This document shows, one piece after another, positions 1 through 64,000 of a DNA stretch of 64,000 nucleotides. The translations under genes and the position numbers were made by a program. The notes under the pieces were generated by a model, which saw only the letters and a program-made list of their open reading frames with translations, searched no databases and had not been told where the DNA came from. Each line of letters starts with the position of its first letter. The first letter of the stretch is position 1. The DNA is from Halothiobacillaceae bacterium (lineage in GTDB: Bacteria; Pseudomonadota; Gammaproteobacteria; Halothiobacillales; Halothiobacillaceae), in contig JAFGUH010000189.1 in NCBI GenBank assembly GCA_016938615.1, positions 1-64,000 on the forward strand, given 5' to 3'.

Positions 1-14
1 CGCGCCATACCAGA

Positions 15-91
<77 letters not shown>

Positions 92-97
92 GATCAG

Positions 98-128
98 AAA
101 AGCCCCGGGCCTCGCCCCGGGGCTTTTT
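98..128 (+). terminator. Rho-independent terminator after tRNA-fMet, probably shared with the convergent RND gene
   Basis: A nine-base-pair stem (101-109 with 116-124, sequence AGCCCCGGG) is followed by a T-run and preceded by an A-run. It can therefore stop the tRNA transcript and also the minus-strand RND operon that ends at 143. Confidence 0.9.
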
Positions 129-142
129 GTTTGTGCCGTCGT

Positions 143-3100
143 TCAGGCCGTTCGCGGACGCCGTCGCTGGGCAATCCCGAGCACGCTCGCCGTCAGCGCG
201 GGCAGGAAGGTCAGGGTCACGATGGTCGCGCCCAGCAGACCGAACATCACGATCGCGCCGACCCCGCGATACAGCTCGGTGCCCTCGCCCGGGATCAACA
301 CCAGCGGGGTCAGTCCGCTGATGGTGGTAAGTGTGGTCATCACGATCGGACGCAGGCGTACCGCCACCGCCTCCATGACCGCCTCGACCGCGTCACGGCC
401 CTCGGCGAAGCTCCGCCGCGCCTGCTCGACCAGAAGAATGGGGTTGTTGACCACCGTGCCCATCAGGATCAGGAAGCCGAGCATGGTGATCATGTCGAAC
501 GGCTGACTGATGGCCTTCAAGCCGACCATCGGCAGCAGGCCGCCCACCAGGTTCATCAGCGCAAGCCCCGCGATGCCCCCGGCGATACCCAGCGGAATGG
601 CGGTCATGATCAGCAACGGGTAGCGCCAGTGCGTGAAGATCGCCACCAGCAGCAGGTAGATGATCGCCAGTGCAATGACGAAGTTGCCGGAGAGCGCCTC
701 TTGAGTGGCTTTGAGCTGGTCCGACGCGCCGGAAATCGACAGGCTCACGCCGACCGGGATCTCGCCCGAGGCACGCATCTCGCCGACCAGTCGCTCGCGC
801 ACCCGCTCGACACCCGACTCGAGTGCGACGGATTCCGGCGGGATGATATCGAGCGTCACCATCCGCTTGCCGTCGACGCGACGAACGATGCTGGTGTCGA
901 CGCGCGTGTCGATGCGCGCCACCGAGGAAAGCGGCAGGCTCGCGCCCTGCGGGCTTTTCAGCAGGATCTCGTCCAGTCGAGCGAGGCGCGGATCGCTGCC
1001 CCCCGAGCCGTAGAGGTAGATGTCGATCTTGTCGTCGTCGAGGAAGAAATCGTCAACGTAGGCCCCTTCGGTGAGCGCCGAGACGGAAAAGCCGATCGCC
1101 TCCATGCTCAATCCCAGTTCCGCTGCCCGGTCCCAGTCCGGACGAATCTCGACCAGCGGCTGGGCCAGCTCCAGCGTCGAGGGACGGGTCTGGATGCGCG
1201 GGTCGTCGAAGATGGTCTCGGCACGCTCGTAGGCGCGATTGGCCACCGCGTAAATATCGGCGAGGTCCGAGCCGGCGATGTCCAGCGAAATGCTGCGCGT
1301 GCCGCCATCGTTGCTCGAGATGATCGAACCCTTGGCGGCAAATGCCCGCATGCCGGGGTATTGCTCGTAGAAGCGGGTGATCTCCTCCATCAGCGGCTCG
1401 ATGTGATCGGGATCGATCGTCTCCGAGATCACCCGGATCTGGGTGGGCTGCACCTGCATGACGAGGTTGCGGACCGGCGGCACCGGCGTCTCACCACGCT
1501 CGAACGCACCCGGGTCGGCATCGACCGCCGGGAGCAGGTGCGCCTCGACTTCCTCGGCGATGCGCGCCATCTCGTCGAGGTTGTAGCCCGGCGGCGCATT
1601 CATCACCGCGAAGGTCTTGGGTTCTTCGCCTTCCGGCAGGTATTCCGCCGGCGGGGTGAGAAAGGCCACGATCGATGCGCTCCCTGCCAGCACCAGGACC
1701 ATGGTGATCCCACGGCGTGCGCGTGACTCGATCATGCCTCGCACAGCGGCTTCGACGGCGCGCGACCAGCGAGGAGATGGGCTGCCCCGCGGTTCCGAAC
1801 GCCCGAAGTCGAGATGTGCGCTCAACGTTGGCACCAGCATCACTGCGACCAGCATGGAGGCGACGATGGCCGAAGTGATCGCGATCGCGACATCCGAATA
1901 CAATTGCCCCGCTTCTTCCTGGATGAACAGGATCGGCAGGAAAACCAGCACCGTGGTGGCCGTGGAGGCCAGCACCGCCGGCCAGACATCGCGCACGCCC
2001 TCGACTGCCGATTCCAGCCGCGCCATCCCGCGCCGCCGCAGGCGCTCGATGTTCTCCAGCACCACGATGCTGTTGTCGACGATCATGCCGATGGCGAAGG
2101 CGACGCCCGCAAGCGAGATGACATTGATCGTACGCCCCGTGACCAGAAGACCCAGGAATGCCGCGATCGCGCAGAGCGGAATCCCGATCACGCCGACCAG
2201 GGTCGCCCGGGGCGAGCGCAGGAACAGGAACATCACCAGCGTCGCGAGCGCCGCGCCCAGCCCGAGGTTGGTCCAGACGTTCTGAATCGAGGCCTGCACG
2301 TAACGCGCGTCGTCGGTGTTGAGCTCGAGCACCATGCCGGCCGGCTCGAGCACCTCGTCGTTGATCCGCTCGACCTCCTCGATCATCGCGTACTTGATGT
2401 CGATGACGTTCGAGCCGCTCTCGCGCCGCACCTGCAGCCCGATCACCTTCTGGCCATTGGTGAACGCCAGCGCCCGCTGGCGTGAACCGCCCTGCTCGAC
2501 CTCGGCGACATCACCCAGGCGGATCACGGCATCGCCCCGCCGGGCGATCACCAGGCGTTCAAGCTCCTCGGCACTGGCGAAACGACCCACCGTGCGCAAC
2601 AGGTAACGACGCTTGCCCGCATCCAGCTCCCCGCCGGAGATGTCCTGGTTGCGTGCCCGGATGGCATCACGCAAATCGAGCAGGGTCAGCCCACGCCGTG
2701 CGAGCTGGCGCTCGTCGACGTGGATCTGCATCTGCCGTTCCGCCCCACCCCGCATGGTGACCTCCGAAACCCCGGGCACGCTCTCCATGCGCGGACGGAC
2801 CTCGTCGTCGATGAAGTCCCGCATCAGGTCGATGTCGAGCCCGTGCGGGTTGTCGGGCAGGGTCGCCACCCGGAAGTACATGAAGGCGTTCGAGGAGAAC
2901 GACGTGGCCGCGATCCTCGGCTCGTCGACGTTGCGCGGGTAGTCCGGCACCTGGCTCAGGGCATTGTTGACCTCGATCAGTGCCTCGGTAATGTCGGTGC
3001 CGAACGGAAATTCCAGTTCGATCTCGGCCGAGTCGCTGGTGGCCGTGGCGTTGAGCTCCGCCAGTCCCGGGATGTTGCGCAGGTAGCGTTCCTGCTCGAT

Positions 3101-3286
3101 CAGGATGTCCTTCTCGATGTCCTGCGGCGTCGCGCCGGGCCAGCGCGTCTCGACCGTGATGGTGCGCACATCGAGATCCGGGATCATCTGCACCGGAATC
3201 CGCAACGCCGCCACGGCACCGAGTATCGAGATGATCAGGGTGATCACCGTGACCAGCGTGCCGTGCCGGACCACCGCCGCGAACAT
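143..3286 (-). CDS. RND efflux pump, inner-membrane permease (AcrB/HAE family)
   Basis: This 1047-residue protein has the full length of a proton-driven RND exporter, with two repeats of six membrane helices and two large periplasmic loops. TM1 is near residues 10-28. The helix-4 motif GMIVDNSIVVLENIE near residue 400 carries the proton-relay aspartate; the second position is Asn, where AcrB has Asp-Asp. The periplasmic loop begins with RWPGATPQDIEKDI, typical of the family. Its ATG overlaps the stop of the upstream adaptor gene (ATGA), so the two form a translationally coupled operon. No outer-membrane channel gene lies nearby, so a TolC-like partner must be encoded elsewhere. Substrates cannot be predicted from sequence. 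Confidence 0.93.
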   Translation of the reverse strand: MFAAVVRHGTLVTVITLIISILGAVAALRIPVQMIPDLDVRTITVETRWPGATPQDIEKDILIEQERYLRNIPGLAELNATATSDSAEIELEFPFGTDITEALIEVNNALSQVPDYPRNVDEPRIAATSFSSNAFMYFRVATLPDNPHGLDIDLMRDFIDDEVRPRMESVPGVSEVTMRGGAERQMQIHVDERQLARRGLTLLDLRDAIRARNQDISGGELDAGKRRYLLRTVGRFASAEELERLVIARRGDAVIRLGDVAEVEQGGSRQRALAFTNGQKVIGLQVRRESGSNVIDIKYAMIEEVERINDEVLEPAGMVLELNTDDARYVQASIQNVWTNLGLGAALATLVMFLFLRSPRATLVGVIGIPLCAIAAFLGLLVTGRTINVISLAGVAFAIGMIVDNSIVVLENIERLRRRGMARLESAVEGVRDVWPAVLASTATTVLVFLPILFIQEEAGQLYSDVAIAITSAIVASMLVAVMLVPTLSAHLDFGRSEPRGSPSPRWSRAVEAAVRGMIESRARRGITMVLVLAGSASIVAFLTPPAEYLPEGEEPKTFAVMNAPPGYNLDEMARIAEEVEAHLLPAVDADPGAFERGETPVPPVRNLVMQVQPTQIRVISETIDPDHIEPLMEEITRFYEQYPGMRAFAAKGSIISSNDGGTRSISLDIAGSDLADIYAVANRAYERAETIFDDPRIQTRPSTLELAQPLVEIRPDWDRAAELGLSMEAIGFSVSALTEGAYVDDFFLDDDKIDIYLYGSGGSDPRLARLDEILLKSPQGASLPLSSVARIDTRVDTSIVRRVDGKRMVTLDIIPPESVALESGVERVRERLVGEMRASGEIPVGVSLSISGASDQLKATQEALSGNFVIALAIIYLLLVAIFTHWRYPLLIMTAIPLGIAGGIAGLALMNLVGGLLPMVGLKAISQPFDMITMLGFLILMGTVVNNPILLVEQARRSFAEGRDAVEAVMEAVAVRLRPIVMTTLTTISGLTPLVLIPGEGTELYRGVGAIVMFGLLGATIVTLTFLPALTASVLGIAQRRRPRTA

Positions 3287-4395
3287 CAGCCCGTTTCCCC
3301 GGAATCACGCGGCTCGACGCGGACCTCCATGCCCCGTTCTAGGGCCTCGTTACCACGGACGATCACCTGGTCGCCCGCCTCGATCCCGGCGGTGACCACC
3401 ACCCGATCGTCGAAGCCGTCGGCGAGCTCGACCTGCCGCTCGGCCACCGTTTGCTCGTCGGCATCGTCGATCACCCACACCGTGGTCCGGCCATCCGGGT
3501 AACGCTGCACGGCATCCCGGGTGACGGTCAGGCCCTCTCGTCCCGTGGGCAATCGCAACCGTCCCTCGATCGCCATGCCGGGCAGCACCGGATTGCTATC
3601 GGTGGACTCGCCACGCACCAGGAACATGCGCGAGGTCGGATCGGTGACCGGCACCACGGTGGCGATGCGGCCCTCCTGCCAGTCCATCCGAGTGCCGTCC
3701 AGGCGGTAATGCAGAGTCGCCTGGTCGCCCACGAGGGGGTAGTAGCGCTGCGGCACCGGGAAATCCAGCCGCAGGGCGTCCCGGTCGACCAGGTGGACCA
3801 GCGCCACGCCGGGCACCACCCACTCGCCCCGTTCGGCCAGCCGTTCGGTGACCACGCCGTCGAACGGCGCGACCAGCCGGTGGCGTTCGAGCCGGGCCTG
3901 GCCCCGCTCGAGGTCGGCCGACACCGCGGCAAGACGCGCCTCGGCTTCGTCGACCGCGCTGGCACGCGCCTGCACCTCGGTTTCGGGGATATTGCGCCCG
4001 GCCCCCACAGAGCGTGCCTCGTCGAGTCGACGTACCGCCTCCCGGCGGGAGGCAACGGCCTGCCGACGCTCGGCCTCCAGGCCGGCCACGGCCAATCGCT
4101 CGAGATCGCTGTTCAGTGCGAACAGTGGGGTGCCCGCGGTGACCCGATCCCCCGTCTCCACCATCACCTCGTCGACCAGGCCCGCGATCTCCACCGACAA
4201 CGCCGCGGTGTGCAGGCTGTTGGCCGTCCCGTCCAGTTCGACGACGTCGACGATCTCGGCGACCGTGGCCGTCTCGGTGGCAACGCGGGGCGGCTCGGCT
4301 GCCAGCAAGGCCGATGAGACCGCCGAAAACAGGAGTGCCGCGAGGGCGGGAATCGTGACCAGGACGCGTGACGGAGATCGATGACGAGACTTCAT
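3286..4395 (-). CDS. RND periplasmic adaptor (membrane fusion protein)
   Basis: The 369-residue product links the downstream RND pump to an outer-membrane channel. An N-terminal signal segment (about residues 8-34, ending LLAAEPP) precedes a biotinyl-lipoyl half motif (SVEIAGLVDEVMVETGD), an alpha-hairpin rich in Ala/Arg/Glu, the second lipoyl half (APFDGVVTERLAERGEWV) and beta-barrel/membrane-proximal domains. The reading frame stays open upstream to an ATG at 4506. The ATG at 4395 is preferred because the signal peptide follows directly. The stop overlaps the pump start by four bases. Confidence 0.9.
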   Translation of the reverse strand: MKSRHRSPSRVLVTIPALAALLFSAVSSALLAAEPPRVATETATVAEIVDVVELDGTANSLHTAALSVEIAGLVDEVMVETGDRVTAGTPLFALNSDLERLAVAGLEAERRQAVASRREAVRRLDEARSVGAGRNIPETEVQARASAVDEAEARLAAVSADLERGQARLERHRLVAPFDGVVTERLAERGEWVVPGVALVHLVDRDALRLDFPVPQRYYPLVGDQATLHYRLDGTRMDWQEGRIATVVPVTDPTSRMFLVRGESTDSNPVLPGMAIEGRLRLPTGREGLTVTRDAVQRYPDGRTTVWVIDDADEQTVAERQVELADGFDDRVVVTAGIEAGDQVIVRGNEALERGMEVRVEPRDSGETG

Positions 4396-4553
4396 TGCGA
4401 TACCGGTTCGGGAGGCGGAACGGGCACCCGTCGGACGGACGGGATGACCCATGGAATGGTTGCTCGCGACTCGCGCACCGTCATCGGTGCCGATGGATCC
4501 GAGCAAACGTATTCAGGGTAGTGGCAAGCCGGCGTCCCTGCCACGGGGATTCA

Positions 4554-4826
4554 TAGGGAGCCTCTGCACGAATGCCATGCCGCTCTGCGCGTCTTGAGGC
4601 GGACAGATGCAAGGCGTTCGTCCGCGGTGGAAGGATCATCCCCTTTCCAAGGACGACAACACAGCAGGTGTCCGGCTCAAGGCGCGCGCTTCGGGGCCGG
4701 TCGTGCCGCGCGTGCTCGGGGTTGCGTAACCTTGACGTGGCCACCGGCACGCCAGCGGCGGCACGCCCTTATTACGAGCGGCTCGACCAGCCAGAGTGGC
4801 ATGGCATCCGTGCAGAGGTTCCCTAG
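4554..4826. mobile_element. MITE-like element, 273 bp with 34-bp terminal inverted repeats
   Basis: Positions 4554-4587 and the reverse complement of 4793-4826 match at 31 of 34 bases (core CCTCTGCACG, then ATGCCATGCC). If the outermost TAG is counted as target, the ends become GGAGCC and GGAACC flanked by ATAG and CTAG. That resembles the YTAR-type 4-bp target duplications of IS5-group transposons. The interior holds no convincing gene; short open frames there run in several frames at once. It lies between the divergent RND adaptor gene and oligopeptidase gene, and its right end reaches into the region upstream of the latter. A related short palindrome is at 43006-43081. Confidence 0.65.
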
Positions 4827-4881
4827 GCAAAAATGCTAATCTGGCGGGTCAATCGTTCACCCATCACGTCGAGAGACACGC

Positions 4882-6942
4882 ATGTCCAACCCCTTGCTGG
4901 ATACCCCCGACCTGCCGGCCTTCGATCGCATCGCACCGGAACACGTCGAGCCGGCCATCGAGCAGATTCTCAGCGACAACCGGGCCACCATCGACACGCG
5001 TCTCGCCCAGGGCGCGCCGTTCACCTGGGATAACTTCGTCGCCCCCATGGAGGCGCTGGAAGACCGCCGGGATCGGGCCTGGTCGCCTGTCAGCCACCTC
5101 AACGCGGTGGTCAACACCCCGGAACTGCGTGCCGCCTACGAGACCTGCCTGCCCAAACTCTCCGACTACTCGACCGATCTGGGCCAGAACGAGGCCCTGT
5201 TCGCGGCCTACCGCGCGGTCAGCGAGCGTGACGACTTCGAGGCCCTCTCGGTGGAACAGCGCCGTGTGGTGGAAAACGCCATCCGCGATTTCCGCCTCGC
5301 CGGAGTCGATCTTCCACACGACGACAAGGCTCAATACAAGCGCCTGAAAAGCGAGCTGTCGCAGCTGACCACCCGGTTCGCGAACAACCTGCTCGATGCG
5401 ACCAACGCCTGGTCGCTGGACATCGAGGACGAATCCCGCCTCGCCGGCCTGCCCGACTCGGCGCGCGCCATGTTTCGCGACGCCGCCGAGCGCGAGGGTA
5501 TCCGCGGCTGGCGGGTGACCTTGCAGATGCCGAGCTTTCTCGCCGTAATGACCCACGCCGAGGACCGCTCGCTGCGCGAGACAATCTACGAGGCCTTCGT
5601 CACGCGGGCTTCGGACGTCGGCCCGCACGCGGGCGAATGGGACAACGGCCCGGTCATGGAGCGCATCCTCGCCATCCGCCACGAACTGGCGCAGTTGCTG
5701 GGCTTCGACAATTATGCCCAACGATCGCTGGTCACCAAGATGGCGAGCGATCCGGCCGAGGTGCTGACCTTCCTCCGCGAGCTTGCCGGCCAGGCCGTGC
5801 CCCGCGCACGCGACGAACTCGCGGAACTCGAGGCGTTCGCGCGCGATGCCGGCGGACCGGATACCCTCCGCCCGTGGGACATCGCCTTCTACGCCGAGAA
5901 GATGCGCGAGTCGCGCTACGCGATCTCGCAGGAACAGCTCAAGCCTTACTTTCCCGCTGACCGCGTGGTCGAGGGGCTGTTTGCCGTGGTCGGCCGCCTG
6001 TTCGGTATTCGAGTGCGCGAACGGACCGATGCCCCGACCTGGCATCGCGACGTGCGCTTTTTCGAGATCGAGGACCGTGACGGGCAGCCCCGCGGACGCT
6101 TCTACCTTGATCTCTATGCGCGTGCCCACAAGCGCGGCGGGGCCTGGATGGCCGGCGCGATTCAGCGCCGCCGTCGCCCCGATGGGGGCATCCAGCAGCC
6201 AGCGGCGTTTCTAACCTGCAACTTCACGCCGCCTGTCGATGGCAACCCCGCGTTGCTGAGCCATGACGAGGTGACCACCCTGTTCCACGAGTTCGGCCAC
6301 GGCCTTCACCATCTGCTTACGCAGGTGGACACCGCCGGCGTCGCCGGTATCAGCGGTGTGGCCTGGGATGCGGTCGAACTGCCCAGTCAGTTCCTGGAGA
6401 ACTGGTGCTGGGAGCGCGAGGCACTCGACCTGTTCGCCCGCCACCACGAGACCGGCGAGCCCTTGCCGCAAGAATTGTTCGAGCGGCTTCGGGCGTCGCG
6501 CCAGTTCCAGGCCGGTATGCAGATGGTCCGACAACTCGAGTTTTCGCTGTTCGACCTGCTGCTGCACCAGGACTACGACCCGGCCACGGGCGCGCGTATT
6601 CAGGAGACGCTCGACGAGGTGCGCCGATCGGTCGCGGTGATCGAGGCTCCGGCCTACAATCGCTTCCAGCACGGTTTTGCGCATATTTTTGCCGGTGGTT
6701 ACGCCGCGGGTTACTACAGCTACAAGTGGGCCGAGGTGCTCTCGGCGGATGCCTGGTCGCGGTTCGAGGAAGACGGGGTATTCAACGAACGCACCGGGGC
6801 GGATTTTCTGGTGCACATCCTCGAACGAGGTGGCAGCGAGGATCCCATGACGCTCTTCCGGGCGTTCCGCGGCCGCGCACCGAGTATTGAACCGCTGTTG
6901 CGCCAGCACGGCATCGTGAACGCGCCGGACCACCACCCATGA
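4882..6942 (+). CDS. prlC: Oligopeptidase A (M3 family zinc metallopeptidase)
   Basis: This cytoplasmic peptidase degrades short peptides, including cleaved signal peptides, and is also known as OpdA. The 686-residue length matches the E. coli protein (about 680). The zinc site is explicit: H469-E-F-G-H473 within LFHEFGHGLHHLL, with the third ligand probably E499 in DAVELPSQFLENW. The ATG at 4882 has a purine-rich GAGAGA a few bases upstream. It is the first gene of an operon in which the next start codon overlaps its stop. The MITE-like element ends 56 bp upstream. Confidence 0.96.
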   Translation: MSNPLLDTPDLPAFDRIAPEHVEPAIEQILSDNRATIDTRLAQGAPFTWDNFVAPMEALEDRRDRAWSPVSHLNAVVNTPELRAAYETCLPKLSDYSTDLGQNEALFAAYRAVSERDDFEALSVEQRRVVENAIRDFRLAGVDLPHDDKAQYKRLKSELSQLTTRFANNLLDATNAWSLDIEDESRLAGLPDSARAMFRDAAEREGIRGWRVTLQMPSFLAVMTHAEDRSLRETIYEAFVTRASDVGPHAGEWDNGPVMERILAIRHELAQLLGFDNYAQRSLVTKMASDPAEVLTFLRELAGQAVPRARDELAELEAFARDAGGPDTLRPWDIAFYAEKMRESRYAISQEQLKPYFPADRVVEGLFAVVGRLFGIRVRERTDAPTWHRDVRFFEIEDRDGQPRGRFYLDLYARAHKRGGAWMAGAIQRRRRPDGGIQQPAAFLTCNFTPPVDGNPALLSHDEVTTLFHEFGHGLHHLLTQVDTAGVAGISGVAWDAVELPSQFLENWCWEREALDLFARHHETGEPLPQELFERLRASRQFQAGMQMVRQLEFSLFDLLLHQDYDPATGARIQETLDEVRRSVAVIEAPAYNRFQHGFAHIFAGGYAAGYYSYKWAEVLSADAWSRFEEDGVFNERTGADFLVHILERGGSEDPMTLFRAFRGRAPSIEPLLRQHGIVNAPDHHP

Positions 6943-8027
6943 CCCCGACCGCCGAACCTCGCGCCAAGCCAAGCGCACTGCACTGGCTGGTCGGCGGGGC
7001 CGCCGTGTTCATCCTGCTCGCGGGCCTGCAGACGGTGAGTCACATCGTCACGCCCTTCCTGTTGGCTGCCTTTCTCGCGATCATCAGCGCGCCACCACTC
7101 GCCTGGATGCAACGCCGGGGCGTGCCCGGGATCGTGTCGATCCTGCTCCTGTTCTTGCTCGTGGGACTGGCCTTCTTTCTGCTTTTCCTGGCCCTCCAGG
7201 GGGCTGTCGAGAGCCTCGCCACCCAGGCGCCGGCCTACCAGGCCAAGCTGGCCGGCTGGCTCGATCAGATCCGCTCGTTGCTCGCCGCCCGCGGCGCCCC
7301 GCCCGGGCTCTTGCCCGACCGCATCCCGCTGCCGCAGACCAGCACTATCACCGGCACCGCGACCGAGATCGCCACGGGCCTGGGCCAGTTCACCGCCAGC
7401 ACGTTGCTGGTCCTGCTCGCTTTCATGTTTCTGCTGTTGGAGGAACGTACGCTCGCCGAAAAGCTGGAGGCGGCATTCCCCGGGCGGCGCAGGGCACGAG
7501 TGCGGACCCGGCGATTCCTGCGCTCGGTCTATCGCTACCTGCTGATCAAGACCGGGGCCAGCGTGCTGACCGGCCTGCTCGTTGGCGCGGGCCTGAGCGC
7601 GCTGGGCATCGATTTCGCCATCCTGTGGGGCATCGTCGCCGGTCTGCTCAACTTCATCCCCACCATCGGCTCGTTCATCGCCGCAATCCCGGCACTGCTG
7701 GTTACCGTGGTCAGCGGCACGCCGCTCGACCTGTTGCTGGTCGGCAGTCTCTACCTCGTGGTCAACCTCTCGATCGGCAGCATCCTCGAGCCGCGCTTGC
7801 TCGGGCGCACCCTGGGGCTGTCGCCGGTGATCGTGCTGATCTCCCTGCTGGTCTGGGGATGGGTGTTCGGCCCGATCGGCATGCTTCTGGCGGTCCCGCT
7901 GACCATGATCGCCAAGCTCGCGCTCGACTCCAGCCCACAGACCCGCTGGGCGGGTATCCTGCTCAGCGACCGCGTGCGGCGCCTGCCGATCGACCGCGAA
8001 ACGCCCTCGGGACGGCATGGCGAGTGA
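6939..8027 (+). CDS. AI-2E family / PerM-type permease
   Basis: This 362-residue integral membrane protein has the family layout. A short N-terminal tail is followed by three hydrophobic helices (about residues 10-75), a soluble middle segment rich in Ala/Gln (85-140), then five or so helices to about residue 330. The C-terminal half has the conserved pieces FAILWGIVAGLLNFIPTIGS and EPRLLGRTLGLSPVIVLISL. Members include TqsA and various transporters or antiporters, so substrate is not predictable. ATGA overlap with the preceding peptidase gene and an 11-bp overlap with the next gene indicate co-translation. Confidence 0.9.
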   Translation: MTPTAEPRAKPSALHWLVGGAAVFILLAGLQTVSHIVTPFLLAAFLAIISAPPLAWMQRRGVPGIVSILLLFLLVGLAFFLLFLALQGAVESLATQAPAYQAKLAGWLDQIRSLLAARGAPPGLLPDRIPLPQTSTITGTATEIATGLGQFTASTLLVLLAFMFLLLEERTLAEKLEAAFPGRRRARVRTRRFLRSVYRYLLIKTGASVLTGLLVGAGLSALGIDFAILWGIVAGLLNFIPTIGSFIAAIPALLVTVVSGTPLDLLLVGSLYLVVNLSIGSILEPRLLGRTLGLSPVIVLISLLVWGWVFGPIGMLLAVPLTMIAKLALDSSPQTRWAGILLSDRVRRLPIDRETPSGRHGE

Positions 8028-8766
8028 CCGCGCCGCCCGGCAATACGGCCACGGTCAGCTCGAGGGCAACTCGCGCGCCGTGACCTCCGGCCAGAGCGGC
8101 CCCCACGAGGCATTGCGCGAGCGACTCGAGCGCCACGCCGCGACCACGTTCCGCAAGCCGATCGCCGAACACAACCGCGCCGCCTTCGCCACCATCGAAT
8201 CGCGCGTGCAGGAGGACGGCCGTCCCCTGATCCTGGACTCGGGTTGCGGCACAGGCGACAGCTCGCGCCTATTGGCCCGCAGCCATCCTGATCACCTGGT
8301 GATCGGCGTGGACCGTTCTGCCGACCGCCTTTCCCGCCGACGGGACGTTACCCCATCAAACTGCCTCTTGCTCCGTGCCGACCTGATCGACTTCTGGCGA
8401 CTGGCCCGCGAAAGCCAATGGCGACTGGCTCGACACTATCTGCTCTACCCCAATCCGGAGCCCAAGGCGCGCCACCTCCAACGACGGTTTCACGCCCACC
8501 CCGTCTTCCCCGACCTGGTCATGCTTGGCGGGCATTTTGAGTCGCGCAGCAACTGGCGGGTATACCTGGAGGAGCTCGCGATAGCGCTGGCCTTTCACGG
8601 TCGCGGTGCACGCCTGAAACCCCTTGCCTTCCAAGACCGTCCACTGACCGCCTTCGAGCGTAAGTACCAGGCGAGCGGCCAGCGGCTATGGCAACTGGAC
8701 AGCGAGGATCCCACGCTCACAGGCACGATCGGTATCGACAAGACGGGGGGTGGCCACCTTGCGTGA
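8017..8766 (+). CDS. TrmB-like SAM-dependent methyltransferase
   Basis: The 249-residue protein has a Rossmann SAM-binding motif (ILDSGCGTGDSS, about residues 71-82), an acidic strand end (VIGVDRSADRLSRRR) and a post-motif resembling tRNA (guanine-N7)-methyltransferase TrmB. Where TrmB has DPWPKKRHxKRR, this protein has YPNPEPKARHLQRRF, and the TrmB aspartate and tryptophan of that motif are replaced. It may be a divergent TrmB paralog acting on tRNA or another substrate. The start overlaps the upstream permease gene by 11 bp. There is no obvious terminator before the next gene. Confidence 0.72.
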   Translation: MASDRAARQYGHGQLEGNSRAVTSGQSGPHEALRERLERHAATTFRKPIAEHNRAAFATIESRVQEDGRPLILDSGCGTGDSSRLLARSHPDHLVIGVDRSADRLSRRRDVTPSNCLLLRADLIDFWRLARESQWRLARHYLLYPNPEPKARHLQRRFHAHPVFPDLVMLGGHFESRSNWRVYLEELAIALAFHGRGARLKPLAFQDRPLTAFERKYQASGQRLWQLDSEDPTLTGTIGIDKTGGGHLA

Positions 8767-8923
8767 CCCGCTCCCGCCCAGTCAGGAAGCAGCGTGATCG
8801 CCTGACGAATGGCCACGGCCGCGTTCCGGGCAATGTCGCCGTCCAATCGTCTCGGGATGGCTTTGCCTTAAACAAAATTTGACAAGGCGTTTACGCTATA
8901 CCCGCAGGTCGGTTTTGTGCGTC

Positions 8924-8954
8924 TTGCGCAAACATCGGGTTAGGTCCCTATACT
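8924..8954 (+). promoter_or_regulatory. Possible sigma70 promoter for the stress-protein gene
   Basis: TTGCGC at 8924-8929 and TATACT at 8949-8954 are separated by 19 bp, about 95 bp before the proposed translation start. The -10 is good and the spacer is slightly long. A TTGACA further upstream (8879-8884) lacks a matching -10. Confidence 0.35.
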
Positions 8955-9033
8955 CGAAATCGTATAAAAAACGCCGGGGCGGGTGCCCGTGCGCGGCGGA
9001 CCATCCGGCCGGAGACCCCAAGGATCGTTCATC

Positions 9034-9040
9034 GAGGAGG
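9034..9040 (+). promoter_or_regulatory. Shine-Dalgarno site deciding a non-ATG start
   Basis: GAGGAGG sits 7 bases before ATT at 9048 and 22 bases before the first ATG at 9063. No ATG, GTG or TTG lies in frame between them. Its spacing therefore selects the ATT codon. Confidence 0.6.
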
Positions 9041-9047
9041 CAGCCGC

Positions 9048-9464
9048 ATTTTCAAGACAATCATGGTGCCGGTAGACCTCGCCCATCTCGAGGCGCTGCA
9101 GAAGTCGCTGTCCGTAGCGGCGGACATGGCGGCGCACTATCACGCCGCACTCTGCTACGTCGGCGTCACCACGTCGCAGCCGGGCGAGGTCGCTCGCACC
9201 CCCGAGGAGTACGAGGACAAGCTTCAGGCCTTCGCCAGGGAGCACGCGCCCGTCAACGGTCAGGCACCCAGCGTGCGCGTCTACCGGAGCCACGACCCGG
9301 TCACCGACCTCGACGACATACTGCTGCGGGCCATCGACGAACTCGAGGCGGATCTCGTGGTGATGGGTACCCACCTGCCACGACATATCGACGCGATCAT
9401 GCCGGCCAACGGCAGCAAGGTCGCCGCACACACCGACGTATCGGTCTTTCTGGTTCGGCCCTAA
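9048..9464 (+). CDS. Universal stress protein (UspA family), probable ATT start
   Basis: This is a 138-residue single-domain Usp protein. Reading from the ATT at 9048 gives (M)FKTIMVPVDL, the N-terminus expected of the family, whose first beta strand and nucleotide-binding Asp are in this segment. The conserved ATP-loop pattern appears late as VMGTHLPRHIDAIMPANGSKVAAHTDVSVFLV, a variant of Gx2Gx9G(S/T). If translation began at the ATG at 9063 the first strand would be clipped. The gene lies 63 bp upstream of a BCCT transporter gene on the same strand, and stress proteins often accompany transporters of this type. Confidence 0.85.
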   Translation: MFKTIMVPVDLAHLEALQKSLSVAADMAAHYHAALCYVGVTTSQPGEVARTPEEYEDKLQAFAREHAPVNGQAPSVRVYRSHDPVTDLDDILLRAIDELEADLVVMGTHLPRHIDAIMPANGSKVAAHTDVSVFLVRP

Positions 9465-9527
9465 GGCCGAAGCCCAGATCTAACGAGCCATTTTCACCAA
9501 CCTGAACCATCGAACGGAGAGATTCTC

Positions 9528-11192
9528 GTGGACAAGAAACCCGATAATTCCACGGACGCGCATCATGAGTCCGTTGGCGTACCGGCGCCGGAAGGTCCAG
9601 CCAATCTGATCAACACCGATTACCAGATCGGTCAGGACAACTACCAGGCGAGCCCAATGGGCGTGACGATCGACATTCACGGGGCGGTCTTCGTCTTTTC
9701 CTCCCTAGTGATCCTCGCCTTCGTGATCCTGAGTCTCGCCCTTCCGGAGCAGTCGACCAACTGGTTCGGGGCGGCGAAGGATTGGATCAACAGCCACATG
9801 ACCTGGTTTTTCCTGTTCGCCGCCAACGTGTTCGTGGTGCTCTGCATCGCGCTGATCGTCTCGCCGCTCGGCAAGGTGCGCATCGGCGGGGCGAAGGCCA
9901 AACCGGATTACAGCTACCTCTCGTGGTTCGCGATGCTGTTCGCCGCGGGCATGGGCGTCGGCCTGATGTTCTACGGCGTCTCCGAACCACTCACCCACTA
10001 CGGCACCTCGCTGGGTGGCGTAAGCATGGGTGACAACGGGGTTCGGACCGACTGGGCACCTCTGGGCGCGGCCGAGGGTGACTCGTCGGCCGCGATGAGC
10101 CTCGGCATGGCCGCCACGATCTTCCACTGGGGCCTGCATCCCTGGGCGATCTACGCCATCGTCGCGCTGTCGCTCGCGCTGTTCGCCTACAACAAGGGCC
10201 TGCCGCTGACCGTGCGCTCCATGTTCTACCCGATCCTGGGCGAACGCATCTGGGGCTGGCCTGGGCACTTGATCGACATCCTCGCCGTGTTCGCCACCCT
10301 GTTCGGTCTCGCAACCTCGCTGGGCATCGGCGCACAGCAGGCGGCGGCCGGACTCAACCACCTGTTCGGCATTCCCGGTGGCAACACCACCCTGGTGCTG
10401 TTGATCGCGGCCATCACCAGCGTGGCGGTGATCTCGATCGTCGCCGGCGTCGACAAGGGGGTCAAACGGCTCTCTGAGTTCAACCTGGTGTTGGCCTTCC
10501 TGCTGCTGATGTTCGTGATCTTCGTCGGCCCGACGCTCCTGATCGTGACCGGGTTCTTCAAGAATCTCGGCTCCTACGTGACCGAACTGCCCTTCCTGGC
10601 CAACCCCTTCGGCCGGGAGGACGCGAACTTCAGCCAGGGCTGGACCACGTTCTACTGGGCCTGGTGGATCAGCTGGTCGCCGTTCGTCGGCATGTTCATC
10701 GCCCGGGTGTCGCGGGGTCGATCGGTACGCGAATTCCTCACGGCCGTGTTGCTGGTGCCGTCAATCGTCTCGGTGCTCTGGATGACCGCGTTCGGCACCA
10801 CCGCGATCCATCAGCTGCAGAACGGCTTCGAGGGCGCACAGAACGCCGATCTCGCGGTCAAGTTGTTCGAGGTTCTGGGGCAGTTGCCGCTCGCCGATAT
10901 CACCTCGTTCATCGGCATCGTGCTGGTCATCGTGTTCTTCGTGACCTCCTCGGACTCCGGCTCGCTGGTCATCGACACGATCACCGCCGGCGGCAAGATC
11001 GACGCGCCCAAGCCTCAGCGTGTCTTCTGGGGTGTCATCGAGGGTGCCATCGCGATTGCGCTCCTGATCGGCGGCGGCCTCGTCGCCCTGCAGTCGGCCG
11101 CCGTGTCGGTCGGACTGCCGTTCACCGTCGTGCTACTGGTGGGCTGCTACGCGATCGTGAAGGGGCTGATGACCGAACCGCGCGCTACCTGA
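9528..11192 (+). CDS. BCCT family betaine/carnitine/choline transporter
   Basis: This 554-residue, 12-helix secondary transporter takes up compatible solutes (betaine, choline, carnitine or ectoine class). The start is GTG at 9528, preceded by GGAGAG. Diagnostic segments are GMGVGLMFYGVSEPL in TM3 and WAWWISWSPFVGMFIARVSRGR around TM8, which contains the tryptophan-box substrate site. The C-terminal tail is short, so osmosensing by a long cytoplasmic tail (as in BetP) is not evident. The upstream Usp gene may be co-transcribed. A terminator lies directly downstream. Confidence 0.95.
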   Translation: MDKKPDNSTDAHHESVGVPAPEGPANLINTDYQIGQDNYQASPMGVTIDIHGAVFVFSSLVILAFVILSLALPEQSTNWFGAAKDWINSHMTWFFLFAANVFVVLCIALIVSPLGKVRIGGAKAKPDYSYLSWFAMLFAAGMGVGLMFYGVSEPLTHYGTSLGGVSMGDNGVRTDWAPLGAAEGDSSAAMSLGMAATIFHWGLHPWAIYAIVALSLALFAYNKGLPLTVRSMFYPILGERIWGWPGHLIDILAVFATLFGLATSLGIGAQQAAAGLNHLFGIPGGNTTLVLLIAAITSVAVISIVAGVDKGVKRLSEFNLVLAFLLLMFVIFVGPTLLIVTGFFKNLGSYVTELPFLANPFGREDANFSQGWTTFYWAWWISWSPFVGMFIARVSRGRSVREFLTAVLLVPSIVSVLWMTAFGTTAIHQLQNGFEGAQNADLAVKLFEVLGQLPLADITSFIGIVLVIVFFVTSSDSGSLVIDTITAGGKIDAPKPQRVFWGVIEGAIAIALLIGGGLVALQSAAVSVGLPFTVVLLVGCYAIVKGLMTEPRAT

Positions 11193-11241
11193 CGGAGCGT
11201 TCCGCCTTCAGTCTTGCCCAAGGCTGAGCGAGCCTGACCAT

Positions 11242-11265
11242 GCCCCGCCTCGCGCGGGGCTTTTT
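11242..11265 (+). terminator. Rho-independent terminator of the BCCT gene
   Basis: Stem GCCCCGC/GCGGGGC (11242-11248 with 11254-11260) is followed by five T residues. No A-run precedes it, so it serves the plus strand only. Confidence 0.85.
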
Positions 11266-11277
11266 CTTGCCCGCTGA

Positions 11278-11997
11278 TCAGGTCCAGAGTTCGCCGATCG
11301 GAGTGTCGGGGGAATAATGCCGGGCAATCTGGGCTTGAAGCAGCTCGGCGGTCGCCAGCGCATCGAGCTTGGCGTGATGGGCGGAGTACGTCGGCAGACC
11401 GTACCGGGCCCGACAATCGCCCAGCCGGATCGAGGCGGCCGGTGATCCGAAAAACCGGCGAAGCCGTGACCACCCACCTCGCCGAACGAACTGGGCCTCG
11501 AGTTGCATGGTGTCGATCACCGGAAACAGGCAACGCTCGCCCCGACGGGCAAGCACTGCGGCATCGAGGAATGGACGTTCGATGCCGCGGTAGTGCACCA
11601 CGACGATCTTGCCGGCCAGTTGGGACAACAACTCGTCGAGAATGGCCTCAAGATCCGGTGCTCGAGCCACTTCGGCGTGGGTGATACGGTGAAAGCGGAT
11701 CGAGCGTTCATCCAGCGGGCGCGGCGGGCGGACGACCCAATAGCGCCCCGCGGCCGGGCGAATCCGGCCGAGGGTGAACGGCACCAGTCCGACCGAGACG
11801 ATTGCATGGTCGTGCACGTCCAACCCACTGGTCTCGAAATCGAGCGCGACCATCTCGACATCCGCGATCGGCGTGGCCGGGTTGGGCAGCCCCGCGGCGT
11901 AAAACGCGCGCAGTGCCGGGTCCCGGCATCGGTCAGCCCGGTCGGCGACATATCGCGGCCAGGTCACGCTCGGATCGGTGGTGTCTCGCCGTGCCAT
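11278..11997 (-). CDS. DEDDh 3'-5' exonuclease (DnaQ/PolC-like), module copy 1
   Basis: The 239-residue protein has an ExoI motif LDFETSGLD (D53, E55). A modified ExoII region VVHYRGIERPFLD (H135, D145) lacks the usual HNxxFD wording but keeps an aspartate. The ExoIII motif is HHAKLDALATAEL (H207/H208, D212). It resembles the epsilon proofreading subunit but is a free-standing enzyme, with about 48 residues ahead of the catalytic domain. Its ATG shares one base with the stop of the upstream cNMP/CBS/nucleotidyltransferase gene (TAATG), so the two are coupled. A homologous protein of exactly the same length is encoded at 61545-62264 beside a homologous partner. Confidence 0.9.
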   Translation of the reverse strand: MARRDTTDPSVTWPRYVADRADRCRDPALRAFYAAGLPNPATPIADVEMVALDFETSGLDVHDHAIVSVGLVPFTLGRIRPAAGRYWVVRPPRPLDERSIRFHRITHAEVARAPDLEAILDELLSQLAGKIVVVHYRGIERPFLDAAVLARRGERCLFPVIDTMQLEAQFVRRGGWSRLRRFFGSPAASIRLGDCRARYGLPTYSAHHAKLDALATAELLQAQIARHYSPDTPIGELWT

Positions 11998-13895
11998 TAG
12001 CGGCCTGGGGTCGGGTAGCGGAAACGCAGGAATTTCTGTGCGTTGCTGAGCACCTGGAACGCGTCCTTGAGATTGTGTCGTTCGGCGTCGGAAACGTTTT
12101 CCGGCTCGATATTGTTGTCGGGGCTGTGATGGTGCTTTAAGTCATGTGCCTGGTGGCGAATGCGCACCATCGACAGGAATTCGAGTGCGTAGCGCAACTT
12201 GTCAGCCTGTCCTGCCGGGAGCGTGTCCGCCCGGGTGATGTCGTCGAGACGATCAAACGAGTTCTGAGACCGCGAGCCGACCGCCAGCGCATGCACGCGA
12301 ATGACATCGACCAACGGCGCCGTGCCGCGGCGCTTGATGTTGATCGAGTTGTTGTGCTTCCCGTCTTCCTCCATGACGAAGGTCCGGAAGAAGCCGAGCG
12401 GCGGTGTCCGGTTGAGGGCGTTGCGTGCCATCGCGGCGAGAAATCGGGGGCTCCGGCTCGCGCGCTCGGCGACCAGGTCCTGCAGCTGCTCCACGAACCG
12501 TTCCTCGCCGTGCACCGGGTCGAGGTCGAAGAAGATCGAGCTGTGTAGCAGCCGCTCGGGATCCGGTTCGCTGATCCATTCCTCGAAATAGCCCCGCCAG
12601 ACCGACAGCGGTTGCCGCCACTTGTCGTTGGTCGCCATGATCCCGCCGTCACAGTACGGGTAACCGCAGGCGTCGAGCCCGTCGCTCACACGGCTGGCCA
12701 AGGCCTTGAACCACGCGTCGTGGCGCTCGGGATCAAAGGTGTCATCGAGGATCAGTGCGTTGTCCTGGTCGGTGGAGATGGTCTGGTCGTTGCGGGCCAT
12801 CGAACCATTGACCATGAAACAGTACGGAACGGGCGGCGGGCCCAGTTCCTGTTCGGCCAGTTCGATCAGACGGCGGATCAGACTGCGGCCGATGCTCGAC
12901 ATCGCCTCCCCGACCATTTGCGAGGTAGCGCCCTCGTCAACCAGCCTGAGAAACGCGGCGCGCACGTCCGGCATCAATCGGACCAGTCCCTTGACACTCC
13001 CTTGGCTGAATATGTTGCTAACGAGGTAGAGACTGCTGTGTGTCTCGTAGCGGACGATATCGGACAGGTGCACGACCCCGATCGGTCGCCGCCGTTGCAG
13101 GACCGGGAGATGGTGAACATTGTTGCGCAGCATGGCGAGCATCGCCTCGTACACCGATTCGTCCGCCTGGATCGCGATGACTTGCGCATGCTTGATCTGG
13201 TCGAGTCGCGTGTCGCCCGAGCCGCCGGCGGCAAGCACCCGCACCCGGAAATCGTGGTCGGTCAGTATCCCGGCAACCCGCCAGTGGCTACCATCTTCAC
13301 CGACGAAGGCGCGATCGTCCTCAATGGACGAGCGTTCGGTCAGCAAGATCGCCGAGACCTGCTGCTCGGTCATCAATCGGGCGGCATCGCGCACCAGGCC
13401 AGTCTGCTCGATCAGTACCGGCGAACGACTCACCAGCCGACGGACCCGCGTGACCATCATGTCGTTCTCGCGTTCGTTCTGCTCGACGGTGGCCTTCAGG
13501 CGGGGACCGGACAGCTCGACGAAATCCGCGAAGTGGTCGTCCTCCTGGCAGAGCCGGTCGAACACCTCGGCCGGGATGAGGTAGAGCAAGGTGTCCTCGA
13601 TGGCCTTCGCCGGAAACCGGACCCGCTGCTTGTGCAGCAGCCCGGCCTGGCCGAAGATGTCGCCCTCGCTCAAGCGGTTGTAGAGTTCGCCGTTGTGGCG
13701 ATAGACCTCCACTGCCCCGCTGCGGACATAACGCAGCGAATCGATCGGCTCGCCATACGCTTGAATTGACGTACCGTCGCGGTAGTAGGCCACCTCCACG
13801 GAGGCGGCAATCCGATCGAGCCAAGCCGATTCGAGCCGGTCGAACGGCGGGAACCGCCGCAAGTGTTCCCGAATTTCCTGCACTTCCGCTTCCAT
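11997..13895 (-). CDS. cNMP-binding / CBS / DUF294 nucleotidyltransferase-like signalling protein, copy 1
   Basis: The 632-residue soluble protein has four parts: a cyclic-nucleotide-binding (Crp-type) domain at about 10-130; two CBS domains at about 155-290 that could bind adenosine nucleotides; a nucleotidyltransferase-like domain at about 350-465; and a helical DUF294 C-terminal domain at 490-632. The catalytic pattern of the polymerase-beta superfamily is present as GS (364-365), then TDQD with D376 and D378, then IFFDLD with D457. The architecture resembles GlnD/MNT-type transferases placed under two ligand sensors. The substrate is unknown. The downstream exonuclease gene overlaps it by one base. 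The start ATG at 13895 is the first codon of a purine-rich N-terminal segment. Confidence 0.9.
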   Translation of the reverse strand: MEAEVQEIREHLRRFPPFDRLESAWLDRIAASVEVAYYRDGTSIQAYGEPIDSLRYVRSGAVEVYRHNGELYNRLSEGDIFGQAGLLHKQRVRFPAKAIEDTLLYLIPAEVFDRLCQEDDHFADFVELSGPRLKATVEQNERENDMMVTRVRRLVSRSPVLIEQTGLVRDAARLMTEQQVSAILLTERSSIEDDRAFVGEDGSHWRVAGILTDHDFRVRVLAAGGSGDTRLDQIKHAQVIAIQADESVYEAMLAMLRNNVHHLPVLQRRRPIGVVHLSDIVRYETHSSLYLVSNIFSQGSVKGLVRLMPDVRAAFLRLVDEGATSQMVGEAMSSIGRSLIRRLIELAEQELGPPPVPYCFMVNGSMARNDQTISTDQDNALILDDTFDPERHDAWFKALASRVSDGLDACGYPYCDGGIMATNDKWRQPLSVWRGYFEEWISEPDPERLLHSSIFFDLDPVHGEERFVEQLQDLVAERASRSPRFLAAMARNALNRTPPLGFFRTFVMEEDGKHNNSINIKRRGTAPLVDVIRVHALAVGSRSQNSFDRLDDITRADTLPAGQADKLRYALEFLSMVRIRHQAHDLKHHHSPDNNIEPENVSDAERHNLKDAFQVLSNAQKFLRFRYPTPGR

Positions 13896-13982
13896 GATGT
13901 CCTCGCTCGCCGCGCGCTCAAGCTGTGCGTCACTGACAACAGTGTGGCAGTTACGGGCGCTTTTTCGAGCGACTCGCGCACG

Positions 13983-14006
13983 AAAAAGGCGGGCCCGAGG
14001 CCCGCC
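13983..14006 (-). terminator. Rho-independent terminator of the porin gene
   Basis: On the minus strand GGCGGGCC pairs with GGCCCGCC (13999-14006 with 13988-13995) and is followed by five T residues (13983-13987). It lies in the 147-bp gap before the cNMP/CBS gene. Confidence 0.88.
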
Positions 14007-14042
14007 TTGCGCAATCGTTTCCCGGTCTTCTCCGAGCGTCGC

Positions 14043-15347
14043 TTAGAAGTAGTAGCCGACGTTGATGTTGAAGACCGTGTTGGACTCGCCATCGCCGGTC
14101 ATGCTGCCTCCCACGAACGGCTGGTTGCGACCGTTGATGATATCGAAGTAGGTGTACAACCCACCCGCCGATACGGCCATGCCGGTCACGTTCATGTAGG
14201 TGTCCTCGAAATCGGCGTTCTTGTCGTAGATCAGGCTGTAATCGTTGTAGAACGTCAACGAGGAGACCGGGCCCCATTCGACCGGCAGCGTGTAGGCGAC
14301 ATTGGCCGTCAGTGCCTTGGCGGAAAGCGGGCCGGTGAACAACCCGGCGTAATAGCCGTAGTTGATGAAATCGGCATTGGAATCGTCGAAGTCGTATTCC
14401 CAGTCCGTGTATTGCAACTGGAGGTTCCAGCGATCGTAGTCCGCGACCAGGTGCGCGGCGGCCGCGTAATAGTCGCCGTCACCGCTCGGACTGGCGCCGT
14501 CAAGCTGACCGTACTTGACCGAGGCGCCGGGCTTGAGTGTCAGCTTGTCCCCGACCTTGTAGTCGTACTCGGCTCTCGCCGCGACCGTGTTTACGGTTTG
14601 GGAGTTCCGTGCGCCGTCTGCGGTGTCGATATCGTCCGTATCGTCGTAGTTATAGCCGACGACATTCGCCGAATACGACTCGAGGCTGGAGCCGCCGCGC
14701 TCGTCGTTCTTCAGAAGCGCGAGATCGAAGCGCCAGTCGCCAGGCGTGTAGGTGGTGCCGACGCCGAAATCGTAGTTGTCCTCGAGCCCGACGTAGTACA
14801 GGGACGAGAAGTAGAAGTTGTGCGAGTTGTACGGCAGGACGCCGAACGGCACCTGGAAGATACCCGCCCTCGCCATCAGATCGTCGGTGAATTCGTAACC
14901 GACCCAGGCGTGGTGGATCACAGACATGTATTCGTACCAGCGCCATTCCGCCGAGAGGATCACGCCGCCGATCTCTCCGTCGAAGTTAAGCCGGAAGGTG
15001 TCGAATGCCAGGTCGCCGCCCCGGTCCTTGCCGGCATCGTCATTGTCAGCGACGGTATAGTTGAAGCGCACGGCACCACCGACGTTGATGTCCGGCTTGG
15101 CGGCTTCCGCCTTCTTCTCGGCCTTCGCGACCTTCTCCGCCTGTTCGGCCTGCGTCTCCTCGATCTGATCGTTACGAGCGCGCTCCTTCTCGAGCTCGCC
15201 CTGCAGGTTCTCGACCCGCTGCTTGAGCGCCTCGAGTTCCTGCATGATCTGCTCGGCGCTCGAACCATGCTCCGCGGCTATGCCGGACAGGGGCACGGTG
15301 CCGAGCGCCACGCCGATCGAGAACGCCAACAACTGCTTTTTCATCAT
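14043..15347 (-). CDS. Outer-membrane porin-like beta-barrel protein
   Basis: The product is 434 residues. It has a signal peptide (about 1-24, ending SGIAAEH), a coiled coil of Glu/Lys/Gln residues (about 27-85, with a stretch KVAKAEKKAEAAK), then a barrel of alternating aromatic strands ending in VGYYF. The terminal Phe is the usual outer-membrane assembly signal. The coiled coil plus barrel design resembles trimeric DcaP/OprP-like porins. No pore-specific residues can be named. Two tandem ATG codons (15347 and 15344) follow a GAGGG Shine-Dalgarno site, and the second has the better spacing. Confidence 0.82.
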   Translation of the reverse strand: MMKKQLLAFSIGVALGTVPLSGIAAEHGSSAEQIMQELEALKQRVENLQGELEKERARNDQIEETQAEQAEKVAKAEKKAEAAKPDINVGGAVRFNYTVADNDDAGKDRGGDLAFDTFRLNFDGEIGGVILSAEWRWYEYMSVIHHAWVGYEFTDDLMARAGIFQVPFGVLPYNSHNFYFSSLYYVGLEDNYDFGVGTTYTPGDWRFDLALLKNDERGGSSLESYSANVVGYNYDDTDDIDTADGARNSQTVNTVAARAEYDYKVGDKLTLKPGASVKYGQLDGASPSGDGDYYAAAAHLVADYDRWNLQLQYTDWEYDFDDSNADFINYGYYAGLFTGPLSAKALTANVAYTLPVEWGPVSSLTFYNDYSLIYDKNADFEDTYMNVTGMAVSAGGLYTYFDIINGRNQPFVGGSMTGDGESNTVFNINVGYYF

Positions 15348-15476
15348 CGATCCCTCTTTATCGTTGGTTGTCTACCGCGGCGCCGCTCATTCGTTGTCGC
15401 CGCTTGGTCATACGCTAACATGCACATCAACCCCCCGATTCGGCGGTAGCGCATGCCGCTTTAACGTCGTCCCCGC

Positions 15477-16577
15477 TCAGGAGCCGGTCCGACAGGGTTC
15501 TTCACGGTCGACCGGGGCGGTGATACGAACCAGGTCGTAGGCCCGGGCCTCCTCGGTCAGGGACTGGATGGTATCCGACGGCAACAAGCCGATGGACACC
15601 ACCGTTCCCACGCCCCGTACCTCGGGTCGCTGCAACCAGTACCCCACGCCGCGGTCGCGCCGGGCGTGCTGGTTGCCCATCACGCCGACGACCCGGTGGT
15701 CGGGGTAGGCCGCTACGGCCCGCACCAGTGCGTCCGCCATCAGCATGTCCCGGGCCACCTGCGCCCGGGCGATTCCACGCGCCGCCCGTCGATCCAGACG
15801 CCCGCAGTGAGAGGCGACCAGCACGTTCACGAGATCGGCCTGGGGATCGGCCGGCAACTGCGGCGGCGCCCCCAGCCGCTCGATCGCTGCACGCTGATCG
15901 CTCGACAGCGGCTCACCCCAGGCATCGGCAGCCGCCGTGCCGACGGCAAAGGCCTGCCGACGGGGCAGATTCAGCGGCCAGAGCGGCCAATCCTTCTGGA
16001 AAGCCAGCTCGAACAGGCCTCGGTATGCGTCCCATCCCCAGGCATCGGGATCGAACCCGGCGAGCTTGGCACGCTCACGGGCATCGTCGGCCGACGAATT
16101 CGAGTGCAAGGCGGGGGAAGGCTCACCAAGGTCCAGTTGCTCCATGCCGAGCACGACCGGGCCGTCAATCCGTTCGAGGAGATCGACCTGCCGGCGATGA
16201 ACGTCCCGAGAATCGTGAACCTCACCCAGGAGTAGAACGTCCGCCGAGCGAATCGTCTGCCACGCCTGCTGTTCAGAGACGGGCTGGCCGTTCCGGTCAA
16301 CCCATTGGCCAGGCGAGGCACCGATCGAGGGCGGATTCGCGGAACACCCTGTGGCGACAGCCACCGCCGTGACGAGCCAGGCGAGCCGGAAGAGCCGGGC
16401 GAGCTGGGCGAGCTGGGCGAGCCCGGCAAGCGAGGCGAACCTGCCAAGCCGAACGAACGGCAGGATCGAAGCGAGCCGGACGCCGCCCAAGCGCGTCCAG
16501 GCGATTGTTTCGCGAGCCCCTCGCCTTGGCGCGGCACTCCATGCCCCGCGCACCTGCCTATCCCGACCTTGATGCAT
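15477..16577 (-). CDS. ChaN family haem-binding-type lipoprotein
   Basis: The 366-residue reading from ATG 16577 has an Arg-rich N-terminus, a hydrophobic segment and a lipobox-like VAVATGCSANPP (lipidated Cys expected). The ChaN domain follows, beginning VLLLGEVHDSRDVH and including LGMEQLD, WGWDAY and a late VVGVMGNQHARRDRGV. ChaN (Campylobacter) is an outer-membrane lipoprotein that binds two haems; the function here is inferred from the family only. The signal region contains three-residue repeats (LAQ-LAQ-LAR-LFR-LAW) encoded by a 9-bp tandem repeat. The frame is open further upstream to 16775, so the exact start is uncertain. Confidence 0.75.
   Translation of the reverse strand: MHQGRDRQVRGAWSAAPRRGARETIAWTRLGGVRLASILPFVRLGRFASLAGLAQLAQLARLFRLAWLVTAVAVATGCSANPPSIGASPGQWVDRNGQPVSEQQAWQTIRSADVLLLGEVHDSRDVHRRQVDLLERIDGPVVLGMEQLDLGEPSPALHSNSSADDARERAKLAGFDPDAWGWDAYRGLFELAFQKDWPLWPLNLPRRQAFAVGTAAADAWGEPLSSDQRAAIERLGAPPQLPADPQADLVNVLVASHCGRLDRRAARGIARAQVARDMLMADALVRAVAAYPDHRVVGVMGNQHARRDRGVGYWLQRPEVRGVGTVVSIGLLPSDTIQSLTEEARAYDLVRITAPVDREEPCRTGS
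16383..16454. repeat. 9-bp degenerate tandem repeat in the lipoprotein signal region
   Basis: Eight consecutive 9-mers related to GAGCTGGGC run through this stretch: two are identical and the outer units decay. On the minus strand they encode Leu-X-X triplets of the ChaN-type lipoprotein's hydrophobic N-terminus. Confidence 0.7.
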
Positions 16578-17056
16578 TCTCGATCCTGACTTGGTTGACG
16601 TTCCCGCGGTCACGGTGGTGCTAATCCAGGCTACCCGGAAAGAACGGCCGCACACGATGAACCCAATCGTAGACAAACAACGGCGATTTGCCCGTTCACG
16701 GTGACGCCATTGAGCACAAGTCGAGAGGTTGGCGAAAGGCGCGTTGCACGAGTCGCAACCAGACCCGCAGAGCAAGTCCGACGAACGACGCGAAAAGGCA
16801 ATGGCCTACGGGCGGACCTACCCAACACGCATCCCTCCGCCGTTCGGCGCGGGCGGTTGCATGATGTAGAAAAACCACAGGCCCGTTCACCGTCGCATCG
16901 GGAGTGCTTGCGTTCCGGTGCAGATCGGTTAGTGTCGGCTCGTGATCGTCGTGTCGGCAAAATGGCTGCCCGACCGTCACCCGGTTGGGGCCTGTGCGTG
17001 CTGAATGTCCCGACCGGCCGTCAGCATCAGCACGAGTTTGAGAGTTTGTTTTCGAG
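16578..17056. other. 479-bp intergenic region between the ChaN-type lipoprotein and RRM protein genes
   Basis: This divergent gap must hold both promoters, but I see no clear sigma70 pair. GCCCGTTCAC occurs twice (near 16688 and 16881). Open frames here are short and have no recognizable product. A long leader for the RRM gene is possible, as in cold-shock transcripts, but nothing seen proves it. Confidence 0.4.
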
Positions 17057-17341
17057 ATGATCAATATTTATGTGGGCAACCTGCCCTACTCCCAGGAAGA
17101 CCAGGATCTTCAGACCGCTTTCGAGGCCTTTGGCGAGGTCAAGTCGGCCAAGGTCATCAAGGACATGGCCACCGGCCGTTCCAAAGGCTTTGGCTTTGTC
17201 GAAATGGTCGACAAGGATGCCGGCATGCAGGCGATCGAAGCATTGAACGATACCGAGATGGACGGCCGCAACCTGCGTGTAAACGAGGCACGTCCTCGCG
17301 AACGCAGCCCCAGTCGTGACGGTTTCGGCTCGCGCTACTAA
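17057..17341 (+). CDS. RNA recognition motif (RRM) protein
   Basis: This 94-residue single RRM has RNP2 as IYVGNL (residues 3-8) and RNP1 as KGFGFVEM (about 44-51). The tail RPRERSPSRDGFGSRY is basic and resembles the Arg/Gly tails of cyanobacterial and proteobacterial Rbp proteins. It probably binds single-stranded RNA, perhaps under cold stress, but its targets are unknown. The Shine-Dalgarno site is weak (TTCGAG immediately before ATG). Confidence 0.92.
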   Translation: MINIYVGNLPYSQEDQDLQTAFEAFGEVKSAKVIKDMATGRSKGFGFVEMVDKDAGMQAIEALNDTEMDGRNLRVNEARPRERSPSRDGFGSRY

Positions 17342-17366
17342 CGCCTCTGTCTGAACGGGCGTAACG

Positions 17367-17393
17367 AAAAAGCCGGCCTCAGGGCCGGCTTTT
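17367..17393 (+). terminator. Bidirectional terminator between the RRM and methyltransferase genes
   Basis: Stem AAAGCCGGCC/GGCCGGCTTT (17369-17378 with 17383-17392) has a TCAG loop, an A-run on the left and T residues on the right. It fits both convergent genes. Confidence 0.88.
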
Positions 17394-17431
17394 GTGTTTT
17401 CCACGACCGTTGCGATCCGTGCATGGCCGAC

Positions 17432-18193
17432 TCATCGAGTTTCTCGCGCTTCGACGAGCACCGCGTAACGCATCAGGTCGAAGCGGCCCGCCTCGATTAC
17501 CGCGTCGGCAGCCACCCCCGGAACCTCGAAGGCCAGTGAATACAAGCCGGCCCCGGCGCTCATCTCGCGCTGGCATTTTCGCCAGACGCGGAGCATCGGC
17601 TGAGGGGAAAGAAACGTGAACGCCATCTCGTAGTCACGCCAGGAGGCCGACCAGAAGTCGCGGTAACAGACGTGGCAATTGTCCAATGATCGACAGCGCC
17701 ATCGTGCCCACAGGTAGAGCAGCGGGGCGGTTTCGAAGCCGGTGAAGCGAACGCTCGGGTGGCGACGGGCCAATTTGGCGATGACCAAGGCGTCACCGCA
17801 GCCGAGGTCGACGAACGCGCCGGGTCGGCGGGCCTCGATCTCCGCCGAGAGTGCCTCGATCACGTCCCGCCCGGATCGGTACAACGGGACGCGGTGGCGG
17901 ATCGCGTTAAATTGGACCAGCAAGATGACGACCGCAGCTGCGAGAAACCAGCCCGGGTGCAATTGGAGCCCACCCCAGCCAATCACGGGAGCAATCAGAA
18001 GCACGCCCCGCCACCAGGCCGGCAACGTGAACCACCCCAGTGCCATCGACAGCAACCCGGCGACCGCCGCTACAAGCCAGGGCGGGACGCCCTGGCCACT
18101 CCACTCGACGTAAGCCCGCAACAGCAGCAGGCTGCCGAGCGTGCCCAGCCCGAGCACGGCGAAACCGCCCACGAGGCTAAGGGCGCGACCCAC
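17432..18193 (-). CDS. Membrane-anchored class I SAM-dependent methyltransferase
   Basis: I read this from the GTG at 18193 (253 residues), which follows GAGG and lies 14 bp after the motB stop. The frame extends upstream to an ATG at 18343, but that would overlap motB by 137 bp with a basic, low-complexity leader. Three or four hydrophobic helices come first (about residues 5-95). The methyltransferase domain follows, with FVDLGCGDALVIAKLARR (motif I) and TGFETAPLLYLWAR, then FTFLSPQPMLRVW. The substrate is unknown. Position behind motA-motB suggests co-transcription but need not imply a flagellar role. Confidence 0.78.
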   Translation of the reverse strand: MGRALSLVGGFAVLGLGTLGSLLLLRAYVEWSGQGVPPWLVAAVAGLLSMALGWFTLPAWWRGVLLIAPVIGWGGLQLHPGWFLAAAVVILLVQFNAIRHRVPLYRSGRDVIEALSAEIEARRPGAFVDLGCGDALVIAKLARRHPSVRFTGFETAPLLYLWARWRCRSLDNCHVCYRDFWSASWRDYEMAFTFLSPQPMLRVWRKCQREMSAGAGLYSLAFEVPGVAADAVIEAGRFDLMRYAVLVEARETR

Positions 18194-18206
18194 CCCTAAC
18201 CTCGCG

Positions 18207-19235
18207 TCACGAGGACTGCCCGTCAGCCGGCGTCGGCCGCTCCGGCGAAGCCTTGGTAGGCGCGGCTGGCTCCGCCGGCTTGATCGACTCCGCCTTGGGG
18301 GGATTCCCGGCCGAATCCTCGGCATCGATCCACTCACTTGCATCCAGCCCGCCTTGGCCGGTCGGTTCGAGGATCCGCCGTGACGCCGACTCCTTCATCA
18401 CGGTCAGGGAGATACGCCGATTCTGGGGGTCGAGCGGGTCTGCCTCGGTAAAGGGCAACGCCGCTGCCATGCCGATCACGCGCAACACCTTCCCTTCGCC
18501 GTAGCCGTACCCCAACAAGGTGCGACGGGCCGAGTTCGCGCGTTCCGAAGACAGCTCCCAATTGCTGCGCCCGGAGCGACCGAAGGCACGGGCGTCGGTA
18601 TGTCCGACGATCGACAGGCGATTGGGCATCTCGTCGAGAATCGGGGCGAGCGAGTGCAGGATCTCATCGGCGTAGGGTTGCAGCTCGTCCGAGCCAAGTT
18701 CGAACATCGGCCGATTTTTCTTGTCGACGATCTGGATGCGCAATCCGTCGCGGGTGATGTCGAGCTTGATCTGGTCCTTGTGCGCCCGCAGTGCCGGATC
18801 GACCTCGATGAGTGATTCGACGCGTTCCTTGAGCGCCTCCATCTGTTCGCGTTCGAGTTCCTCGACCCGTTGGCGAATCTCTTCCTCGGTCATCGCCTGC
18901 GTATCGCGTTTTTCGATCGTCGGTGTTTCCCCGGCATGGACCTGCCCTTCCTTGCGGGTCAGATCATCGCCGCCGCCATCGATCAGGCTCTCGCTCATAC
19001 CGGCGTTCTTTCCGCCCTCCAACGTCACCTTGGTGGGGTTGGCGAAGTAGTCGGATATTCCCTTCAGATCCTCCTCGCCAAGCGAACCCAGCAGCCACAT
19101 CAGGAGGAAGAAGGCCATCATCGCGGTGACGAAATCGGCGTAGGCGATCTTCCAGGCACCGCCGTGGTGGGCGGCGTGGCCCTTCCTGACTTTCTTGATG
19201 ACGATCTGCTTGTTCTGATCCGGCTTTTCGGCCAC
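18207..19235 (-). CDS. motB: Flagellar motor stator protein MotB
   Basis: The 342-residue protein has a single N-terminal helix containing the proton-path aspartate, D34 in AYADFVTAMMAFFLL. A plug/linker region follows, then a C-terminal OmpA-like peptidoglycan-binding domain with SIVGHTDARAFGRSGRSN and LSSERANSARR. The tail after about residue 290 is Pro/Ala-rich (KAESIKPAEPAAPTKASPE) and extends beyond the usual MotB end. It follows motA by 27 bp on the minus strand. The Asp in AYAD and the absence of polar sodium-type residues suggest a proton motor, which is an inference. Confidence 0.96.
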   Translation of the reverse strand: MAEKPDQNKQIVIKKVRKGHAAHHGGAWKIAYADFVTAMMAFFLLMWLLGSLGEEDLKGISDYFANPTKVTLEGGKNAGMSESLIDGGGDDLTRKEGQVHAGETPTIEKRDTQAMTEEEIRQRVEELEREQMEALKERVESLIEVDPALRAHKDQIKLDITRDGLRIQIVDKKNRPMFELGSDELQPYADEILHSLAPILDEMPNRLSIVGHTDARAFGRSGRSNWELSSERANSARRTLLGYGYGEGKVLRVIGMAAALPFTEADPLDPQNRRISLTVMKESASRRILEPTGQGGLDASEWIDAEDSAGNPPKAESIKPAEPAAPTKASPERPTPADGQSS

Positions 19236-19262
19236 GTCGCAGCTACTCCACTCTCGACCGGG

Positions 19263-20117
19263 TCACTTGTTCTGCTTGAGGTAGTCTTCGAGCTCGGTGA
19301 AACCGGGCCGTTCGGAGGCGTACAGCACCTTGCGGCCAAACTCGACTGCCACCTGGGGCGGGTAGCCGTTCATGAAGGCGATCAGCGCCGCCTTGATGCT
19401 TTGCTGGTACTTGGTCGCATCGTTGATCTTGTGCTCGAGGTTGTTCGCCACCGGATTGACGAAGGCGTACGCCGCGAGAATGCCGAGGAAGGTGCCCACC
19501 AGCGCGGCAGCGATCAGTTTGCCGAGCTCGCTTGGCGGCAGGTGTACCGATTCGAGCGTGTGCACCACCCCGAGTACCGCCGCCACGATACCGAATGCCG
19601 GCAACGCCTCACCGAGTTTGGTGATCGAGGCCCGCGGCAAGTCCGCCTCCTCGTGGTGCGTGTCGATGTCCAGATCCATCAGGTTGTCGATCTGGTGTAC
19701 GTCGAGCGTGCTCGAGACCATCAGACGCAGGTAATCGGTAATGAACTCTACCGTGTGATGATCCTTCATCACCGTGGGCGCGCTCTGGAAAAGCGTACTG
19801 TTCTCCGGGTCGTCGATATCCTCCTCGATCGCCATCAGGCCCTCCTTGCGGGCCCGGGTGAAGATCGCGTAGAGAAGTCCGAGCGTCTCCATGTTGAGCC
19901 GCTTGCCGTGGCGCGATCCCTTGAACGCGGCCCCGAAGCCACCCAGGGTCGCCTTGAGTGTCTTGGGGGAGTTGCCCGCCACCAGGGCGGCGATGGCCGA
20001 CCCGAAGATGATCAGGTATTCGATCGGCTGGAACAGGATGATCAGATGGCCCCCGGCGAGCAGAAACCCGCCGACGACACTCCCCAGCACCACCAGCCAG
20101 CCAATTGCCACCATCAT
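19263..20117 (-). CDS. motA: Flagellar motor stator protein MotA
   Basis: This 284-residue, four-helix protein forms the ion channel with MotB. Helices lie at about 5-22, 32-50, 170-190 and 203-225. The cytoplasmic loop contains the rotor-contact region with charged residues around GSRHGKRLNMETLGLLYAIFTRARKEG. The TM3/TM4 proline motifs (LPAFGIVAAVLGVVHTL) are present. It is the first gene of motA-motB, with the methyltransferase gene behind. No other flagellar gene is in the window. Confidence 0.96.
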   Translation of the reverse strand: MMVAIGWLVVLGSVVGGFLLAGGHLIILFQPIEYLIIFGSAIAALVAGNSPKTLKATLGGFGAAFKGSRHGKRLNMETLGLLYAIFTRARKEGLMAIEEDIDDPENSTLFQSAPTVMKDHHTVEFITDYLRLMVSSTLDVHQIDNLMDLDIDTHHEEADLPRASITKLGEALPAFGIVAAVLGVVHTLESVHLPPSELGKLIAAALVGTFLGILAAYAFVNPVANNLEHKINDATKYQQSIKAALIAFMNGYPPQVAVEFGRKVLYASERPGFTELEDYLKQNK

Positions 20118-20141
20118 CGCGTGTCAGTCTCCAACGAGGAT

Positions 20142-22829
20142 TTATTTCAGTGCCTTGCCGGCAATTTCTGCCAAATCGCGAGAACAACCGGGACGGCCGA
20201 TCATGCGCTCAAGCTCGGTACGCATCCGATCGGCACGAGCCCCGTCGAAGCGCCGCCAACGACTGAAAACGGTCGCCAGCCGGGCGGCGATTTGCGGGTT
20301 GAATCCGTCGATCTCGATGATCTTGTCGGCAACCCAGCGATATCCTGAACCGGTCGCGGCATGAAAAGCGACCGGGTTGGCCCGGGAAAACGTCCCAACC
20401 AGGGCCCGCACGCGGTTCGGATTGCGGATCGAGAACGCCGGATGCGCCTCCAGGTCTGCCAGGGTCTCGGTGTCGTCCGGCGCGACGATCCGCGCCCGCA
20501 GCGCCAGCCACTTGTCCATCACCAACGGGTCATCGGCCCACTCCTCGGCAAAAGAGGCCAACGCCTCATCACGCTCGGCGCTCTCGCGTACCGCCAGGGC
20601 GACCAGGGCGTTGAAACGCTCGGTCATGTTGTCCGCCTCGGCGAGCTGGTCGATTGCCAGGCGACGCCACGCCGGGTGGTCGAGTGCGTTGAGGTAGGCC
20701 AGCGCCTGTGCGCGGAAGGCCCGGCGACCGACGTCGGCACCGTCGAACTGGTATTCGCCCTCTATGACCGCTTTGCCGTGTACCAGCATCAGGGTCTGCG
20801 ACCATTCGTTCGCGAGTTGCTCGCGCAACTCGATCCGGGCGCGATGAATGGCATCGACCGGCACGTCGCCGGCGAATTGTTCGGCGATGGTGCTCTCCGG
20901 GGGAAGCGTGATGCATTCGGCGACGAACCGTGCGTCGACACCGCCCTCGGCGCTCACCGCCGCGTGCAGCAATTCGCCGAACGCCCGGCTCAACCCCTCG
21001 GGCAGGGTGGTGTCGGGCCACTCCCCGACGTCTCCGGCCTCCCGCACCCGGGCAACCAGGATCTTCAGCACCAGTCGCTGGAAGGCGTCCCAGCGGTTGA
21101 ATTCATCGGTATCTGCCGAGGCGAGCACGGCCAGTTCGTCATCGCGGTAGGCGTGTTCGATCTTGATCGGCGCGGTAAAACCGCGGTTGATCGACAAGAC
21201 AACGTCATCCACGCCCGCCGGCAGGCGGAATCGACGCGTTTCTTTGCTCGCGGCCAGTACAAGGGTCGATTCCTCGACACCATCACGCCCCGAAACGCCC
21301 GATTCACCCAGCTCGCTTATGCAAACGGGCTTGCCCGACGGGTCGAAGGCCCCGATCCGCAGCGGGATCAGAAACGGGGCATCGTCGGACTGCCCACCGA
21401 CCGCGGGTATCTCCTGCTCGAATTCGACCACCAGCGCCTCGCCTTCGATCCGTTTTCGTACGTGCAGGATTGGCGTGCCGGCTCGGTCATACCAGCGGCG
21501 GAACTGGGCCGTATCGAAATCGGCCTGCTCGGCCATGGCCTCGATGAAATCCTCGATGGTGACGGCCTGACCGTCGAATCGATCGAAGTAGCGGTCCGTG
21601 GCACACCGGAATGCCTCCCAGCCCAACAGGCTGTGCCACATCCGGACCACCTCCGCCCCCTTGTTGTAGACGGTGGCGGTGTAGAAATTGTTGATCTGTT
21701 GGTATTCCTTCGGCTGGACGGGATGGGCCTGTGGCCCGGCGTCCTCGGGAAACTGCGCCTGACGCAACAGGTTGACCTCCTGGATCCGCTTGACGGCGCG
21801 CGAGCCCATGTCCGCCGAGAATTCCTGATCACGAAAGACCGTGAATCCCTCCTTGAGCGAGAGCTGGAACCAGTCGCGACAGGTGACGCGATTACCCGAC
21901 CAGTTGTGGAAGTACTCGTGGGCGACCACCGATTCGATGCCCTCGTAATCCTGGTCGGTCGCGGTCTCTGAGCGGGCGAGGACGAACTTCGAGTTGAAGA
22001 TGTTCAGCCCCTTGTTCTCCATCGCGCCCATGTTGAAATCGTCGACCGCGACGATGTTGAACACGTCCAGGTCGTATTCCCGGCCGTAACTTTCCTCGTC
22101 CCAGGTCATCGCCTTGATCAGCGAGCGCATCGCGTGGTCGCAACGATCGATGTTGTGCGGCTCGACGTAGATGCCGAGTTCGATCGTCCGACCGGACAGG
22201 GTAGTGAACTGGTCGTGAATGGATTTGAGATCGCCCGCCACCAGCGCGAACAGGTAGGACGGTTTCGGGAACGGGTCTTCCCAGATGGCCAGATGGCGGC
22301 CGTCGTCGAGATCGCGTTGCTCGACCGGGTTGCCGTTGCTCAGCAGCACCGGGCAACTCGCCTTCTCGGCGACCACCGTGACACGGTAGCGGCTGAGTAC
22401 GTCCGGCCGGTCCGGGAAGAAGGTGATCCGGCGGAAGCCCTCGGCCTCGCACTGCGTGCAGAAGTTGCCGGACGACTGGTACAGGCCGTCAAGCGTGGTG
22501 TTGTCTACCGGATCGACGCGCGTCACCACCGTGAGGGTGAATCGTTCCGGCACCTCGGCGATCTCCAGCCCGTCCTTTCGACGCTGGTAGCGGTTCGCGG
22601 CCAACGGCTGGCCGTCGAGCGAGACCGACTCGAGTTCTAGGTCGTCGCCATCGAGCCACAGCGGGGATGGGCCGTCGCCGTCGCTGTTGGCGTTGCGTCG
22701 GCAAGTCAGCTCCGAGACGACCCGTGTGCCGTGTGGGGCGAGCTCGAAGGTCAGGTCGACATGGTCGACAAGATAGGCGGGGGGACGATAGTCGGCGAGA
22801 CGAATGGTGTGCGCTTGACGTTCAGTCAT
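20142..22829 (-). CDS. pepN: Aminopeptidase N (M1 family)
   Basis: This 895-residue cytoplasmic zinc aminopeptidase removes N-terminal residues from peptides. The exopeptidase motif GAMENKGLN (about residue 266) and zinc site HEYFHNWSGNRVTCRDW (about 300-317, second Glu ligand shortly after in LKEGFTVFRDQEFS) are intact. The C-terminal helical domains reach the normal end. ATG at 22829 (MTERQAHTIRL) matches typical PepN starts; an upstream in-frame ATG at 22907 adds an unlikely Cys/Arg-rich leader. It lies upstream of motA with a 24-bp gap. Confidence 0.96.
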   Translation of the reverse strand: MTERQAHTIRLADYRPPAYLVDHVDLTFELAPHGTRVVSELTCRRNANSDGDGPSPLWLDGDDLELESVSLDGQPLAANRYQRRKDGLEIAEVPERFTLTVVTRVDPVDNTTLDGLYQSSGNFCTQCEAEGFRRITFFPDRPDVLSRYRVTVVAEKASCPVLLSNGNPVEQRDLDDGRHLAIWEDPFPKPSYLFALVAGDLKSIHDQFTTLSGRTIELGIYVEPHNIDRCDHAMRSLIKAMTWDEESYGREYDLDVFNIVAVDDFNMGAMENKGLNIFNSKFVLARSETATDQDYEGIESVVAHEYFHNWSGNRVTCRDWFQLSLKEGFTVFRDQEFSADMGSRAVKRIQEVNLLRQAQFPEDAGPQAHPVQPKEYQQINNFYTATVYNKGAEVVRMWHSLLGWEAFRCATDRYFDRFDGQAVTIEDFIEAMAEQADFDTAQFRRWYDRAGTPILHVRKRIEGEALVVEFEQEIPAVGGQSDDAPFLIPLRIGAFDPSGKPVCISELGESGVSGRDGVEESTLVLAASKETRRFRLPAGVDDVVLSINRGFTAPIKIEHAYRDDELAVLASADTDEFNRWDAFQRLVLKILVARVREAGDVGEWPDTTLPEGLSRAFGELLHAAVSAEGGVDARFVAECITLPPESTIAEQFAGDVPVDAIHRARIELREQLANEWSQTLMLVHGKAVIEGEYQFDGADVGRRAFRAQALAYLNALDHPAWRRLAIDQLAEADNMTERFNALVALAVRESAERDEALASFAEEWADDPLVMDKWLALRARIVAPDDTETLADLEAHPAFSIRNPNRVRALVGTFSRANPVAFHAATGSGYRWVADKIIEIDGFNPQIAARLATVFSRWRRFDGARADRMRTELERMIGRPGCSRDLAEIAGKALK

Positions 22830-22999
22830 GGGAACCCGGCAAAGATGACGTGATGAAGGAAAGCGGAAGGTGCGATCGCAGGTTCGCCCGCCACACGGTT
22901 CAACCATGCCTGGCGCATCGTCGTGGAACGGGGTCGCGACTCGTGCGCCAGCATATCAGGAAGCGGATGATTTACCTGCCGCGCCCAAGCGCCCGGAGA

Positions 23000-23029
23000 A
23001 AGACATTCGCCGCCGGCATCAGGCATAAT
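23000..23029 (+). promoter_or_regulatory. Candidate promoter of rdgC
   Basis: AAGACA (23000-23005) and CATAAT (23024-23029) are separated by 18 bp, roughly 120 bp before the rdgC ATG in the divergent pepN/rdgC gap. Matches are four and five of six. Confidence 0.4.
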
Positions 23030-23146
23030 GCGCCCCCTTCGATCCCGAGGGGCCGCGAACGCCGACCGACCTACCAGGCGACCATCCCCGGCCACCTCGA
23101 CCCAAAACCCGTTGACCCAATCCGATTTTCCGGAGCCGCTGACACC

Positions 23147-24034
23147 ATGCTTTTCTCGCAGATTGCCGCCTTCGACCTCGCTGACTGGCCGGACCCCTCG
23201 CTCGACACGCTCGTCGACCGACTGGCCGAAAAACGGTTCGCGCCCACCCTTTCGCAACAGGTCGAATCGATGGGCTGGGCGCCGGTCGTCAGTGATGCGC
23301 TCGCATTGGAAACCGACGGGGCCTTCGGCCTGTTGTTCCGCCGCGAGGAACGGGCCGTGCCGCCTCGCGTGATCCAGGACCACGCCGCCAAGAAACTGGC
23401 CGAGGAATCCGGTGAGCGCGAGCCATCGCGTGACGAGCTACGCCAGGCACGCGAATCCGCCCTGCTTGAACTGCTGCCGCAGGCATTCCCCCGCCAGTCC
23501 GAGACCCGGGTACTGATCGACGCACGCAACAAGCAGGTGTGGATGGCGAACGCCGCCGAAAAGCGCAACAGCCAGATCAGCTCCCTGCTGCGCGAGACTC
23601 TAGGCCAGTGGCGGATCACGCCGGCATTTGGCTCCGAGGAGCACGGCAGCCGGCTGTCGCGCTGGCTGCTCGAAGGGCCGCCGGCCGGTTTCGAGCTTGG
23701 CGATTCGGCCAAGTTGCTCGAACCGCGTGACGGCGGCAGCATCACCGTCACCCGCCTCGGCCTGCCGGACGAGAACGTGCTCGCCCACCTGCGCGACGGG
23801 ATGACCGTCGAGCAACTCGAGCTCGTCTGGCGCGATCGTCTGCGGTTTACCATGCGTGCCGACGGCCACCTGACCAAGGTCAAGGCGCTCGAGACACTCG
23901 ACGAGGAGTTCGACGACGACGGCCTCGACGATCCGGCAACACGGCTGGAGGCCGAGCAGCGACTCACGCTCGACGTGCTCCGCGAGCTCACACGCACGCT
24001 CCACGAGGCATTGGCCCGCCCCGAGTCCGGTTGA
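23147..24034 (+). CDS. rdgC: Recombination-associated protein RdgC
   Basis: The 295-residue protein matches RdgC, a ring-shaped, sequence-independent DNA-binding protein of beta- and gammaproteobacteria that modulates RecA. Typical sections are ALETDGAFGLLFRREERAVP (about 48-67), a basic stretch near 80-105, DARNKQVWMANAAEKRN and the late VWRDRLRFTMRADGHLTKVK. It is chosen from the ATG at 23147 because family members begin MLF/MWF. The frame is open far upstream but carries no family similarity there. Confidence 0.95.
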   Translation: MLFSQIAAFDLADWPDPSLDTLVDRLAEKRFAPTLSQQVESMGWAPVVSDALALETDGAFGLLFRREERAVPPRVIQDHAAKKLAEESGEREPSRDELRQARESALLELLPQAFPRQSETRVLIDARNKQVWMANAAEKRNSQISSLLRETLGQWRITPAFGSEEHGSRLSRWLLEGPPAGFELGDSAKLLEPRDGGSITVTRLGLPDENVLAHLRDGMTVEQLELVWRDRLRFTMRADGHLTKVKALETLDEEFDDDGLDDPATRLEAEQRLTLDVLRELTRTLHEALARPESG

Positions 24035-24066
24035 ACCTGGCGCCAACAGGCACCCTACGATGGCAT

Positions 24067-25582
<1,516 letters not shown>

Positions 25583-25640
25583 CCCGGCCGTGTCGAGGCT
25601 GACCGCAAGCGATCGCCAGCGGCCGTGAACGACCCAAGCA

Positions 25641-25670
25641 GATCCGGGGCGATCCGGGATGATCCGGGGG
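25641..25670. repeat. Three tandem 10-bp repeats overlapping the HDOD gene ribosome-binding site
   Basis: GATCCGGGGC, GATCCGGGAT and GATCCGGGGG follow each other without spacers. The last unit runs into the GGGGGAG that serves as Shine-Dalgarno site for the ATG at 25681. Confidence 0.8.
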
Positions 25671-25680
25671 AGAACCAAGC

Positions 25681-27117
25681 ATGGCCCTGCCCGAAAACTG
25701 GAGCGACTACCTGCTCGAACACCCCTTGCCGGTCCGGCGAGCGATTCACGAGGGCATGGTCGGCGAACTCCGGAGCGAGACACCCGATTTCCCGCGACTG
25801 GTCGGGTGGCTTCGTCGTGATCCGGCGGCCTCGAGCATGGTGCTCGGGGCAGCCGCCGGCCGTCAACGAGAGCACCACCGGAGCGCCCCGCACAACCTCG
25901 AGCACGCCCTCTCGCTGCTGGGTAGCGACTGGGCCCGAACACGGCTCGCCGACCTGCCGATCGTCGAGGACACGCTCACCCAGCCCGCGCAACGCAGCGG
26001 TTATCTCGCCGCCTCCTCACGGGCATTGCGCGCGGCCCGGCTGACCGAACGATGGCTGGTGGAGCGGCGCGAGACCGGGGTCGAGATGGTCGCGATCGCC
26101 GCCCTGCTCCACAACCTGGTCGAGCTGGCCCTGTGGCGGGACGATCCCGCGCTGGCACGCCTGGCGCTGGCGCAAGCAAGAAACAGCTTGGTCCAAACCG
26201 TGGGCCAGACCAGGGCCGACTCGGCCGCCGACCGGGACCTTCCCGACCGCTTCTCGCTCGGCCGGGCCTTCGAGGTGACGCTCGCCTCGGTGGGCATCGA
26301 CCTCGGTGCGCTGGAGACAACCCTCACCGAGCGCTACTACCTGCCGGTGATGCTGCTGGCCGAACAAGCGAGCGTCCCCGTCCTGGGCGCGCACCACCAG
26401 GCCATTCTCGTGCTCGCGCGGCGGCTCGCCTTCGCCAGCGAATCCGGTTGGTACCACCCGCTCATCCGACACCTGATCGAGCAGCTGAGCGTGCAATTGC
26501 ACCGTTCGCCCACGGCCTGTTGGCAGCTGACCGTGGAGCAATCCCTGCGCGATGCGCACGAATTCGCAGATATCCCGCTCTATCACCCGGCCCACATGCT
26601 CGTCGAGCATGCCGATGGACGCGAGCGATGCTGGCCCCCACCCGCCGATTACGACCTCCGCGCGGCGGGCTCCGGGGTGTCGTCGAACGAAACGACCCGC
26701 GATCCGGCACGCCGGTGGGGAGACATGATCCGGCAACTCGCGACGCTCGACGGGGTCCTCGAGATCGCCTTGTACGGACAAGCCTCGGAATCGCGCGCAG
26801 ACCGGCGATTTCACTGGTGTCGCCGAGATGGCGAACGTGAACTCCCTGGTTCCATCGATCTCGACGCCTCGCCGTTGCTGTCGCGCTTGCAGGCGCGACT
26901 CGAGCCGCTGACCGTCGACACCGACAATCTCGATCGGCTGGGCGGGTATCTCGACGCAACCCTTGCCCGGGCGGCGCGCGGGCGGTTGATCATCGTGCCT
27001 CTGGCCGTCAACGGTGCGTTGGTGTCGACCCTTTGTTGCCGCGGGAACGCCTCGCTCTCAAGCGAAACGGTCCTGGAGGTGCTCGAGCTCCACCCGCCCA
27101 TGACCAGCGACGACTGA
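25681..27117 (+). CDS. HDOD-domain signalling-type protein
   Basis: The 478-residue soluble protein has an N-terminal HDOD (inactive HD-like) domain at about 20-250. It carries HNLEHALSLLGSDWARTRL and a central MVAIAALLHNLVELALWRDDP, where true HD phosphohydrolases have HD. The C-terminal part (about 330-478) is unassigned and may be GAF-like, with strands such as RGRLIIVPLAVNGALVSTLCC. HDOD proteins act in signalling and c-di-GMP circuits, but the partner here is unknown. It is 98 bp downstream of purB with its own strong ribosome-binding site, and ends 2 bp from the convergent queG stop. Confidence 0.8.
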   Translation: MALPENWSDYLLEHPLPVRRAIHEGMVGELRSETPDFPRLVGWLRRDPAASSMVLGAAAGRQREHHRSAPHNLEHALSLLGSDWARTRLADLPIVEDTLTQPAQRSGYLAASSRALRAARLTERWLVERRETGVEMVAIAALLHNLVELALWRDDPALARLALAQARNSLVQTVGQTRADSAADRDLPDRFSLGRAFEVTLASVGIDLGALETTLTERYYLPVMLLAEQASVPVLGAHHQAILVLARRLAFASESGWYHPLIRHLIEQLSVQLHRSPTACWQLTVEQSLRDAHEFADIPLYHPAHMLVEHADGRERCWPPPADYDLRAAGSGVSSNETTRDPARRWGDMIRQLATLDGVLEIALYGQASESRADRRFHWCRRDGERELPGSIDLDASPLLSRLQARLEPLTVDTDNLDRLGGYLDATLARAARGRLIIVPLAVNGALVSTLCCRGNASLSSETVLEVLELHPPMTSDD

Positions 27118-27119
27118 CC

Positions 27120-28238
27120 CTATCCGGGCGCCCGCCCGCGTGCTTGGGCCAACGCTACACCGAAGGGCGCGTGCTCGAGGCGACCGAGCGCCCATCGAAT
27201 GTGCCGATCCACCTGGTCGCCGGCCACTCCCAGCTCGGCTTGCAAGGCTTGCCGCGCCTCGGCGGCCTTGCCATGGTCGGGCGGCACGTTACCCAGCGCC
27301 ACGGCGAGATTGCGGCGCCAGCGCCGCCAGCCGATCCGCCGGATCGCCGAACCCTCGGTCCGCTGCAGGAACGTCGCTTCGTCCCACTGAAACAGCTCGA
27401 TCAGATCGGGGGCGTCCAGGCCGTGGCGCGCGTGAAAATCGCGGTCCCCGGTCAGCCGGGCAAAGCGGTTCCAGGGGCAGACGAGCTGGCAGTCGTCGCA
27501 CCCGTAGATGCGGTTGCCCATCAAGGGACGCAGGGACTCGGGAATGTCCTCGTCGGCCTCGATGGTGAGGTAGGAAATGCAACGGCGGGCATCCACCACG
27601 CCGTCGGCGACGATGGCGCCGGTCGGGCAGACATCGATGCAGGCCGTGCAGGTGCCGCAATGATCGCCAACCGGCTGGTCGACGGGCAGATCGAGATCGA
27701 GAAACAAGGCGCCCAGAAAGAACCACGAACCTCCGCTGCGATTTAGCACCAGCGAATGCTTGCCCTTCCACCCCAGGCCCGCCCGTTCGGCCAGCCCGGT
27801 CTCGTAGACCGGAGCGGAATCGCAGAACGCGCGATAGGTGAATGGACCGACCTCGTCACTGATCCTTCGTGCCAACTGCGCCAGCCGCTTGCGGATCAGC
27901 TTGTGATAATCGCGCCCGAGGGCGTACCGACTGACGTAAGCGGACGCGGGATCACCCAGTACCTCTCGCGGGCCAGTGCTTTCCGGAGGCAGGTAGTCGC
28001 GGCTGACCATCAACACGCGGCGGGTCCCCGGCACCAGTTCCTCGGGACGAAACCGCAGCAGGCCGTGGCGTTCGAGATAGGACATCGATCCGGCATGACC
28101 GGCGGCGAGCCAGTCCTTGAAACCCTGTTCGTAGCGCGACAGATCCGTGTCCGTGATGCGGGCGTCCGTGAAGCCGAGTTCCTCGGCCCACTCGACGATC
28201 TGGCGCTTGAGCTCGGCTGGCTCTCGGGTCAAAGTCAT
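27120..28238 (-). CDS. queG: Epoxyqueuosine reductase QueG
   Basis: The 372-residue cobalamin and iron-sulfur enzyme performs the last step of tRNA queuosine synthesis. Two [4Fe-4S] ferredoxin-like clusters are explicit: CGTCTACIDVCPTGAI (about residue 191) and CDDCQLVCPWNR (about 240). The N-terminal cobalamin region includes YPDYL-like loops replaced here by SRDYLPPE, and GRDYHKLIRKRL is intact. It lies 3 bp after crcB, suggesting an operon. The C-terminal HEAT-like tail is complete. Confidence 0.95.
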   Translation of the reverse strand: MTLTREPAELKRQIVEWAEELGFTDARITDTDLSRYEQGFKDWLAAGHAGSMSYLERHGLLRFRPEELVPGTRRVLMVSRDYLPPESTGPREVLGDPASAYVSRYALGRDYHKLIRKRLAQLARRISDEVGPFTYRAFCDSAPVYETGLAERAGLGWKGKHSLVLNRSGGSWFFLGALFLDLDLPVDQPVGDHCGTCTACIDVCPTGAIVADGVVDARRCISYLTIEADEDIPESLRPLMGNRIYGCDDCQLVCPWNRFARLTGDRDFHARHGLDAPDLIELFQWDEATFLQRTEGSAIRRIGWRRWRRNLAVALGNVPPDHGKAAEARQALQAELGVAGDQVDRHIRWALGRLEHAPFGVALAQARGRAPG

Positions 28239-28241
28239 TCG

Positions 28242-28622
28242 TCAGGCCGTCAGGCGCTCGGCGACCAGCATGCCCGCACGAGCCGCGAGCAGACACAGGA
28301 TGATCGTGCCGCCGGCATAGGCCAGTACCGCGAGCCATTGCTGGCGTTCCATCAGCGCCAGGGTATCGACCGAAAACGCCGACATGGTCGTGAAGGCGCC
28401 CAGAAACCCCGTCAGTATCGCCAGGCGATACTCGAGTGGCACCTGCCAACGGGCGACCAGCCAGACTGCCAGAAAACCCATCAGGGCCGAGCCGACCACG
28501 TTGACCGTGAACGTGCCCCACGGAAACGAGCGACCCGCAACCTGGGTGAGCGTCGAGGTGACCAGGTAGCGGGCCATGGCGCCCAGTCCGCCCGCCATGC
28601 CGATCAGCAGATAAATCTTCAT
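28242..28622 (-). CDS. crcB: Fluoride ion channel CrcB/Fluc
   Basis: This is a 126-residue, four-helix protein that exports fluoride as a dual-topology dimer. Conserved parts are the N-terminal GGLGAMARYLV, the fluoride-path asparagine in TFTVNVVGSALMGF, and the central GFLGAFTTMSAFSVDTL, where Met replaces the usual Phe in TTFSTFS. It is the first gene of crcB-queG. I looked for a fluoride riboswitch upstream and did not recognise one. Confidence 0.95.
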   Translation of the reverse strand: MKIYLLIGMAGGLGAMARYLVTSTLTQVAGRSFPWGTFTVNVVGSALMGFLAVWLVARWQVPLEYRLAILTGFLGAFTTMSAFSVDTLALMERQQWLAVLAYAGGTIILCLLAARAGMLVAERLTA

Positions 28623-29083
28623 CCTGTTGTCCTGTCCCCTTGAAGCGTGATTCGCGAGGGTTTAGCCCCGGTTTAGCCCCCGGCCACTCACTGGTGATTG
28701 AACCCGGCCCGGTACGATCTGTCAGATCCCCTCGGCAAGAACGCGCATGGTTGCATGTTCGCCCAAGTATCCTAAGCTCCGAGGCGGGCTCGGTGATGCG
28801 ATGCGCATACGATAGCAATCGCGCCGCCGGGGCGCCCAGAGACGCGATGCACGAATCGGATGTCGAGGGATGGAAACGACGCGGCAGGAGACCGGCCCGA
28901 ATGTTAGATGCCGACCCGGGTAAATCCGCCGCTAAATCGGGACGGGTCCGGCATTGGCTTTAGCGTTCTTGACAAGGCCAGCGCCTTACCGGGAACACGC
29001 TATGCCAGAGTGACACCCCATTCGTGCCAGAGCGTCTCGGCGCTCGAGCAGATTGACTCACCCTTCAACCTCAAGGAGATCGC
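28623..29083. other. 461-bp divergent gap between crcB and a small exported protein gene
   Basis: It contains a tandem duplicate GGTTTAGCCCC (28659-28669 and 28670-28680) and a TTGACA at 28969-28974 without a convincing -10. A 107-codon open frame at 28640 lacks any family feature and is probably not a gene. Confidence 0.4.
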
Positions 29084-29515
29084 ATGAAGAAACTGCTACT
29101 CGCCACCAGCATTGCCGGTCTGTCGCTCGCACTCAGCGCGCCGACGATGGCCGCTGAAGATCAGTACGAAGCCTACCAGGCGTCGCTCTCGGAACGAGGC
29201 GACTCCGGTGTGTCCGGCACCGCGGTCTTCGACCCGAATGACGGCAAGATGGAGATGACGGTCGAGGCCAAGAACGCCGAGGGCATGTCCGTGGGAGTCC
29301 ATCGCGGCGTCTGCCGATACGCCGACAGTGGCAGCGAAGAGAAAGCGCCGGATCATTTCGGGTTCAAGAAGGAGCCGGAATTCCCGGCCGCGTCCTTCAA
29401 GGACGGCGAGGCCACGGCGACCCTCGACATCACGGTCGGCGAGATGATGGGCCAACCCCGCTCGGTCGCCATCTACGACGGTGACACCCTTACCGCCTGC
29501 GGCAATATCCAGTAA
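29084..29515 (+). CDS. Small exported protein, possible Cu/Zn-SOD-like fold without metal site
   Basis: The 143-residue product has a clear signal peptide (residues 1-23, ending TMAAED), leaving about 120 periplasmic residues. GVHRGVC (71-77), PDHFG (89-93) and a terminal SVAIYDGDTLTACGNI resemble spaced landmarks of SodC (HxHxxGxC, GGHxxP, CGxI). C77 and C139 could form the conserved disulfide. Only H73 and H91 remain of the SodC histidines, so it is unlikely to be a dismutase. The assignment is by eye and tentative. GGAG precedes the ATG. Confidence 0.6.
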   Translation: MKKLLLATSIAGLSLALSAPTMAAEDQYEAYQASLSERGDSGVSGTAVFDPNDGKMEMTVEAKNAEGMSVGVHRGVCRYADSGSEEKAPDHFGFKKEPEFPAASFKDGEATATLDITVGEMMGQPRSVAIYDGDTLTACGNIQ

Positions 29516-29599
29516 GGAGCCCTATAGGCATTAGGGTGGCCACCCCAGGCTTGAGCTCGTCACAAGCCGAATGGGCCGCTTCGCCCCAACGATCGATCC

Positions 29600-29624
29600 A
29601 AGCCCCCTTTCTCAGGGGGCTTGT
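29600..29624 (+). terminator. Rho-independent terminator after the exported protein gene
   Basis: AAGCCCCC (29600-29607) pairs with GGGGGCTT (29615-29622), followed by a T-rich tract interrupted by G. It lies 28 bp from the convergent tsaB stop. Confidence 0.75.
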
Positions 29625-29652
29625 TCGTTCCCCAGGGCGCTTTTGCGTCGGC

Positions 29653-30378
29653 TCAAGTCGCCACGGTGGCCACCTGGTTGCGCAGGTAGTGAGGAATGGC
29701 CTGGTCCGGCGCCAGCCATTGCTGCCGTCCAGTCCGCGACAGGAAATCCAGCGCATCGTCTGCCTGCGGCAGCGCCTGGGAATCGTGTGAACAGGCCAAA
29801 CCGTCATCGAGCAGTTCGGGATAGCGGGCAAACCCGCTGCCCACCGCGACCACGGGCACCAAGCGATCCCGTCGCCTCGGAAGGCCCGGCGGGCCCACGC
29901 TCTCCGGCTCGATCACGGTCAGCTGTCCGTCGATTATTCGATAACCCGCCCGATAGATTTCCCCCATCCGCGCGTCGATCGCGACAAGCACGTCAAGGCC
30001 GTCCATCGGTCCGGACCCACTGTGTTCAACAGGCCCTCCCAGCGGACCGGTTCCGTCCTTGAATCGCCGCCAGGCACCCCAGGCCAGGCACTCGAGTGAC
30101 GACATCCCCATCATCGGCAAGTCCCGCGCCATCGCAATCCCCTGCGCCATCGCCGTGGCGATACGCACGCCGGTGAACGAACCCGGCCCGCGACCGAAGG
30201 CAACCAGGTCGAGATCCGGGTAACCGATGCCCGCCCTCGCCAGCATTTCTTCAGCCATCGGCAACAGCCGCTGGGCGTGGCCACGTGGGGCGATGGCGAA
30301 ATCCGCGATGATCCGGTCATTGATCGCCACGCCGGCGGTACACGCCTCGGTCGATGAGTCCAAGTAGAGAATGTTCAC
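29653..30378 (-). CDS. tsaB: tRNA threonylcarbamoyladenosine biosynthesis protein TsaB
   Basis: The 241-residue ASKHA-fold protein is the scaffold partner of TsaD in forming t6A37 on ANN-decoding tRNAs. The N-terminus MNILYLDSSTEACTAGV and GRGPGSFTGVRIATAMAQGIA (about 64-84) are characteristic. The middle RIAT/KG region is normal, with an insertion around residues 108-125. It reads in the same direction as pgi but is separated by 159 bp with no clear terminator between. Confidence 0.93.
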   Translation of the reverse strand: MNILYLDSSTEACTAGVAINDRIIADFAIAPRGHAQRLLPMAEEMLARAGIGYPDLDLVAFGRGPGSFTGVRIATAMAQGIAMARDLPMMGMSSLECLAWGAWRRFKDGTGPLGGPVEHSGSGPMDGLDVLVAIDARMGEIYRAGYRIIDGQLTVIEPESVGPPGLPRRRDRLVPVVAVGSGFARYPELLDDGLACSHDSQALPQADDALDFLSRTGRQQWLAPDQAIPHYLRNQVATVAT

Positions 30379-30537
30379 GCAAGTGCCTGTCGCAAGTGCA
30401 ATCCAGCCGTTCGAGTCTGTGTGGGCGTCTGTTGCCGTTCCTAGCCGTTTTTGGCCGCGGAGAGTCTACCCGTGCGTCGAGCTTTTTGACCAGACGGGCC
30501 AGGAGTTAGGGGCAATCCCCAGACGGGCTGGAAGCGG

Positions 30538-32211
30538 TCAATCAGCGTTCTGATCGGCCTGCCAGTGCGCTCTGATCTCGTCGAGAAGCCACTGGGTCGA
30601 ACCGTCGAAGGGCTCGGCCGGTTCGTCGGTGCCAATAAACGGCTCGACTTCATCGGCCATCTGCTTGCCCAGTTCGACCCCCCATTGGTCGAACGAATCA
30701 ATCTGCCACACCGCACCTGCCACGAACACGCGGTGCTCGTACAACGCCAGTAGCGCGCCGACGGCTTCGGGCGTCATCTGTGGAAACAGGATGGTGTTCG
30801 ACGGTTGACCGCCCGGACAGACTCGGTGCGACGCGATGCGTTCGATCGTCGATTCAGCCGCTCCCTCCGCCCGCATCTGAGCCTCGACCTCCTCCAACGT
30901 CCGACCAAGCATCAGTGCCCGGCTCTGCGCGACCAGGTTGGCCAGCAACTGGCGCTGCTGTCCACCAATCGGCGAATGGGTGCGAATGGCACTGATGAAG
31001 TCCGACGGGATCAGGCGGGTACCCTGGTGGAGCAGCTGGTAGAACGCATGCTGGCCGTTGGTACCGAGCCCGCCCCAGAGAACCGGGCTGGTGTGGGAAT
31101 CGACCGGCTGGCCGTCGATGCGCACTCGCTTGCCGTTGGATTCCATCATCACCTGTTGCAGGTGGGCCGGCAAAAAACCTAACCGTGTCCCGTAGGGAAA
31201 GATTGCCAGGGAGTCCGAGCCGAGGAAGTCGGCATTCCAGACATCGATCAGGCCTAGTATCAGGGCTAAATTGTCGCGCCCGCTAGTGAGGCGGAACTCC
31301 TCGTCGAGCGCGTGAGCCCCGTCGAGCAGAGCCTTGAACCGATCCATGCCGAGAAACAGTGCGATCGGCAGGCCGATGGCCGACCAGAGCGAATACCGAC
31401 CGCCAACCCAATCCCAAATCGGGAACATATTGGCCGGGTCGATACCGAACTCGCGCACCCGCTCGGTGTGCGTGGAAACGGCGACGAAGTGCTTCTTGAT
31501 CGCCGCTTCGTCCGGCGCACTCCGAAGAAACCAGCGCCGGGCGGAGCGCGCGTTGGCCAGGGTTTCCTGCGTACCGAAACTCTTGGACGCGACCACGAAC
31601 AGCGTGGTTTTCGGGTCGAGGACGGCAAGCTTGGAGGCAAGATCGCTCGGTGCGATGTTGGAGACGAAGTGCACCCGAATACCCCGGTCGGCGTAGGAAC
31701 CGAGCGCACGACAGACCATACGCGTGCCGAGGTCCGATCCACCCACGCCGATGTTGACCACGTCGGTGATCCGATCACCGGCAAAGCCGCGCCACGCGCC
31801 GGAATGCACCGCCTCGACGAACGACTCCATGTGATCGAGAACGGCATTGACCTCGGGCATCACATCGACGCCGTCGAAGCGGATCGGGCGGTTCGATCGA
31901 TTTCGCAGCGCGACATGCAGCACGGCACGGTCCTCACTGCCGTTGATGTGCTCGCCGGCGAACATCGCATCGCGCAACGCCAGCACGCGCCGTTCATCGG
32001 CCAGGGCGAGCAGCCCGTCGATCACGTCGTCCGTGACGCGTTGCTTGGAATAATCGATCGACAGCCCAGCCGCCCGACCGCTCAGCCGGTCGGCACGCGT
32101 CGGGTCTGTCTCGAACCACTCGTTCGGGTGGCGGCGCATGTGTTCGGTCGCCTTGACCTCGAGCAGTTGCCAGATCGGACTCATTCGACCGGCGTATCGT
32201 TCCTTTCGCAT
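30538..32211 (-). CDS. pgi: Glucose-6-phosphate isomerase
   Basis: The 557-residue enzyme interconverts glucose-6-phosphate and fructose-6-phosphate and supplies glycogen synthesis and the pentose-phosphate route encoded nearby. The Pgi signatures VNIGVGGSDLGTRM, VASKSFGTQETLANA and SPVLWGGLGTNGQHAFYQLLHQ are intact. The ATG at 32211 overlaps the zwf stop (ATGA) and follows GGGGAAG. A later ATG at 32184 has poorer spacing. The upstream 55 codons in this frame are inside zwf and not part of the gene. Confidence 0.96.
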   Translation of the reverse strand: MRKERYAGRMSPIWQLLEVKATEHMRRHPNEWFETDPTRADRLSGRAAGLSIDYSKQRVTDDVIDGLLALADERRVLALRDAMFAGEHINGSEDRAVLHVALRNRSNRPIRFDGVDVMPEVNAVLDHMESFVEAVHSGAWRGFAGDRITDVVNIGVGGSDLGTRMVCRALGSYADRGIRVHFVSNIAPSDLASKLAVLDPKTTLFVVASKSFGTQETLANARSARRWFLRSAPDEAAIKKHFVAVSTHTERVREFGIDPANMFPIWDWVGGRYSLWSAIGLPIALFLGMDRFKALLDGAHALDEEFRLTSGRDNLALILGLIDVWNADFLGSDSLAIFPYGTRLGFLPAHLQQVMMESNGKRVRIDGQPVDSHTSPVLWGGLGTNGQHAFYQLLHQGTRLIPSDFISAIRTHSPIGGQQRQLLANLVAQSRALMLGRTLEEVEAQMRAEGAAESTIERIASHRVCPGGQPSNTILFPQMTPEAVGALLALYEHRVFVAGAVWQIDSFDQWGVELGKQMADEVEPFIGTDEPAEPFDGSTQWLLDEIRAHWQADQNAD

Positions 32212-33722
32212 CAGTCTTCCCCGGGAATCTTGAGATTGTTTCGCCAACGGTGCGAATCGGCATCGAACAACCGGTCGGCCTCGGGTGGCCCCCAACTGCC
32301 CGCCGGGTAGGTGGGGATGTAGTCCCGCTCGACCGCCCAGTTGCGCAGGACCGGGTCGACCACGCGCCAGGCCCATGACACCTCATCGTAGCGAAGAAAG
32401 AGGGTCTGATCGCCGTTGATCGCGTCGAGCAGCAGGCTCGCGTAGGCGTCCAGGTTCGGCGGTTCGGGGCCGGTGTAACTGGCATCCATCTGCACGGTGC
32501 GCGTGCGCATTTCCAGCCCCTCGGTCTTGATCTGCAACTCGAAGCGGAAGTTCTCCTCCGGCTGAATGCCGATGAGCAACCAGTTGGGTGCGGTATGCGC
32601 GATCTGGGTCTCGCGAAACAACTGCTGCGGCGGCTCGCGGAACCGAATCGATATCTGCGAGTGGCTCTTGGACAGCCGTTTGCCGGTCCGCAGATAGAAC
32701 GGCACGTCGCGCCACCGCCAGTTGTCGATGTAGAGCTTGAGCGCCGCGAAGGTCTCGGTAACCGAATCCTTCGGCACGCCCGGCTCGTCCAGGTATCCCG
32801 GCTCGTTCACACCGTTGATCGAGCCGCGCCCGTACTGGGCGCGAAAGGCCTGAGCATGAACGCTGCGATTGGAAATCGGGCGGATGCAACGCAATACCTT
32901 GACCTTCTCGTCACGCACCGCTTCGGCATCCATCGAGGCAGGAGGTTCCATCGCGGTCAGCGCCAACATCTGCATCAGGTGGCTCTGCACCATGTCGCGT
33001 AGCGCACCGGCCGAGTCGTAGTACTCACCCCGCCCGGCAATCCCTTGTTGCTCGGCATGCGATATCTGCACATGATCGATGTGGTTGCGATTCCAGAGCG
33101 GCTCGAGCAACAGGTTGGCAAACCGCATCACCATGATGTTCTGCACCGTCCCCTTGCCCAGGTAATGATCGATGCGGAATATCTGGCTTTCGCTGAAATA
33201 CTGGTGCAACAGGCCGTCGAGGGCGCGGGCACTCTCGAGATCGTTGCCGAATGGCTTCTCGATGACCGCGCGCCGGCAACCGAGGGTTTCGTCGTTCAGG
33301 CCACAAGCGCCGAGATTCCGGCAGATCGCGGGAAACGCCGATGGTGCGACTGCGAAATAGAACACGACGCAGTCGGGGAAATCGTCCTGCCCGAGGCGAT
33401 CGGCCAAAGACCTAAAGCAGTCGGCGTCATTGAGATCGCCGTTCTGGAAACGCAGCTTGGGCAACAGGGTCGTGATCGCGGCATCCGACGAGGACGTCTC
33501 GCCGGTGCCAGCGAGGCACAGCTGCCGTACCTCCTCGCGCCAGGCATCATCGTCCCAGTCGCGGCGGCCGAAACCGATGATACAGGACCCCTCGGCCAGG
33601 CGCCCCGCGCGTTCAAGCTGGTAGAGCGCTGGCAAGAGCTTCTGGCGCGACAGGCTGCCCGTCGCGCCGAAGATCACGATGGTGACCGGCGTGGGCGGAT
33701 TACGGTTTACTGGCTTGCGCAT
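32211..33722 (-). CDS. zwf: Glucose-6-phosphate 1-dehydrogenase
   Basis: The 503-residue enzyme oxidises glucose-6-phosphate with NAD(P)+ at the start of the oxidative pentose-phosphate pathway. IFGATGSLSRQKLLPALYQL is the dinucleotide site and has Ser where Asp is usual. RIDHYLGKGTVQNIMVMRFAN is the substrate site, with Gly in place of Glu in GKETVQN. The ATG at 33722 gives a normal N-terminus. An ATG at 33830 directly abuts the gnd stop, has a better ribosome-binding site (GAGG) and would add 36 low-similarity residues. Order on the minus strand is gnd, zwf, pgi. Confidence 0.94.
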   Translation of the reverse strand: MRKPVNRNPPTPVTIVIFGATGSLSRQKLLPALYQLERAGRLAEGSCIIGFGRRDWDDDAWREEVRQLCLAGTGETSSSDAAITTLLPKLRFQNGDLNDADCFRSLADRLGQDDFPDCVVFYFAVAPSAFPAICRNLGACGLNDETLGCRRAVIEKPFGNDLESARALDGLLHQYFSESQIFRIDHYLGKGTVQNIMVMRFANLLLEPLWNRNHIDHVQISHAEQQGIAGRGEYYDSAGALRDMVQSHLMQMLALTAMEPPASMDAEAVRDEKVKVLRCIRPISNRSVHAQAFRAQYGRGSINGVNEPGYLDEPGVPKDSVTETFAALKLYIDNWRWRDVPFYLRTGKRLSKSHSQISIRFREPPQQLFRETQIAHTAPNWLLIGIQPEENFRFELQIKTEGLEMRTRTVQMDASYTGPEPPNLDAYASLLLDAINGDQTLFLRYDEVSWAWRVVDPVLRNWAVERDYIPTYPAGSWGPPEADRLFDADSHRWRNNLKIPGED

Positions 33723-33830
33723 GACAGGGTCGTTCCGACTGTTGTTGTTACAGGTAAGGCATGACGGCTGTTCGCCCGACTCGTCTGCCGCCTGGGACGC
33801 TCGGGACGCTCGGCCCCGGGCATCGTCCAT

Positions 33831-34751
33831 TCAGCCCTCACGGCGCTCGACCGCGTGCCCACCGAAGGCATTGCGCATCATCGCCAACACCCGGTTGCCG
33901 TAGCCCTCGTCATCCTGGCTGGCGAATCGCATCTGCAGCGCCAGCGTCATCACGGGTGCGGCCACCCCGAGGTCGATCGCCTCGATCGCCGTCCAGCGAC
34001 CCTCGCCGGAATCCGCGACTCGTGGCTGGATGGCCTCCAGCGTCTGCCCCTCGGTCTTCAACGCCTCCGCGGTCAGGTCGAGCAACCAGCTCTGCACCAC
34101 CGACCCCTCGCGCCACAACTCGGTCACCTGGGCGAGGTCGAGGTCGAAGGCCTCCTTCTTTCTCAGCACGGCCAGGCCTTCGGCCATGGCCTGCATCATC
34201 CCGTATTCGATGCCGTTGTGGATCATCTTGACGAAGTGGCCCGAACCGGCCGGGCCCACATGTCCCCAGCCGCTGTCCGGGCTGGGAGCAAGCACGCGAA
34301 TCGCCGGTTCGATATGGGCGAACCCCTCATCGGACCCACCCACCATCAGGCTGTAACCGTTCTTCAGGCCCCAGACACCCCCCGAGGTGCCGCAGTCAAG
34401 GAAGTGGACCCCGGCCGCCTCGACGCGCTCGGCGTGCGCCATGGTCTCGGTGTAACGGGAGTTGCCCCCGTCCACCAACACGTCACCCGACTGCAACTGG
34501 GGCAGCAATCGCTCGATCGCCGCACGGGTCACCTCGCCTGCAGGCAACATGAGCCAGATCACGCGGGGCCCGTCGAGTGACTCGAGCACCTGCGCCTCGG
34601 TGTAGGCCGGCACCACGTTGTCCTCGTCCCGGACCAGTTCGTCGATCGGGTCGCGGCTGCGATTGTGCGCCACCACCGTGATGCCGCCGCGGGAAAGGCG
34701 CCGCGCCATGTTGGCGCCCATGCGCCCCAGACCGATAATCGCGAGTTTCAT
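33831..34751 (-). CDS. gnd: 6-Phosphogluconate dehydrogenase, short (decarboxylating) type
   Basis: This 306-residue enzyme forms ribulose-5-phosphate and CO2 from 6-phosphogluconate. The N-terminal motif is IIGLGRMGANMARRLSRGG, followed by VVAHNRSRDP; the Asn-Arg-Ser-Arg at the end of strand 2 is more like NADP-binding enzymes than the NAD-type Asp. DGGNSRYTETM and the catalytic loop FVKMIHNGIEYGMMQAMAEG are intact. It lacks the long C-terminal half of E. coli Gnd (468 residues), as expected for the bacterial short class. It is first in the gnd-zwf-pgi operon. Confidence 0.94.
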   Translation of the reverse strand: MKLAIIGLGRMGANMARRLSRGGITVVAHNRSRDPIDELVRDEDNVVPAYTEAQVLESLDGPRVIWLMLPAGEVTRAAIERLLPQLQSGDVLVDGGNSRYTETMAHAERVEAAGVHFLDCGTSGGVWGLKNGYSLMVGGSDEGFAHIEPAIRVLAPSPDSGWGHVGPAGSGHFVKMIHNGIEYGMMQAMAEGLAVLRKKEAFDLDLAQVTELWREGSVVQSWLLDLTAEALKTEGQTLEAIQPRVADSGEGRWTAIEAIDLGVAAPVMTLALQMRFASQDDEGYGNRVLAMMRNAFGGHAVERREG

Positions 34752-35047
34752 ACCTGAACCATCCTGAATTCGAATCGAGTGAGAAAAATGACGACGACCG
34801 GAGCAGTGGGCGGCCCCGATCGATGTCGGTAGCGATGCAATCTCCGCGCCACGACTTGTCAAGCACATGCATACCCAGTGGTTGGAGCACGCAGCACAAT
34901 GTTTTCCGCGCGCTTCGCCGAGTAGGCGCGCAGCGTTTACGCGGCGCCCCAGGCGAGGTCCCGGCTATCAGCGTACCCTGAGAACAGGGTAGACGAGCAG
35001 ATCGGACGTTTATGTGACACTCCGAACACCGGACCATCTCAAAATCC

Positions 35048-35097
35048 GGGCAGCCCGGGGCAACCCAGGGCAACTCCGGGGCAGCCCCGGGCTGCCC
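35048..35097. repeat. Phased nonamer array upstream of ppc
   Basis: GGGCARCYC occurs at 35048, 35058, 35068 and 35079, then inverted (GGGCTGCCC) at 35089. Start-to-start spacing is 10, 10, 11 and 10 bp, so the copies face the same side of the helix. The last two form a strong hairpin with no T-run behind. Confidence 0.75.
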
Positions 35098-35217
35098 CGG
35101 GGTTCGGGCTCATCCCGACGTCTCGCATCGAGATCATCCAGACGGTCTTGCGAGGGCACCCCGATGGCGAGGGAAGCGGCGTCCGGGCCCGGTGGCGCAA
35201 GAACGGTGAGAAATCGA

Positions 35218-35223
35218 TATAAT
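35218..35223 (+). promoter_or_regulatory. Perfect -10 box upstream of ppc
   Basis: TATAAT at 35218-35223 lies 126 bp before the ppc ATG. The -35 region (GCGCAA at 17 bp) is poor, so an activator could be needed. That last point is inference. Confidence 0.45.
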
Positions 35224-35349
35224 ACCTGCGATTTTCTCGACGCATTCGACGATCTCTCAGGGCCACCCCCAAGTGTCGGATGCCCACTCCGACGACCGTG
35301 ATCCCCGGCTCGGAGCCGCCTACATCAAGCCGCGAGACCAACAGACGCG

Positions 35350-38166
35350 ATGACGACAAGCAAAGACAAGGACAAGGCCCTGCGCGCCCGAGTACGCCTG
35401 TTCGGCAACCTCCTGGGTGAAGTGCTGCGCGAGCAAGCCGGCGAGACCGTGTTCGATACCGTCGAAAGCCTGCGGCGCGGTTTCATTCACCTGCGCAAGA
35501 GCCACGACGAAGCGCTCTATCGCCAACTGATGGACGAGATCGAAGGCCTCGACGCCAACAGCCTGAACCTGGTCGTGCGTGCCTACGGCTTGTACTTCAA
35601 CCTGGTCAACATCGCCGAGGAAGACTATTCCCACCAGCACCGCCGCCGCCAGATTCGTCGTGGCCTGCGCCTATGGCGCGGTTCGTTCTACGACACCATC
35701 CGCGGCTTTCAGCGAGAGGGAATGACCGCCCAGCAATTGCAGGGGCTGCTCGACCAGCTCGTCTACATGCCGGTATTCACCGCCCACCCGACGGAAGCCA
35801 AGCGACGCACGGTAATGGACCTCCAGCGCCGGATCTTCCTGCTCTGCGGCGAGCTCGACCGTCCCGAGGCGACCGGTGTCGAGCGCGAGCGACTGCTCGA
35901 CGAGGTCAAATCCATCATACTCGCCTTGCTGCGCACCAACGAGGTGCGCACGACGCGTCCCGAAGTGGCAGACGAGATCCGTCTCGGCATGTACTACTTC
36001 CGCACCTCGATCTTCGCCGCGGTGCCCAAGGCCTACCGCTACCTCGAGCGGGCGGTGAACCTCAACTACAACGACAACAGCCCTGACACCCCGGTCACCG
36101 TACCGAGCCTGTTCAAGTTCGGCTCATGGATCGGAGGCGATCGTGACGGCAACCCATACGTCACGCACGACGTTACCATCCAAGCTGTCTGTCTCGCCTC
36201 GGAAACCATCATCAATGAATACCTCGAACAGCTCGAAACGCTCAATCGGATTCTGACGCATTCCCTGCAACTGGTGCCGGAGATCGACTGCCACCAGTTG
36301 CAGCTCGAATCGGATGCCGCGGCGCTCGAGCTGCTAGACAACAACCAGCAGGACGGCGATTTCTTCCCTGAGGAGCCCTACCGCCTGAAGTTGCTCGCGA
36401 TCCGCAAGCGTCTCGGTTACAACCTCGCCTACATACACAGCGAGCTCGACCGGAAGCCCACCCAACTCGACCCGCGCGCCTACCAGAGCAAGGACGCGTT
36501 CCTCAACGATCTGTACCGCCTGCGCGACTCGCTCGTCGGCATCGGCGACCACCTGCTGGCCGACGGCAATCTCAAGGATCTGATCCGGCTCGCCGAGACT
36601 TTCGGCTGGCACCTCGTCCGCCTGGACATTCGCCAGGAGTCCACCGAGCACTCCGAGACGGTCACCGAGATCCTTGCGCAGCTCGCCCCCGAAATCGACT
36701 ACGCGAATCTGGCCGAAGACGAGCGCACGCGCGTGCTCGGCGAATTGATCGAAGCCGGCAACCATCGCGCCGATTCGCTCGACGGGCTGAGCGAGAAAAG
36801 CCGGGAGGTGATCAAGGTCCTGGAGGTCAAGCGCCAGCTGATCGACCACATCAGCAGCGAGTGCTTCGGCACCTACGTGATCTCGATGACACATTCGGCG
36901 AGCCACGTTATGGAGGTGATGTATCTCGCCTCGATAACCGGCCTGGTGGGTCGGAACGAGAATGGAGGGTGGTTCAGCGACATCCAGGTATCACCGCTGT
37001 TCGAGACCATCGAGGATCTCAAGCACATCGAGCACGTGCTCGGTCGGCTGTTCGACAACCCGACCTACCGGGGCCTGGTGAGCGCGGCGGGCGATTTGCA
37101 GGAAGTCATGCTCGGCTACTCGGACTCCTGCAAGGACGGCGGCTCGTTGGCCTCCACCTGGAGCCTGTACAACGCCCAGAAGCGCGTGATTCGGCTCACG
37201 CGCAGCCACGGTATCGAGTGTCGGTTGTTCCACGGCCGCGGAGGCACGGTCGCGCGTGGCGGCGGACCGACCCACGAGTCGATCTTGTCGCTGCCCCAGG
37301 GTACGGTCGAGGGGCAGATCAAGTTCACCGAGCAGGGGGAAGTGCTCTCTTCGAAGTACAGCAACAACGAAACGGCGATCTACGAACTGACCATGGGCGC
37401 GACCGGCCTGATGAAGGCGGCTCGCCACCAGGTGGTGGCGGAGGACCCGGTCCCGGCCGACTACGAAACCGTGGTCAACGACCTGGCCCGCTTCGGCGAG
37501 GAAAGCTACCGCGAGCTGACCGACCATACGCCGTTCTTCTTCCGCTACTTCCACGAAGCGACGCCGGTCCGCGAGCTCGGCCTGCTCAACATCGGTTCCC
37601 GGCCGACCTCGCGCAAGAAAGGCGACCTCTCCAAGGCGTCGGTGCGGGCGATTCCCTGGGTCTTCGGCTGGTCGCAATCGCGTCACACCCTGCCGGCCTG
37701 GTACGGGATCGGCTCGGCGCTCGAGCGCTGGCGAGACGACAACCCCGGCCGCGACGACATGCTGCACGAACTGTTCGAACAGTGGCCATTCTTCCACAGC
37801 GTGTTGCGCAACACGCAGCTGTCGCTGACCAAGGGCGAGATGAACATTGCGCGCGAATACGCCGGCCTGGTCTCGGACCAGGAACAGGCGGAAGCGGTCT
37901 ACCAGAAGATCCGCGAGGAATACGACCGAACCGTCGAACAACTCCTGGGGGTCGCCCGCACCGCCGACCTGATCGAGATCGACGAATACATCGGCACCTC
38001 GATGAAACGTCGCAATCCCTATCTCGACGTGTTGAACCACATCCAGATCACGCTACTCGCCCGACATCGCGACGAGAGCGTGCCGGAGGCCGAGCGCGAG
38101 AAATGGTTGCCGCCGCTATTGCGCAGCATCAACGCGATTGCCGCCGGGATGCGTAACACGGGCTAG
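35350..38166 (+). CDS. ppc: Phosphoenolpyruvate carboxylase
   Basis: The 938-residue enzyme fixes bicarbonate onto PEP to make oxaloacetate. The key catalytic loops are present: FTAHPTEAKRRT (about 142-153), GGDRDGNPYVT, and FHGRGGTVARGGGPTH (about 625-640). The last reads TVAR where most enzymes have TVGR. The C-terminal tail ends MRNTG as in most bacterial PEPCs. It is single-gene length with its own long upstream region and a strong terminator. Confidence 0.97.
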   Translation: MTTSKDKDKALRARVRLFGNLLGEVLREQAGETVFDTVESLRRGFIHLRKSHDEALYRQLMDEIEGLDANSLNLVVRAYGLYFNLVNIAEEDYSHQHRRRQIRRGLRLWRGSFYDTIRGFQREGMTAQQLQGLLDQLVYMPVFTAHPTEAKRRTVMDLQRRIFLLCGELDRPEATGVERERLLDEVKSIILALLRTNEVRTTRPEVADEIRLGMYYFRTSIFAAVPKAYRYLERAVNLNYNDNSPDTPVTVPSLFKFGSWIGGDRDGNPYVTHDVTIQAVCLASETIINEYLEQLETLNRILTHSLQLVPEIDCHQLQLESDAAALELLDNNQQDGDFFPEEPYRLKLLAIRKRLGYNLAYIHSELDRKPTQLDPRAYQSKDAFLNDLYRLRDSLVGIGDHLLADGNLKDLIRLAETFGWHLVRLDIRQESTEHSETVTEILAQLAPEIDYANLAEDERTRVLGELIEAGNHRADSLDGLSEKSREVIKVLEVKRQLIDHISSECFGTYVISMTHSASHVMEVMYLASITGLVGRNENGGWFSDIQVSPLFETIEDLKHIEHVLGRLFDNPTYRGLVSAAGDLQEVMLGYSDSCKDGGSLASTWSLYNAQKRVIRLTRSHGIECRLFHGRGGTVARGGGPTHESILSLPQGTVEGQIKFTEQGEVLSSKYSNNETAIYELTMGATGLMKAARHQVVAEDPVPADYETVVNDLARFGEESYRELTDHTPFFFRYFHEATPVRELGLLNIGSRPTSRKKGDLSKASVRAIPWVFGWSQSRHTLPAWYGIGSALERWRDDNPGRDDMLHELFEQWPFFHSVLRNTQLSLTKGEMNIAREYAGLVSDQEQAEAVYQKIREEYDRTVEQLLGVARTADLIEIDEYIGTSMKRRNPYLDVLNHIQITLLARHRDESVPEAEREKWLPPLLRSINAIAAGMRNTG

Positions 38167-38186
38167 CTCGACCCACCCACGATATG

Positions 38187-38213
38187 ACGCCACCGTTCCG
38201 GTGGCGTTTTTTT
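38187..38213 (+). terminator. Rho-independent terminator of ppc
   Basis: ACGCCACCG (38187-38195) and CGGTGGCGT (38199-38207) pair around a TTC loop and end in seven T residues. The convergent malQ stop is 12 bp further. Confidence 0.92.
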
Positions 38214-38224
38214 ATTGAGGCACG

Positions 38225-39694
38225 TCAGCCGAGTCGATCGTGGCAGGCGAGTCGCTCGCGAATCCGCGCCGCCAGTTGCTCATCGAGCGCAGCGTCTGAG
38301 GCTCGCCACGTCCAGTTTCCCGCCGTGGTGCCCGGCACGTTGATGCGGGCCTCTGAACCCAGGCCCAACAGATCGGCGACCGGCAGGATCGCCAGGGCGG
38401 CGGTCGAGGCCAGAGCCGTCTCGACCAGGGCTTCCGGCATCGGCAGGGACGGATCGATGCCCGCCTGTTCCTCGATGTCACGGCGCACGCGAGCCCGCTC
38501 CTCGTCGCTCAGCGACCGCCACCAGCCCAGGGTGGTGTCGTTGTCGTGCGTGCCGGTATAGACCACGCTGTGGTGCCGGTGCCGATCGGGGCGATGCGGG
38601 TTGTCCTCGCCACCGCCGAAGGCGAACTGGAGCACGACCATGCCGGGGAGCCCGAAGCGGTCGCGCAGTGCGGTCACCTCGGGCGTGATCACGCCCAGGT
38701 CCTCCGCAACCAGCGGCAGATCGGCCTCACTGACCTGCCGCAACGACGCCAGTACGGCGTCACCTGGGGCTTCGACCCAACGGCCGCTGACGGCATCGGG
38801 CGAGTCGGCGGGTATTGCCCAGTACGCGGAGAAGGCACGGAAATGATCGATGCGGACCCAATCGTAGAGCTCCAGATGACGGGCCAGGCGTGACCGCCAC
38901 CAGGCGAAATCGTCCTGGGCCATCCGCGCGAAATCGAACAGCGGGTTGCCCCAGCGTTGCCCGGTCGCCGAGAAATAATCCGGCGGAACGCCGGCCACGA
39001 CGCTCGGCTGGCCGGCCTGGTCAAGGTCGAACAGCGACCGGTTAGCCCACACGTCCGCAGAGTCGCCCGCGACGAAAATCGGCAAGTCTCCGAACAAGCA
39101 GATCCCCTTCGATCCTGCCCGGTATCGCAAGGCCCGCCACTGGCGGTCGAGCAGGAACTGCTCGAAGGCCACCGCGTCGATCCGCGCGGCATGGCGTTGT
39201 TCCAGGGCGCGTATGGCTGCCGGCTGCCGGTCGCGCAGCTCAGGCGGCCAGTCGAACCAGGCGCGGCCCTGCTGCTCGGCCCGCGACACCATGAATCGGC
39301 AGTAGTCGTCGATCCAGTCGGCTTCGGCTTCCCGAAATCGGCGGAACGCCTCCCGCAGTGACGGCGACGCCCCCTCGCCCCGGCGGCGTTCCGCAATCGG
39401 AGTCCCGGTACGGAAGCCTTCATCTTCAGCCAGATCGTGCTCGTCCAACAACGAGGGCTCGATCGCGAAGGAGGACAGGCATTGGTAGGGAGATCCATCG
39501 GGATGGGTGGGGCCGAGCGGCAACACCTGCCAGACCGAGAACCCGGCGCCATCGAGAAAACCGATCAGATCCCGGGCCGCTGCGCCGAACCCAGGCTCGC
39601 TCAGGCTGGCCACCGGCATCAGGAGGCCGGCGCGTCGGCGCGTCGCGGGGGCCTCGCAGGTCGTGGCCACGAGCGGGATATCCCTTGCGGTCAT
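38225..39694 (-). CDS. malQ: 4-alpha-glucanotransferase (amylomaltase, GH77)
   Basis: This 489-residue enzyme disproportionates alpha-1,4-glucans. GH77 features are the N-terminal WQVLPLGPTHPDGSPYQ, the nucleophile segment VRIDHFRAFSAYWAIP, the acid/base region LVAEDLGVITPEV and the late YTGTHDNDTTLGWW. The ATG at 39694 has an ideal AGGAGG at 6-bp spacing. It is the last gene of the glgC-GH57-malQ operon and probably remodels branches or malto-oligosaccharides during glycogen turnover. Confidence 0.95.
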   Translation of the reverse strand: MTARDIPLVATTCEAPATRRRAGLLMPVASLSEPGFGAAARDLIGFLDGAGFSVWQVLPLGPTHPDGSPYQCLSSFAIEPSLLDEHDLAEDEGFRTGTPIAERRRGEGASPSLREAFRRFREAEADWIDDYCRFMVSRAEQQGRAWFDWPPELRDRQPAAIRALEQRHAARIDAVAFEQFLLDRQWRALRYRAGSKGICLFGDLPIFVAGDSADVWANRSLFDLDQAGQPSVVAGVPPDYFSATGQRWGNPLFDFARMAQDDFAWWRSRLARHLELYDWVRIDHFRAFSAYWAIPADSPDAVSGRWVEAPGDAVLASLRQVSEADLPLVAEDLGVITPEVTALRDRFGLPGMVVLQFAFGGGEDNPHRPDRHRHHSVVYTGTHDNDTTLGWWRSLSDEERARVRRDIEEQAGIDPSLPMPEALVETALASTAALAILPVADLLGLGSEARINVPGTTAGNWTWRASDAALDEQLAARIRERLACHDRLG

Positions 39695-39710
39695 GAGGTG
39701 CCTCCTGCGG

Positions 39711-41414
39711 TCACGCCTGCCCTCGACGCATGGTTCCACCGGTCTTGATCCGCTCGTCGTCGGGAACGGGCTCACAGATGGGCTCGACCAACACCTCGGG
39801 CACCGGTCGATCGATCAGTTCGTAGAGACGCACCAATTGCAACCGGTAGAGGCGATCGAAGTCGCGAACCGCATCGGCGGGACTGCTATCGTCGAACCAC
39901 CAGAACCAGTCCGAGCCCTCGCACACCGCCAGCTGATGCGCGTTGAGCCGCGCGGTCTCTGCATCCCAGCCGTCGTTCTCCTCCGCGTCGATATAGGCCT
40001 CGCGCGCCTCGACCAGTCGATCCCAGGCCCGATTCTTGGCACTCTCCCCGATCCAGGTGGAGAGATTGCCGTAGACCCAGCTGCCGGCTACCAGGGAGGG
40101 CAGCGTCACGGCCGCCGGTCGGGTTTCCAGGTACTCGCCCAGGGTGGTCAGCATCAGGCGCGGGTGGTCTGAGAGACGTTTGTAGAGCCCATCGAGCAGC
40201 CAGAAGCCGTTGTCCGGGTAGTGCTCCCAGGCATTTTCGCCGTCGAGGATGATCGGAACGATCGGGTTGGCGACGTCCAGATGGGAACAGGTATCGGCGA
40301 TCGACACCAGGTGGTGGATCAGGTCGTCGATGGCATCGTCGGCGTGCCAATTCTGGTAGTCGAACCCGATCCGATCGGACAGTCCGTCGTCACGGAAGAA
40401 CAGCCGAATGGAGCCCGCCTCGAGCTCGTAGGACTGGTGCTGGCAATGCACCTCCTGACGAAGGTGATTAAGGCTATTGCGCAACACCTGCTGGCCACTG
40501 GCCGCCCAGGAGAATCCGGCCTCGTCGAGCAGACGAACGGTAGCATCGGACACAGCCCCCTCCGACGGCCAACAGCCAGACGGTTCGCGCCCCAGCAAGC
40601 GCTGGAAGACGGTCCGCCCATGCTCGATGTGCCATTGCACTCGCTCGTGTCCGCCCGGGTAGCTCACCGCTTCCGGCTGCGGGGCGGCCGGCTCGGATTC
40701 GAGACCGGCACGCATGTCCTGGAGCAAGGGCATAATCGGATGCGCGTACGGCGTCATCGACAATTCCACCTGGCCGCGATCGGCCAAGGCGCGGTAGCGA
40801 TCGAACAACCCGGCAATGGTCTCGCCGATCAGGTCGAGCAATGCGACGCGCTCCTCGACAGGGTAGTCGGATTGCCGCTCGATCAGAGAGGCGATCAGCG
40901 GCTGCGATTGGCGCAGCGTCTCACCACACCAAGCCAGGTGGTACCAGGTCGAGAGATCACCGATGAACGCGTCGTCGACATAACGCCCCGGGGAGGCGGT
41001 TTGCTCCAGCGACTCGGCCACACGTATCAGGCGGGCGAAGGCCGGGAAGCGATCCACCATCCGTTCCCGATTGGCCCGTTGCAATGCAGCGAGCACGCGA
41101 CTCCGTTCCTCTCCGTCGAGTGCCCCCGGGTCGACCAGGCTTTTCAGGACCGGGTCGCGCAGTTCGGAGCTCGAGCCGGTCGAACGATACCGCCCGATCT
41201 GGGTCGCGTAGTCCTCGAGCTGCTCGAGGAGGACGGGGACGAAATTAACCACGGCACGCGCCGCAGGCCAACGCTCGAGGTGCGCGGCCATGTCCGCGTA
41301 GTCCTTGATCGCGTGCAGGTAGGTCCAGGGCTGCTGGTACACGCCGTCGCGGGGGTCGCGGTATTCCGGCTGGTGCATGTGCCAGAAAAACACCACGGGT
41401 AGCTTGTCGGTCAT
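39711..41414 (-). CDS. Glycoside hydrolase family 57 protein
   Basis: The 567-residue protein begins VVFFWHMHQPEYRDP, the GH57 N-terminal signature, and has later family blocks GCWPSEGAVSDATVRLLDEAG and NPIVPIILDGENAWEHYP, which contain the expected catalytic Glu and Asp regions. GH57 enzymes include alpha-amylases, branching enzymes and 4-alpha-glucanotransferases; the exact activity cannot be read from sequence. It is placed between glgC and malQ with 16 bp to malQ. The frame extends upstream, but the ATG at 41414 (or 41423) directly precedes the conserved domain. Confidence 0.9.
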   Translation of the reverse strand: MTDKLPVVFFWHMHQPEYRDPRDGVYQQPWTYLHAIKDYADMAAHLERWPAARAVVNFVPVLLEQLEDYATQIGRYRSTGSSSELRDPVLKSLVDPGALDGEERSRVLAALQRANRERMVDRFPAFARLIRVAESLEQTASPGRYVDDAFIGDLSTWYHLAWCGETLRQSQPLIASLIERQSDYPVEERVALLDLIGETIAGLFDRYRALADRGQVELSMTPYAHPIMPLLQDMRAGLESEPAAPQPEAVSYPGGHERVQWHIEHGRTVFQRLLGREPSGCWPSEGAVSDATVRLLDEAGFSWAASGQQVLRNSLNHLRQEVHCQHQSYELEAGSIRLFFRDDGLSDRIGFDYQNWHADDAIDDLIHHLVSIADTCSHLDVANPIVPIILDGENAWEHYPDNGFWLLDGLYKRLSDHPRLMLTTLGEYLETRPAAVTLPSLVAGSWVYGNLSTWIGESAKNRAWDRLVEAREAYIDAEENDGWDAETARLNAHQLAVCEGSDWFWWFDDSSPADAVRDFDRLYRLQLVRLYELIDRPVPEVLVEPICEPVPDDERIKTGGTMRRGQA

Positions 41415-41493
41415 TGCGGTCATTTCCTCTGAGACGAGCGGCAGGGGCAGCGGGCCCGGCGTAGGGCCCCGAACGGGTCGCCCGGCGGAGAGA

Positions 41494-42765
41494 TCAACGA
41501 ACCATGTGCAGTTTCTGGCCCAGCATCTGCGGAGTGACCAGCACCACGCCGTTGGGACTGACCTCGAAACGCTCACGATCGGTCTCGAGGTCGAGCCCGA
41601 TCTTCATGCCGGGCGGGATAACGCAACCCTTGTCGATCACCGCTCGGTGGATTTCAGCGCCCTCGCCCACCTCGACATTCGGTAAGACGACCGCGTCCTG
41701 GACGTAGGCCTGCTCGCGGATCATCACGTTCGAGAACAGCAACGAGTGACGGACGACCGCCCCGGATATGATGCAGCCGCCACTCACCATGGAATCGATG
41801 GCTGAGCCCCGTCGCCCGTCCTCGTCGAAGACGAACTTGGCCGGCGGCAACTGCTCCTGGTAGGTCCAGATGGGCCATTCGGTGTCGTAAAGGTTGAGAT
41901 CCGGCTCCACGCCGATCAGCTCGAGATTCGCCGACCAGTACGAATCGATGGTACCGACATCGCGCCAGTAGGACTGCTGCTCCTGGCCGGGCTCGCGGAA
42001 CGGGTAGGCGAAGACCTGGTGCTGCTCGATCAGGCGCGGGATGACGTTCTTGCCGAAATCGTGATCGGACTCGGGATCATCGGCGTCCCGGATGAGCTGG
42101 TCGAACAGGAACGCGGTGCGGAAGACGTAGATGCCCATGGAGGCGAGCGCCTGATTCGAGTCGTTGGGCAGGGTCGGCGGGTTATCCGGCTTTTCGACGA
42201 AACTCTCGATGCGTCCCGCCTCGTCGATTCCCATTACGCCAAACGACCGCGCCTGTTCGATCGGCACCTCGATGCAGCCGACGGTCAGGTCCGCCCCCTT
42301 TTCCACGTGGTAGGCGATCATGGGGCCGTAGTCCATCTTGTAGACGTGATCGCCAGCGAGGATAAGCGTGTACTCGGCATCGTGGGCCCGGAGGATGTCG
42401 ATGTTCTGGTAGACCGCGTCAGCCGTGCCGGAATACCAGGACTGATCGTTGACACGCTGCTGAGCGGGGAGCAACTCGACGAACTCCCCGCGCGCCACAT
42501 GATTGCCACCCCAACCAAGCTGCACGTGCTTGATCAAGGAATGCGCCTTGTACTGGGTGAGCACGCCCATGCGCCGGATCCCGGAATTCACGCAGTTCGA
42601 AAGGGGAAAATCGATGATGCGAAACTTGCCCCCGAACGGCACGGCTGGCTTTGCTCGCCAGTCGGTCAACTGCTTGAGCCGAGAGCCGCGGCCACCGGCA
42701 AGCACCAGGGCCAGCGTGTCTCGGGTGATGCGACTGACCAGTCGTTGCGGGCTATCAACAATCAT
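41494..42765 (-). CDS. glgC: Glucose-1-phosphate adenylyltransferase (ADP-glucose pyrophosphorylase)
   Basis: The 423-residue enzyme makes ADP-glucose, the committed step of bacterial glycogen synthesis. [17 protein letters not shown] is the nucleotide site and [19 protein letters not shown] is the substrate/effector segment (the Lys region of E. coli K39). A C-terminal left-handed beta-helix includes [14 protein letters not shown] and [13 protein letters not shown]. The ATG at 42765 follows GAGAGG; upstream in-frame ATGs at 42813 and 42852 are less likely. Allosteric regulation is expected from the family. It is divergent from glgB. Confidence 0.96.
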
Positions 42766-43005
42766 GTGGCCTGACCTCTCCAGCTGCGTCCATTGCACGA
42801 TGTTCTCGGGCATGGGACGGCCCCTGAGCCTGCCCCGAGCAATTCGGGCCAACGCCCCCCCGGCCTACGCCCCGGGACGACCCGCCGTCGAACGTTACCA
42901 GTCAGAGACTAGCGCATTCGCGTTTCGGTTGGATAACAATTCTCAACGGGCTGCATCGCCAGCCAATTCGCCGCTACTGGCGTGCTATGCCATAGTCGAT
43001 AGGCA

Positions 43006-43081
43006 GGAACCTCTGCACGAGTCGATCATGCCCTTGTCGCGCGAACGCCACCGAGGGCATTATCGATCGGTGCGGGGTTCC
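43006..43081. repeat. Short palindromic element related to the ends of the 4554 element
   Basis: The left arm (43006-43033) starts GGAACCTCTGCACGA. The right arm (43055-43081) is its imperfect reverse complement, leaving a loop of about 21 bases. The CCTCTGCACG core is shared with both termini of the 273-bp element at 4554. It lies in the glgC/glgB divergent region, 68 bp before the glgB ATG. Confidence 0.65.
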
Positions 43082-43148
43082 CGGAGAAAGCCCGCCCACG
43101 CGGGGGTCCGGCACGCCACCCGTCAGCCCCTTGTCGAATCGAGACCAT

Positions 43149-45320
43149 ATGGAAAACGACCTTCAAGCCCTGATCGACGTTCGTCACCACGACCCGCACC
43201 GAGTGCTCGGCGTGCATGGCAGCGACGCGGACAACGTCCGGCTACGCACCTTCCAACCGCATGCCTCGCAGGTGGACACCTGCGACCGCGACGGGGAACC
43301 GGTCGGTCTCACAGCTCATCCGGACTGTCCGGGACTGTTCGAGGTCACCCTGCCCCGGCGCTGGGTACCCGCCCACCCCGAATACCGGGTCACTCTGCCG
43401 GACGGGTACGCCTACTGGATGGTCGATCCCTACAGCTTTCTCCCCACCGTGGGCGAACTCGACCTGCACCTGTTCGCCGAGGGGCGTCACCTGCAACTGT
43501 GGCAGATGCTGGGCGCCCAGGTCCTGTCCGTCGATGGCATCGTCGGCACACGCTTCGCCGTCTGGGCACCGAATGCCGCCCGAGTCAGCGTGGTCGGGAG
43601 CTTCAACGACTGGGACGGCCGGCGTCATCCGATGCGCGTGCTCGGCGACAGTGGCGTATGGGAGTTGTTCGTCCCGGGCGTGAATGTCGGCGATCTCTAC
43701 AAGTACGAAATCCACAGCCGCTTGACCGGCGAGACCCGCCTGCGGACCGACCCGGTCGGTCGCCGGTTCGAGATGCGCCCCGACACGGCCGCCATCGTGC
43801 CCGAGTTCCAGGGCCACGACTGGCAGGATCACGACTGGATCGCACGACGCGAACAGTGGCAATGGGACCAGGCACCGATCTCGATCTACGAGGTCCACCT
43901 CGGTTCCTGGCAGCGAGGCGACGACGCGTTTCTAGGCTACGACGAGCTGGCCGACCGGCTGATTCCCTACGTGCGGGACCGCGGTTTCACGCACGTCGAG
44001 TTGCTCCCGGTCACCGAGCACCCCTTCGACGGGTCCTGGGGCTATCAGACCACCGGCTATTTCGCGCCGACCAGCCGATTTGGCTCGCCGGAGGCCTTTT
44101 GCCGACTGGTCGACCGCTGCCATGCCGCCGGTATCGGCGTAATCCTCGACTGGGTGCCGGCACATTTCCCGCGTGACGAGTTCGCCCTGGCACGCTTCGA
44201 CGGAAGCGCGCTCTACGAACACGAGGATCCTCGCCGTGGAGAGCACCGCGACTGGGGCACGCTGATCTTCAACTTCGGCCGCCGCGAGGTGGAGAACTTC
44301 CTGATCGCCTCGGCCCAGTACTGGATCGAGCATCTGCACCTCGACGGTCTGCGCGTCGACGCTGTCGCCTCGATGCTCTATCTCGACTACTCCCGGGAGG
44401 CCGACGACTGGCTTCCCAACCAGCACGGCGGACGCGAGAACCTGGAGGCAATCGCCTTCCTCCAGCGGCTCAATCACACGATCCTGTCGCGCAACCCCGG
44501 CACCCTGATGATGGCCGAGGAATCCACGGCCTGGCCGATGGTCTCCCGCCCGCCCGATCACGGCGGGCTCGGCTTCTCCATCAAGTGGAACATGGGCTGG
44601 ATGAACGATTCGCTAGCCTATTTCAGCGAAGACCCGTTGCACCGCCCGTATCATCACAACCTGCTGACCTTCGGGTTGCTTTACGCATTTTCCGAGAACT
44701 TCGTGCTGCCGCTCTCCCACGACGAGGTGGTGCACGGCAAGCGCTCGCTGCCCGACAAGATGCCGGGCGACGAATGGCAACGGTTCGCCAACCTGCGCCT
44801 GCTGTTTGCCTGGCAGTTCACGTTTCCTGGCAAGAAACTGATGTTCATGGGCACGGAGTTCGGTCAGGGCAATGAATGGTCCCACGAGCGTGAGCTCGAC
44901 TGGTGGATGCTCGACTATCCGCTTCACCGGGGCATCCTGACCCTCGTCGATCAACTCAACAGCCGCTACCGCCAGGAACCGGCGCTGCATCAGCGCGACT
45001 TCCGACCCGACGGGTTTGAATGGATCGACTGCAACGACCGCAGCCAGTCGGTAATCAGTTTCTACCGGCACGGCGACGACGAAAGCCTCGTGGTCGTGAT
45101 GAATTTCACCCCTGTCACACGGTCCGACTATCGGATCGGCGTGCCCCGGACAGGCCGCTATCAGGTACTACTGAACACCGACGGCGAAGCATTCGGCGGC
45201 GGAGGACACGACCCATCTCCCACTGCGGCCGACGACACTCCCTGGCACGGCCAGCCGGCCAGCCTTGAACTCGATCTGCCCGGGCTGAGCGCGGTGATCC
45301 TCAAACACGGCGGACCTTGA
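43149..45320 (+). CDS. glgB: 1,4-alpha-glucan branching enzyme
   Basis: This 723-residue enzyme adds alpha-1,6 branches to glycogen. There is an N-terminal CBM48-type region ([24 protein letters not shown]), then a GH13 barrel with nucleophile [15 protein letters not shown], acid/base MMAEESTAW and transition-state residues [15 protein letters not shown] at 43131 would give an N-terminus [15 protein letters not shown] that aligns in length with E. coli GlgB but lacks a ribosome-binding site. The ATG at 43149 has a weak GAGA. Either start is possible. Confidence 0.96.
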
Positions 45321-45438
45321 CCGCATGGCCGAGAGGCGCGCGTCGACCCGGAAACACCGTCTTGGGATAACATGCGATACTCCGTCCTTAAAGACCTGCC
45401 TGTAACGACCGTTCACCCGAAATCGAGGAGAGACCGAC

Positions 45439-46893
45439 GTGTCGCTGAGTGTGTTGTTCGCGACCAGTGAAGCCTATCCCCTGATGAAGACCGGGGGGCT
45501 CGCCGACGTCTCCGGGGCGTTGCCGGCGGCCCTGACCGAACTTGGCGTTGATGTTCGCATCGTCATGCCCCGCTATGGTGATCTCGCCCTGCGCGAGGAC
45601 CAGACGACCGAACAGGTCGCGCGCCTTGACGTCCTCGGTCAGCCGGTGGACATCCTCCGGACCGCAATGCCCGACAGCGGGGTGCCGGTCTATCTCGTCG
45701 ACCACCCGACCTTTTCCGCGCGTCAAGGCAATCCCTACATGGGGCCGGACGGCAATTCGTGGCACGACAATCCCGATCGCTTCGCCCTGTTCGCACGCGC
45801 CGCAGTCGCCCTGGCCACCGGCCAGGCGGACCCGGACTGGCTGCCCGACGTGGTGCATGCCAACGATTGGCAGACTGGGTTGATCCCGGCGCTGCTCCAC
45901 GAAGCGGACACGCCCAAGACCGTCTTCACCTTGCACAACCTCGCCTACCAAGGCGTATTCGACCGATCGACCTTCGAGCGTCTTGGTTTGCCCTGGAGCC
46001 TCTGGCGTTCGGATGGGCTGGAGTTCTGGGGCAACATGTCTTTCATCAAGGGGGGCATCGTGTTCTCCGACCGCATCACCACGGTGAGCCCCAATTACGC
46101 CCGCGAGATCCAGACCCATGAGTTCGGCTACGGCCTGGACGGCCTGCTGCGCCACCGCAGCGAGTCCCTGGTGGGCATCCTCAACGGGATCGGCTCGGAC
46201 TGGGAACCGGAGACGGACAGCGCCCTGGTGGCGACTTACTCCAGCAGCGCGCTCGAAGGGAAGCAGACAAACAAGGCAGCCCTGCAGAAGGAGCTCGGCC
46301 TGCCAATTCGTGACGACGTCCCCCTGATCGTCCACGTCGGCCGCCTGGTGGAGCAGAAGGGCACCGACCTGCTGATCCAGGCCTTGTCGATGCTGGGGCA
46401 GCGCGACGTGCAGTTCGCCTGTCTGGGCAGCGGCGAGTCGCGGTTCGAACAGGCCTTGCGCGCCCGCGCCGAGGCGGATCCGGAGCGGATCGCGGTACGC
46501 ATCGGCTACGATGAGGGCCTGGCCCACCGGATGGAAGGAGGTGGCGACGCGTTCATCATGCCGAGCCGTTTCGAACCCTGCGGGCTGAACCAGCTCTACA
46601 GCCTGCGATACGGGACCGTGCCGCTCGTTCATCACGTCGGCGGGCTAGCCGACACCGTGACGCCGGTCACGCCGGCGACCCTGCGCGACGGCACGGCCAC
46701 TGGCGTGGTCATGAGCCACCTGGACATGAACGCCATTCTCTGGTCGATCGACGAGTTCAGCGCGCTGTTCCATCGCCCCGACAATCTTGCTCGGGTCCGG
46801 CAGAACGCAATGGCACAGCACTACGGCTGGGGGGCAAGCGCCCGTTCATATCTCGCACTCTACCGCGAGACCGCGATCGACGAACCGGAATGA
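45439..46893 (+). CDS. glgA: Glycogen synthase (ADP-glucose-specific, GT5)
   Basis: The 484-residue enzyme transfers glucose from ADP-glucose to growing chains. The GTG start at 45439 follows GAGGAGAG. The substrate motif is KTGGLADVSGALP (residues 17-29), followed by HANDWQTGLIPALL and the late glutamate region FIMPSRFEPCGLNQLYSLRYGTVPLVH. It is 118 bp downstream of glgB. Its stop overlaps the DUF1631 gene start (ATGATGA), tying glycogen synthase translation to the next two genes. Confidence 0.97.
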   Translation: MSLSVLFATSEAYPLMKTGGLADVSGALPAALTELGVDVRIVMPRYGDLALREDQTTEQVARLDVLGQPVDILRTAMPDSGVPVYLVDHPTFSARQGNPYMGPDGNSWHDNPDRFALFARAAVALATGQADPDWLPDVVHANDWQTGLIPALLHEADTPKTVFTLHNLAYQGVFDRSTFERLGLPWSLWRSDGLEFWGNMSFIKGGIVFSDRITTVSPNYAREIQTHEFGYGLDGLLRHRSESLVGILNGIGSDWEPETDSALVATYSSSALEGKQTNKAALQKELGLPIRDDVPLIVHVGRLVEQKGTDLLIQALSMLGQRDVQFACLGSGESRFEQALRARAEADPERIAVRIGYDEGLAHRMEGGGDAFIMPSRFEPCGLNQLYSLRYGTVPLVHHVGGLADTVTPVTPATLRDGTATGVVMSHLDMNAILWSIDEFSALFHRPDNLARVRQNAMAQHYGWGASARSYLALYRETAIDEPE

Positions 46894-49154
46894 TGAACCG
46901 ATTCCAGACCCGCCCCGCCCTGGTCCGCGACGAGCTGGCGCAATTGATTGGCGCCGCCCTTCACGAGGCCGTTCGGCGACTGTTTGCCCGGGTAGAGCAC
47001 GAGCTGTTCGAGATCGCCTCGACCGACGTCTCCGACGCCGACGACGGACAGCGCACCGAGGCCTTCGAGGCCGTCGCTAGCGCACGAGGCGCGCAGGAGG
47101 CCTTCTTCCGCGGGCTGGCCAGGCGACTCGTCGACCACGAGAGCAAGGGCGGCCCCGACAACTGGCACGAGCGGATCGGCGATCGATCGCTCGCGCTGCA
47201 CTTCGAGGACGCCCTTGCCGAGGCGAGGCGGCACTGCGGCACCGAACACGCCCAATTTCAGGCGCGGATCGAACAACTGCACGGCGATGATCCTGAAGCC
47301 GTTCCAGCCGGCCTGTTCACGATCGACTCGATCAGCCGTGTCTTTGTCGACCAGGCCGCGACCCTGCCTGCCCCGCTTCGCCACCGGCTGGTCGCCCACT
47401 GGGGCGATCAGGTTCTCGCCCGCCTTGCGCCCATCTACGCCGTGCTCAATGACTACCTGATCCAGGTGGGTGTGCTCCCCGGCATCAAGCGCCTTCGCGA
47501 TCCCCTCGCCATCGTCGAGCCGACCGACCGGCTCGTTCCTGCACCGCCCACCGGGGATGCCGAACAGACCCCAAGCGAAAACGGGCCGTCGCCAGGGGAA
47601 CTCGCCGATCGTCTCATCCCGATGATTCGCACCACGATCAACGGTGACGATCAATACCTGTTCCGCTTCGAGCGGGACCACGATTGGCAGGCCGAGGCCT
47701 TTGCCGAATTCCTCATGGATCGCGTCCAACCCGGTACGCCGGCGACGCATTGGCCGCCGCGCAGCCGCGAGTTGATCCGGCTGGTGGGCATGACCTTCGG
47801 TGACGTGCTCAACGACGAGTTGATCGATCCGCGCTACCGGCGGCAAATCGCCACCCTTCAGCTCGCCATCCTGTTCCTCGCCGCACGCGACCGCCATTTC
47901 CTTGCCGACGCCGACCATCCCGCTCGGCGCCTGATCAACCTGATGGCGCTGATCGGATCGGACCCCGAACTCAGATCGCAGGTCCAGGTAACCGCCGACA
48001 TGCTCGGACCGATCCAGCAGGCGATTCTGGACCATCCCGAGCGTTTGCCGTCGCTCGCCGACCGGCTGAGGGACGTATCACGCGGCAAGCCGGTCGAACC
48101 GGAACCCCTTCGCCCCACCCCGGCGCAGGATCGTTTGGCGCTGATCGAGGATCGCTGCCGGGACCGGGTGGCAAAGATCCTCGCCGGGCACGTTGCCGAC
48201 GTGCCACTGCGCGCCCCGACGCGCGCGTTGCTCGACGCGGTATTCCGGCCATTCATGGTCCGCACCATGATCAATCAGGGACGGCAAAGCGCACCCTGGG
48301 CGGGAATCATCGAGTTGCTGGTCGACAGCATCGCGCTGCAGGTCGACCCGGACATTGAGCGCAAGGACGTCGATGGGTTCCGTCGCAAGGCCATGTCACT
48401 GTTCGAGGGGACAAGCGGCGACGGGCTGCTCACCGAGGAGCAGCAAGTGCTGAACCGGTTCATCGACTACCTTATTGAACGGGCGCAGGAGGCTGCGACG
48501 GGCCCGGACCTGACGCCCCCGGTCGCCCCTGCCAACGCCGAGCAAACCAGCGTCACGCAATCGCAGGAGCCGGCTTCAGTCAACGCGACGGACACGTCGA
48601 TCGTTCTGCAAGCTCATCTCTCGGAGCAGACGGCGATCCGGGAAAGGCCCGAGTCGGTGCCGGCCCCCGGTGGTGACACCGGCGCGGCTTTGCGATCGAC
48701 CGTCTCCGCGCCCGCAGCGGAAGCGAAAGCCGAGCGGATCGATTCATCCATGACCGAAACTGCCGGCACGATGGTCCACGATCATCACACTGGCGGGCCC
48801 GACGGGTCCGATGCGCCCGTTTCCCATGCCATACCGCGCGACGGCTTGTACCTCGCGTCACTAGAGTCGGTGCAGGCGTTTTTTCGCCAGCAGGCACTCA
48901 GCGACGAGTGGTTCGAGGTCTTCACCGGGCCCGGCCGGGCCCTGCGCCGCTTGAAGATCCGCGAGCTGGACGCGGAAAACGGCGTGGTCCAGTTCGCCAA
49001 TCGCACGGGCCAGGCCAGGCTTTCCCTGCCTGTGGCGCAGGTAACCGACGACCTGCTCGAGGAACGCACACGGTTGGTATTCGACAACCCACGCTTCATC
49101 CACGCCCTGGAACGATTGCGTAGCGATCTTGAGACCCCTCGTGATGAAAACTGA
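46890..49154 (+). CDS. DUF1631 family protein
   Basis: The 754-residue, largely helical soluble protein matches the DUF1631 family by its early FDSISRVFVDQ-like segment (here FTIDSISRVFVDQAATLP), DLLIQ-like loops and a C-terminal block HAIPRDGLYLASLESVQAFF. Residues about 490-640 are low in order, rich in Ala/Pro/Gln/Thr. The final 130 residues form a compact domain, YLASLESVQAFF through LSLPVAQVTDDLLEERTRL, which looks PilZ-like-associated. DUF1631 genes often sit near PilZ or c-di-GMP genes; here a PilZ gene follows directly. Its function is unknown. Confidence 0.85.
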   Translation: MMNRFQTRPALVRDELAQLIGAALHEAVRRLFARVEHELFEIASTDVSDADDGQRTEAFEAVASARGAQEAFFRGLARRLVDHESKGGPDNWHERIGDRSLALHFEDALAEARRHCGTEHAQFQARIEQLHGDDPEAVPAGLFTIDSISRVFVDQAATLPAPLRHRLVAHWGDQVLARLAPIYAVLNDYLIQVGVLPGIKRLRDPLAIVEPTDRLVPAPPTGDAEQTPSENGPSPGELADRLIPMIRTTINGDDQYLFRFERDHDWQAEAFAEFLMDRVQPGTPATHWPPRSRELIRLVGMTFGDVLNDELIDPRYRRQIATLQLAILFLAARDRHFLADADHPARRLINLMALIGSDPELRSQVQVTADMLGPIQQAILDHPERLPSLADRLRDVSRGKPVEPEPLRPTPAQDRLALIEDRCRDRVAKILAGHVADVPLRAPTRALLDAVFRPFMVRTMINQGRQSAPWAGIIELLVDSIALQVDPDIERKDVDGFRRKAMSLFEGTSGDGLLTEEQQVLNRFIDYLIERAQEAATGPDLTPPVAPANAEQTSVTQSQEPASVNATDTSIVLQAHLSEQTAIRERPESVPAPGGDTGAALRSTVSAPAAEAKAERIDSSMTETAGTMVHDHHTGGPDGSDAPVSHAIPRDGLYLASLESVQAFFRQQALSDEWFEVFTGPGRALRRLKIRELDAENGVVQFANRTGQARLSLPVAQVTDDLLEERTRLVFDNPRFIHALERLRSDLETPRDEN

Positions 49155-49539
49155 TCACGCCTTTTCCTCGCTCGGTAACGAGCGCTTCATGGACCGCCGG
49201 GATTTCATGCGACTCGACAAGTCGGGGAGCGGTCTGGTGAGGCGGCGCGGCGAGCGGCGCCCGGTGGCCAGCGGGCGAATCCTCGACATCAGCGCCAATG
49301 GTCTGAACCTCCTCTGTGAGGCCACCTTGACCGCATCTTTGGGTCCGGGCACACCCGTCGAGATCGTCGCTCGACTCGACGAGAGCAGTGAGCCTTTCTT
49401 CCTGTTAGGACACGTCATCTGGCGCCGTCAGCAGCCGCCCGAGCAATGCCAGATCGGCATCGAACTCCCCCCGCGCGCCGACACGGCCGGCACGCCGGTC
49501 AACGACAACCGAGACTGGCGGGCCCTCTTCCTGGCCTGA
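49144..49539 (+). CDS. PilZ domain protein (predicted c-di-GMP binding)
   Basis: The 131-residue single PilZ domain has RRDFMR (about 19-24) as the RxxxR element and DISANG (about 49-54) as the (D/N)xSxxG element. Both c-di-GMP-contacting motifs are therefore present. A strand block with FFLLGHVIWRRQQ and IGIEL completes it. The ATG at 49144 overlaps the DUF1631 gene end by 11 bp; an upstream TTG at 49129 is possible. It is the last of glgA-DUF1631-PilZ. Confidence 0.86.
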   Translation: MKTDHAFSSLGNERFMDRRDFMRLDKSGSGLVRRRGERRPVASGRILDISANGLNLLCEATLTASLGPGTPVEIVARLDESSEPFFLLGHVIWRRQQPPEQCQIGIELPPRADTAGTPVNDNRDWRALFLA

Positions 49540-49585
49540 GCCGGCCAGGCATCCCCGGGATCGCCCAAGTGCCCGGGGCTATCCG

Positions 49586-49645
49586 AATTGCATGGATTGC
49601 CCCAACTGCATGGATTGCCCGGGCCCGGATTGCATCGATTGCGAT
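49586..49645. repeat. Tandem repeat with 9-bp periodicity upstream of purL
   Basis: Two adjacent 18-mers (49586-49603 and 49604-49621) match at 16 of 18, each made of two 9-mers beginning ATTGC/ACTGC. A decayed third copy lies at 49627-49645. Translated it yields Cys-X-Asp-Cys or Ile-Ala repeats, but no frame is convincingly coding. Confidence 0.7.
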
Positions 49646-49786
49646 ATGCCCGAGCTCGGCCACGGCCTTGGCCCATCGGTCAGCCTGGCCCGCGCGATGC
49701 CGGGCCACGTATTCCGGTCAAGGCTGCACGCCTCGCCCAACCGGGGCTGCCGGTCAAATCCGGCCGGCACAGGGATCGGGCTGATG

Positions 49787-49792
49787 TACAAT
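49787..49792 (+). promoter_or_regulatory. Candidate -10 box of purL
   Basis: TACAAT at 49787-49792 lies 81 bp before the purL ATG. The -35 position reads CCGGCA at 17 bp, three of six, so support is moderate. Confidence 0.4.
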
Positions 49793-49873
49793 TCTCGCTC
49801 GCCGAAAGCGAACCGGGTGCCGACCGACGGCTTCCCCGCCAAATCCGAACCCAAGTCAACCATTCCACGCCCT

Positions 49874-52800
49874 ATGCGAATCATTACCGGCAACGCCGCC
49901 CGATCTCCCTTCCGCCTCGCCAAGCTCGCCGAGCGTCTGCGGGGGCTCCACCCCGAGATCGAGGCGGTACACGCCCGATTCGTTCACCTGGTCGATCATC
50001 ATCCATCCGCATCGCTCGACGAGTCCCGGCTCGACGAGTTGCTCGACTACGGTGAGAGCAAGACAAAATGGCGGGATGACTGGCCGAGCCTGATCGTTGC
50101 GCCCCGGGCAGGGACCATCTCCCCGTGGTCGAGCAAGGCGACCGAAATCGCCCGTATTTGCGGAATTGCGGGTATCGAGCGTATCGAGCGCGGTATCGAG
50201 TTTGCCGTCTCCGGGCCAGGGCTCAAGCATGTAGGCTTCACTTGGCGCCCCGAGCTTCTCGATGTGTTGCACGACCGGATGACCGAAGCGGTCTATCCGA
50301 CCGCCGAAGCCCTTGAATCCCTTTTCATTCACAGCGACCCGGCCCCGCTGAGGCGCATCCCCCTGGGTGAAGACGCCGAGGCGGCGATTGCCCGCGCCAA
50401 CCGGGACATGGGCCTCGCCCTGAGCAACGACGAGGTCGCGTACCTCGCCGAGTCCTTCCGGCGTCTCGCCCGGGATCCGAGCGACGTCGAACTGATGATG
50501 TTCGCCCAGGCCAACTCCGAGCACTGCCGCCACAAGATCTTCAACGCCGACTGGACCATCGATGGCGAGGACCACGACCTCTCGCTGTTCGCCATGATCC
50601 GCAACACCCACCGTCGCCATCCGGAAGGCACATTGAGCGCCTACAAGGACAACGCGGCGGTGATCCAGGGCCAGGACGGCACCCGCTTTGCCGTCAACCC
50701 GGAAACCGGCCGGTACGAGACCGTCGACGAGCGCATCGATTTTCTCGCCAAGGTCGAGACCCACAATCACCCTACTGCCATCTCGCCAGACCCGGGCGCG
50801 GCGACCGGTGCCGGTGGCGAGATTCGCGACGAGGGCGCCACCGGTCGGGGCGGCAAGCCCAAGGCCGGACTGACGGGGTTCTCGGTCTCCAACCTGCGTA
50901 TCCCCGATCTGCCACAACCCTGGGAAGCGGCCACCGCGGACCTCGGGCGCCCCGAACGCATTGTCAGTCCGCTGGAGATCATGCTTGAGGGCCCAATCGG
51001 GGCGGCGTCGTTCAATAACGAATTCGGTCGCCCGGCACTCGGCGGCTACTTCCGTACGCTGGAGCTGAATGCCGGCGATAGCGAGAGCGAGACCGACGGC
51101 CGCCGGACGGCCTGGGGCTATCACAAGCCGATCATGATCGCTGGCGGCATCGGCGTGATCCGACCCAATCTCATCGAAAAGGAACCGATCGCACCGGGCC
51201 ACCTGCTGATCGTACTTGGCGGTCCGGCGATGCAGATCGGGCTGGGTGGGGGAGCGGCCTCCTCGCAGGATTCCGGGGCCGGCCATGCCGAGCTCGACTT
51301 CGCCTCGGTGCAACGGGCCAACCCCGAGATGGAGCGCCGTGTTCAGGAGGTCATCGACCGCTGCATCTCGCTCGGCGACACCAACCCGATCGTCTCGATC
51401 CACGACGTCGGTGCCGGCGGCCTGTCCAACGCCCTGCCCGAATTGATCAACGACGCCGGCATGGGCGGCACCTTCGATCTCCGCAAGATTCCCAACATTG
51501 AACCGGGCATGTCGCCGCTGGCGATCTGGTGTAACGAATCGCAGGAACGCTACGTGCTCGCCATCCAGCCGGGCGACCTGGAACGCTTTGCGGCCATCTG
51601 CGATCGCGAGCGCGCGCCGTTCGCCGTGGTCGGTACCGCGACGGCCGAACAGCACTTGCAGGTCGCCGATCCGCATTTCGGCGACACCCCCGTCGACCTG
51701 CCGATGCAGACGCTGTTCGGCCACCCCCCGAAAATGTCCCGCGACGTCCTCCGCCAACCGCATGCGCCGAACGCGTTCCCAATCGATGACATCGACGTGA
51801 ACGCCGCCCTCGACCGGGTGCTTGCCTTGCCCGGTGTCGGCGACAAGAGCTTTCTGATCACTATCGGCGACCGCTCGGTGGGGGGCCTGGTGGCCCGCGA
51901 CCAGATGGTCGGCCCGGCGCAGGTGCCGGTGGCCGACAGTGCGGTGACCGCCACGGATTTTTATCATCACCACGGCGAGGCCATGGCCATGGGTGAACGG
52001 GCCCCGGTCGCCCTGCTCGATGCCCCGGCCTCGGCCCGCCTGGCGATCGCCGAGGTCGTCACTAACCTCGCCGGCACAGCCATCGGCAGCACCGATCAGA
52101 TCAAGCTGTCAGCCAACTGGATGGCCGCCTGCGGCCACGACGGCGAGGACGCCCGACTGTTCGACACGGTGCGGACCGTCGGCATGGACTTCTGCCCGGC
52201 GCTGGGCATCGCGATTCCGGTCGGCAAGGATTCCCTTTCGATGAAGACCCGCTGGCGCGACGGCGCGACCGAAAAGACCGTCGCTTCGCCGGTCTCGCTG
52301 GTCGTGACCGGTTTCGCCCCGGTCAGCGATGTGCGACGGACGCTGACCCCCGAACCGGTCGCCGACGCCGACAATCGCCTGTTCGTCGTCGACCTCGGCC
52401 AGGGCCACAACCGACTCGGCGGCTCGGCCCTCGCCCAGGTCCACAACGCAACCGGCATCACGGCTCCCGACGTGGCACCCGGCCCCCTAAAGGCATTCTT
52501 CGAGGCAGTCCAGGACCTCAACCGCCTCGACTTCCTCACCGCCTACCACGACCGAAGCGACGGTGGAACGATCGTCGCCCTGCTTGAGATGGCGTTCGCC
52601 GGTCGCTGCGGCCTCGAGCTCGAAGTCGAGGGTCTCGGCGGCGATCCGCTGGCCGGCCTGTTCACCGAGGAAGTCGGCGCGGTCCTCCAGGTGCGTGCCG
52701 GCGACGTCGACGTCGTTCGCGAGCGTTTCGAGAATGCCGGGCTGGGCGAATGGCTGATCGAGGTCGGACGGGCAATTCCGGATCCGGCGGTGCGAGTCGA

Positions 52801-53809
52801 CTGGCGCGGCAAGCGGTTGATCGACCGTCCGCTTGCCGAATTCAAGCGTCTCTGGTCGGCGACGTCCTACCACCTGGCGGCCCTGCGAGACAACCCGGCC
52901 ACGGCCGAGGAGGCCTACCGCGCGGCGACCGATTTCGACGACCCGCAACTGGCGGGGGCACGAGCGAGCTTCGATGTCAGCCAGTCGGTGGTCGCTCCGA
53001 TGGTCGCCACCGGCACACGTCCGAGGATCGCGGTGTTGCGCGAGCAGGGTGTCAACGGCGAGGTGGAGATGGCAGCCGCCTTTACCGCCGCGGGTTTCGA
53101 GGCGGTCGATGTCCACATGGCCGACCTGATCGCCGGTCGCCACGATCTTGCCGACATGAAGGGGCTGGCTGCCTGCGGCGGCTTCTCGTTCGGTGACGTG
53201 CTCGGAGCCGGCTCGGGCTGGGCGCATGCCATCCGCTACAACGACCGCGCCCGCGAGGCCCTGCAGGCCTTCTTCGAACGTGAAGACACCTTCGGCCTGG
53301 GCGTGTGCAACGGTTGCCAGATGCTGGCCCAGCTTTCCGACCTGATCCCGGGGGCGGCGCACTGGCCGCGGTTCCTGCGCAACCGCTCGGAGCAGTTCGA
53401 GGCGCGCCTCTCGCTCGTGGAGATCCCGCCATCGCCCTCGATTCTGCTGGCGGGGATGGCCGGCAGTCGCCTGCCGATCACCGTCGCCCACGGCGAGGGC
53501 CGGGTCGCCTATCACCGTCCCGACGACGTCGACGAGGTCTTCACGGCATTGCGCTACGTCGACGGCCATGGCATCGCGACGGAGCGTTATCCGGCCAATC
53601 CCAACGGCTCTGCCGGCGGAGAAACCGGTTTCACCACCGAAGACGGGCGCTTCACCATCATGATGCCCCACCCGGAACGGGTGTGGCGGGCGAGCCAGTT
53701 CTCGTGGAAGCCGGCGCGCTGGTCCGACCAGCACAGCGACGCGAGCAGCGATCGTGGCCCGTGGCTGCGCCTGTTCGAGAACGCCCGGGTGTGGGTCGAC
53801 GGCTCATGA
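49874..53809 (+). CDS. purL: Phosphoribosylformylglycinamidine synthase, large single-chain form
   Basis: The 1311-residue enzyme makes FGAM from FGAR, glutamine and ATP in purine synthesis. It has the gammaproteobacterial fused layout: N-terminal PurS-like region, duplicated AIRS-type ATP domains (FAQANSEHCRHKIFNADW, VETHNHPTAISPDPGAATGAGGEIRDEGATGRG) and a C-terminal glutaminase with nucleophile Cys in GLGVCNGCQMLAQL (about residue 1142) and His/Glu in MMPHPERVWR (about 1263). Length is close to E. coli (1295). The open frame continues upstream to 49592 through the repeats, but ATG 49874 (MRIITGNAARSPFRL) matches family starts. Confidence 0.96.
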   Translation: MRIITGNAARSPFRLAKLAERLRGLHPEIEAVHARFVHLVDHHPSASLDESRLDELLDYGESKTKWRDDWPSLIVAPRAGTISPWSSKATEIARICGIAGIERIERGIEFAVSGPGLKHVGFTWRPELLDVLHDRMTEAVYPTAEALESLFIHSDPAPLRRIPLGEDAEAAIARANRDMGLALSNDEVAYLAESFRRLARDPSDVELMMFAQANSEHCRHKIFNADWTIDGEDHDLSLFAMIRNTHRRHPEGTLSAYKDNAAVIQGQDGTRFAVNPETGRYETVDERIDFLAKVETHNHPTAISPDPGAATGAGGEIRDEGATGRGGKPKAGLTGFSVSNLRIPDLPQPWEAATADLGRPERIVSPLEIMLEGPIGAASFNNEFGRPALGGYFRTLELNAGDSESETDGRRTAWGYHKPIMIAGGIGVIRPNLIEKEPIAPGHLLIVLGGPAMQIGLGGGAASSQDSGAGHAELDFASVQRANPEMERRVQEVIDRCISLGDTNPIVSIHDVGAGGLSNALPELINDAGMGGTFDLRKIPNIEPGMSPLAIWCNESQERYVLAIQPGDLERFAAICDRERAPFAVVGTATAEQHLQVADPHFGDTPVDLPMQTLFGHPPKMSRDVLRQPHAPNAFPIDDIDVNAALDRVLALPGVGDKSFLITIGDRSVGGLVARDQMVGPAQVPVADSAVTATDFYHHHGEAMAMGERAPVALLDAPASARLAIAEVVTNLAGTAIGSTDQIKLSANWMAACGHDGEDARLFDTVRTVGMDFCPALGIAIPVGKDSLSMKTRWRDGATEKTVASPVSLVVTGFAPVSDVRRTLTPEPVADADNRLFVVDLGQGHNRLGGSALAQVHNATGITAPDVAPGPLKAFFEAVQDLNRLDFLTAYHDRSDGGTIVALLEMAFAGRCGLELEVEGLGGDPLAGLFTEEVGAVLQVRAGDVDVVRERFENAGLGEWLIEVGRAIPDPAVRVDWRGKRLIDRPLAEFKRLWSATSYHLAALRDNPATAEEAYRAATDFDDPQLAGARASFDVSQSVVAPMVATGTRPRIAVLREQGVNGEVEMAAAFTAAGFEAVDVHMADLIAGRHDLADMKGLAACGGFSFGDVLGAGSGWAHAIRYNDRAREALQAFFEREDTFGLGVCNGCQMLAQLSDLIPGAAHWPRFLRNRSEQFEARLSLVEIPPSPSILLAGMAGSRLPITVAHGEGRVAYHRPDDVDEVFTALRYVDGHGIATERYPANPNGSAGGETGFTTEDGRFTIMMPHPERVWRASQFSWKPARWSDQHSDASSDRGPWLRLFENARVWVDGS

Positions 53810-53866
53810 TACGAGGCCGGACTTGTCACCCGCTCTCGATCCACCCCTCGCTCCGGCACACCTGAC

Positions 53867-54787
53867 GTGACGCCCGCGATGACAGCGGGCGGGCGCATGC
53901 CGCCCACGATGATCCTGATGACGGGCTCCACCCTGTGGGGGCTGACGTGGATCTGGCTGAAGGACGCGCACGCCCTCGGCATCGGCCCGATCTTGCTCAC
54001 CGTCGTCGCCTATGGCACCCAATGGCTGATCGTGCTTCCATTTGCCTGGCGGGCCTGGCATGACCCACTCCGATCGCCGATCACGCGGCTGAACGGAAAG
54101 TGGCTGGCCCTGCTCGCTTTCGCCTCCGGCGTCTCAGGCGTGGGCTTTACCATGGCCATGGTCTACGGCGACGTGGTGCGAGCTATGATGCTGTTCTTCC
54201 TGATTCCCGCCTGGGGCGTGCTGTTCGGTCGCTTTTTCCTCAAGGAACCACTGAGCCCGCCACGCGTGTTGGCGGTGGCCAGTGCCCTGGTCGGCGCCTT
54301 CCTGATCCTGGGCCCCGATTTCGGCGACGGCCTGCATCCGGCCGACTGGTTTGCGCTGATTGCGGGGTTTTCCCTCGCCGGCGCCAACACCCTGTTCCGC
54401 TTTCTCCACGAGCAACCCCTCCCGATCAAGCTGTCGCTGATGCAGGGCTCGACCGTGGCACTTGGCCTGGCCGCCTGGGCCCTGTCAAGCGAGTTCGGCA
54501 TCCCACCGACGCTCGCGGCCATGGGCAGCAGCGCGCTTTACGGAGCGACCATGCTGCTGGCCGCCGTGCTCGCCACACAGTACGCCGTCGAGCGCCTGCC
54601 CGCCTCGCGCACCGCCATCCTGATGACCCTCGAACTGCTGGTTGCCGTCGCCTCGGCGACCTGGCTGGGCGATCGCATCCACGGTGCCCATGTCTGGACC
54701 GGCGGTGTACTGATACTCACTGCCGCCCTGCTTGAGGCCGGCACGGCTCGACGTCACAGTCCCCCGGTCCGTCCATGCACGGGTTGA
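53867..54787 (+). CDS. EamA/DMT superfamily transporter
   Basis: The 306-residue protein has ten helices arranged as two EamA repeats of five. The first repeat starts near residue 15 (ILMTGSTLWGLTWIWLK) and the second at about residue 155. FLIPAWGVLFGRFFLKEPLSPPR is the conserved end of the first repeat. The substrate is unknown; relatives export amino acids or metabolites. The GTG at 53867 lacks a clear ribosome-binding site; ATGs at 53879, 53897 or 53909 are alternatives. Its stop overlaps the rep gene start by 13 bp. Confidence 0.85.
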   Translation: MTPAMTAGGRMPPTMILMTGSTLWGLTWIWLKDAHALGIGPILLTVVAYGTQWLIVLPFAWRAWHDPLRSPITRLNGKWLALLAFASGVSGVGFTMAMVYGDVVRAMMLFFLIPAWGVLFGRFFLKEPLSPPRVLAVASALVGAFLILGPDFGDGLHPADWFALIAGFSLAGANTLFRFLHEQPLPIKLSLMQGSTVALGLAAWALSSEFGIPPTLAAMGSSALYGATMLLAAVLATQYAVERLPASRTAILMTLELLVAVASATWLGDRIHGAHVWTGGVLILTAALLEAGTARRHSPPVRPCTG

Positions 54788-56805
54788 ACCCTCAACAGCA
54801 GGCGGCGGTGCGCCACGTCGATACCCCGCTACTGGTGCTCGCCGGCGCCGGTTCGGGCAAGACGCGCGTGATCGTCGAGAAGATCGTCCACCTGATCGAG
54901 GCCAAGGGCACCCCCGCGAACGGCATCTGGGCGGTGACTTTCACCAACAAGGCCGCCCGGGAAATGGGCGAGCGCATCGCTCAACGCCTGCCCGCCGACC
55001 GCCGCCGGGGGTTGAACATCTCGACCTTCCATACCCTCGGCCTCAAGCTCATCCGCCGCGAGACCGCCGCCTTCGGGCTCCGGCCGGGCTTCACCGTGCT
55101 GGACGCCGAGGACAGCCTCAACCTGATCAAGTCCCTGCTCGCGCAGAACGAGGCCGCCGCCGGCCTGCTCGAACCGAAGGAAGCCCAGCGACAGATCTCG
55201 GCCTGGAAGAACGACCTGCTGACCCCGTCCCGGGCGGCCACGGCTGCCGCCGACGAGGTCGAGGCCGCGATCGCCTCGCTCTACCACGACTACGATCGCC
55301 AATTGACCGCCTGCAACGCGCTCGATTTCGACGATCTGATCAAGCGCCCGGTGGAACTGCTGCGTGACGATAGCGACGCCCGCGAGCGCTGGCAGCGCCG
55401 CGTGCGTTACCTGCTGGTCGACGAGTACCAGGACACCAACACGAGCCAGTACGAACTGGTTCGCCTCCTGGTGGGGCCACTCGCCCGGCTGACGGCCGTC
55501 GGCGACGACCACCAGTCGATCTACGCCTGGCGCGGGGCGCGTCCCGAGAACCTTTCGCACCTGGCGCGGGACTTTCCCCGGTTGGCGACCATCAAGCTCG
55601 AGCAGAACTACCGCTCGGTGAACACCGTGCTGACCGCCGCCAACCAGTTGATCGCCAACGACCCGACCACCCAGCCCAAGCGCCTCTGGAGCGCGGTCGG
55701 ACCGGGTGAGGCACACCGCGTGCTGGTCTGCGACACGGCCGACGACGAGGCCGAGCGCATCGCCACCGACATCCTGCACCGCCATTTCAAGGACCAGACC
55801 CCTTACCGACACGTCGCGATCCTGTTTCGCGGCAACCATCAGGCGCGCCTGCTCGAACAGCAGTTGCGAAAGCTCTCCATCCCCTACCAGCTGACCGGTG
55901 GGCAGTCGTTCTTCGAGCGCGCCGAGGTCAAGGACGCCATGGCCTATCTGCGGCTGATGTCGAACCCCTCGGATGACGCCGCGTTACTGCGGATCATCAA
56001 CACGCCGCGGCGCGGCATCGGGCCGACCACGCTCGAACGACTTGGCCTGATCGCGCGCGAACGACGTACGCACCTCGCGGAGGCGGCACGCTCGATCAGC
56101 GCCGAACAGCGACTCGATCCACGAGTACACCACCAGCTGCTCCAGTTTCTCGACTGGCTCGATGCCGCCCGGCTTGACATAAACGCACGCCCGGCGGCCG
56201 AGGCGATGCGTACCCTGCTCGAGGAAATCGACTACGCCGCTTATCTGCGCGATCAGGAAAACAGCTCGAAGGCGGCCGAGAGGCGCTGGACCAACCTCCA
56301 GGACTGGCTCGAGTGGACCGAACGCATCGGCATCGACAACGACAGTGGCGAGGCGCTCTCGCTGACCGAACTGGTGCAGAAAATGAGCCTTCTCGGTATC
56401 CTCGAGCAGAAAACACGCGACCAGGACGACGACGCCGTACGCCTTTTGACCCTTCACGCAGCCAAGGGCCTGGAGTTCCCGCATGTCTACCTCTCCGGGA
56501 TGGAGGAAGACCTCCTGCCCCACCAGGACTGCCAGGAGGACGACCGCCTCGCCGAGGAACGGCGCCTGTGTTTCGTCGGCATCACGCGCGCCCAGAAGAG
56601 CCTGACCTTCACCCTGACCAAGCGGCGTCGGCGCTATGGGCAGTGGCGCGACGTTCGGCCGAGCCGGTTTCTTGAGGAGATAGACGCCGACCTGTTGCGC
56701 TGGGAAGGCATCGGCGTCCAAAAAAGTGAGGAAGAACATCGCGCGACTGCCGCCGAGGCGATGAGCACCATCCGCGCCATGCTCGACAATGCCGGCAAAC
56801 CGTAA
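54775..56805 (+). CDS. rep: ATP-dependent DNA helicase Rep
   Basis: The 676-residue SF1A 3'-5' helicase matches Rep in length (E. coli 673). Helicase motifs are in order: Q-motif LNPQQQAAV (4-12), Walker A LAGAGSGKT (22-30), TFTNKAAREMGER, motif II VDEYQDTN (about 213-220), motif III GDDHQSIYAWRGA, motif IV EQNYRSVNTVL, motif V VRLLTLHAAKGLEFPHVYLSGMEEDLLP and motif VI EERRLCFVGITRAQ. It supports replication-fork progress past bound proteins. The start overlaps the DMT transporter gene by 13 bp. Confidence 0.96.
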   Translation: MHGLNPQQQAAVRHVDTPLLVLAGAGSGKTRVIVEKIVHLIEAKGTPANGIWAVTFTNKAAREMGERIAQRLPADRRRGLNISTFHTLGLKLIRRETAAFGLRPGFTVLDAEDSLNLIKSLLAQNEAAAGLLEPKEAQRQISAWKNDLLTPSRAATAAADEVEAAIASLYHDYDRQLTACNALDFDDLIKRPVELLRDDSDARERWQRRVRYLLVDEYQDTNTSQYELVRLLVGPLARLTAVGDDHQSIYAWRGARPENLSHLARDFPRLATIKLEQNYRSVNTVLTAANQLIANDPTTQPKRLWSAVGPGEAHRVLVCDTADDEAERIATDILHRHFKDQTPYRHVAILFRGNHQARLLEQQLRKLSIPYQLTGGQSFFERAEVKDAMAYLRLMSNPSDDAALLRIINTPRRGIGPTTLERLGLIARERRTHLAEAARSISAEQRLDPRVHHQLLQFLDWLDAARLDINARPAAEAMRTLLEEIDYAAYLRDQENSSKAAERRWTNLQDWLEWTERIGIDNDSGEALSLTELVQKMSLLGILEQKTRDQDDDAVRLLTLHAAKGLEFPHVYLSGMEEDLLPHQDCQEDDRLAEERRLCFVGITRAQKSLTFTLTKRRRRYGQWRDVRPSRFLEEIDADLLRWEGIGVQKSEEEHRATAAEAMSTIRAMLDNAGKP

Positions 56806-56950
56806 ACGGCGGATAAATAAGTGAAGCTGATGGCCGATAACGCCCTCGCGCCTGCGTCACGAATACTTTGCTAAGCTCGCACACGCCCCACCACAGCCCG
56901 CCGGGCGCCGACCCGCGGGTTTCGCCAGCGACCAGGACCCACAGACAACC

Positions 56951-58264
56951 ATGTCCCGATCCGACGACCTCGCCCCGAAGACGCGCCCTTGGCTGTTTCG
57001 CCTGATCCTGCCGCTGCTCATCCTCGGGGTCGCGGCGGGCGTTTTCCTGGCCCTGAAGGCGAGTCGTCCCGAACCGCCGCGTGCCACCCCCCAAGAACGT
57101 GCCTGGCTGATCGAGACCCAGGTGGTCGAGCCTGCCCGGCACCATCCGGTGTTGACCCTCTATGGCGAGGTCGCCAACCCCGACCGCCTCACGGTGCGGG
57201 CGCCGATCTCGGCGCGGGTGGCGTCGGTGCCGATGGAAAATGGCAGTCCGGTCGAACAGGGAACCCTGCTCGTCGCGCTCGATCCACAAGACATCCGGCC
57301 CGTCGTCGATCGCGCCGAGGCCAACCTCGCCGACCTCGAGGCCCAAATTCGTCAGGCGCGCGCCAGCCAAGAGACCGACCAGGCCGCCCTGGCCCTCGAG
57401 CGCGAGATCGTCGCCAACGCCCAGACCGCGCTGCAACGCAACCGAGACCTGAACAAGCGCAACCTCGCCTCGCAGGCGGACGTCGATGCCGCCCGCGACA
57501 CCCTGAGCCAGGCTCGCCTGTCGCTGAACACCCGCCGCGAACGACTGGCGACGTTCGACGCCCGCCTTGCCGGCCTCCAGGCTCGTCGAGACGCGGCTGG
57601 AGCCGACCTTGCCGCCGCCAGGCGCGATGCGGAGCGCGCCCGGGTCACCGCGCCGGCCGACGGTCTGGTCGGCTCGGTCTCGGTCACGTCAGGTGCCCTG
57701 GTCAATCCCAACGCCGCGCTGCTGGATTTCTTCCCCTGGGCCGGATTCGAGTTGCGCGCCCTGATCCCGAGCCGCGAGGTCGAGACCATCGCGGCCGCCC
57801 TCGCTGCAGGCAGCCCCCCGGGCGCCCGCGTGCTCGAGTCCGGCGTCGACCTGCGCCTGGCACGCCTCGCTGGCGAGGCGAGTGGAGAAGGCGTCACCGG
57901 GTTGTTCGAGTTCACCCGCACCGAGCGCTCGCTCCGCGTCGGCCAGGTGCTGAGCGTCGAACTGGCACTGCCCGCAGTCGATTCAGCGATCGTGATCCCG
58001 CGCAGTGCCCTGTACGGGAACGATCATATCTATCGCGTGCGCGACGGGCGGCTGGAACGCGTGACGGTCGAGCGCCTCGGCGCGGCCGGCAGCGACGCCG
58101 GGGGGCCGGGTCGACTGCTGGTACGCGCCCCAAGCCTCGCCGCGGGCGATCGCGTCGCGATTACCCAGTTGCCCAATGCCGTCGACGGCCTCAAGGTCCG
58201 CTGGCAGGGACAACCGCCTGCGACCGACGGCACGAATGAGACGGGCGAGGCGGCCGGCGAATGA
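56951..58264 (+). CDS. RND periplasmic adaptor (membrane fusion protein), second system
   Basis: The 437-residue protein has one N-terminal anchor helix (about 15-38, LFRLILPLLILGVAAGVFLAL) instead of a cleaved signal. The first lipoyl half is RAPISARVASVPMENGSPVEQG. A long coiled-coil hairpin (about 110-220, rich in Gln/Ala/Arg/Asp) and a second lipoyl half VTAPADGLVGSVSVTSGALVNP follow, then beta-barrel and membrane-proximal domains. ATGA overlap joins it to the RND pump gene. It is clearly different from the adaptor at 3286-4395, so the window has two independent pumps. Confidence 0.9.
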   Translation: MSRSDDLAPKTRPWLFRLILPLLILGVAAGVFLALKASRPEPPRATPQERAWLIETQVVEPARHHPVLTLYGEVANPDRLTVRAPISARVASVPMENGSPVEQGTLLVALDPQDIRPVVDRAEANLADLEAQIRQARASQETDQAALALEREIVANAQTALQRNRDLNKRNLASQADVDAARDTLSQARLSLNTRRERLATFDARLAGLQARRDAAGADLAAARRDAERARVTAPADGLVGSVSVTSGALVNPNAALLDFFPWAGFELRALIPSREVETIAAALAAGSPPGARVLESGVDLRLARLAGEASGEGVTGLFEFTRTERSLRVGQVLSVELALPAVDSAIVIPRSALYGNDHIYRVRDGRLERVTVERLGAAGSDAGGPGRLLVRAPSLAAGDRVAITQLPNAVDGLKVRWQGQPPATDGTNETGEAAGE

Positions 58265-61200
58265 CGGACAGGAACGCGTCGGGCCTACTGGAGCGCTTCG
58301 CCCGTCACCGGGTCGCACCGCACCTGGTGATGCTGCTGATGATCCTCGGCGGGCTGTTCGCGATCTCGCGGATGAACATCCAGTTCTTCCCCAATTTCGC
58401 CGTCGACGTGGTCAGCGTTTCGGTGGTCTGGACAGGTGCCTCGGCGGAAGATATCGAGCGCGGCATCACCGAACCGCTCGAAGAGCGCCTGCGCTCCGTG
58501 CCCAATCTCGACAGCATGACCTCCACCTCGGCGCAGGGCATTTCCACGATCACGATCGAGTTCCTCCAGGGGACCGACCCGGTGCTCGCGCTCAACGACG
58601 TGCGCGAGCAGGTGGATACCTTTCGCAATTTCCCGGCCGACGCCGAAACCCCAAGGATCAGCCGCGTGCCGAAGTTCGACCCGGTGGGTCGGTTACTGAT
58701 CTACGGCGACGTCGACCGCGACGCCCTGCGCCATTGGGTGGACCGCTTCGAACGAGAACTGATCGATCGCGGCATCGACCGAATCGACGTCAATGGCATA
58801 CCCGAACAGCGGATCGCCATCGAGGTGCCGTCGTCGACACTGGTGCAACTGGGCCAATCGCTGCCGCAGATCTCCGAGACCGTCAATGCGCTCTCCCGCG
58901 ACGTGCCCGCGGGGGAATTCGGCAGCGCGGACGGGGGGCGAGAACTGCGGGCGGTCGAACAACGCCGGCGACCGATCGAGTTCGCCGACCTGTCGGTGAT
59001 CGCCCGGCCCGAGGCACGGCTCGATCTGGGCATGATCGCCCGGGTCGTCCAGGAACCGCGTCGCGACTCGCTGCTCATGCGCCACAACGGCGTACCGGCC
59101 GCCGAACTCGTGCTCCAGCGAGCCCAGCACGGTGACAGCCTCGAGGCGGCGAAGGCCTTGCAGACCTGGATCGACGACACCCGCCCCACCCTGCCGCCCC
59201 AGTTGAACATCGAGGCCTACGACCAGTCCTGGCAGCTGATCCGGGACCGGATCAACCTGCTGGTGACGAACGGCGCAGGTGGCCTGATCCTGGTACTGGT
59301 ACTGCTCTACCTATTCCTGCCAGGGCGCGTCGCCTTCTGGGTGGCTGCCGGGATCCCGGCGGCCTTCCTGGCCGCGCTGGCGATCCTCTGGCTGATCGGC
59401 GGGTCGATCAACATGATCTCGCTGTTCGCCCTGATCATGGCCCTGGGCGTGATCGTCGATGACGCGATCGTGGTGGGCGAGGACGCAGACGCGCACTTTC
59501 GCGGCGGAGAGCCGGCACTGACGGCCTCCCAGGGGGCGGCCCGACGCATGTTCTGGCCCGTGATGGCCTCGTCCCTGACCACGATCGCCGCCTTCATGCC
59601 CCTGTTGGTGGTCGGCGGCACCATCGGCCAGATCCTGCGCGACATCCCGGTGGTCATGATCTGCGTGATCGGCGCCTCTCTGGTCGAAGCGTTTCTGGTT
59701 CTGCCAGGCCACCTGCGCGGGGCATTCGGCGGGCAGGACAACGCGCGTCCCGACCCGGGGCGCCCCGGGGGTTTCGCCCGGTTCCGCGCCGGCTTCGACC
59801 GCGGGTTCGAACGATTTCGCGACAGCCACTTCCGTCGCGCGGTGCGCTTTGCCATCGGCCACCGGACCGTGACGCTGGCGACCGCGGTGGCAACCGTCAT
59901 CCTCGCGGTCGGGTTACTGGCCGGCGGGCGGCTCGGATTCACTTTCTTTCCCACGCCCGAATCGCAGATCCTCTACGCCAACGCCACCTTTGTCGCCGGC
60001 ACCGATCGCGAGCGGATGGAGGCCTTCATGGCGGAGCTCGAAGCGAGTCTCGCGCGCACCGAGAAGGAGTTGGGCGAGCCACTTGTCCAGACAGCGATCA
60101 GCCGCCTTGGCAGCACCCTCGGACCGCAGAACAGCACGCAGGGGGACCAGCTCGGCTCGATGCTGGTCGAGCTGGCCCCGCCGGACGACCGTGAAACCCG
60201 CAACGCCGAGTTCATCCGCACCTGGAAGCAGAACACCGCGGTGCCGCCGGGCATGGAGAACTTCTCGATCAGCTCGCGCCAGGGCGGGCCGCCGGGGGCC
60301 GATCTCACCGTGCGCCTCAAGGGCGGGGAAACCGGCGACCTCAAGGCGGCCGCCGTCTCGCTTGCCGAAACGCTCAAGAGCCTGCCGGGCGTGGTCGACG
60401 TCACCGACGACCTACCCTACGGACGCCAGCAGATCACCTTTTCGGTCAACGCCCAGGGCCGCGCGCTCGGCCTGACCACCGCCGAGGTCGGCAACCAGTT
60501 GCGGGCGGCCTACGATGGAGCGCTCAGCCAGATCTTCCAGTCCGGTCCCGACGAGGTCGAGGTCCGCGTGCTGCTGCCGCGCGAGGAACGCCGCCAGATC
60601 GGCTCACTCGACGACATCAGCCTGCGCACCGACGACGGGGGCTTCGTGCCGCTACGGCAGGTCGTCGACCTGGGATCGCAGCGCGGCTTCGAGGCCATCC
60701 GCCACGCCGAGGGCAAGCGAGCGGTCGAGGTCTCCGCCGAGATCAATCGCAGTCTGACCAGCGCCGAGACCCTCAAGGCCGCCCTCCAAGAAGACACCCT
60801 GCCCTCGCTCGCCAGCCGCTTCGGCCTCGACTACAGCTTCGAGGGTCGCCAGGCCGACCAGCGCGACACCATGGCCGACATGAAATTCGGGCTCTACCTC
60901 GGCCTGGCGTTGATGTACGTGGTGCTGGTGTGGGTGTTCTCGGCCTGGACCATGCCGTTGATCGTGATGACCGTGATTCCGTTCGGCCTGGTCGGGGCCA
61001 TCGCCGGCCACTGGCTCATGAACATCGATCTCACCATCCTATCGCTGTTCGGTCTGTTCGGCCTTTCGGGGATCGTGGTCAACAACGCGATCATCCTCGT
61101 CGCCTTCTACCGCGATCAACTCGCCGCGGGGCTATCGGTCGACGAGGCGCTCGAGCAGGCTGCCGTGCAACGCCTGCGCGCGGTGATGCTCACCTCGCTG

Positions 61201-61395
61201 ACCACCATCGGCGGACTGACACCGCTGCTGTTCGAGACATCCCTGCAGGCGCAATTCCTGATCCCGATGGCCACCTCGATCGCCTTCGGCCTGGGCTATT
61301 CCACCCTGCTCGTACTGTTCGTCATCCCCGCCCTGCTCTCCCTGCGCGAGAGCATCAGCCAACGGGTGGTGCCAATGCAGTCCGCATCTGCCTAG
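58261..61395 (+). CDS. RND efflux pump, inner-membrane permease, second system
   Basis: This is a 1044-residue, 12-helix exporter. TM1 is near residues 20-35, the loop begins VVWTGASAEDIERGITEPLEERL, and the helix-4 proton relay LGVIVDDAIVVGEDADAHF keeps both Asp residues. Helix 10-12 blocks (LFGLSGIVVNNAIILVAFYRD and VMLTSLTTIGGLTPLLFETS) are intact. The relay differs from the first pump (DD here, DN there), supporting distinct substrate or coupling. No outer-membrane channel gene is adjacent. Confidence 0.93.
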   Translation: MTDRNASGLLERFARHRVAPHLVMLLMILGGLFAISRMNIQFFPNFAVDVVSVSVVWTGASAEDIERGITEPLEERLRSVPNLDSMTSTSAQGISTITIEFLQGTDPVLALNDVREQVDTFRNFPADAETPRISRVPKFDPVGRLLIYGDVDRDALRHWVDRFERELIDRGIDRIDVNGIPEQRIAIEVPSSTLVQLGQSLPQISETVNALSRDVPAGEFGSADGGRELRAVEQRRRPIEFADLSVIARPEARLDLGMIARVVQEPRRDSLLMRHNGVPAAELVLQRAQHGDSLEAAKALQTWIDDTRPTLPPQLNIEAYDQSWQLIRDRINLLVTNGAGGLILVLVLLYLFLPGRVAFWVAAGIPAAFLAALAILWLIGGSINMISLFALIMALGVIVDDAIVVGEDADAHFRGGEPALTASQGAARRMFWPVMASSLTTIAAFMPLLVVGGTIGQILRDIPVVMICVIGASLVEAFLVLPGHLRGAFGGQDNARPDPGRPGGFARFRAGFDRGFERFRDSHFRRAVRFAIGHRTVTLATAVATVILAVGLLAGGRLGFTFFPTPESQILYANATFVAGTDRERMEAFMAELEASLARTEKELGEPLVQTAISRLGSTLGPQNSTQGDQLGSMLVELAPPDDRETRNAEFIRTWKQNTAVPPGMENFSISSRQGGPPGADLTVRLKGGETGDLKAAAVSLAETLKSLPGVVDVTDDLPYGRQQITFSVNAQGRALGLTTAEVGNQLRAAYDGALSQIFQSGPDEVEVRVLLPREERRQIGSLDDISLRTDDGGFVPLRQVVDLGSQRGFEAIRHAEGKRAVEVSAEINRSLTSAETLKAALQEDTLPSLASRFGLDYSFEGRQADQRDTMADMKFGLYLGLALMYVVLVWVFSAWTMPLIVMTVIPFGLVGAIAGHWLMNIDLTILSLFGLFGLSGIVVNNAIILVAFYRDQLAAGLSVDEALEQAAVQRLRAVMLTSLTTIGGLTPLLFETSLQAQFLIPMATSIAFGLGYSTLLVLFVIPALLSLRESISQRVVPMQSASA

Positions 61396-61408
61396 CTCAT
61401 TTGGACAT

Positions 61409-61531
61409 CGCGCCTGAAGGCGCTCCTACGGCTTCGATTCCAGCGTAGGAGCGGCTTTAGCCGCGAAGATGTCGGCCGACACCCACGCCTGCGACATTGA
61501 TTCCGGCACAGGAGCGGCTTTGGCCGCGGGA
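61409..61531. repeat. REP-type palindromic repeat cluster
   Basis: Three related units lie downstream of the RND pump gene: an inverted unit at 61409-61430 (TCGCGCCTGAAGGCGCTCCTAC), GTAGGAGCGGCTTTAGCCGC at 61445-61464 and ACAGGAGCGGCTTTGGCCGC at 61508-61527. The core GGAGCGGCTTT(A/G)GCCGCG is the widespread Pseudomonas-type REP sequence. It sits between convergent genes, where it can act in transcript-end stability. Confidence 0.8.
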
Positions 61532-61544
61532 CCCAACCCGACCC

Positions 61545-62264
61545 TCAAAGCACCGACAACAGGTCCCGCACCGCCAACCGCCCGTTGGGCGATACCCGAT
61601 CCTGGCACAGGGCCGAGTGCAGTTCGGCGGTGGCCAGCGCATCGATCAGGGCGTGGTGGGCGCGGTAGCGCGGCAGGTGGTAGCGCCCGCGCAGGGCATC
61701 CAGGCGCAACTCACCGGGGCCGTGGTGCAGGTGGCGGCGCTCGAAGCCCTGTCGTGCCAGCAACAGGGTGTCGATCACCGGGAGGGCCAGCCCCGCGCCG
61801 AAATGCCGCCGGCAGGCGGCGTTGAGAAAGGCGATCTCGAAGCGCGCGTTGTGCGCGACCAGCACGCGGCCGGTCAGCGCCTCGAGCACCTGTTCCAGCG
61901 CCACGCGCTCGGGGAGCCCCGCCGCGGCGACATCGTCGGTGATGCCGTGGATCACCGCGCTTTGCTCGGGGATGCCGATCCGCGGGTTGATCAACTCGTG
62001 GTGCGTGGTGGCCAAGTCGATCGTTGCGCCGTGCATCCCCACCCAGCCCACACTCAGCAGCCGGTCGTGACGCGGATCGAGCCCGGTGGTCTCGAAATCG
62101 AGCACCAGGTACTCAGCTTCGCGCCAGTCGGCATCGATGTCGGCCACGGGCGTGTCGAGAAAGTGGAGCAGTGCCGAATCGGGCGTGGCCCGGCGGCGGT
62201 GATAGCGCCGGCGCCACGCGAGCCAGCTGGCATGCGGGAACCAGGACAGGCGCAGGTGGGCCAT
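61545..62264 (-). CDS. DEDDh 3'-5' exonuclease (DnaQ/PolC-like), module copy 2
   Basis: This is a 239-residue protein, exactly as long as the exonuclease at 11278. ExoI is VLDFETTGLD (D56, E58) and ExoII is VAHNARFEIAFLN, with Glu143 where Asp is classical. ExoIII is HHALIDALATAEL (H203/H204, D208), almost identical to copy 1. The N-terminus is basic (WRRRYHRRRA). The ATG at 62264 is one base beyond the stop of the nucleotidyltransferase gene (TGAGATG). A much longer open frame to 62585 runs into that gene and is not used. Confidence 0.9.
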   Translation of the reverse strand: MAHLRLSWFPHASWLAWRRRYHRRRATPDSALLHFLDTPVADIDADWREAEYLVLDFETTGLDPRHDRLLSVGWVGMHGATIDLATTHHELINPRIGIPEQSAVIHGITDDVAAAGLPERVALEQVLEALTGRVLVAHNARFEIAFLNAACRRHFGAGLALPVIDTLLLARQGFERRHLHHGPGELRLDALRGRYHLPRYRAHHALIDALATAELHSALCQDRVSPNGRLAVRDLLSVL

Positions 62265-62265
62265 C

Positions 62266-64000
62266 TCAGCGGGTGCCGCTGACGTCGAAGTGGGCGCGCA
62301 GCCAGCGCTGGTGGTCATCGACCACCCGGAAGGCATCGCGCAGGTGATCGCGCTCCAGGCCCGAGAGCCGCTCCGGATCGAGCCGGTTGTCGAGTGGCTC
62401 GCCCCGCCGGACCTGGGCGGCCTGGTGGCGGGCGCGCAGCACGTAGAACAGCCGCCAGGCATCGGCCAGCCCGGCCGCGGCCGGCGCCGAGAGGTCACCG
62501 GCCGCGGACGCGGCCTGCAGCCGACGCACGGTGTGTAACTCCGCCAGCCCCAGGCTGACCGCGTGCAGGCGGGCGAGATCGGCAATCGGCATCAAGCCGT
62601 AGCGCTTGAGATCGAGCCGATCGTCGTGTTGCTCGTCGTCCACCACCACAAGCCGGCGGAAAAAGCCCAGCGGCATGCGGATGGCCAGCGCGTTGTCGGC
62701 CAGGCGACGCTGGAAGATGGTATTCGATACCGCCAGCGGGCGCACCGTGTCCCAGAGGGCATCGAGCAGCGAGTCGCGCCCGGCGACCACGCGCATGTCG
62801 AAGAAGTTGGTCGTCAGCATGACCGAGTGCGGCTCGGGCTGCTCGATCCAGTCGCGGAAGGTGCGAACCCAGCCGGCCACCGATTGGCGCCAGTCCGGGG
62901 TGGTCGCCATGGTCCCGCCCGGGCACGGCTCCAGGCCGGCCGCGGCTAGGCCCTCGGTTACGAAACGCGCGAAGCGCTCGAACCACTCGCCGTGCGACGC
63001 GGGGTCGAAGGCCTCATCGAGGATCAGGGCGTTGTCCTGGTCGGTAAACGCGGTCTGCTCGCGTCGGCCCTGGCTGCCCAGCGCCGCCCAGGCCCAGGCG
63101 ACCGGGGCCGGGCCGAGCGCCTGCTCGGCCAGTTCGGTCAGCCGACGGGTCATGGCGTCGGTGACCGTTACCATCGCCTCGCCCAGCGGCTCGGCGTCCG
63201 CGCCGATCGCGACCAGTTGCGCCTCGAGATCCGGCAGGCGCGACCCGACCCGTGCGATCGCCTCAAGGTCCGGGGCGGCCATGGCATCGCGCACCAGATG
63301 AATCGAATGGCTGCCCTGATGGCGCAACAGGTCGGAAGTCGACAGGATGCCCACCAGCGCCCCGTCCTCGGCGACCACCGGCAGGTGGTGGACGTTGTGC
63401 CGCGAGAACAGGAGCGAGGCCTCGAAGGCCGAACTCGTCGGGGGCACCGTGATCAGGGCCTCGGTCATGATCGAGCGCAACGGCGAGTCGACGGGAACGC
63501 CTGTGGCGATGACACGACGACGCAGGTCGCGATCGGTGACCAGCCCCAGCAATCGCCCGTCCTCGAGCAGCAACAGCGCGGAGACCTGCGCCTCGGTCAT
63601 GATCCTGGCTCCCTCGCCGATGGACGTGTCCGGCGAGGCGGTCACCGGCGCACGTCGCAGCAACGAGTCGACCGAGGCGCTGATCAGCGCCGCGGAGCGG
63701 CTACCTTGACCAGCCTGGCCAAGCTCCTTCAGCGCGCGTTCGAGACGCTCGCGCCGGCTGCGCTCGAAGCGCCAGGCAAACACCGGATGGTCCTCGAGCA
63801 GCTCTTCGAACGCCGGTAGCGGCAACTGGTAGAGCAGACTGTCCTCGACCACGGCCACCGAAGGTGTCTCGGCGCTGTCCTTCGCCAGGCTCTCGGGCTC
63901 GGCGGCATGGGGGGCGTCGAGGTAGAGATCGGTCTCGGCGAGTTTCTCGCGAAGGGATCCATCGGCTTCGCGCACAGTCAGCGCCCCGCTGCGCACGATC
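62266..64000 (-). CDS. cNMP-binding / CBS / DUF294 nucleotidyltransferase-like protein, copy 2 (5' end outside the window)
   Basis: About 577 C-terminal residues are visible; the start and most of the cNMP-binding domain lie beyond 64000. The visible order is the end of the cNMP domain (SLLYQLPLPAFEELLEDHP), two CBS domains (ending ILSTSDLLRHQ), the nucleotidyltransferase motif ALGSQGRREQTAFTDQDNALIL, NFFDMRVV as third acidic element, and a DUF294 C-terminal helical domain. It parallels the protein at 11997-13895 throughout. It is coupled to the exonuclease gene downstream. Confidence 0.9.
   Translation of the reverse strand, partial: IVRSGALTVREADGSLREKLAETDLYLDAPHAAEPESLAKDSAETPSVAVVEDSLLYQLPLPAFEELLEDHPVFAWRFERSRRERLERALKELGQAGQGSRSAALISASVDSLLRRAPVTASPDTSIGEGARIMTEAQVSALLLLEDGRLLGLVTDRDLRRRVIATGVPVDSPLRSIMTEALITVPPTSSAFEASLLFSRHNVHHLPVVAEDGALVGILSTSDLLRHQGSHSIHLVRDAMAAPDLEAIARVGSRLPDLEAQLVAIGADAEPLGEAMVTVTDAMTRRLTELAEQALGPAPVAWAWAALGSQGRREQTAFTDQDNALILDEAFDPASHGEWFERFARFVTEGLAAAGLEPCPGGTMATTPDWRQSVAGWVRTFRDWIEQPEPHSVMLTTNFFDMRVVAGRDSLLDALWDTVRPLAVSNTIFQRRLADNALAIRMPLGFFRRLVVVDDEQHDDRLDLKRYGLMPIADLARLHAVSLGLAELHTVRRLQAASAAGDLSAPAAAGLADAWRLFYVLRARHQAAQVRRGEPLDNRLDPERLSGLERDHLRDAFRVVDDHQRWLRAHFDVSGTR

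Follow-up and report, generated by a model that had tools for sequence, protein, structure and literature searches.

The nearest studied case to the gene pairs described here is PP_0354/PP_0353 of Pseudomonas putida, likened to them by domain makeup and gene order: the two genes form an operon in which a CBS-domain protein is followed by an exonuclease of the RNase_T family, as in the NT2-EXO2 pair of this work (PMC9927547, PMC5715377, PMC8402216). The same reports describe cAMP-binding and nucleotidyltransferase domains in the P. fluorescens homologue, place the homologues beside actP-yjcH in P. aeruginosa, and mention that some strains have the pair linked to an organic-acid symporter of the SSS family (PMC9927547, PMC5715377, PMC8402216). 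In P. putida, loss of PP_0353 (the exonuclease homologue) or of actP-I each delays growth on pyruvate, and growth on succinate, acetate or pyruvate is unaffected by deletion of PP_0354, the nucleotidyltransferase homologue (PMC9927547). The nucleotidyltransferase homologue of P. fluorescens is predicted to work by nucleotidylation and is described as having a negligible phenotype, and the deletion of pflu5625 as having a negligible effect on acetate (PMC5715377). With regard to domain families, DUF294_C, the C-terminal domains of GlnD and GlnE, and HEPN have been assigned to one clan (PMC3710099). In the open-licence papers searched, no mention of a BCCT-linked clade of such pairs was found, nor any paper on BCCT transporters with DUF294 or on cNMP/CBS/nucleotidyltransferase proteins with a symporter.

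The genome considered here is that of a Guyparkeria (Halothiobacillaceae), a salt-loving sulfur bacterium, and the window, that is, the whole stretch of 64,000 bases that was analysed, contains two modules in which a nucleotidyltransferase gene (NT) precedes an exonuclease gene (EXO). Copy 1 is a BCCT-type module and copy 2 an SSS-symporter-type module; they are ancient paralogues, each from a clade tied to its own transporter class. An earlier, sequence-only reading of this DNA had proposed two diverged modules with specialised roles, an idea that was right in outline and can now be tied to two classes of transporter.

Two modules and a third paralogue in one genome

Copy 2 lies on the minus strand at the end of the window. 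EXO2 (61545..62264), a DnaQ-like 3'-5' exonuclease of 239 residues with an ATG start, is recognised by its RNase_T Pfam match, its motifs and its predicted fold. NT2 (62266..64000 in the window) is truncated by the window edge, the entire gene occupying 62266-64161 of a 66,322-base contig and encoding 631 residues, in which Pfam identifies a CBS pair followed by DUF294 and DUF294_C. The DUF294 nucleotidyltransferase domain (62830..63240, minus strand) carries an intact G-S...R..EQ...T-D-Q-D-N motif, DUF294_C (62287..62718, minus strand) is a helical domain of the HEPN/KNTase_C type, and the N-terminal cNMP-like region is not recognised by Pfam. An RND adaptor (56951-58264) and an RND pump (58261-61395), both on the plus strand, are convergent with copy 2.

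Copy 1 consists of NT1 (11997..13895, minus strand, 632 residues), with the Pfam order cNMP, CBS, DUF294 and DUF294_C, and EXO1 (11278..11997, minus strand, 239 residues), which has an RNase_T Pfam match and scores above the NF006602 cut-off. It is convergent with a gene for a BCCT-family transporter (9528..11192, plus strand), a linkage that recurs across Gammaproteobacteria, and a gene for a porin-like outer-membrane protein (14043..15347, minus strand) lies upstream; Arsukibacterium, Zhongshania and other bacteria likewise have a porin homologue upstream of their BCCT-NT1-EXO1 genes. The recurrence of the NT-then-EXO order (13895-11278 and about 64161-61545, both on the minus strand), noticed in the sequence-only reading, stands, and so do the coupled starts: the NT1 stop and the EXO1 ATG overlap by 1 nt (TAATG), and a single base separates NT2 from EXO2 (TGAGATG).

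The host genome encodes three DUF294 proteins, and in all of them DUF294 and DUF294_C score far above the Pfam cut-offs. The third, NT3, on contig C231, is a paralogue without an exonuclease that directly precedes a VC_2705-type symporter gene; at L030, a locus of a close relative, the gene for a DUF4212 protein stands between the two. At the NT3 loci (L005:2470-4392 and L030:4228-8428, both plus strand), DUF4212 is followed by the only SSF-family symporter found in the genome. The cNMP domain reaches 57 bits in NT1 and 24 bits, just below the cut-off, in NT3, and has no Pfam match in NT2; in the SSS group of NT proteins the cNMP phosphate-binding cassette is not conserved. Support for different sensors in the two modules goes no further than this, that a cNMP domain is recognisable in copy 1 and not in copy 2.

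With respect to the exonucleases, ExoI D-x-E and ExoIII H-x4-D occur in 100% of the EXO sequences (in EXO2, D56-x-E58 and H203-x4-D208). The classical DnaQ-type residue at ExoII is Asp. Both EXO1 and EXO2 lack this Asp of the DEDDh exonucleases and have Glu instead (Glu143 in EXO2), as do 39/39 sequences of the copy 1 (BCCT) clade; in the SSS-type group the position is 77% Glu and 20% Asp. As judged from these alignments, Glu at ExoII is a family trait and not specific to either copy. The two proteins are accordingly termed DnaQ-like and not strictly DEDDh, since they have the fold and the other motifs but not the ExoII Asp. The contrast previously drawn between Asp145 of copy 1 and Glu143 of copy 2 was a misalignment and has been dropped: the residue of copy 1 opposite Glu143 is Glu140, and Asp145 pairs with Asn148 of copy 2. 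Likewise, the equal length of the two exonucleases is true of this genome but is a coincidence of the species (EXO1 ranges from 237 to 241 residues in the genus and EXO2 from 236 to 239), and the shared ExoIII string HHA-x-x-DALATAEL, present in both copies, is essentially the family consensus and therefore tells little about the pair.

The two copies have diverged considerably. EXO1 and EXO2 share 36% identity over 197 aligned residues (E=7e-28) and NT1 and NT2 34% over 652 columns (E=5e-103). In the comparison across the genus the two copies are about 33% (EXO) and 37% (NT) identical, whereas orthologues within the genus have a mean identity of 75-85%. Nine further genomes of the genus contain both modules, both intact and in fixed positions, with the neighbourhoods porin-NT1-EXO1-BCCT and epimerase-NT2-EXO2-RND wherever the contig shows them and with the copies about 50 kb apart when they are on one contig, which argues against a recent duplication. 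A tenth genome assigned to the genus (G006, 64% complete) has only a copy 2, on a short contig (L021:303-2929), and it is much more divergent (52% identity for NT, 47% for EXO). No DUF294_C proteins were found in ten genomes of genus g2. Pairwise Nei-Gojobori estimates indicate purifying selection on all five genes (omega about 0.09-0.24), with a somewhat weaker constraint on NT2 and EXO2 (0.22-0.24) than on copy 1 (0.09-0.14), although the copy 1 ratios are rough because dS is high. Decay of either copy, which had been named as an outcome that would count against specialisation, is ruled out in these close relatives, since the genes are intact and omega is well below 1. The copy 2 module is real, old and kept, and the earlier statement that two long-diverged modules have both been retained is borne out.

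Regarding transporters in the genus, each genome in which an SSF-family gene was found has a single one, adjoining NT3, and genomes at least 99% complete have three or four BCCT genes. Several genomes of the genus (G001, G003, G004 and G007) also have another BCCT gene, distinct from that of copy 1, some 11-12 kb away from NT2, probably by chance.

Transporter neighbourhoods and the probable separation of copy 2

The wider comparison covered 51 named loci, retrieved with patterns mainly derived from copy 2, together with 60 regions sampled across the class on the basis of PF10335 and the loci of the genus, with duplicates dropped. It contained 142 NT genes, 95 of which have an adjacent exonuclease gene. 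Two arrangements recur: NT1-EXO1 accompanied by a BCCT transporter and in many cases by a porin, and NT3-(DUF4212)-SSS-NT2-EXO2 on one strand (L050, L097, L102, L113, L114, L115 and L153), where DUF4212 was verified in Guyparkeria and stands elsewhere only for an NT-SSS spacing with room for it.

Trees of 121 NT rows and 82 EXO rows, from quick searches with SH-aLRT as the only support, separate these types. In the NT tree, copy 1 falls in a clade of 40 rows (SH-aLRT 100) with BCCT near in 33, copy 2 in one of 30 rows (SH 99), 22 of them directly after SSS, and NT3 in one of 21 rows (SH 100), 13 of them directly before SSS. When only the Pfam-driven sample is considered, an SSS neighbour is present in 21/22 rows of the copy 2 clade and 14/16 of the NT3 clade, and a BCCT neighbour in 7/9 of the copy 1 clade, with zero crossover. 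The NT2-EXO2 pair of Guyparkeria is thus placed within the SSS-adjacent clade. In the EXO tree the BCCT clade reappears as an identical set of 39 rows (SH 99). The two trees have 49 splits in common out of 79 each (mean 0.14 and maximum 2 after shuffling), with one conflicting pair at SH-aLRT of at least 95, and the branch-length correlation between NT and EXO is 0.93, or 0.90 within either type. This close agreement, obtained with the paired phylogeny that the sequence-only reading had recommended, favours co-inheritance and indicates that there is no exchange of partners from one type to the other, the free swapping that would have spoken against its proposal.

Taken together, these relatives show that modules of the copy 2 kind travel with acetate-type sodium symporters and those of the copy 1 kind with betaine-type transporters. 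The usual neighbours of the copy 2 clade are a VC_2705-type Na+/solute symporter and its DUF4212 small subunit (TIGR03648/TIGR03647). G. hydrothermalis R3 is reported to be unable to assimilate acetate (PMC9032823), so the symporter of the genus may have another substrate. Outside these groups, a genome of another family (G338) has a divergent pair of NT-EXO modules, separated by about 8 kb (L146:3915-14222), with no SSS or BCCT gene detected nearby, and NT-EXO modules of this general kind occur in the Actinobacteria Corynebacterium lubricantis (L054) and Aestuariimicrobium (L073), where neither SSS nor BCCT was detected within the fetched flanks.

In Guyparkeria the VC_2705-type symporter remains beside NT3, and its adjacency to NT2-EXO2 has been lost: the neighbours of the pair are the epimerase and RND genes, and in the complete genome G001 it lies about 595 kb from the symporter. 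Guyparkeria NT2 is sister (SH 99) to the NT2 found in Thioalkalivibrio and its relatives (L050, L113 and L153), which keep the whole NT3-SSS-NT2-EXO2 cluster, and the Guyparkeria symporter groups with the symporters of the same lineages, with an SH-aLRT of only 82. In a Halothiobacillus-like genome (G011), nrdA-epimerase is followed by other genes and then by uvrD-EamA, and NT2, EXO2 and RND are absent there; in Guyparkeria, NT2-EXO2 and the RND operon lie between epimerase and uvrD. This interval is variable in Halothiobacillaceae. It contains GGDEF and HI0933 genes in G011 and NT2, EXO2 and RND in Guyparkeria, as seen when L156:4196-11320 is set against 53867-61395 of the window and L004:8267-11261; in two further genomes the epimerase is followed by PPK2/ABC-3 and alcohol dehydrogenase genes (G012 and G017).

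The simplest account of these observations is that the Guyparkeria lineage inherited NT3-(DUF4212)-SSS-NT2-EXO2 and then split it, so that NT3-DUF4212-SSS would have stayed together at one place and NT2-EXO2 would have moved into the variable spot between epimerase and uvrD. This split and insertion can be inferred with good support, and the evolutionary part of our overall explanation is, as a whole, very probable, although loss in other genera or separate acquisition may have taken place instead. The orphan copy 2 locus would thus be explained as one portion, now displaced, of a recognisable cluster of genes. The RND pump does flank copy 2, as the sequence-only reading had pointed out, but this neighbourhood is specific to Guyparkeria, and the pump as a functional partner is unsupported beyond the genus. 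The RND adaptor and pump were not judged part of the module, and their presence probably gives no hint of what the module does.

Proposed nucleotidylation of sodium-coupled uptake

The catalytic residues of the nucleotidyltransferases (G-S, R and D-Q-D) are essentially invariant in the groups of both copies, and G-S and D-x-D are present in 100% of the BCCT, after-SSS and before-SSS groups. In a sequence search of solved structures with NT2, the best 60 matches were all to proteins containing CBS domains and none was to a transferase, and for this reason folds were compared instead. The NT2 model (577 residues, pLDDT 85) matches CBS proteins and both halves of GlnE (3k7d and 1v4a, 384-389 columns), and it also aligns with the AMPylase DrrA, the GlnE and DrrA matches spanning 350-390 columns. 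The intact motifs, the likeness of the modelled fold to GlnE and DrrA, and the clan of DUF294_C make a sensor-controlled protein nucleotidyltransferase the best reading of NT2, and the odds that its activity is protein nucleotidylation of the GlnE kind, as the model suggests, seem about even.

In the proposed mechanism, the CBS pair of NT2 would sense adenine nucleotides or a related signal, and the enzyme would, as GlnE does, attach AMP or UMP to a target protein. Judged by the linkage to transporter genes, the likeliest target would be the Na+-coupled symporter of the cell or the small subunit of that symporter, whose nucleotidylation would tune uptake to the energy or salt state of the cell. 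The translationally coupled EXO2 would remove the nucleotide or trim a short oligonucleotide and so reverse the mark, since the phosphodiester bond in such a tag could be open to hydrolysis by an enzyme of the DnaQ kind. Copy 1 would act likewise on the BCCT osmolyte/betaine transporter. To the overall explanation, an SSS-type module that controls Na+-coupled uptake by nucleotidylation together with an exonuclease partner, we assign a probability of roughly 50%. The specialised roles proposed earlier are made more likely, in the sense of different targets, by the BCCT and SSS contexts of the two clades. If the explanation is correct, a widespread and uncharacterised gene pair acquires a specific job, the post-translational control of Na+-coupled transport, and two module subfamilies are matched to two transporter classes.

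The role of the exonuclease as eraser of the mark is more doubtful. If an unerased mark is harmful and an absent writer harmless, loss of PP_0353 would have a phenotype and loss of PP_0354 none, so the contrast seen in P. putida fits the eraser model, and it fits other models too. That the closest homologues of the exonucleases by predicted fold act on DNA or RNA counts against the explanation as a whole, and so do the null phenotype of PP_0354, the negligible effect of pflu5625 and the distance of NT2-EXO2 from the symporter in Guyparkeria. A broader proposal, in which BCCT and VC_2705-type SSS transporters would each be under their own GlnE-like writer and DnaQ-like eraser as a general reversible switch, and the NT pair flanking the symporter would correspond to split halves of GlnE, is improbable.

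Among the alternatives, the one that survives best, although it is still tentative, places the action of the module on RNA: the exonuclease would trim or degrade mRNAs for transporters and central carbon metabolism, or tRNA ends, and the nucleotidyltransferase would add 3' nucleotides to RNA or control the nuclease. The predicted fold of EXO2 (pLDDT 92.6) matches PolC/DnaQ and RNase T, and Pol-beta-type transferases that act on RNA exist. Degradation of mRNA by PP_0353 is also a speculation of the P. putida authors (PMC9927547). However, the best fold matches of the transferase and helical domains of NT2 are the protein-modifying enzymes GlnE and DrrA, the module is tightly linked to a transporter gene, and Pfam found no RNA-binding domain in its proteins.

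It is unlikely that the nucleotidyltransferase and the exonuclease are merely co-regulated and have unrelated jobs. About a third of the sampled NT genes are without an adjacent exonuclease gene, and the P. putida mutants of PP_0353 and PP_0354 differ in phenotype, but within the BCCT and SSS clades the coupled starts and the closely matching trees speak for two genes that function as a pair. Somewhat less likely still is a new local role of the relocated copy 2 with the sugar-nucleotide epimerase and the RND pump, for which one could invoke the conservation of epimerase-NT2-EXO2-RND in the genus and the somewhat weaker constraint on NT2 and EXO2; the catalytic motifs are the same as in the SSS clade, the other clade members checked have no RND or epimerase neighbours, and what follows the epimerase differs among genomes of the family, so that the neighbourhood alone means little. 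Lastly, a recent tandem or segmental duplication within the host genome, which the identical gene order some 50 kb apart might suggest, is ruled out by the trees, in which each copy has nearer relatives in other families than in its counterpart.

Likeness to known systems

Compared with PP_0354/PP_0353, the Guyparkeria modules differ in their surroundings, copy 2 being without symporter adjacency and copy 1 belonging to a BCCT-linked clade. EXO1 is a member of the NF006602 (PRK09146) subfamily of 3'-5' exonucleases, with a score of 336 bits against a curated cut-off of 266, while EXO2, whose match spans most of the protein but reaches only 164 bits, belongs to a sister group instead. NT1, NT2 and NT3 all have the domains and the catalytic residues of the DUF294/DUF294_C signalling nucleotidyltransferases (COG2905-like). 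The GS and D-x-D motif is common to NT2 and GlnE, the glutamine synthetase adenylyltransferase, and the modelled fold of NT2 aligns to both halves of that enzyme; GlnE has two transferase domains per chain and NT2 a single DUF294 domain, and NT2, unlike GlnE, has CBS sensors and a separate exonuclease partner.
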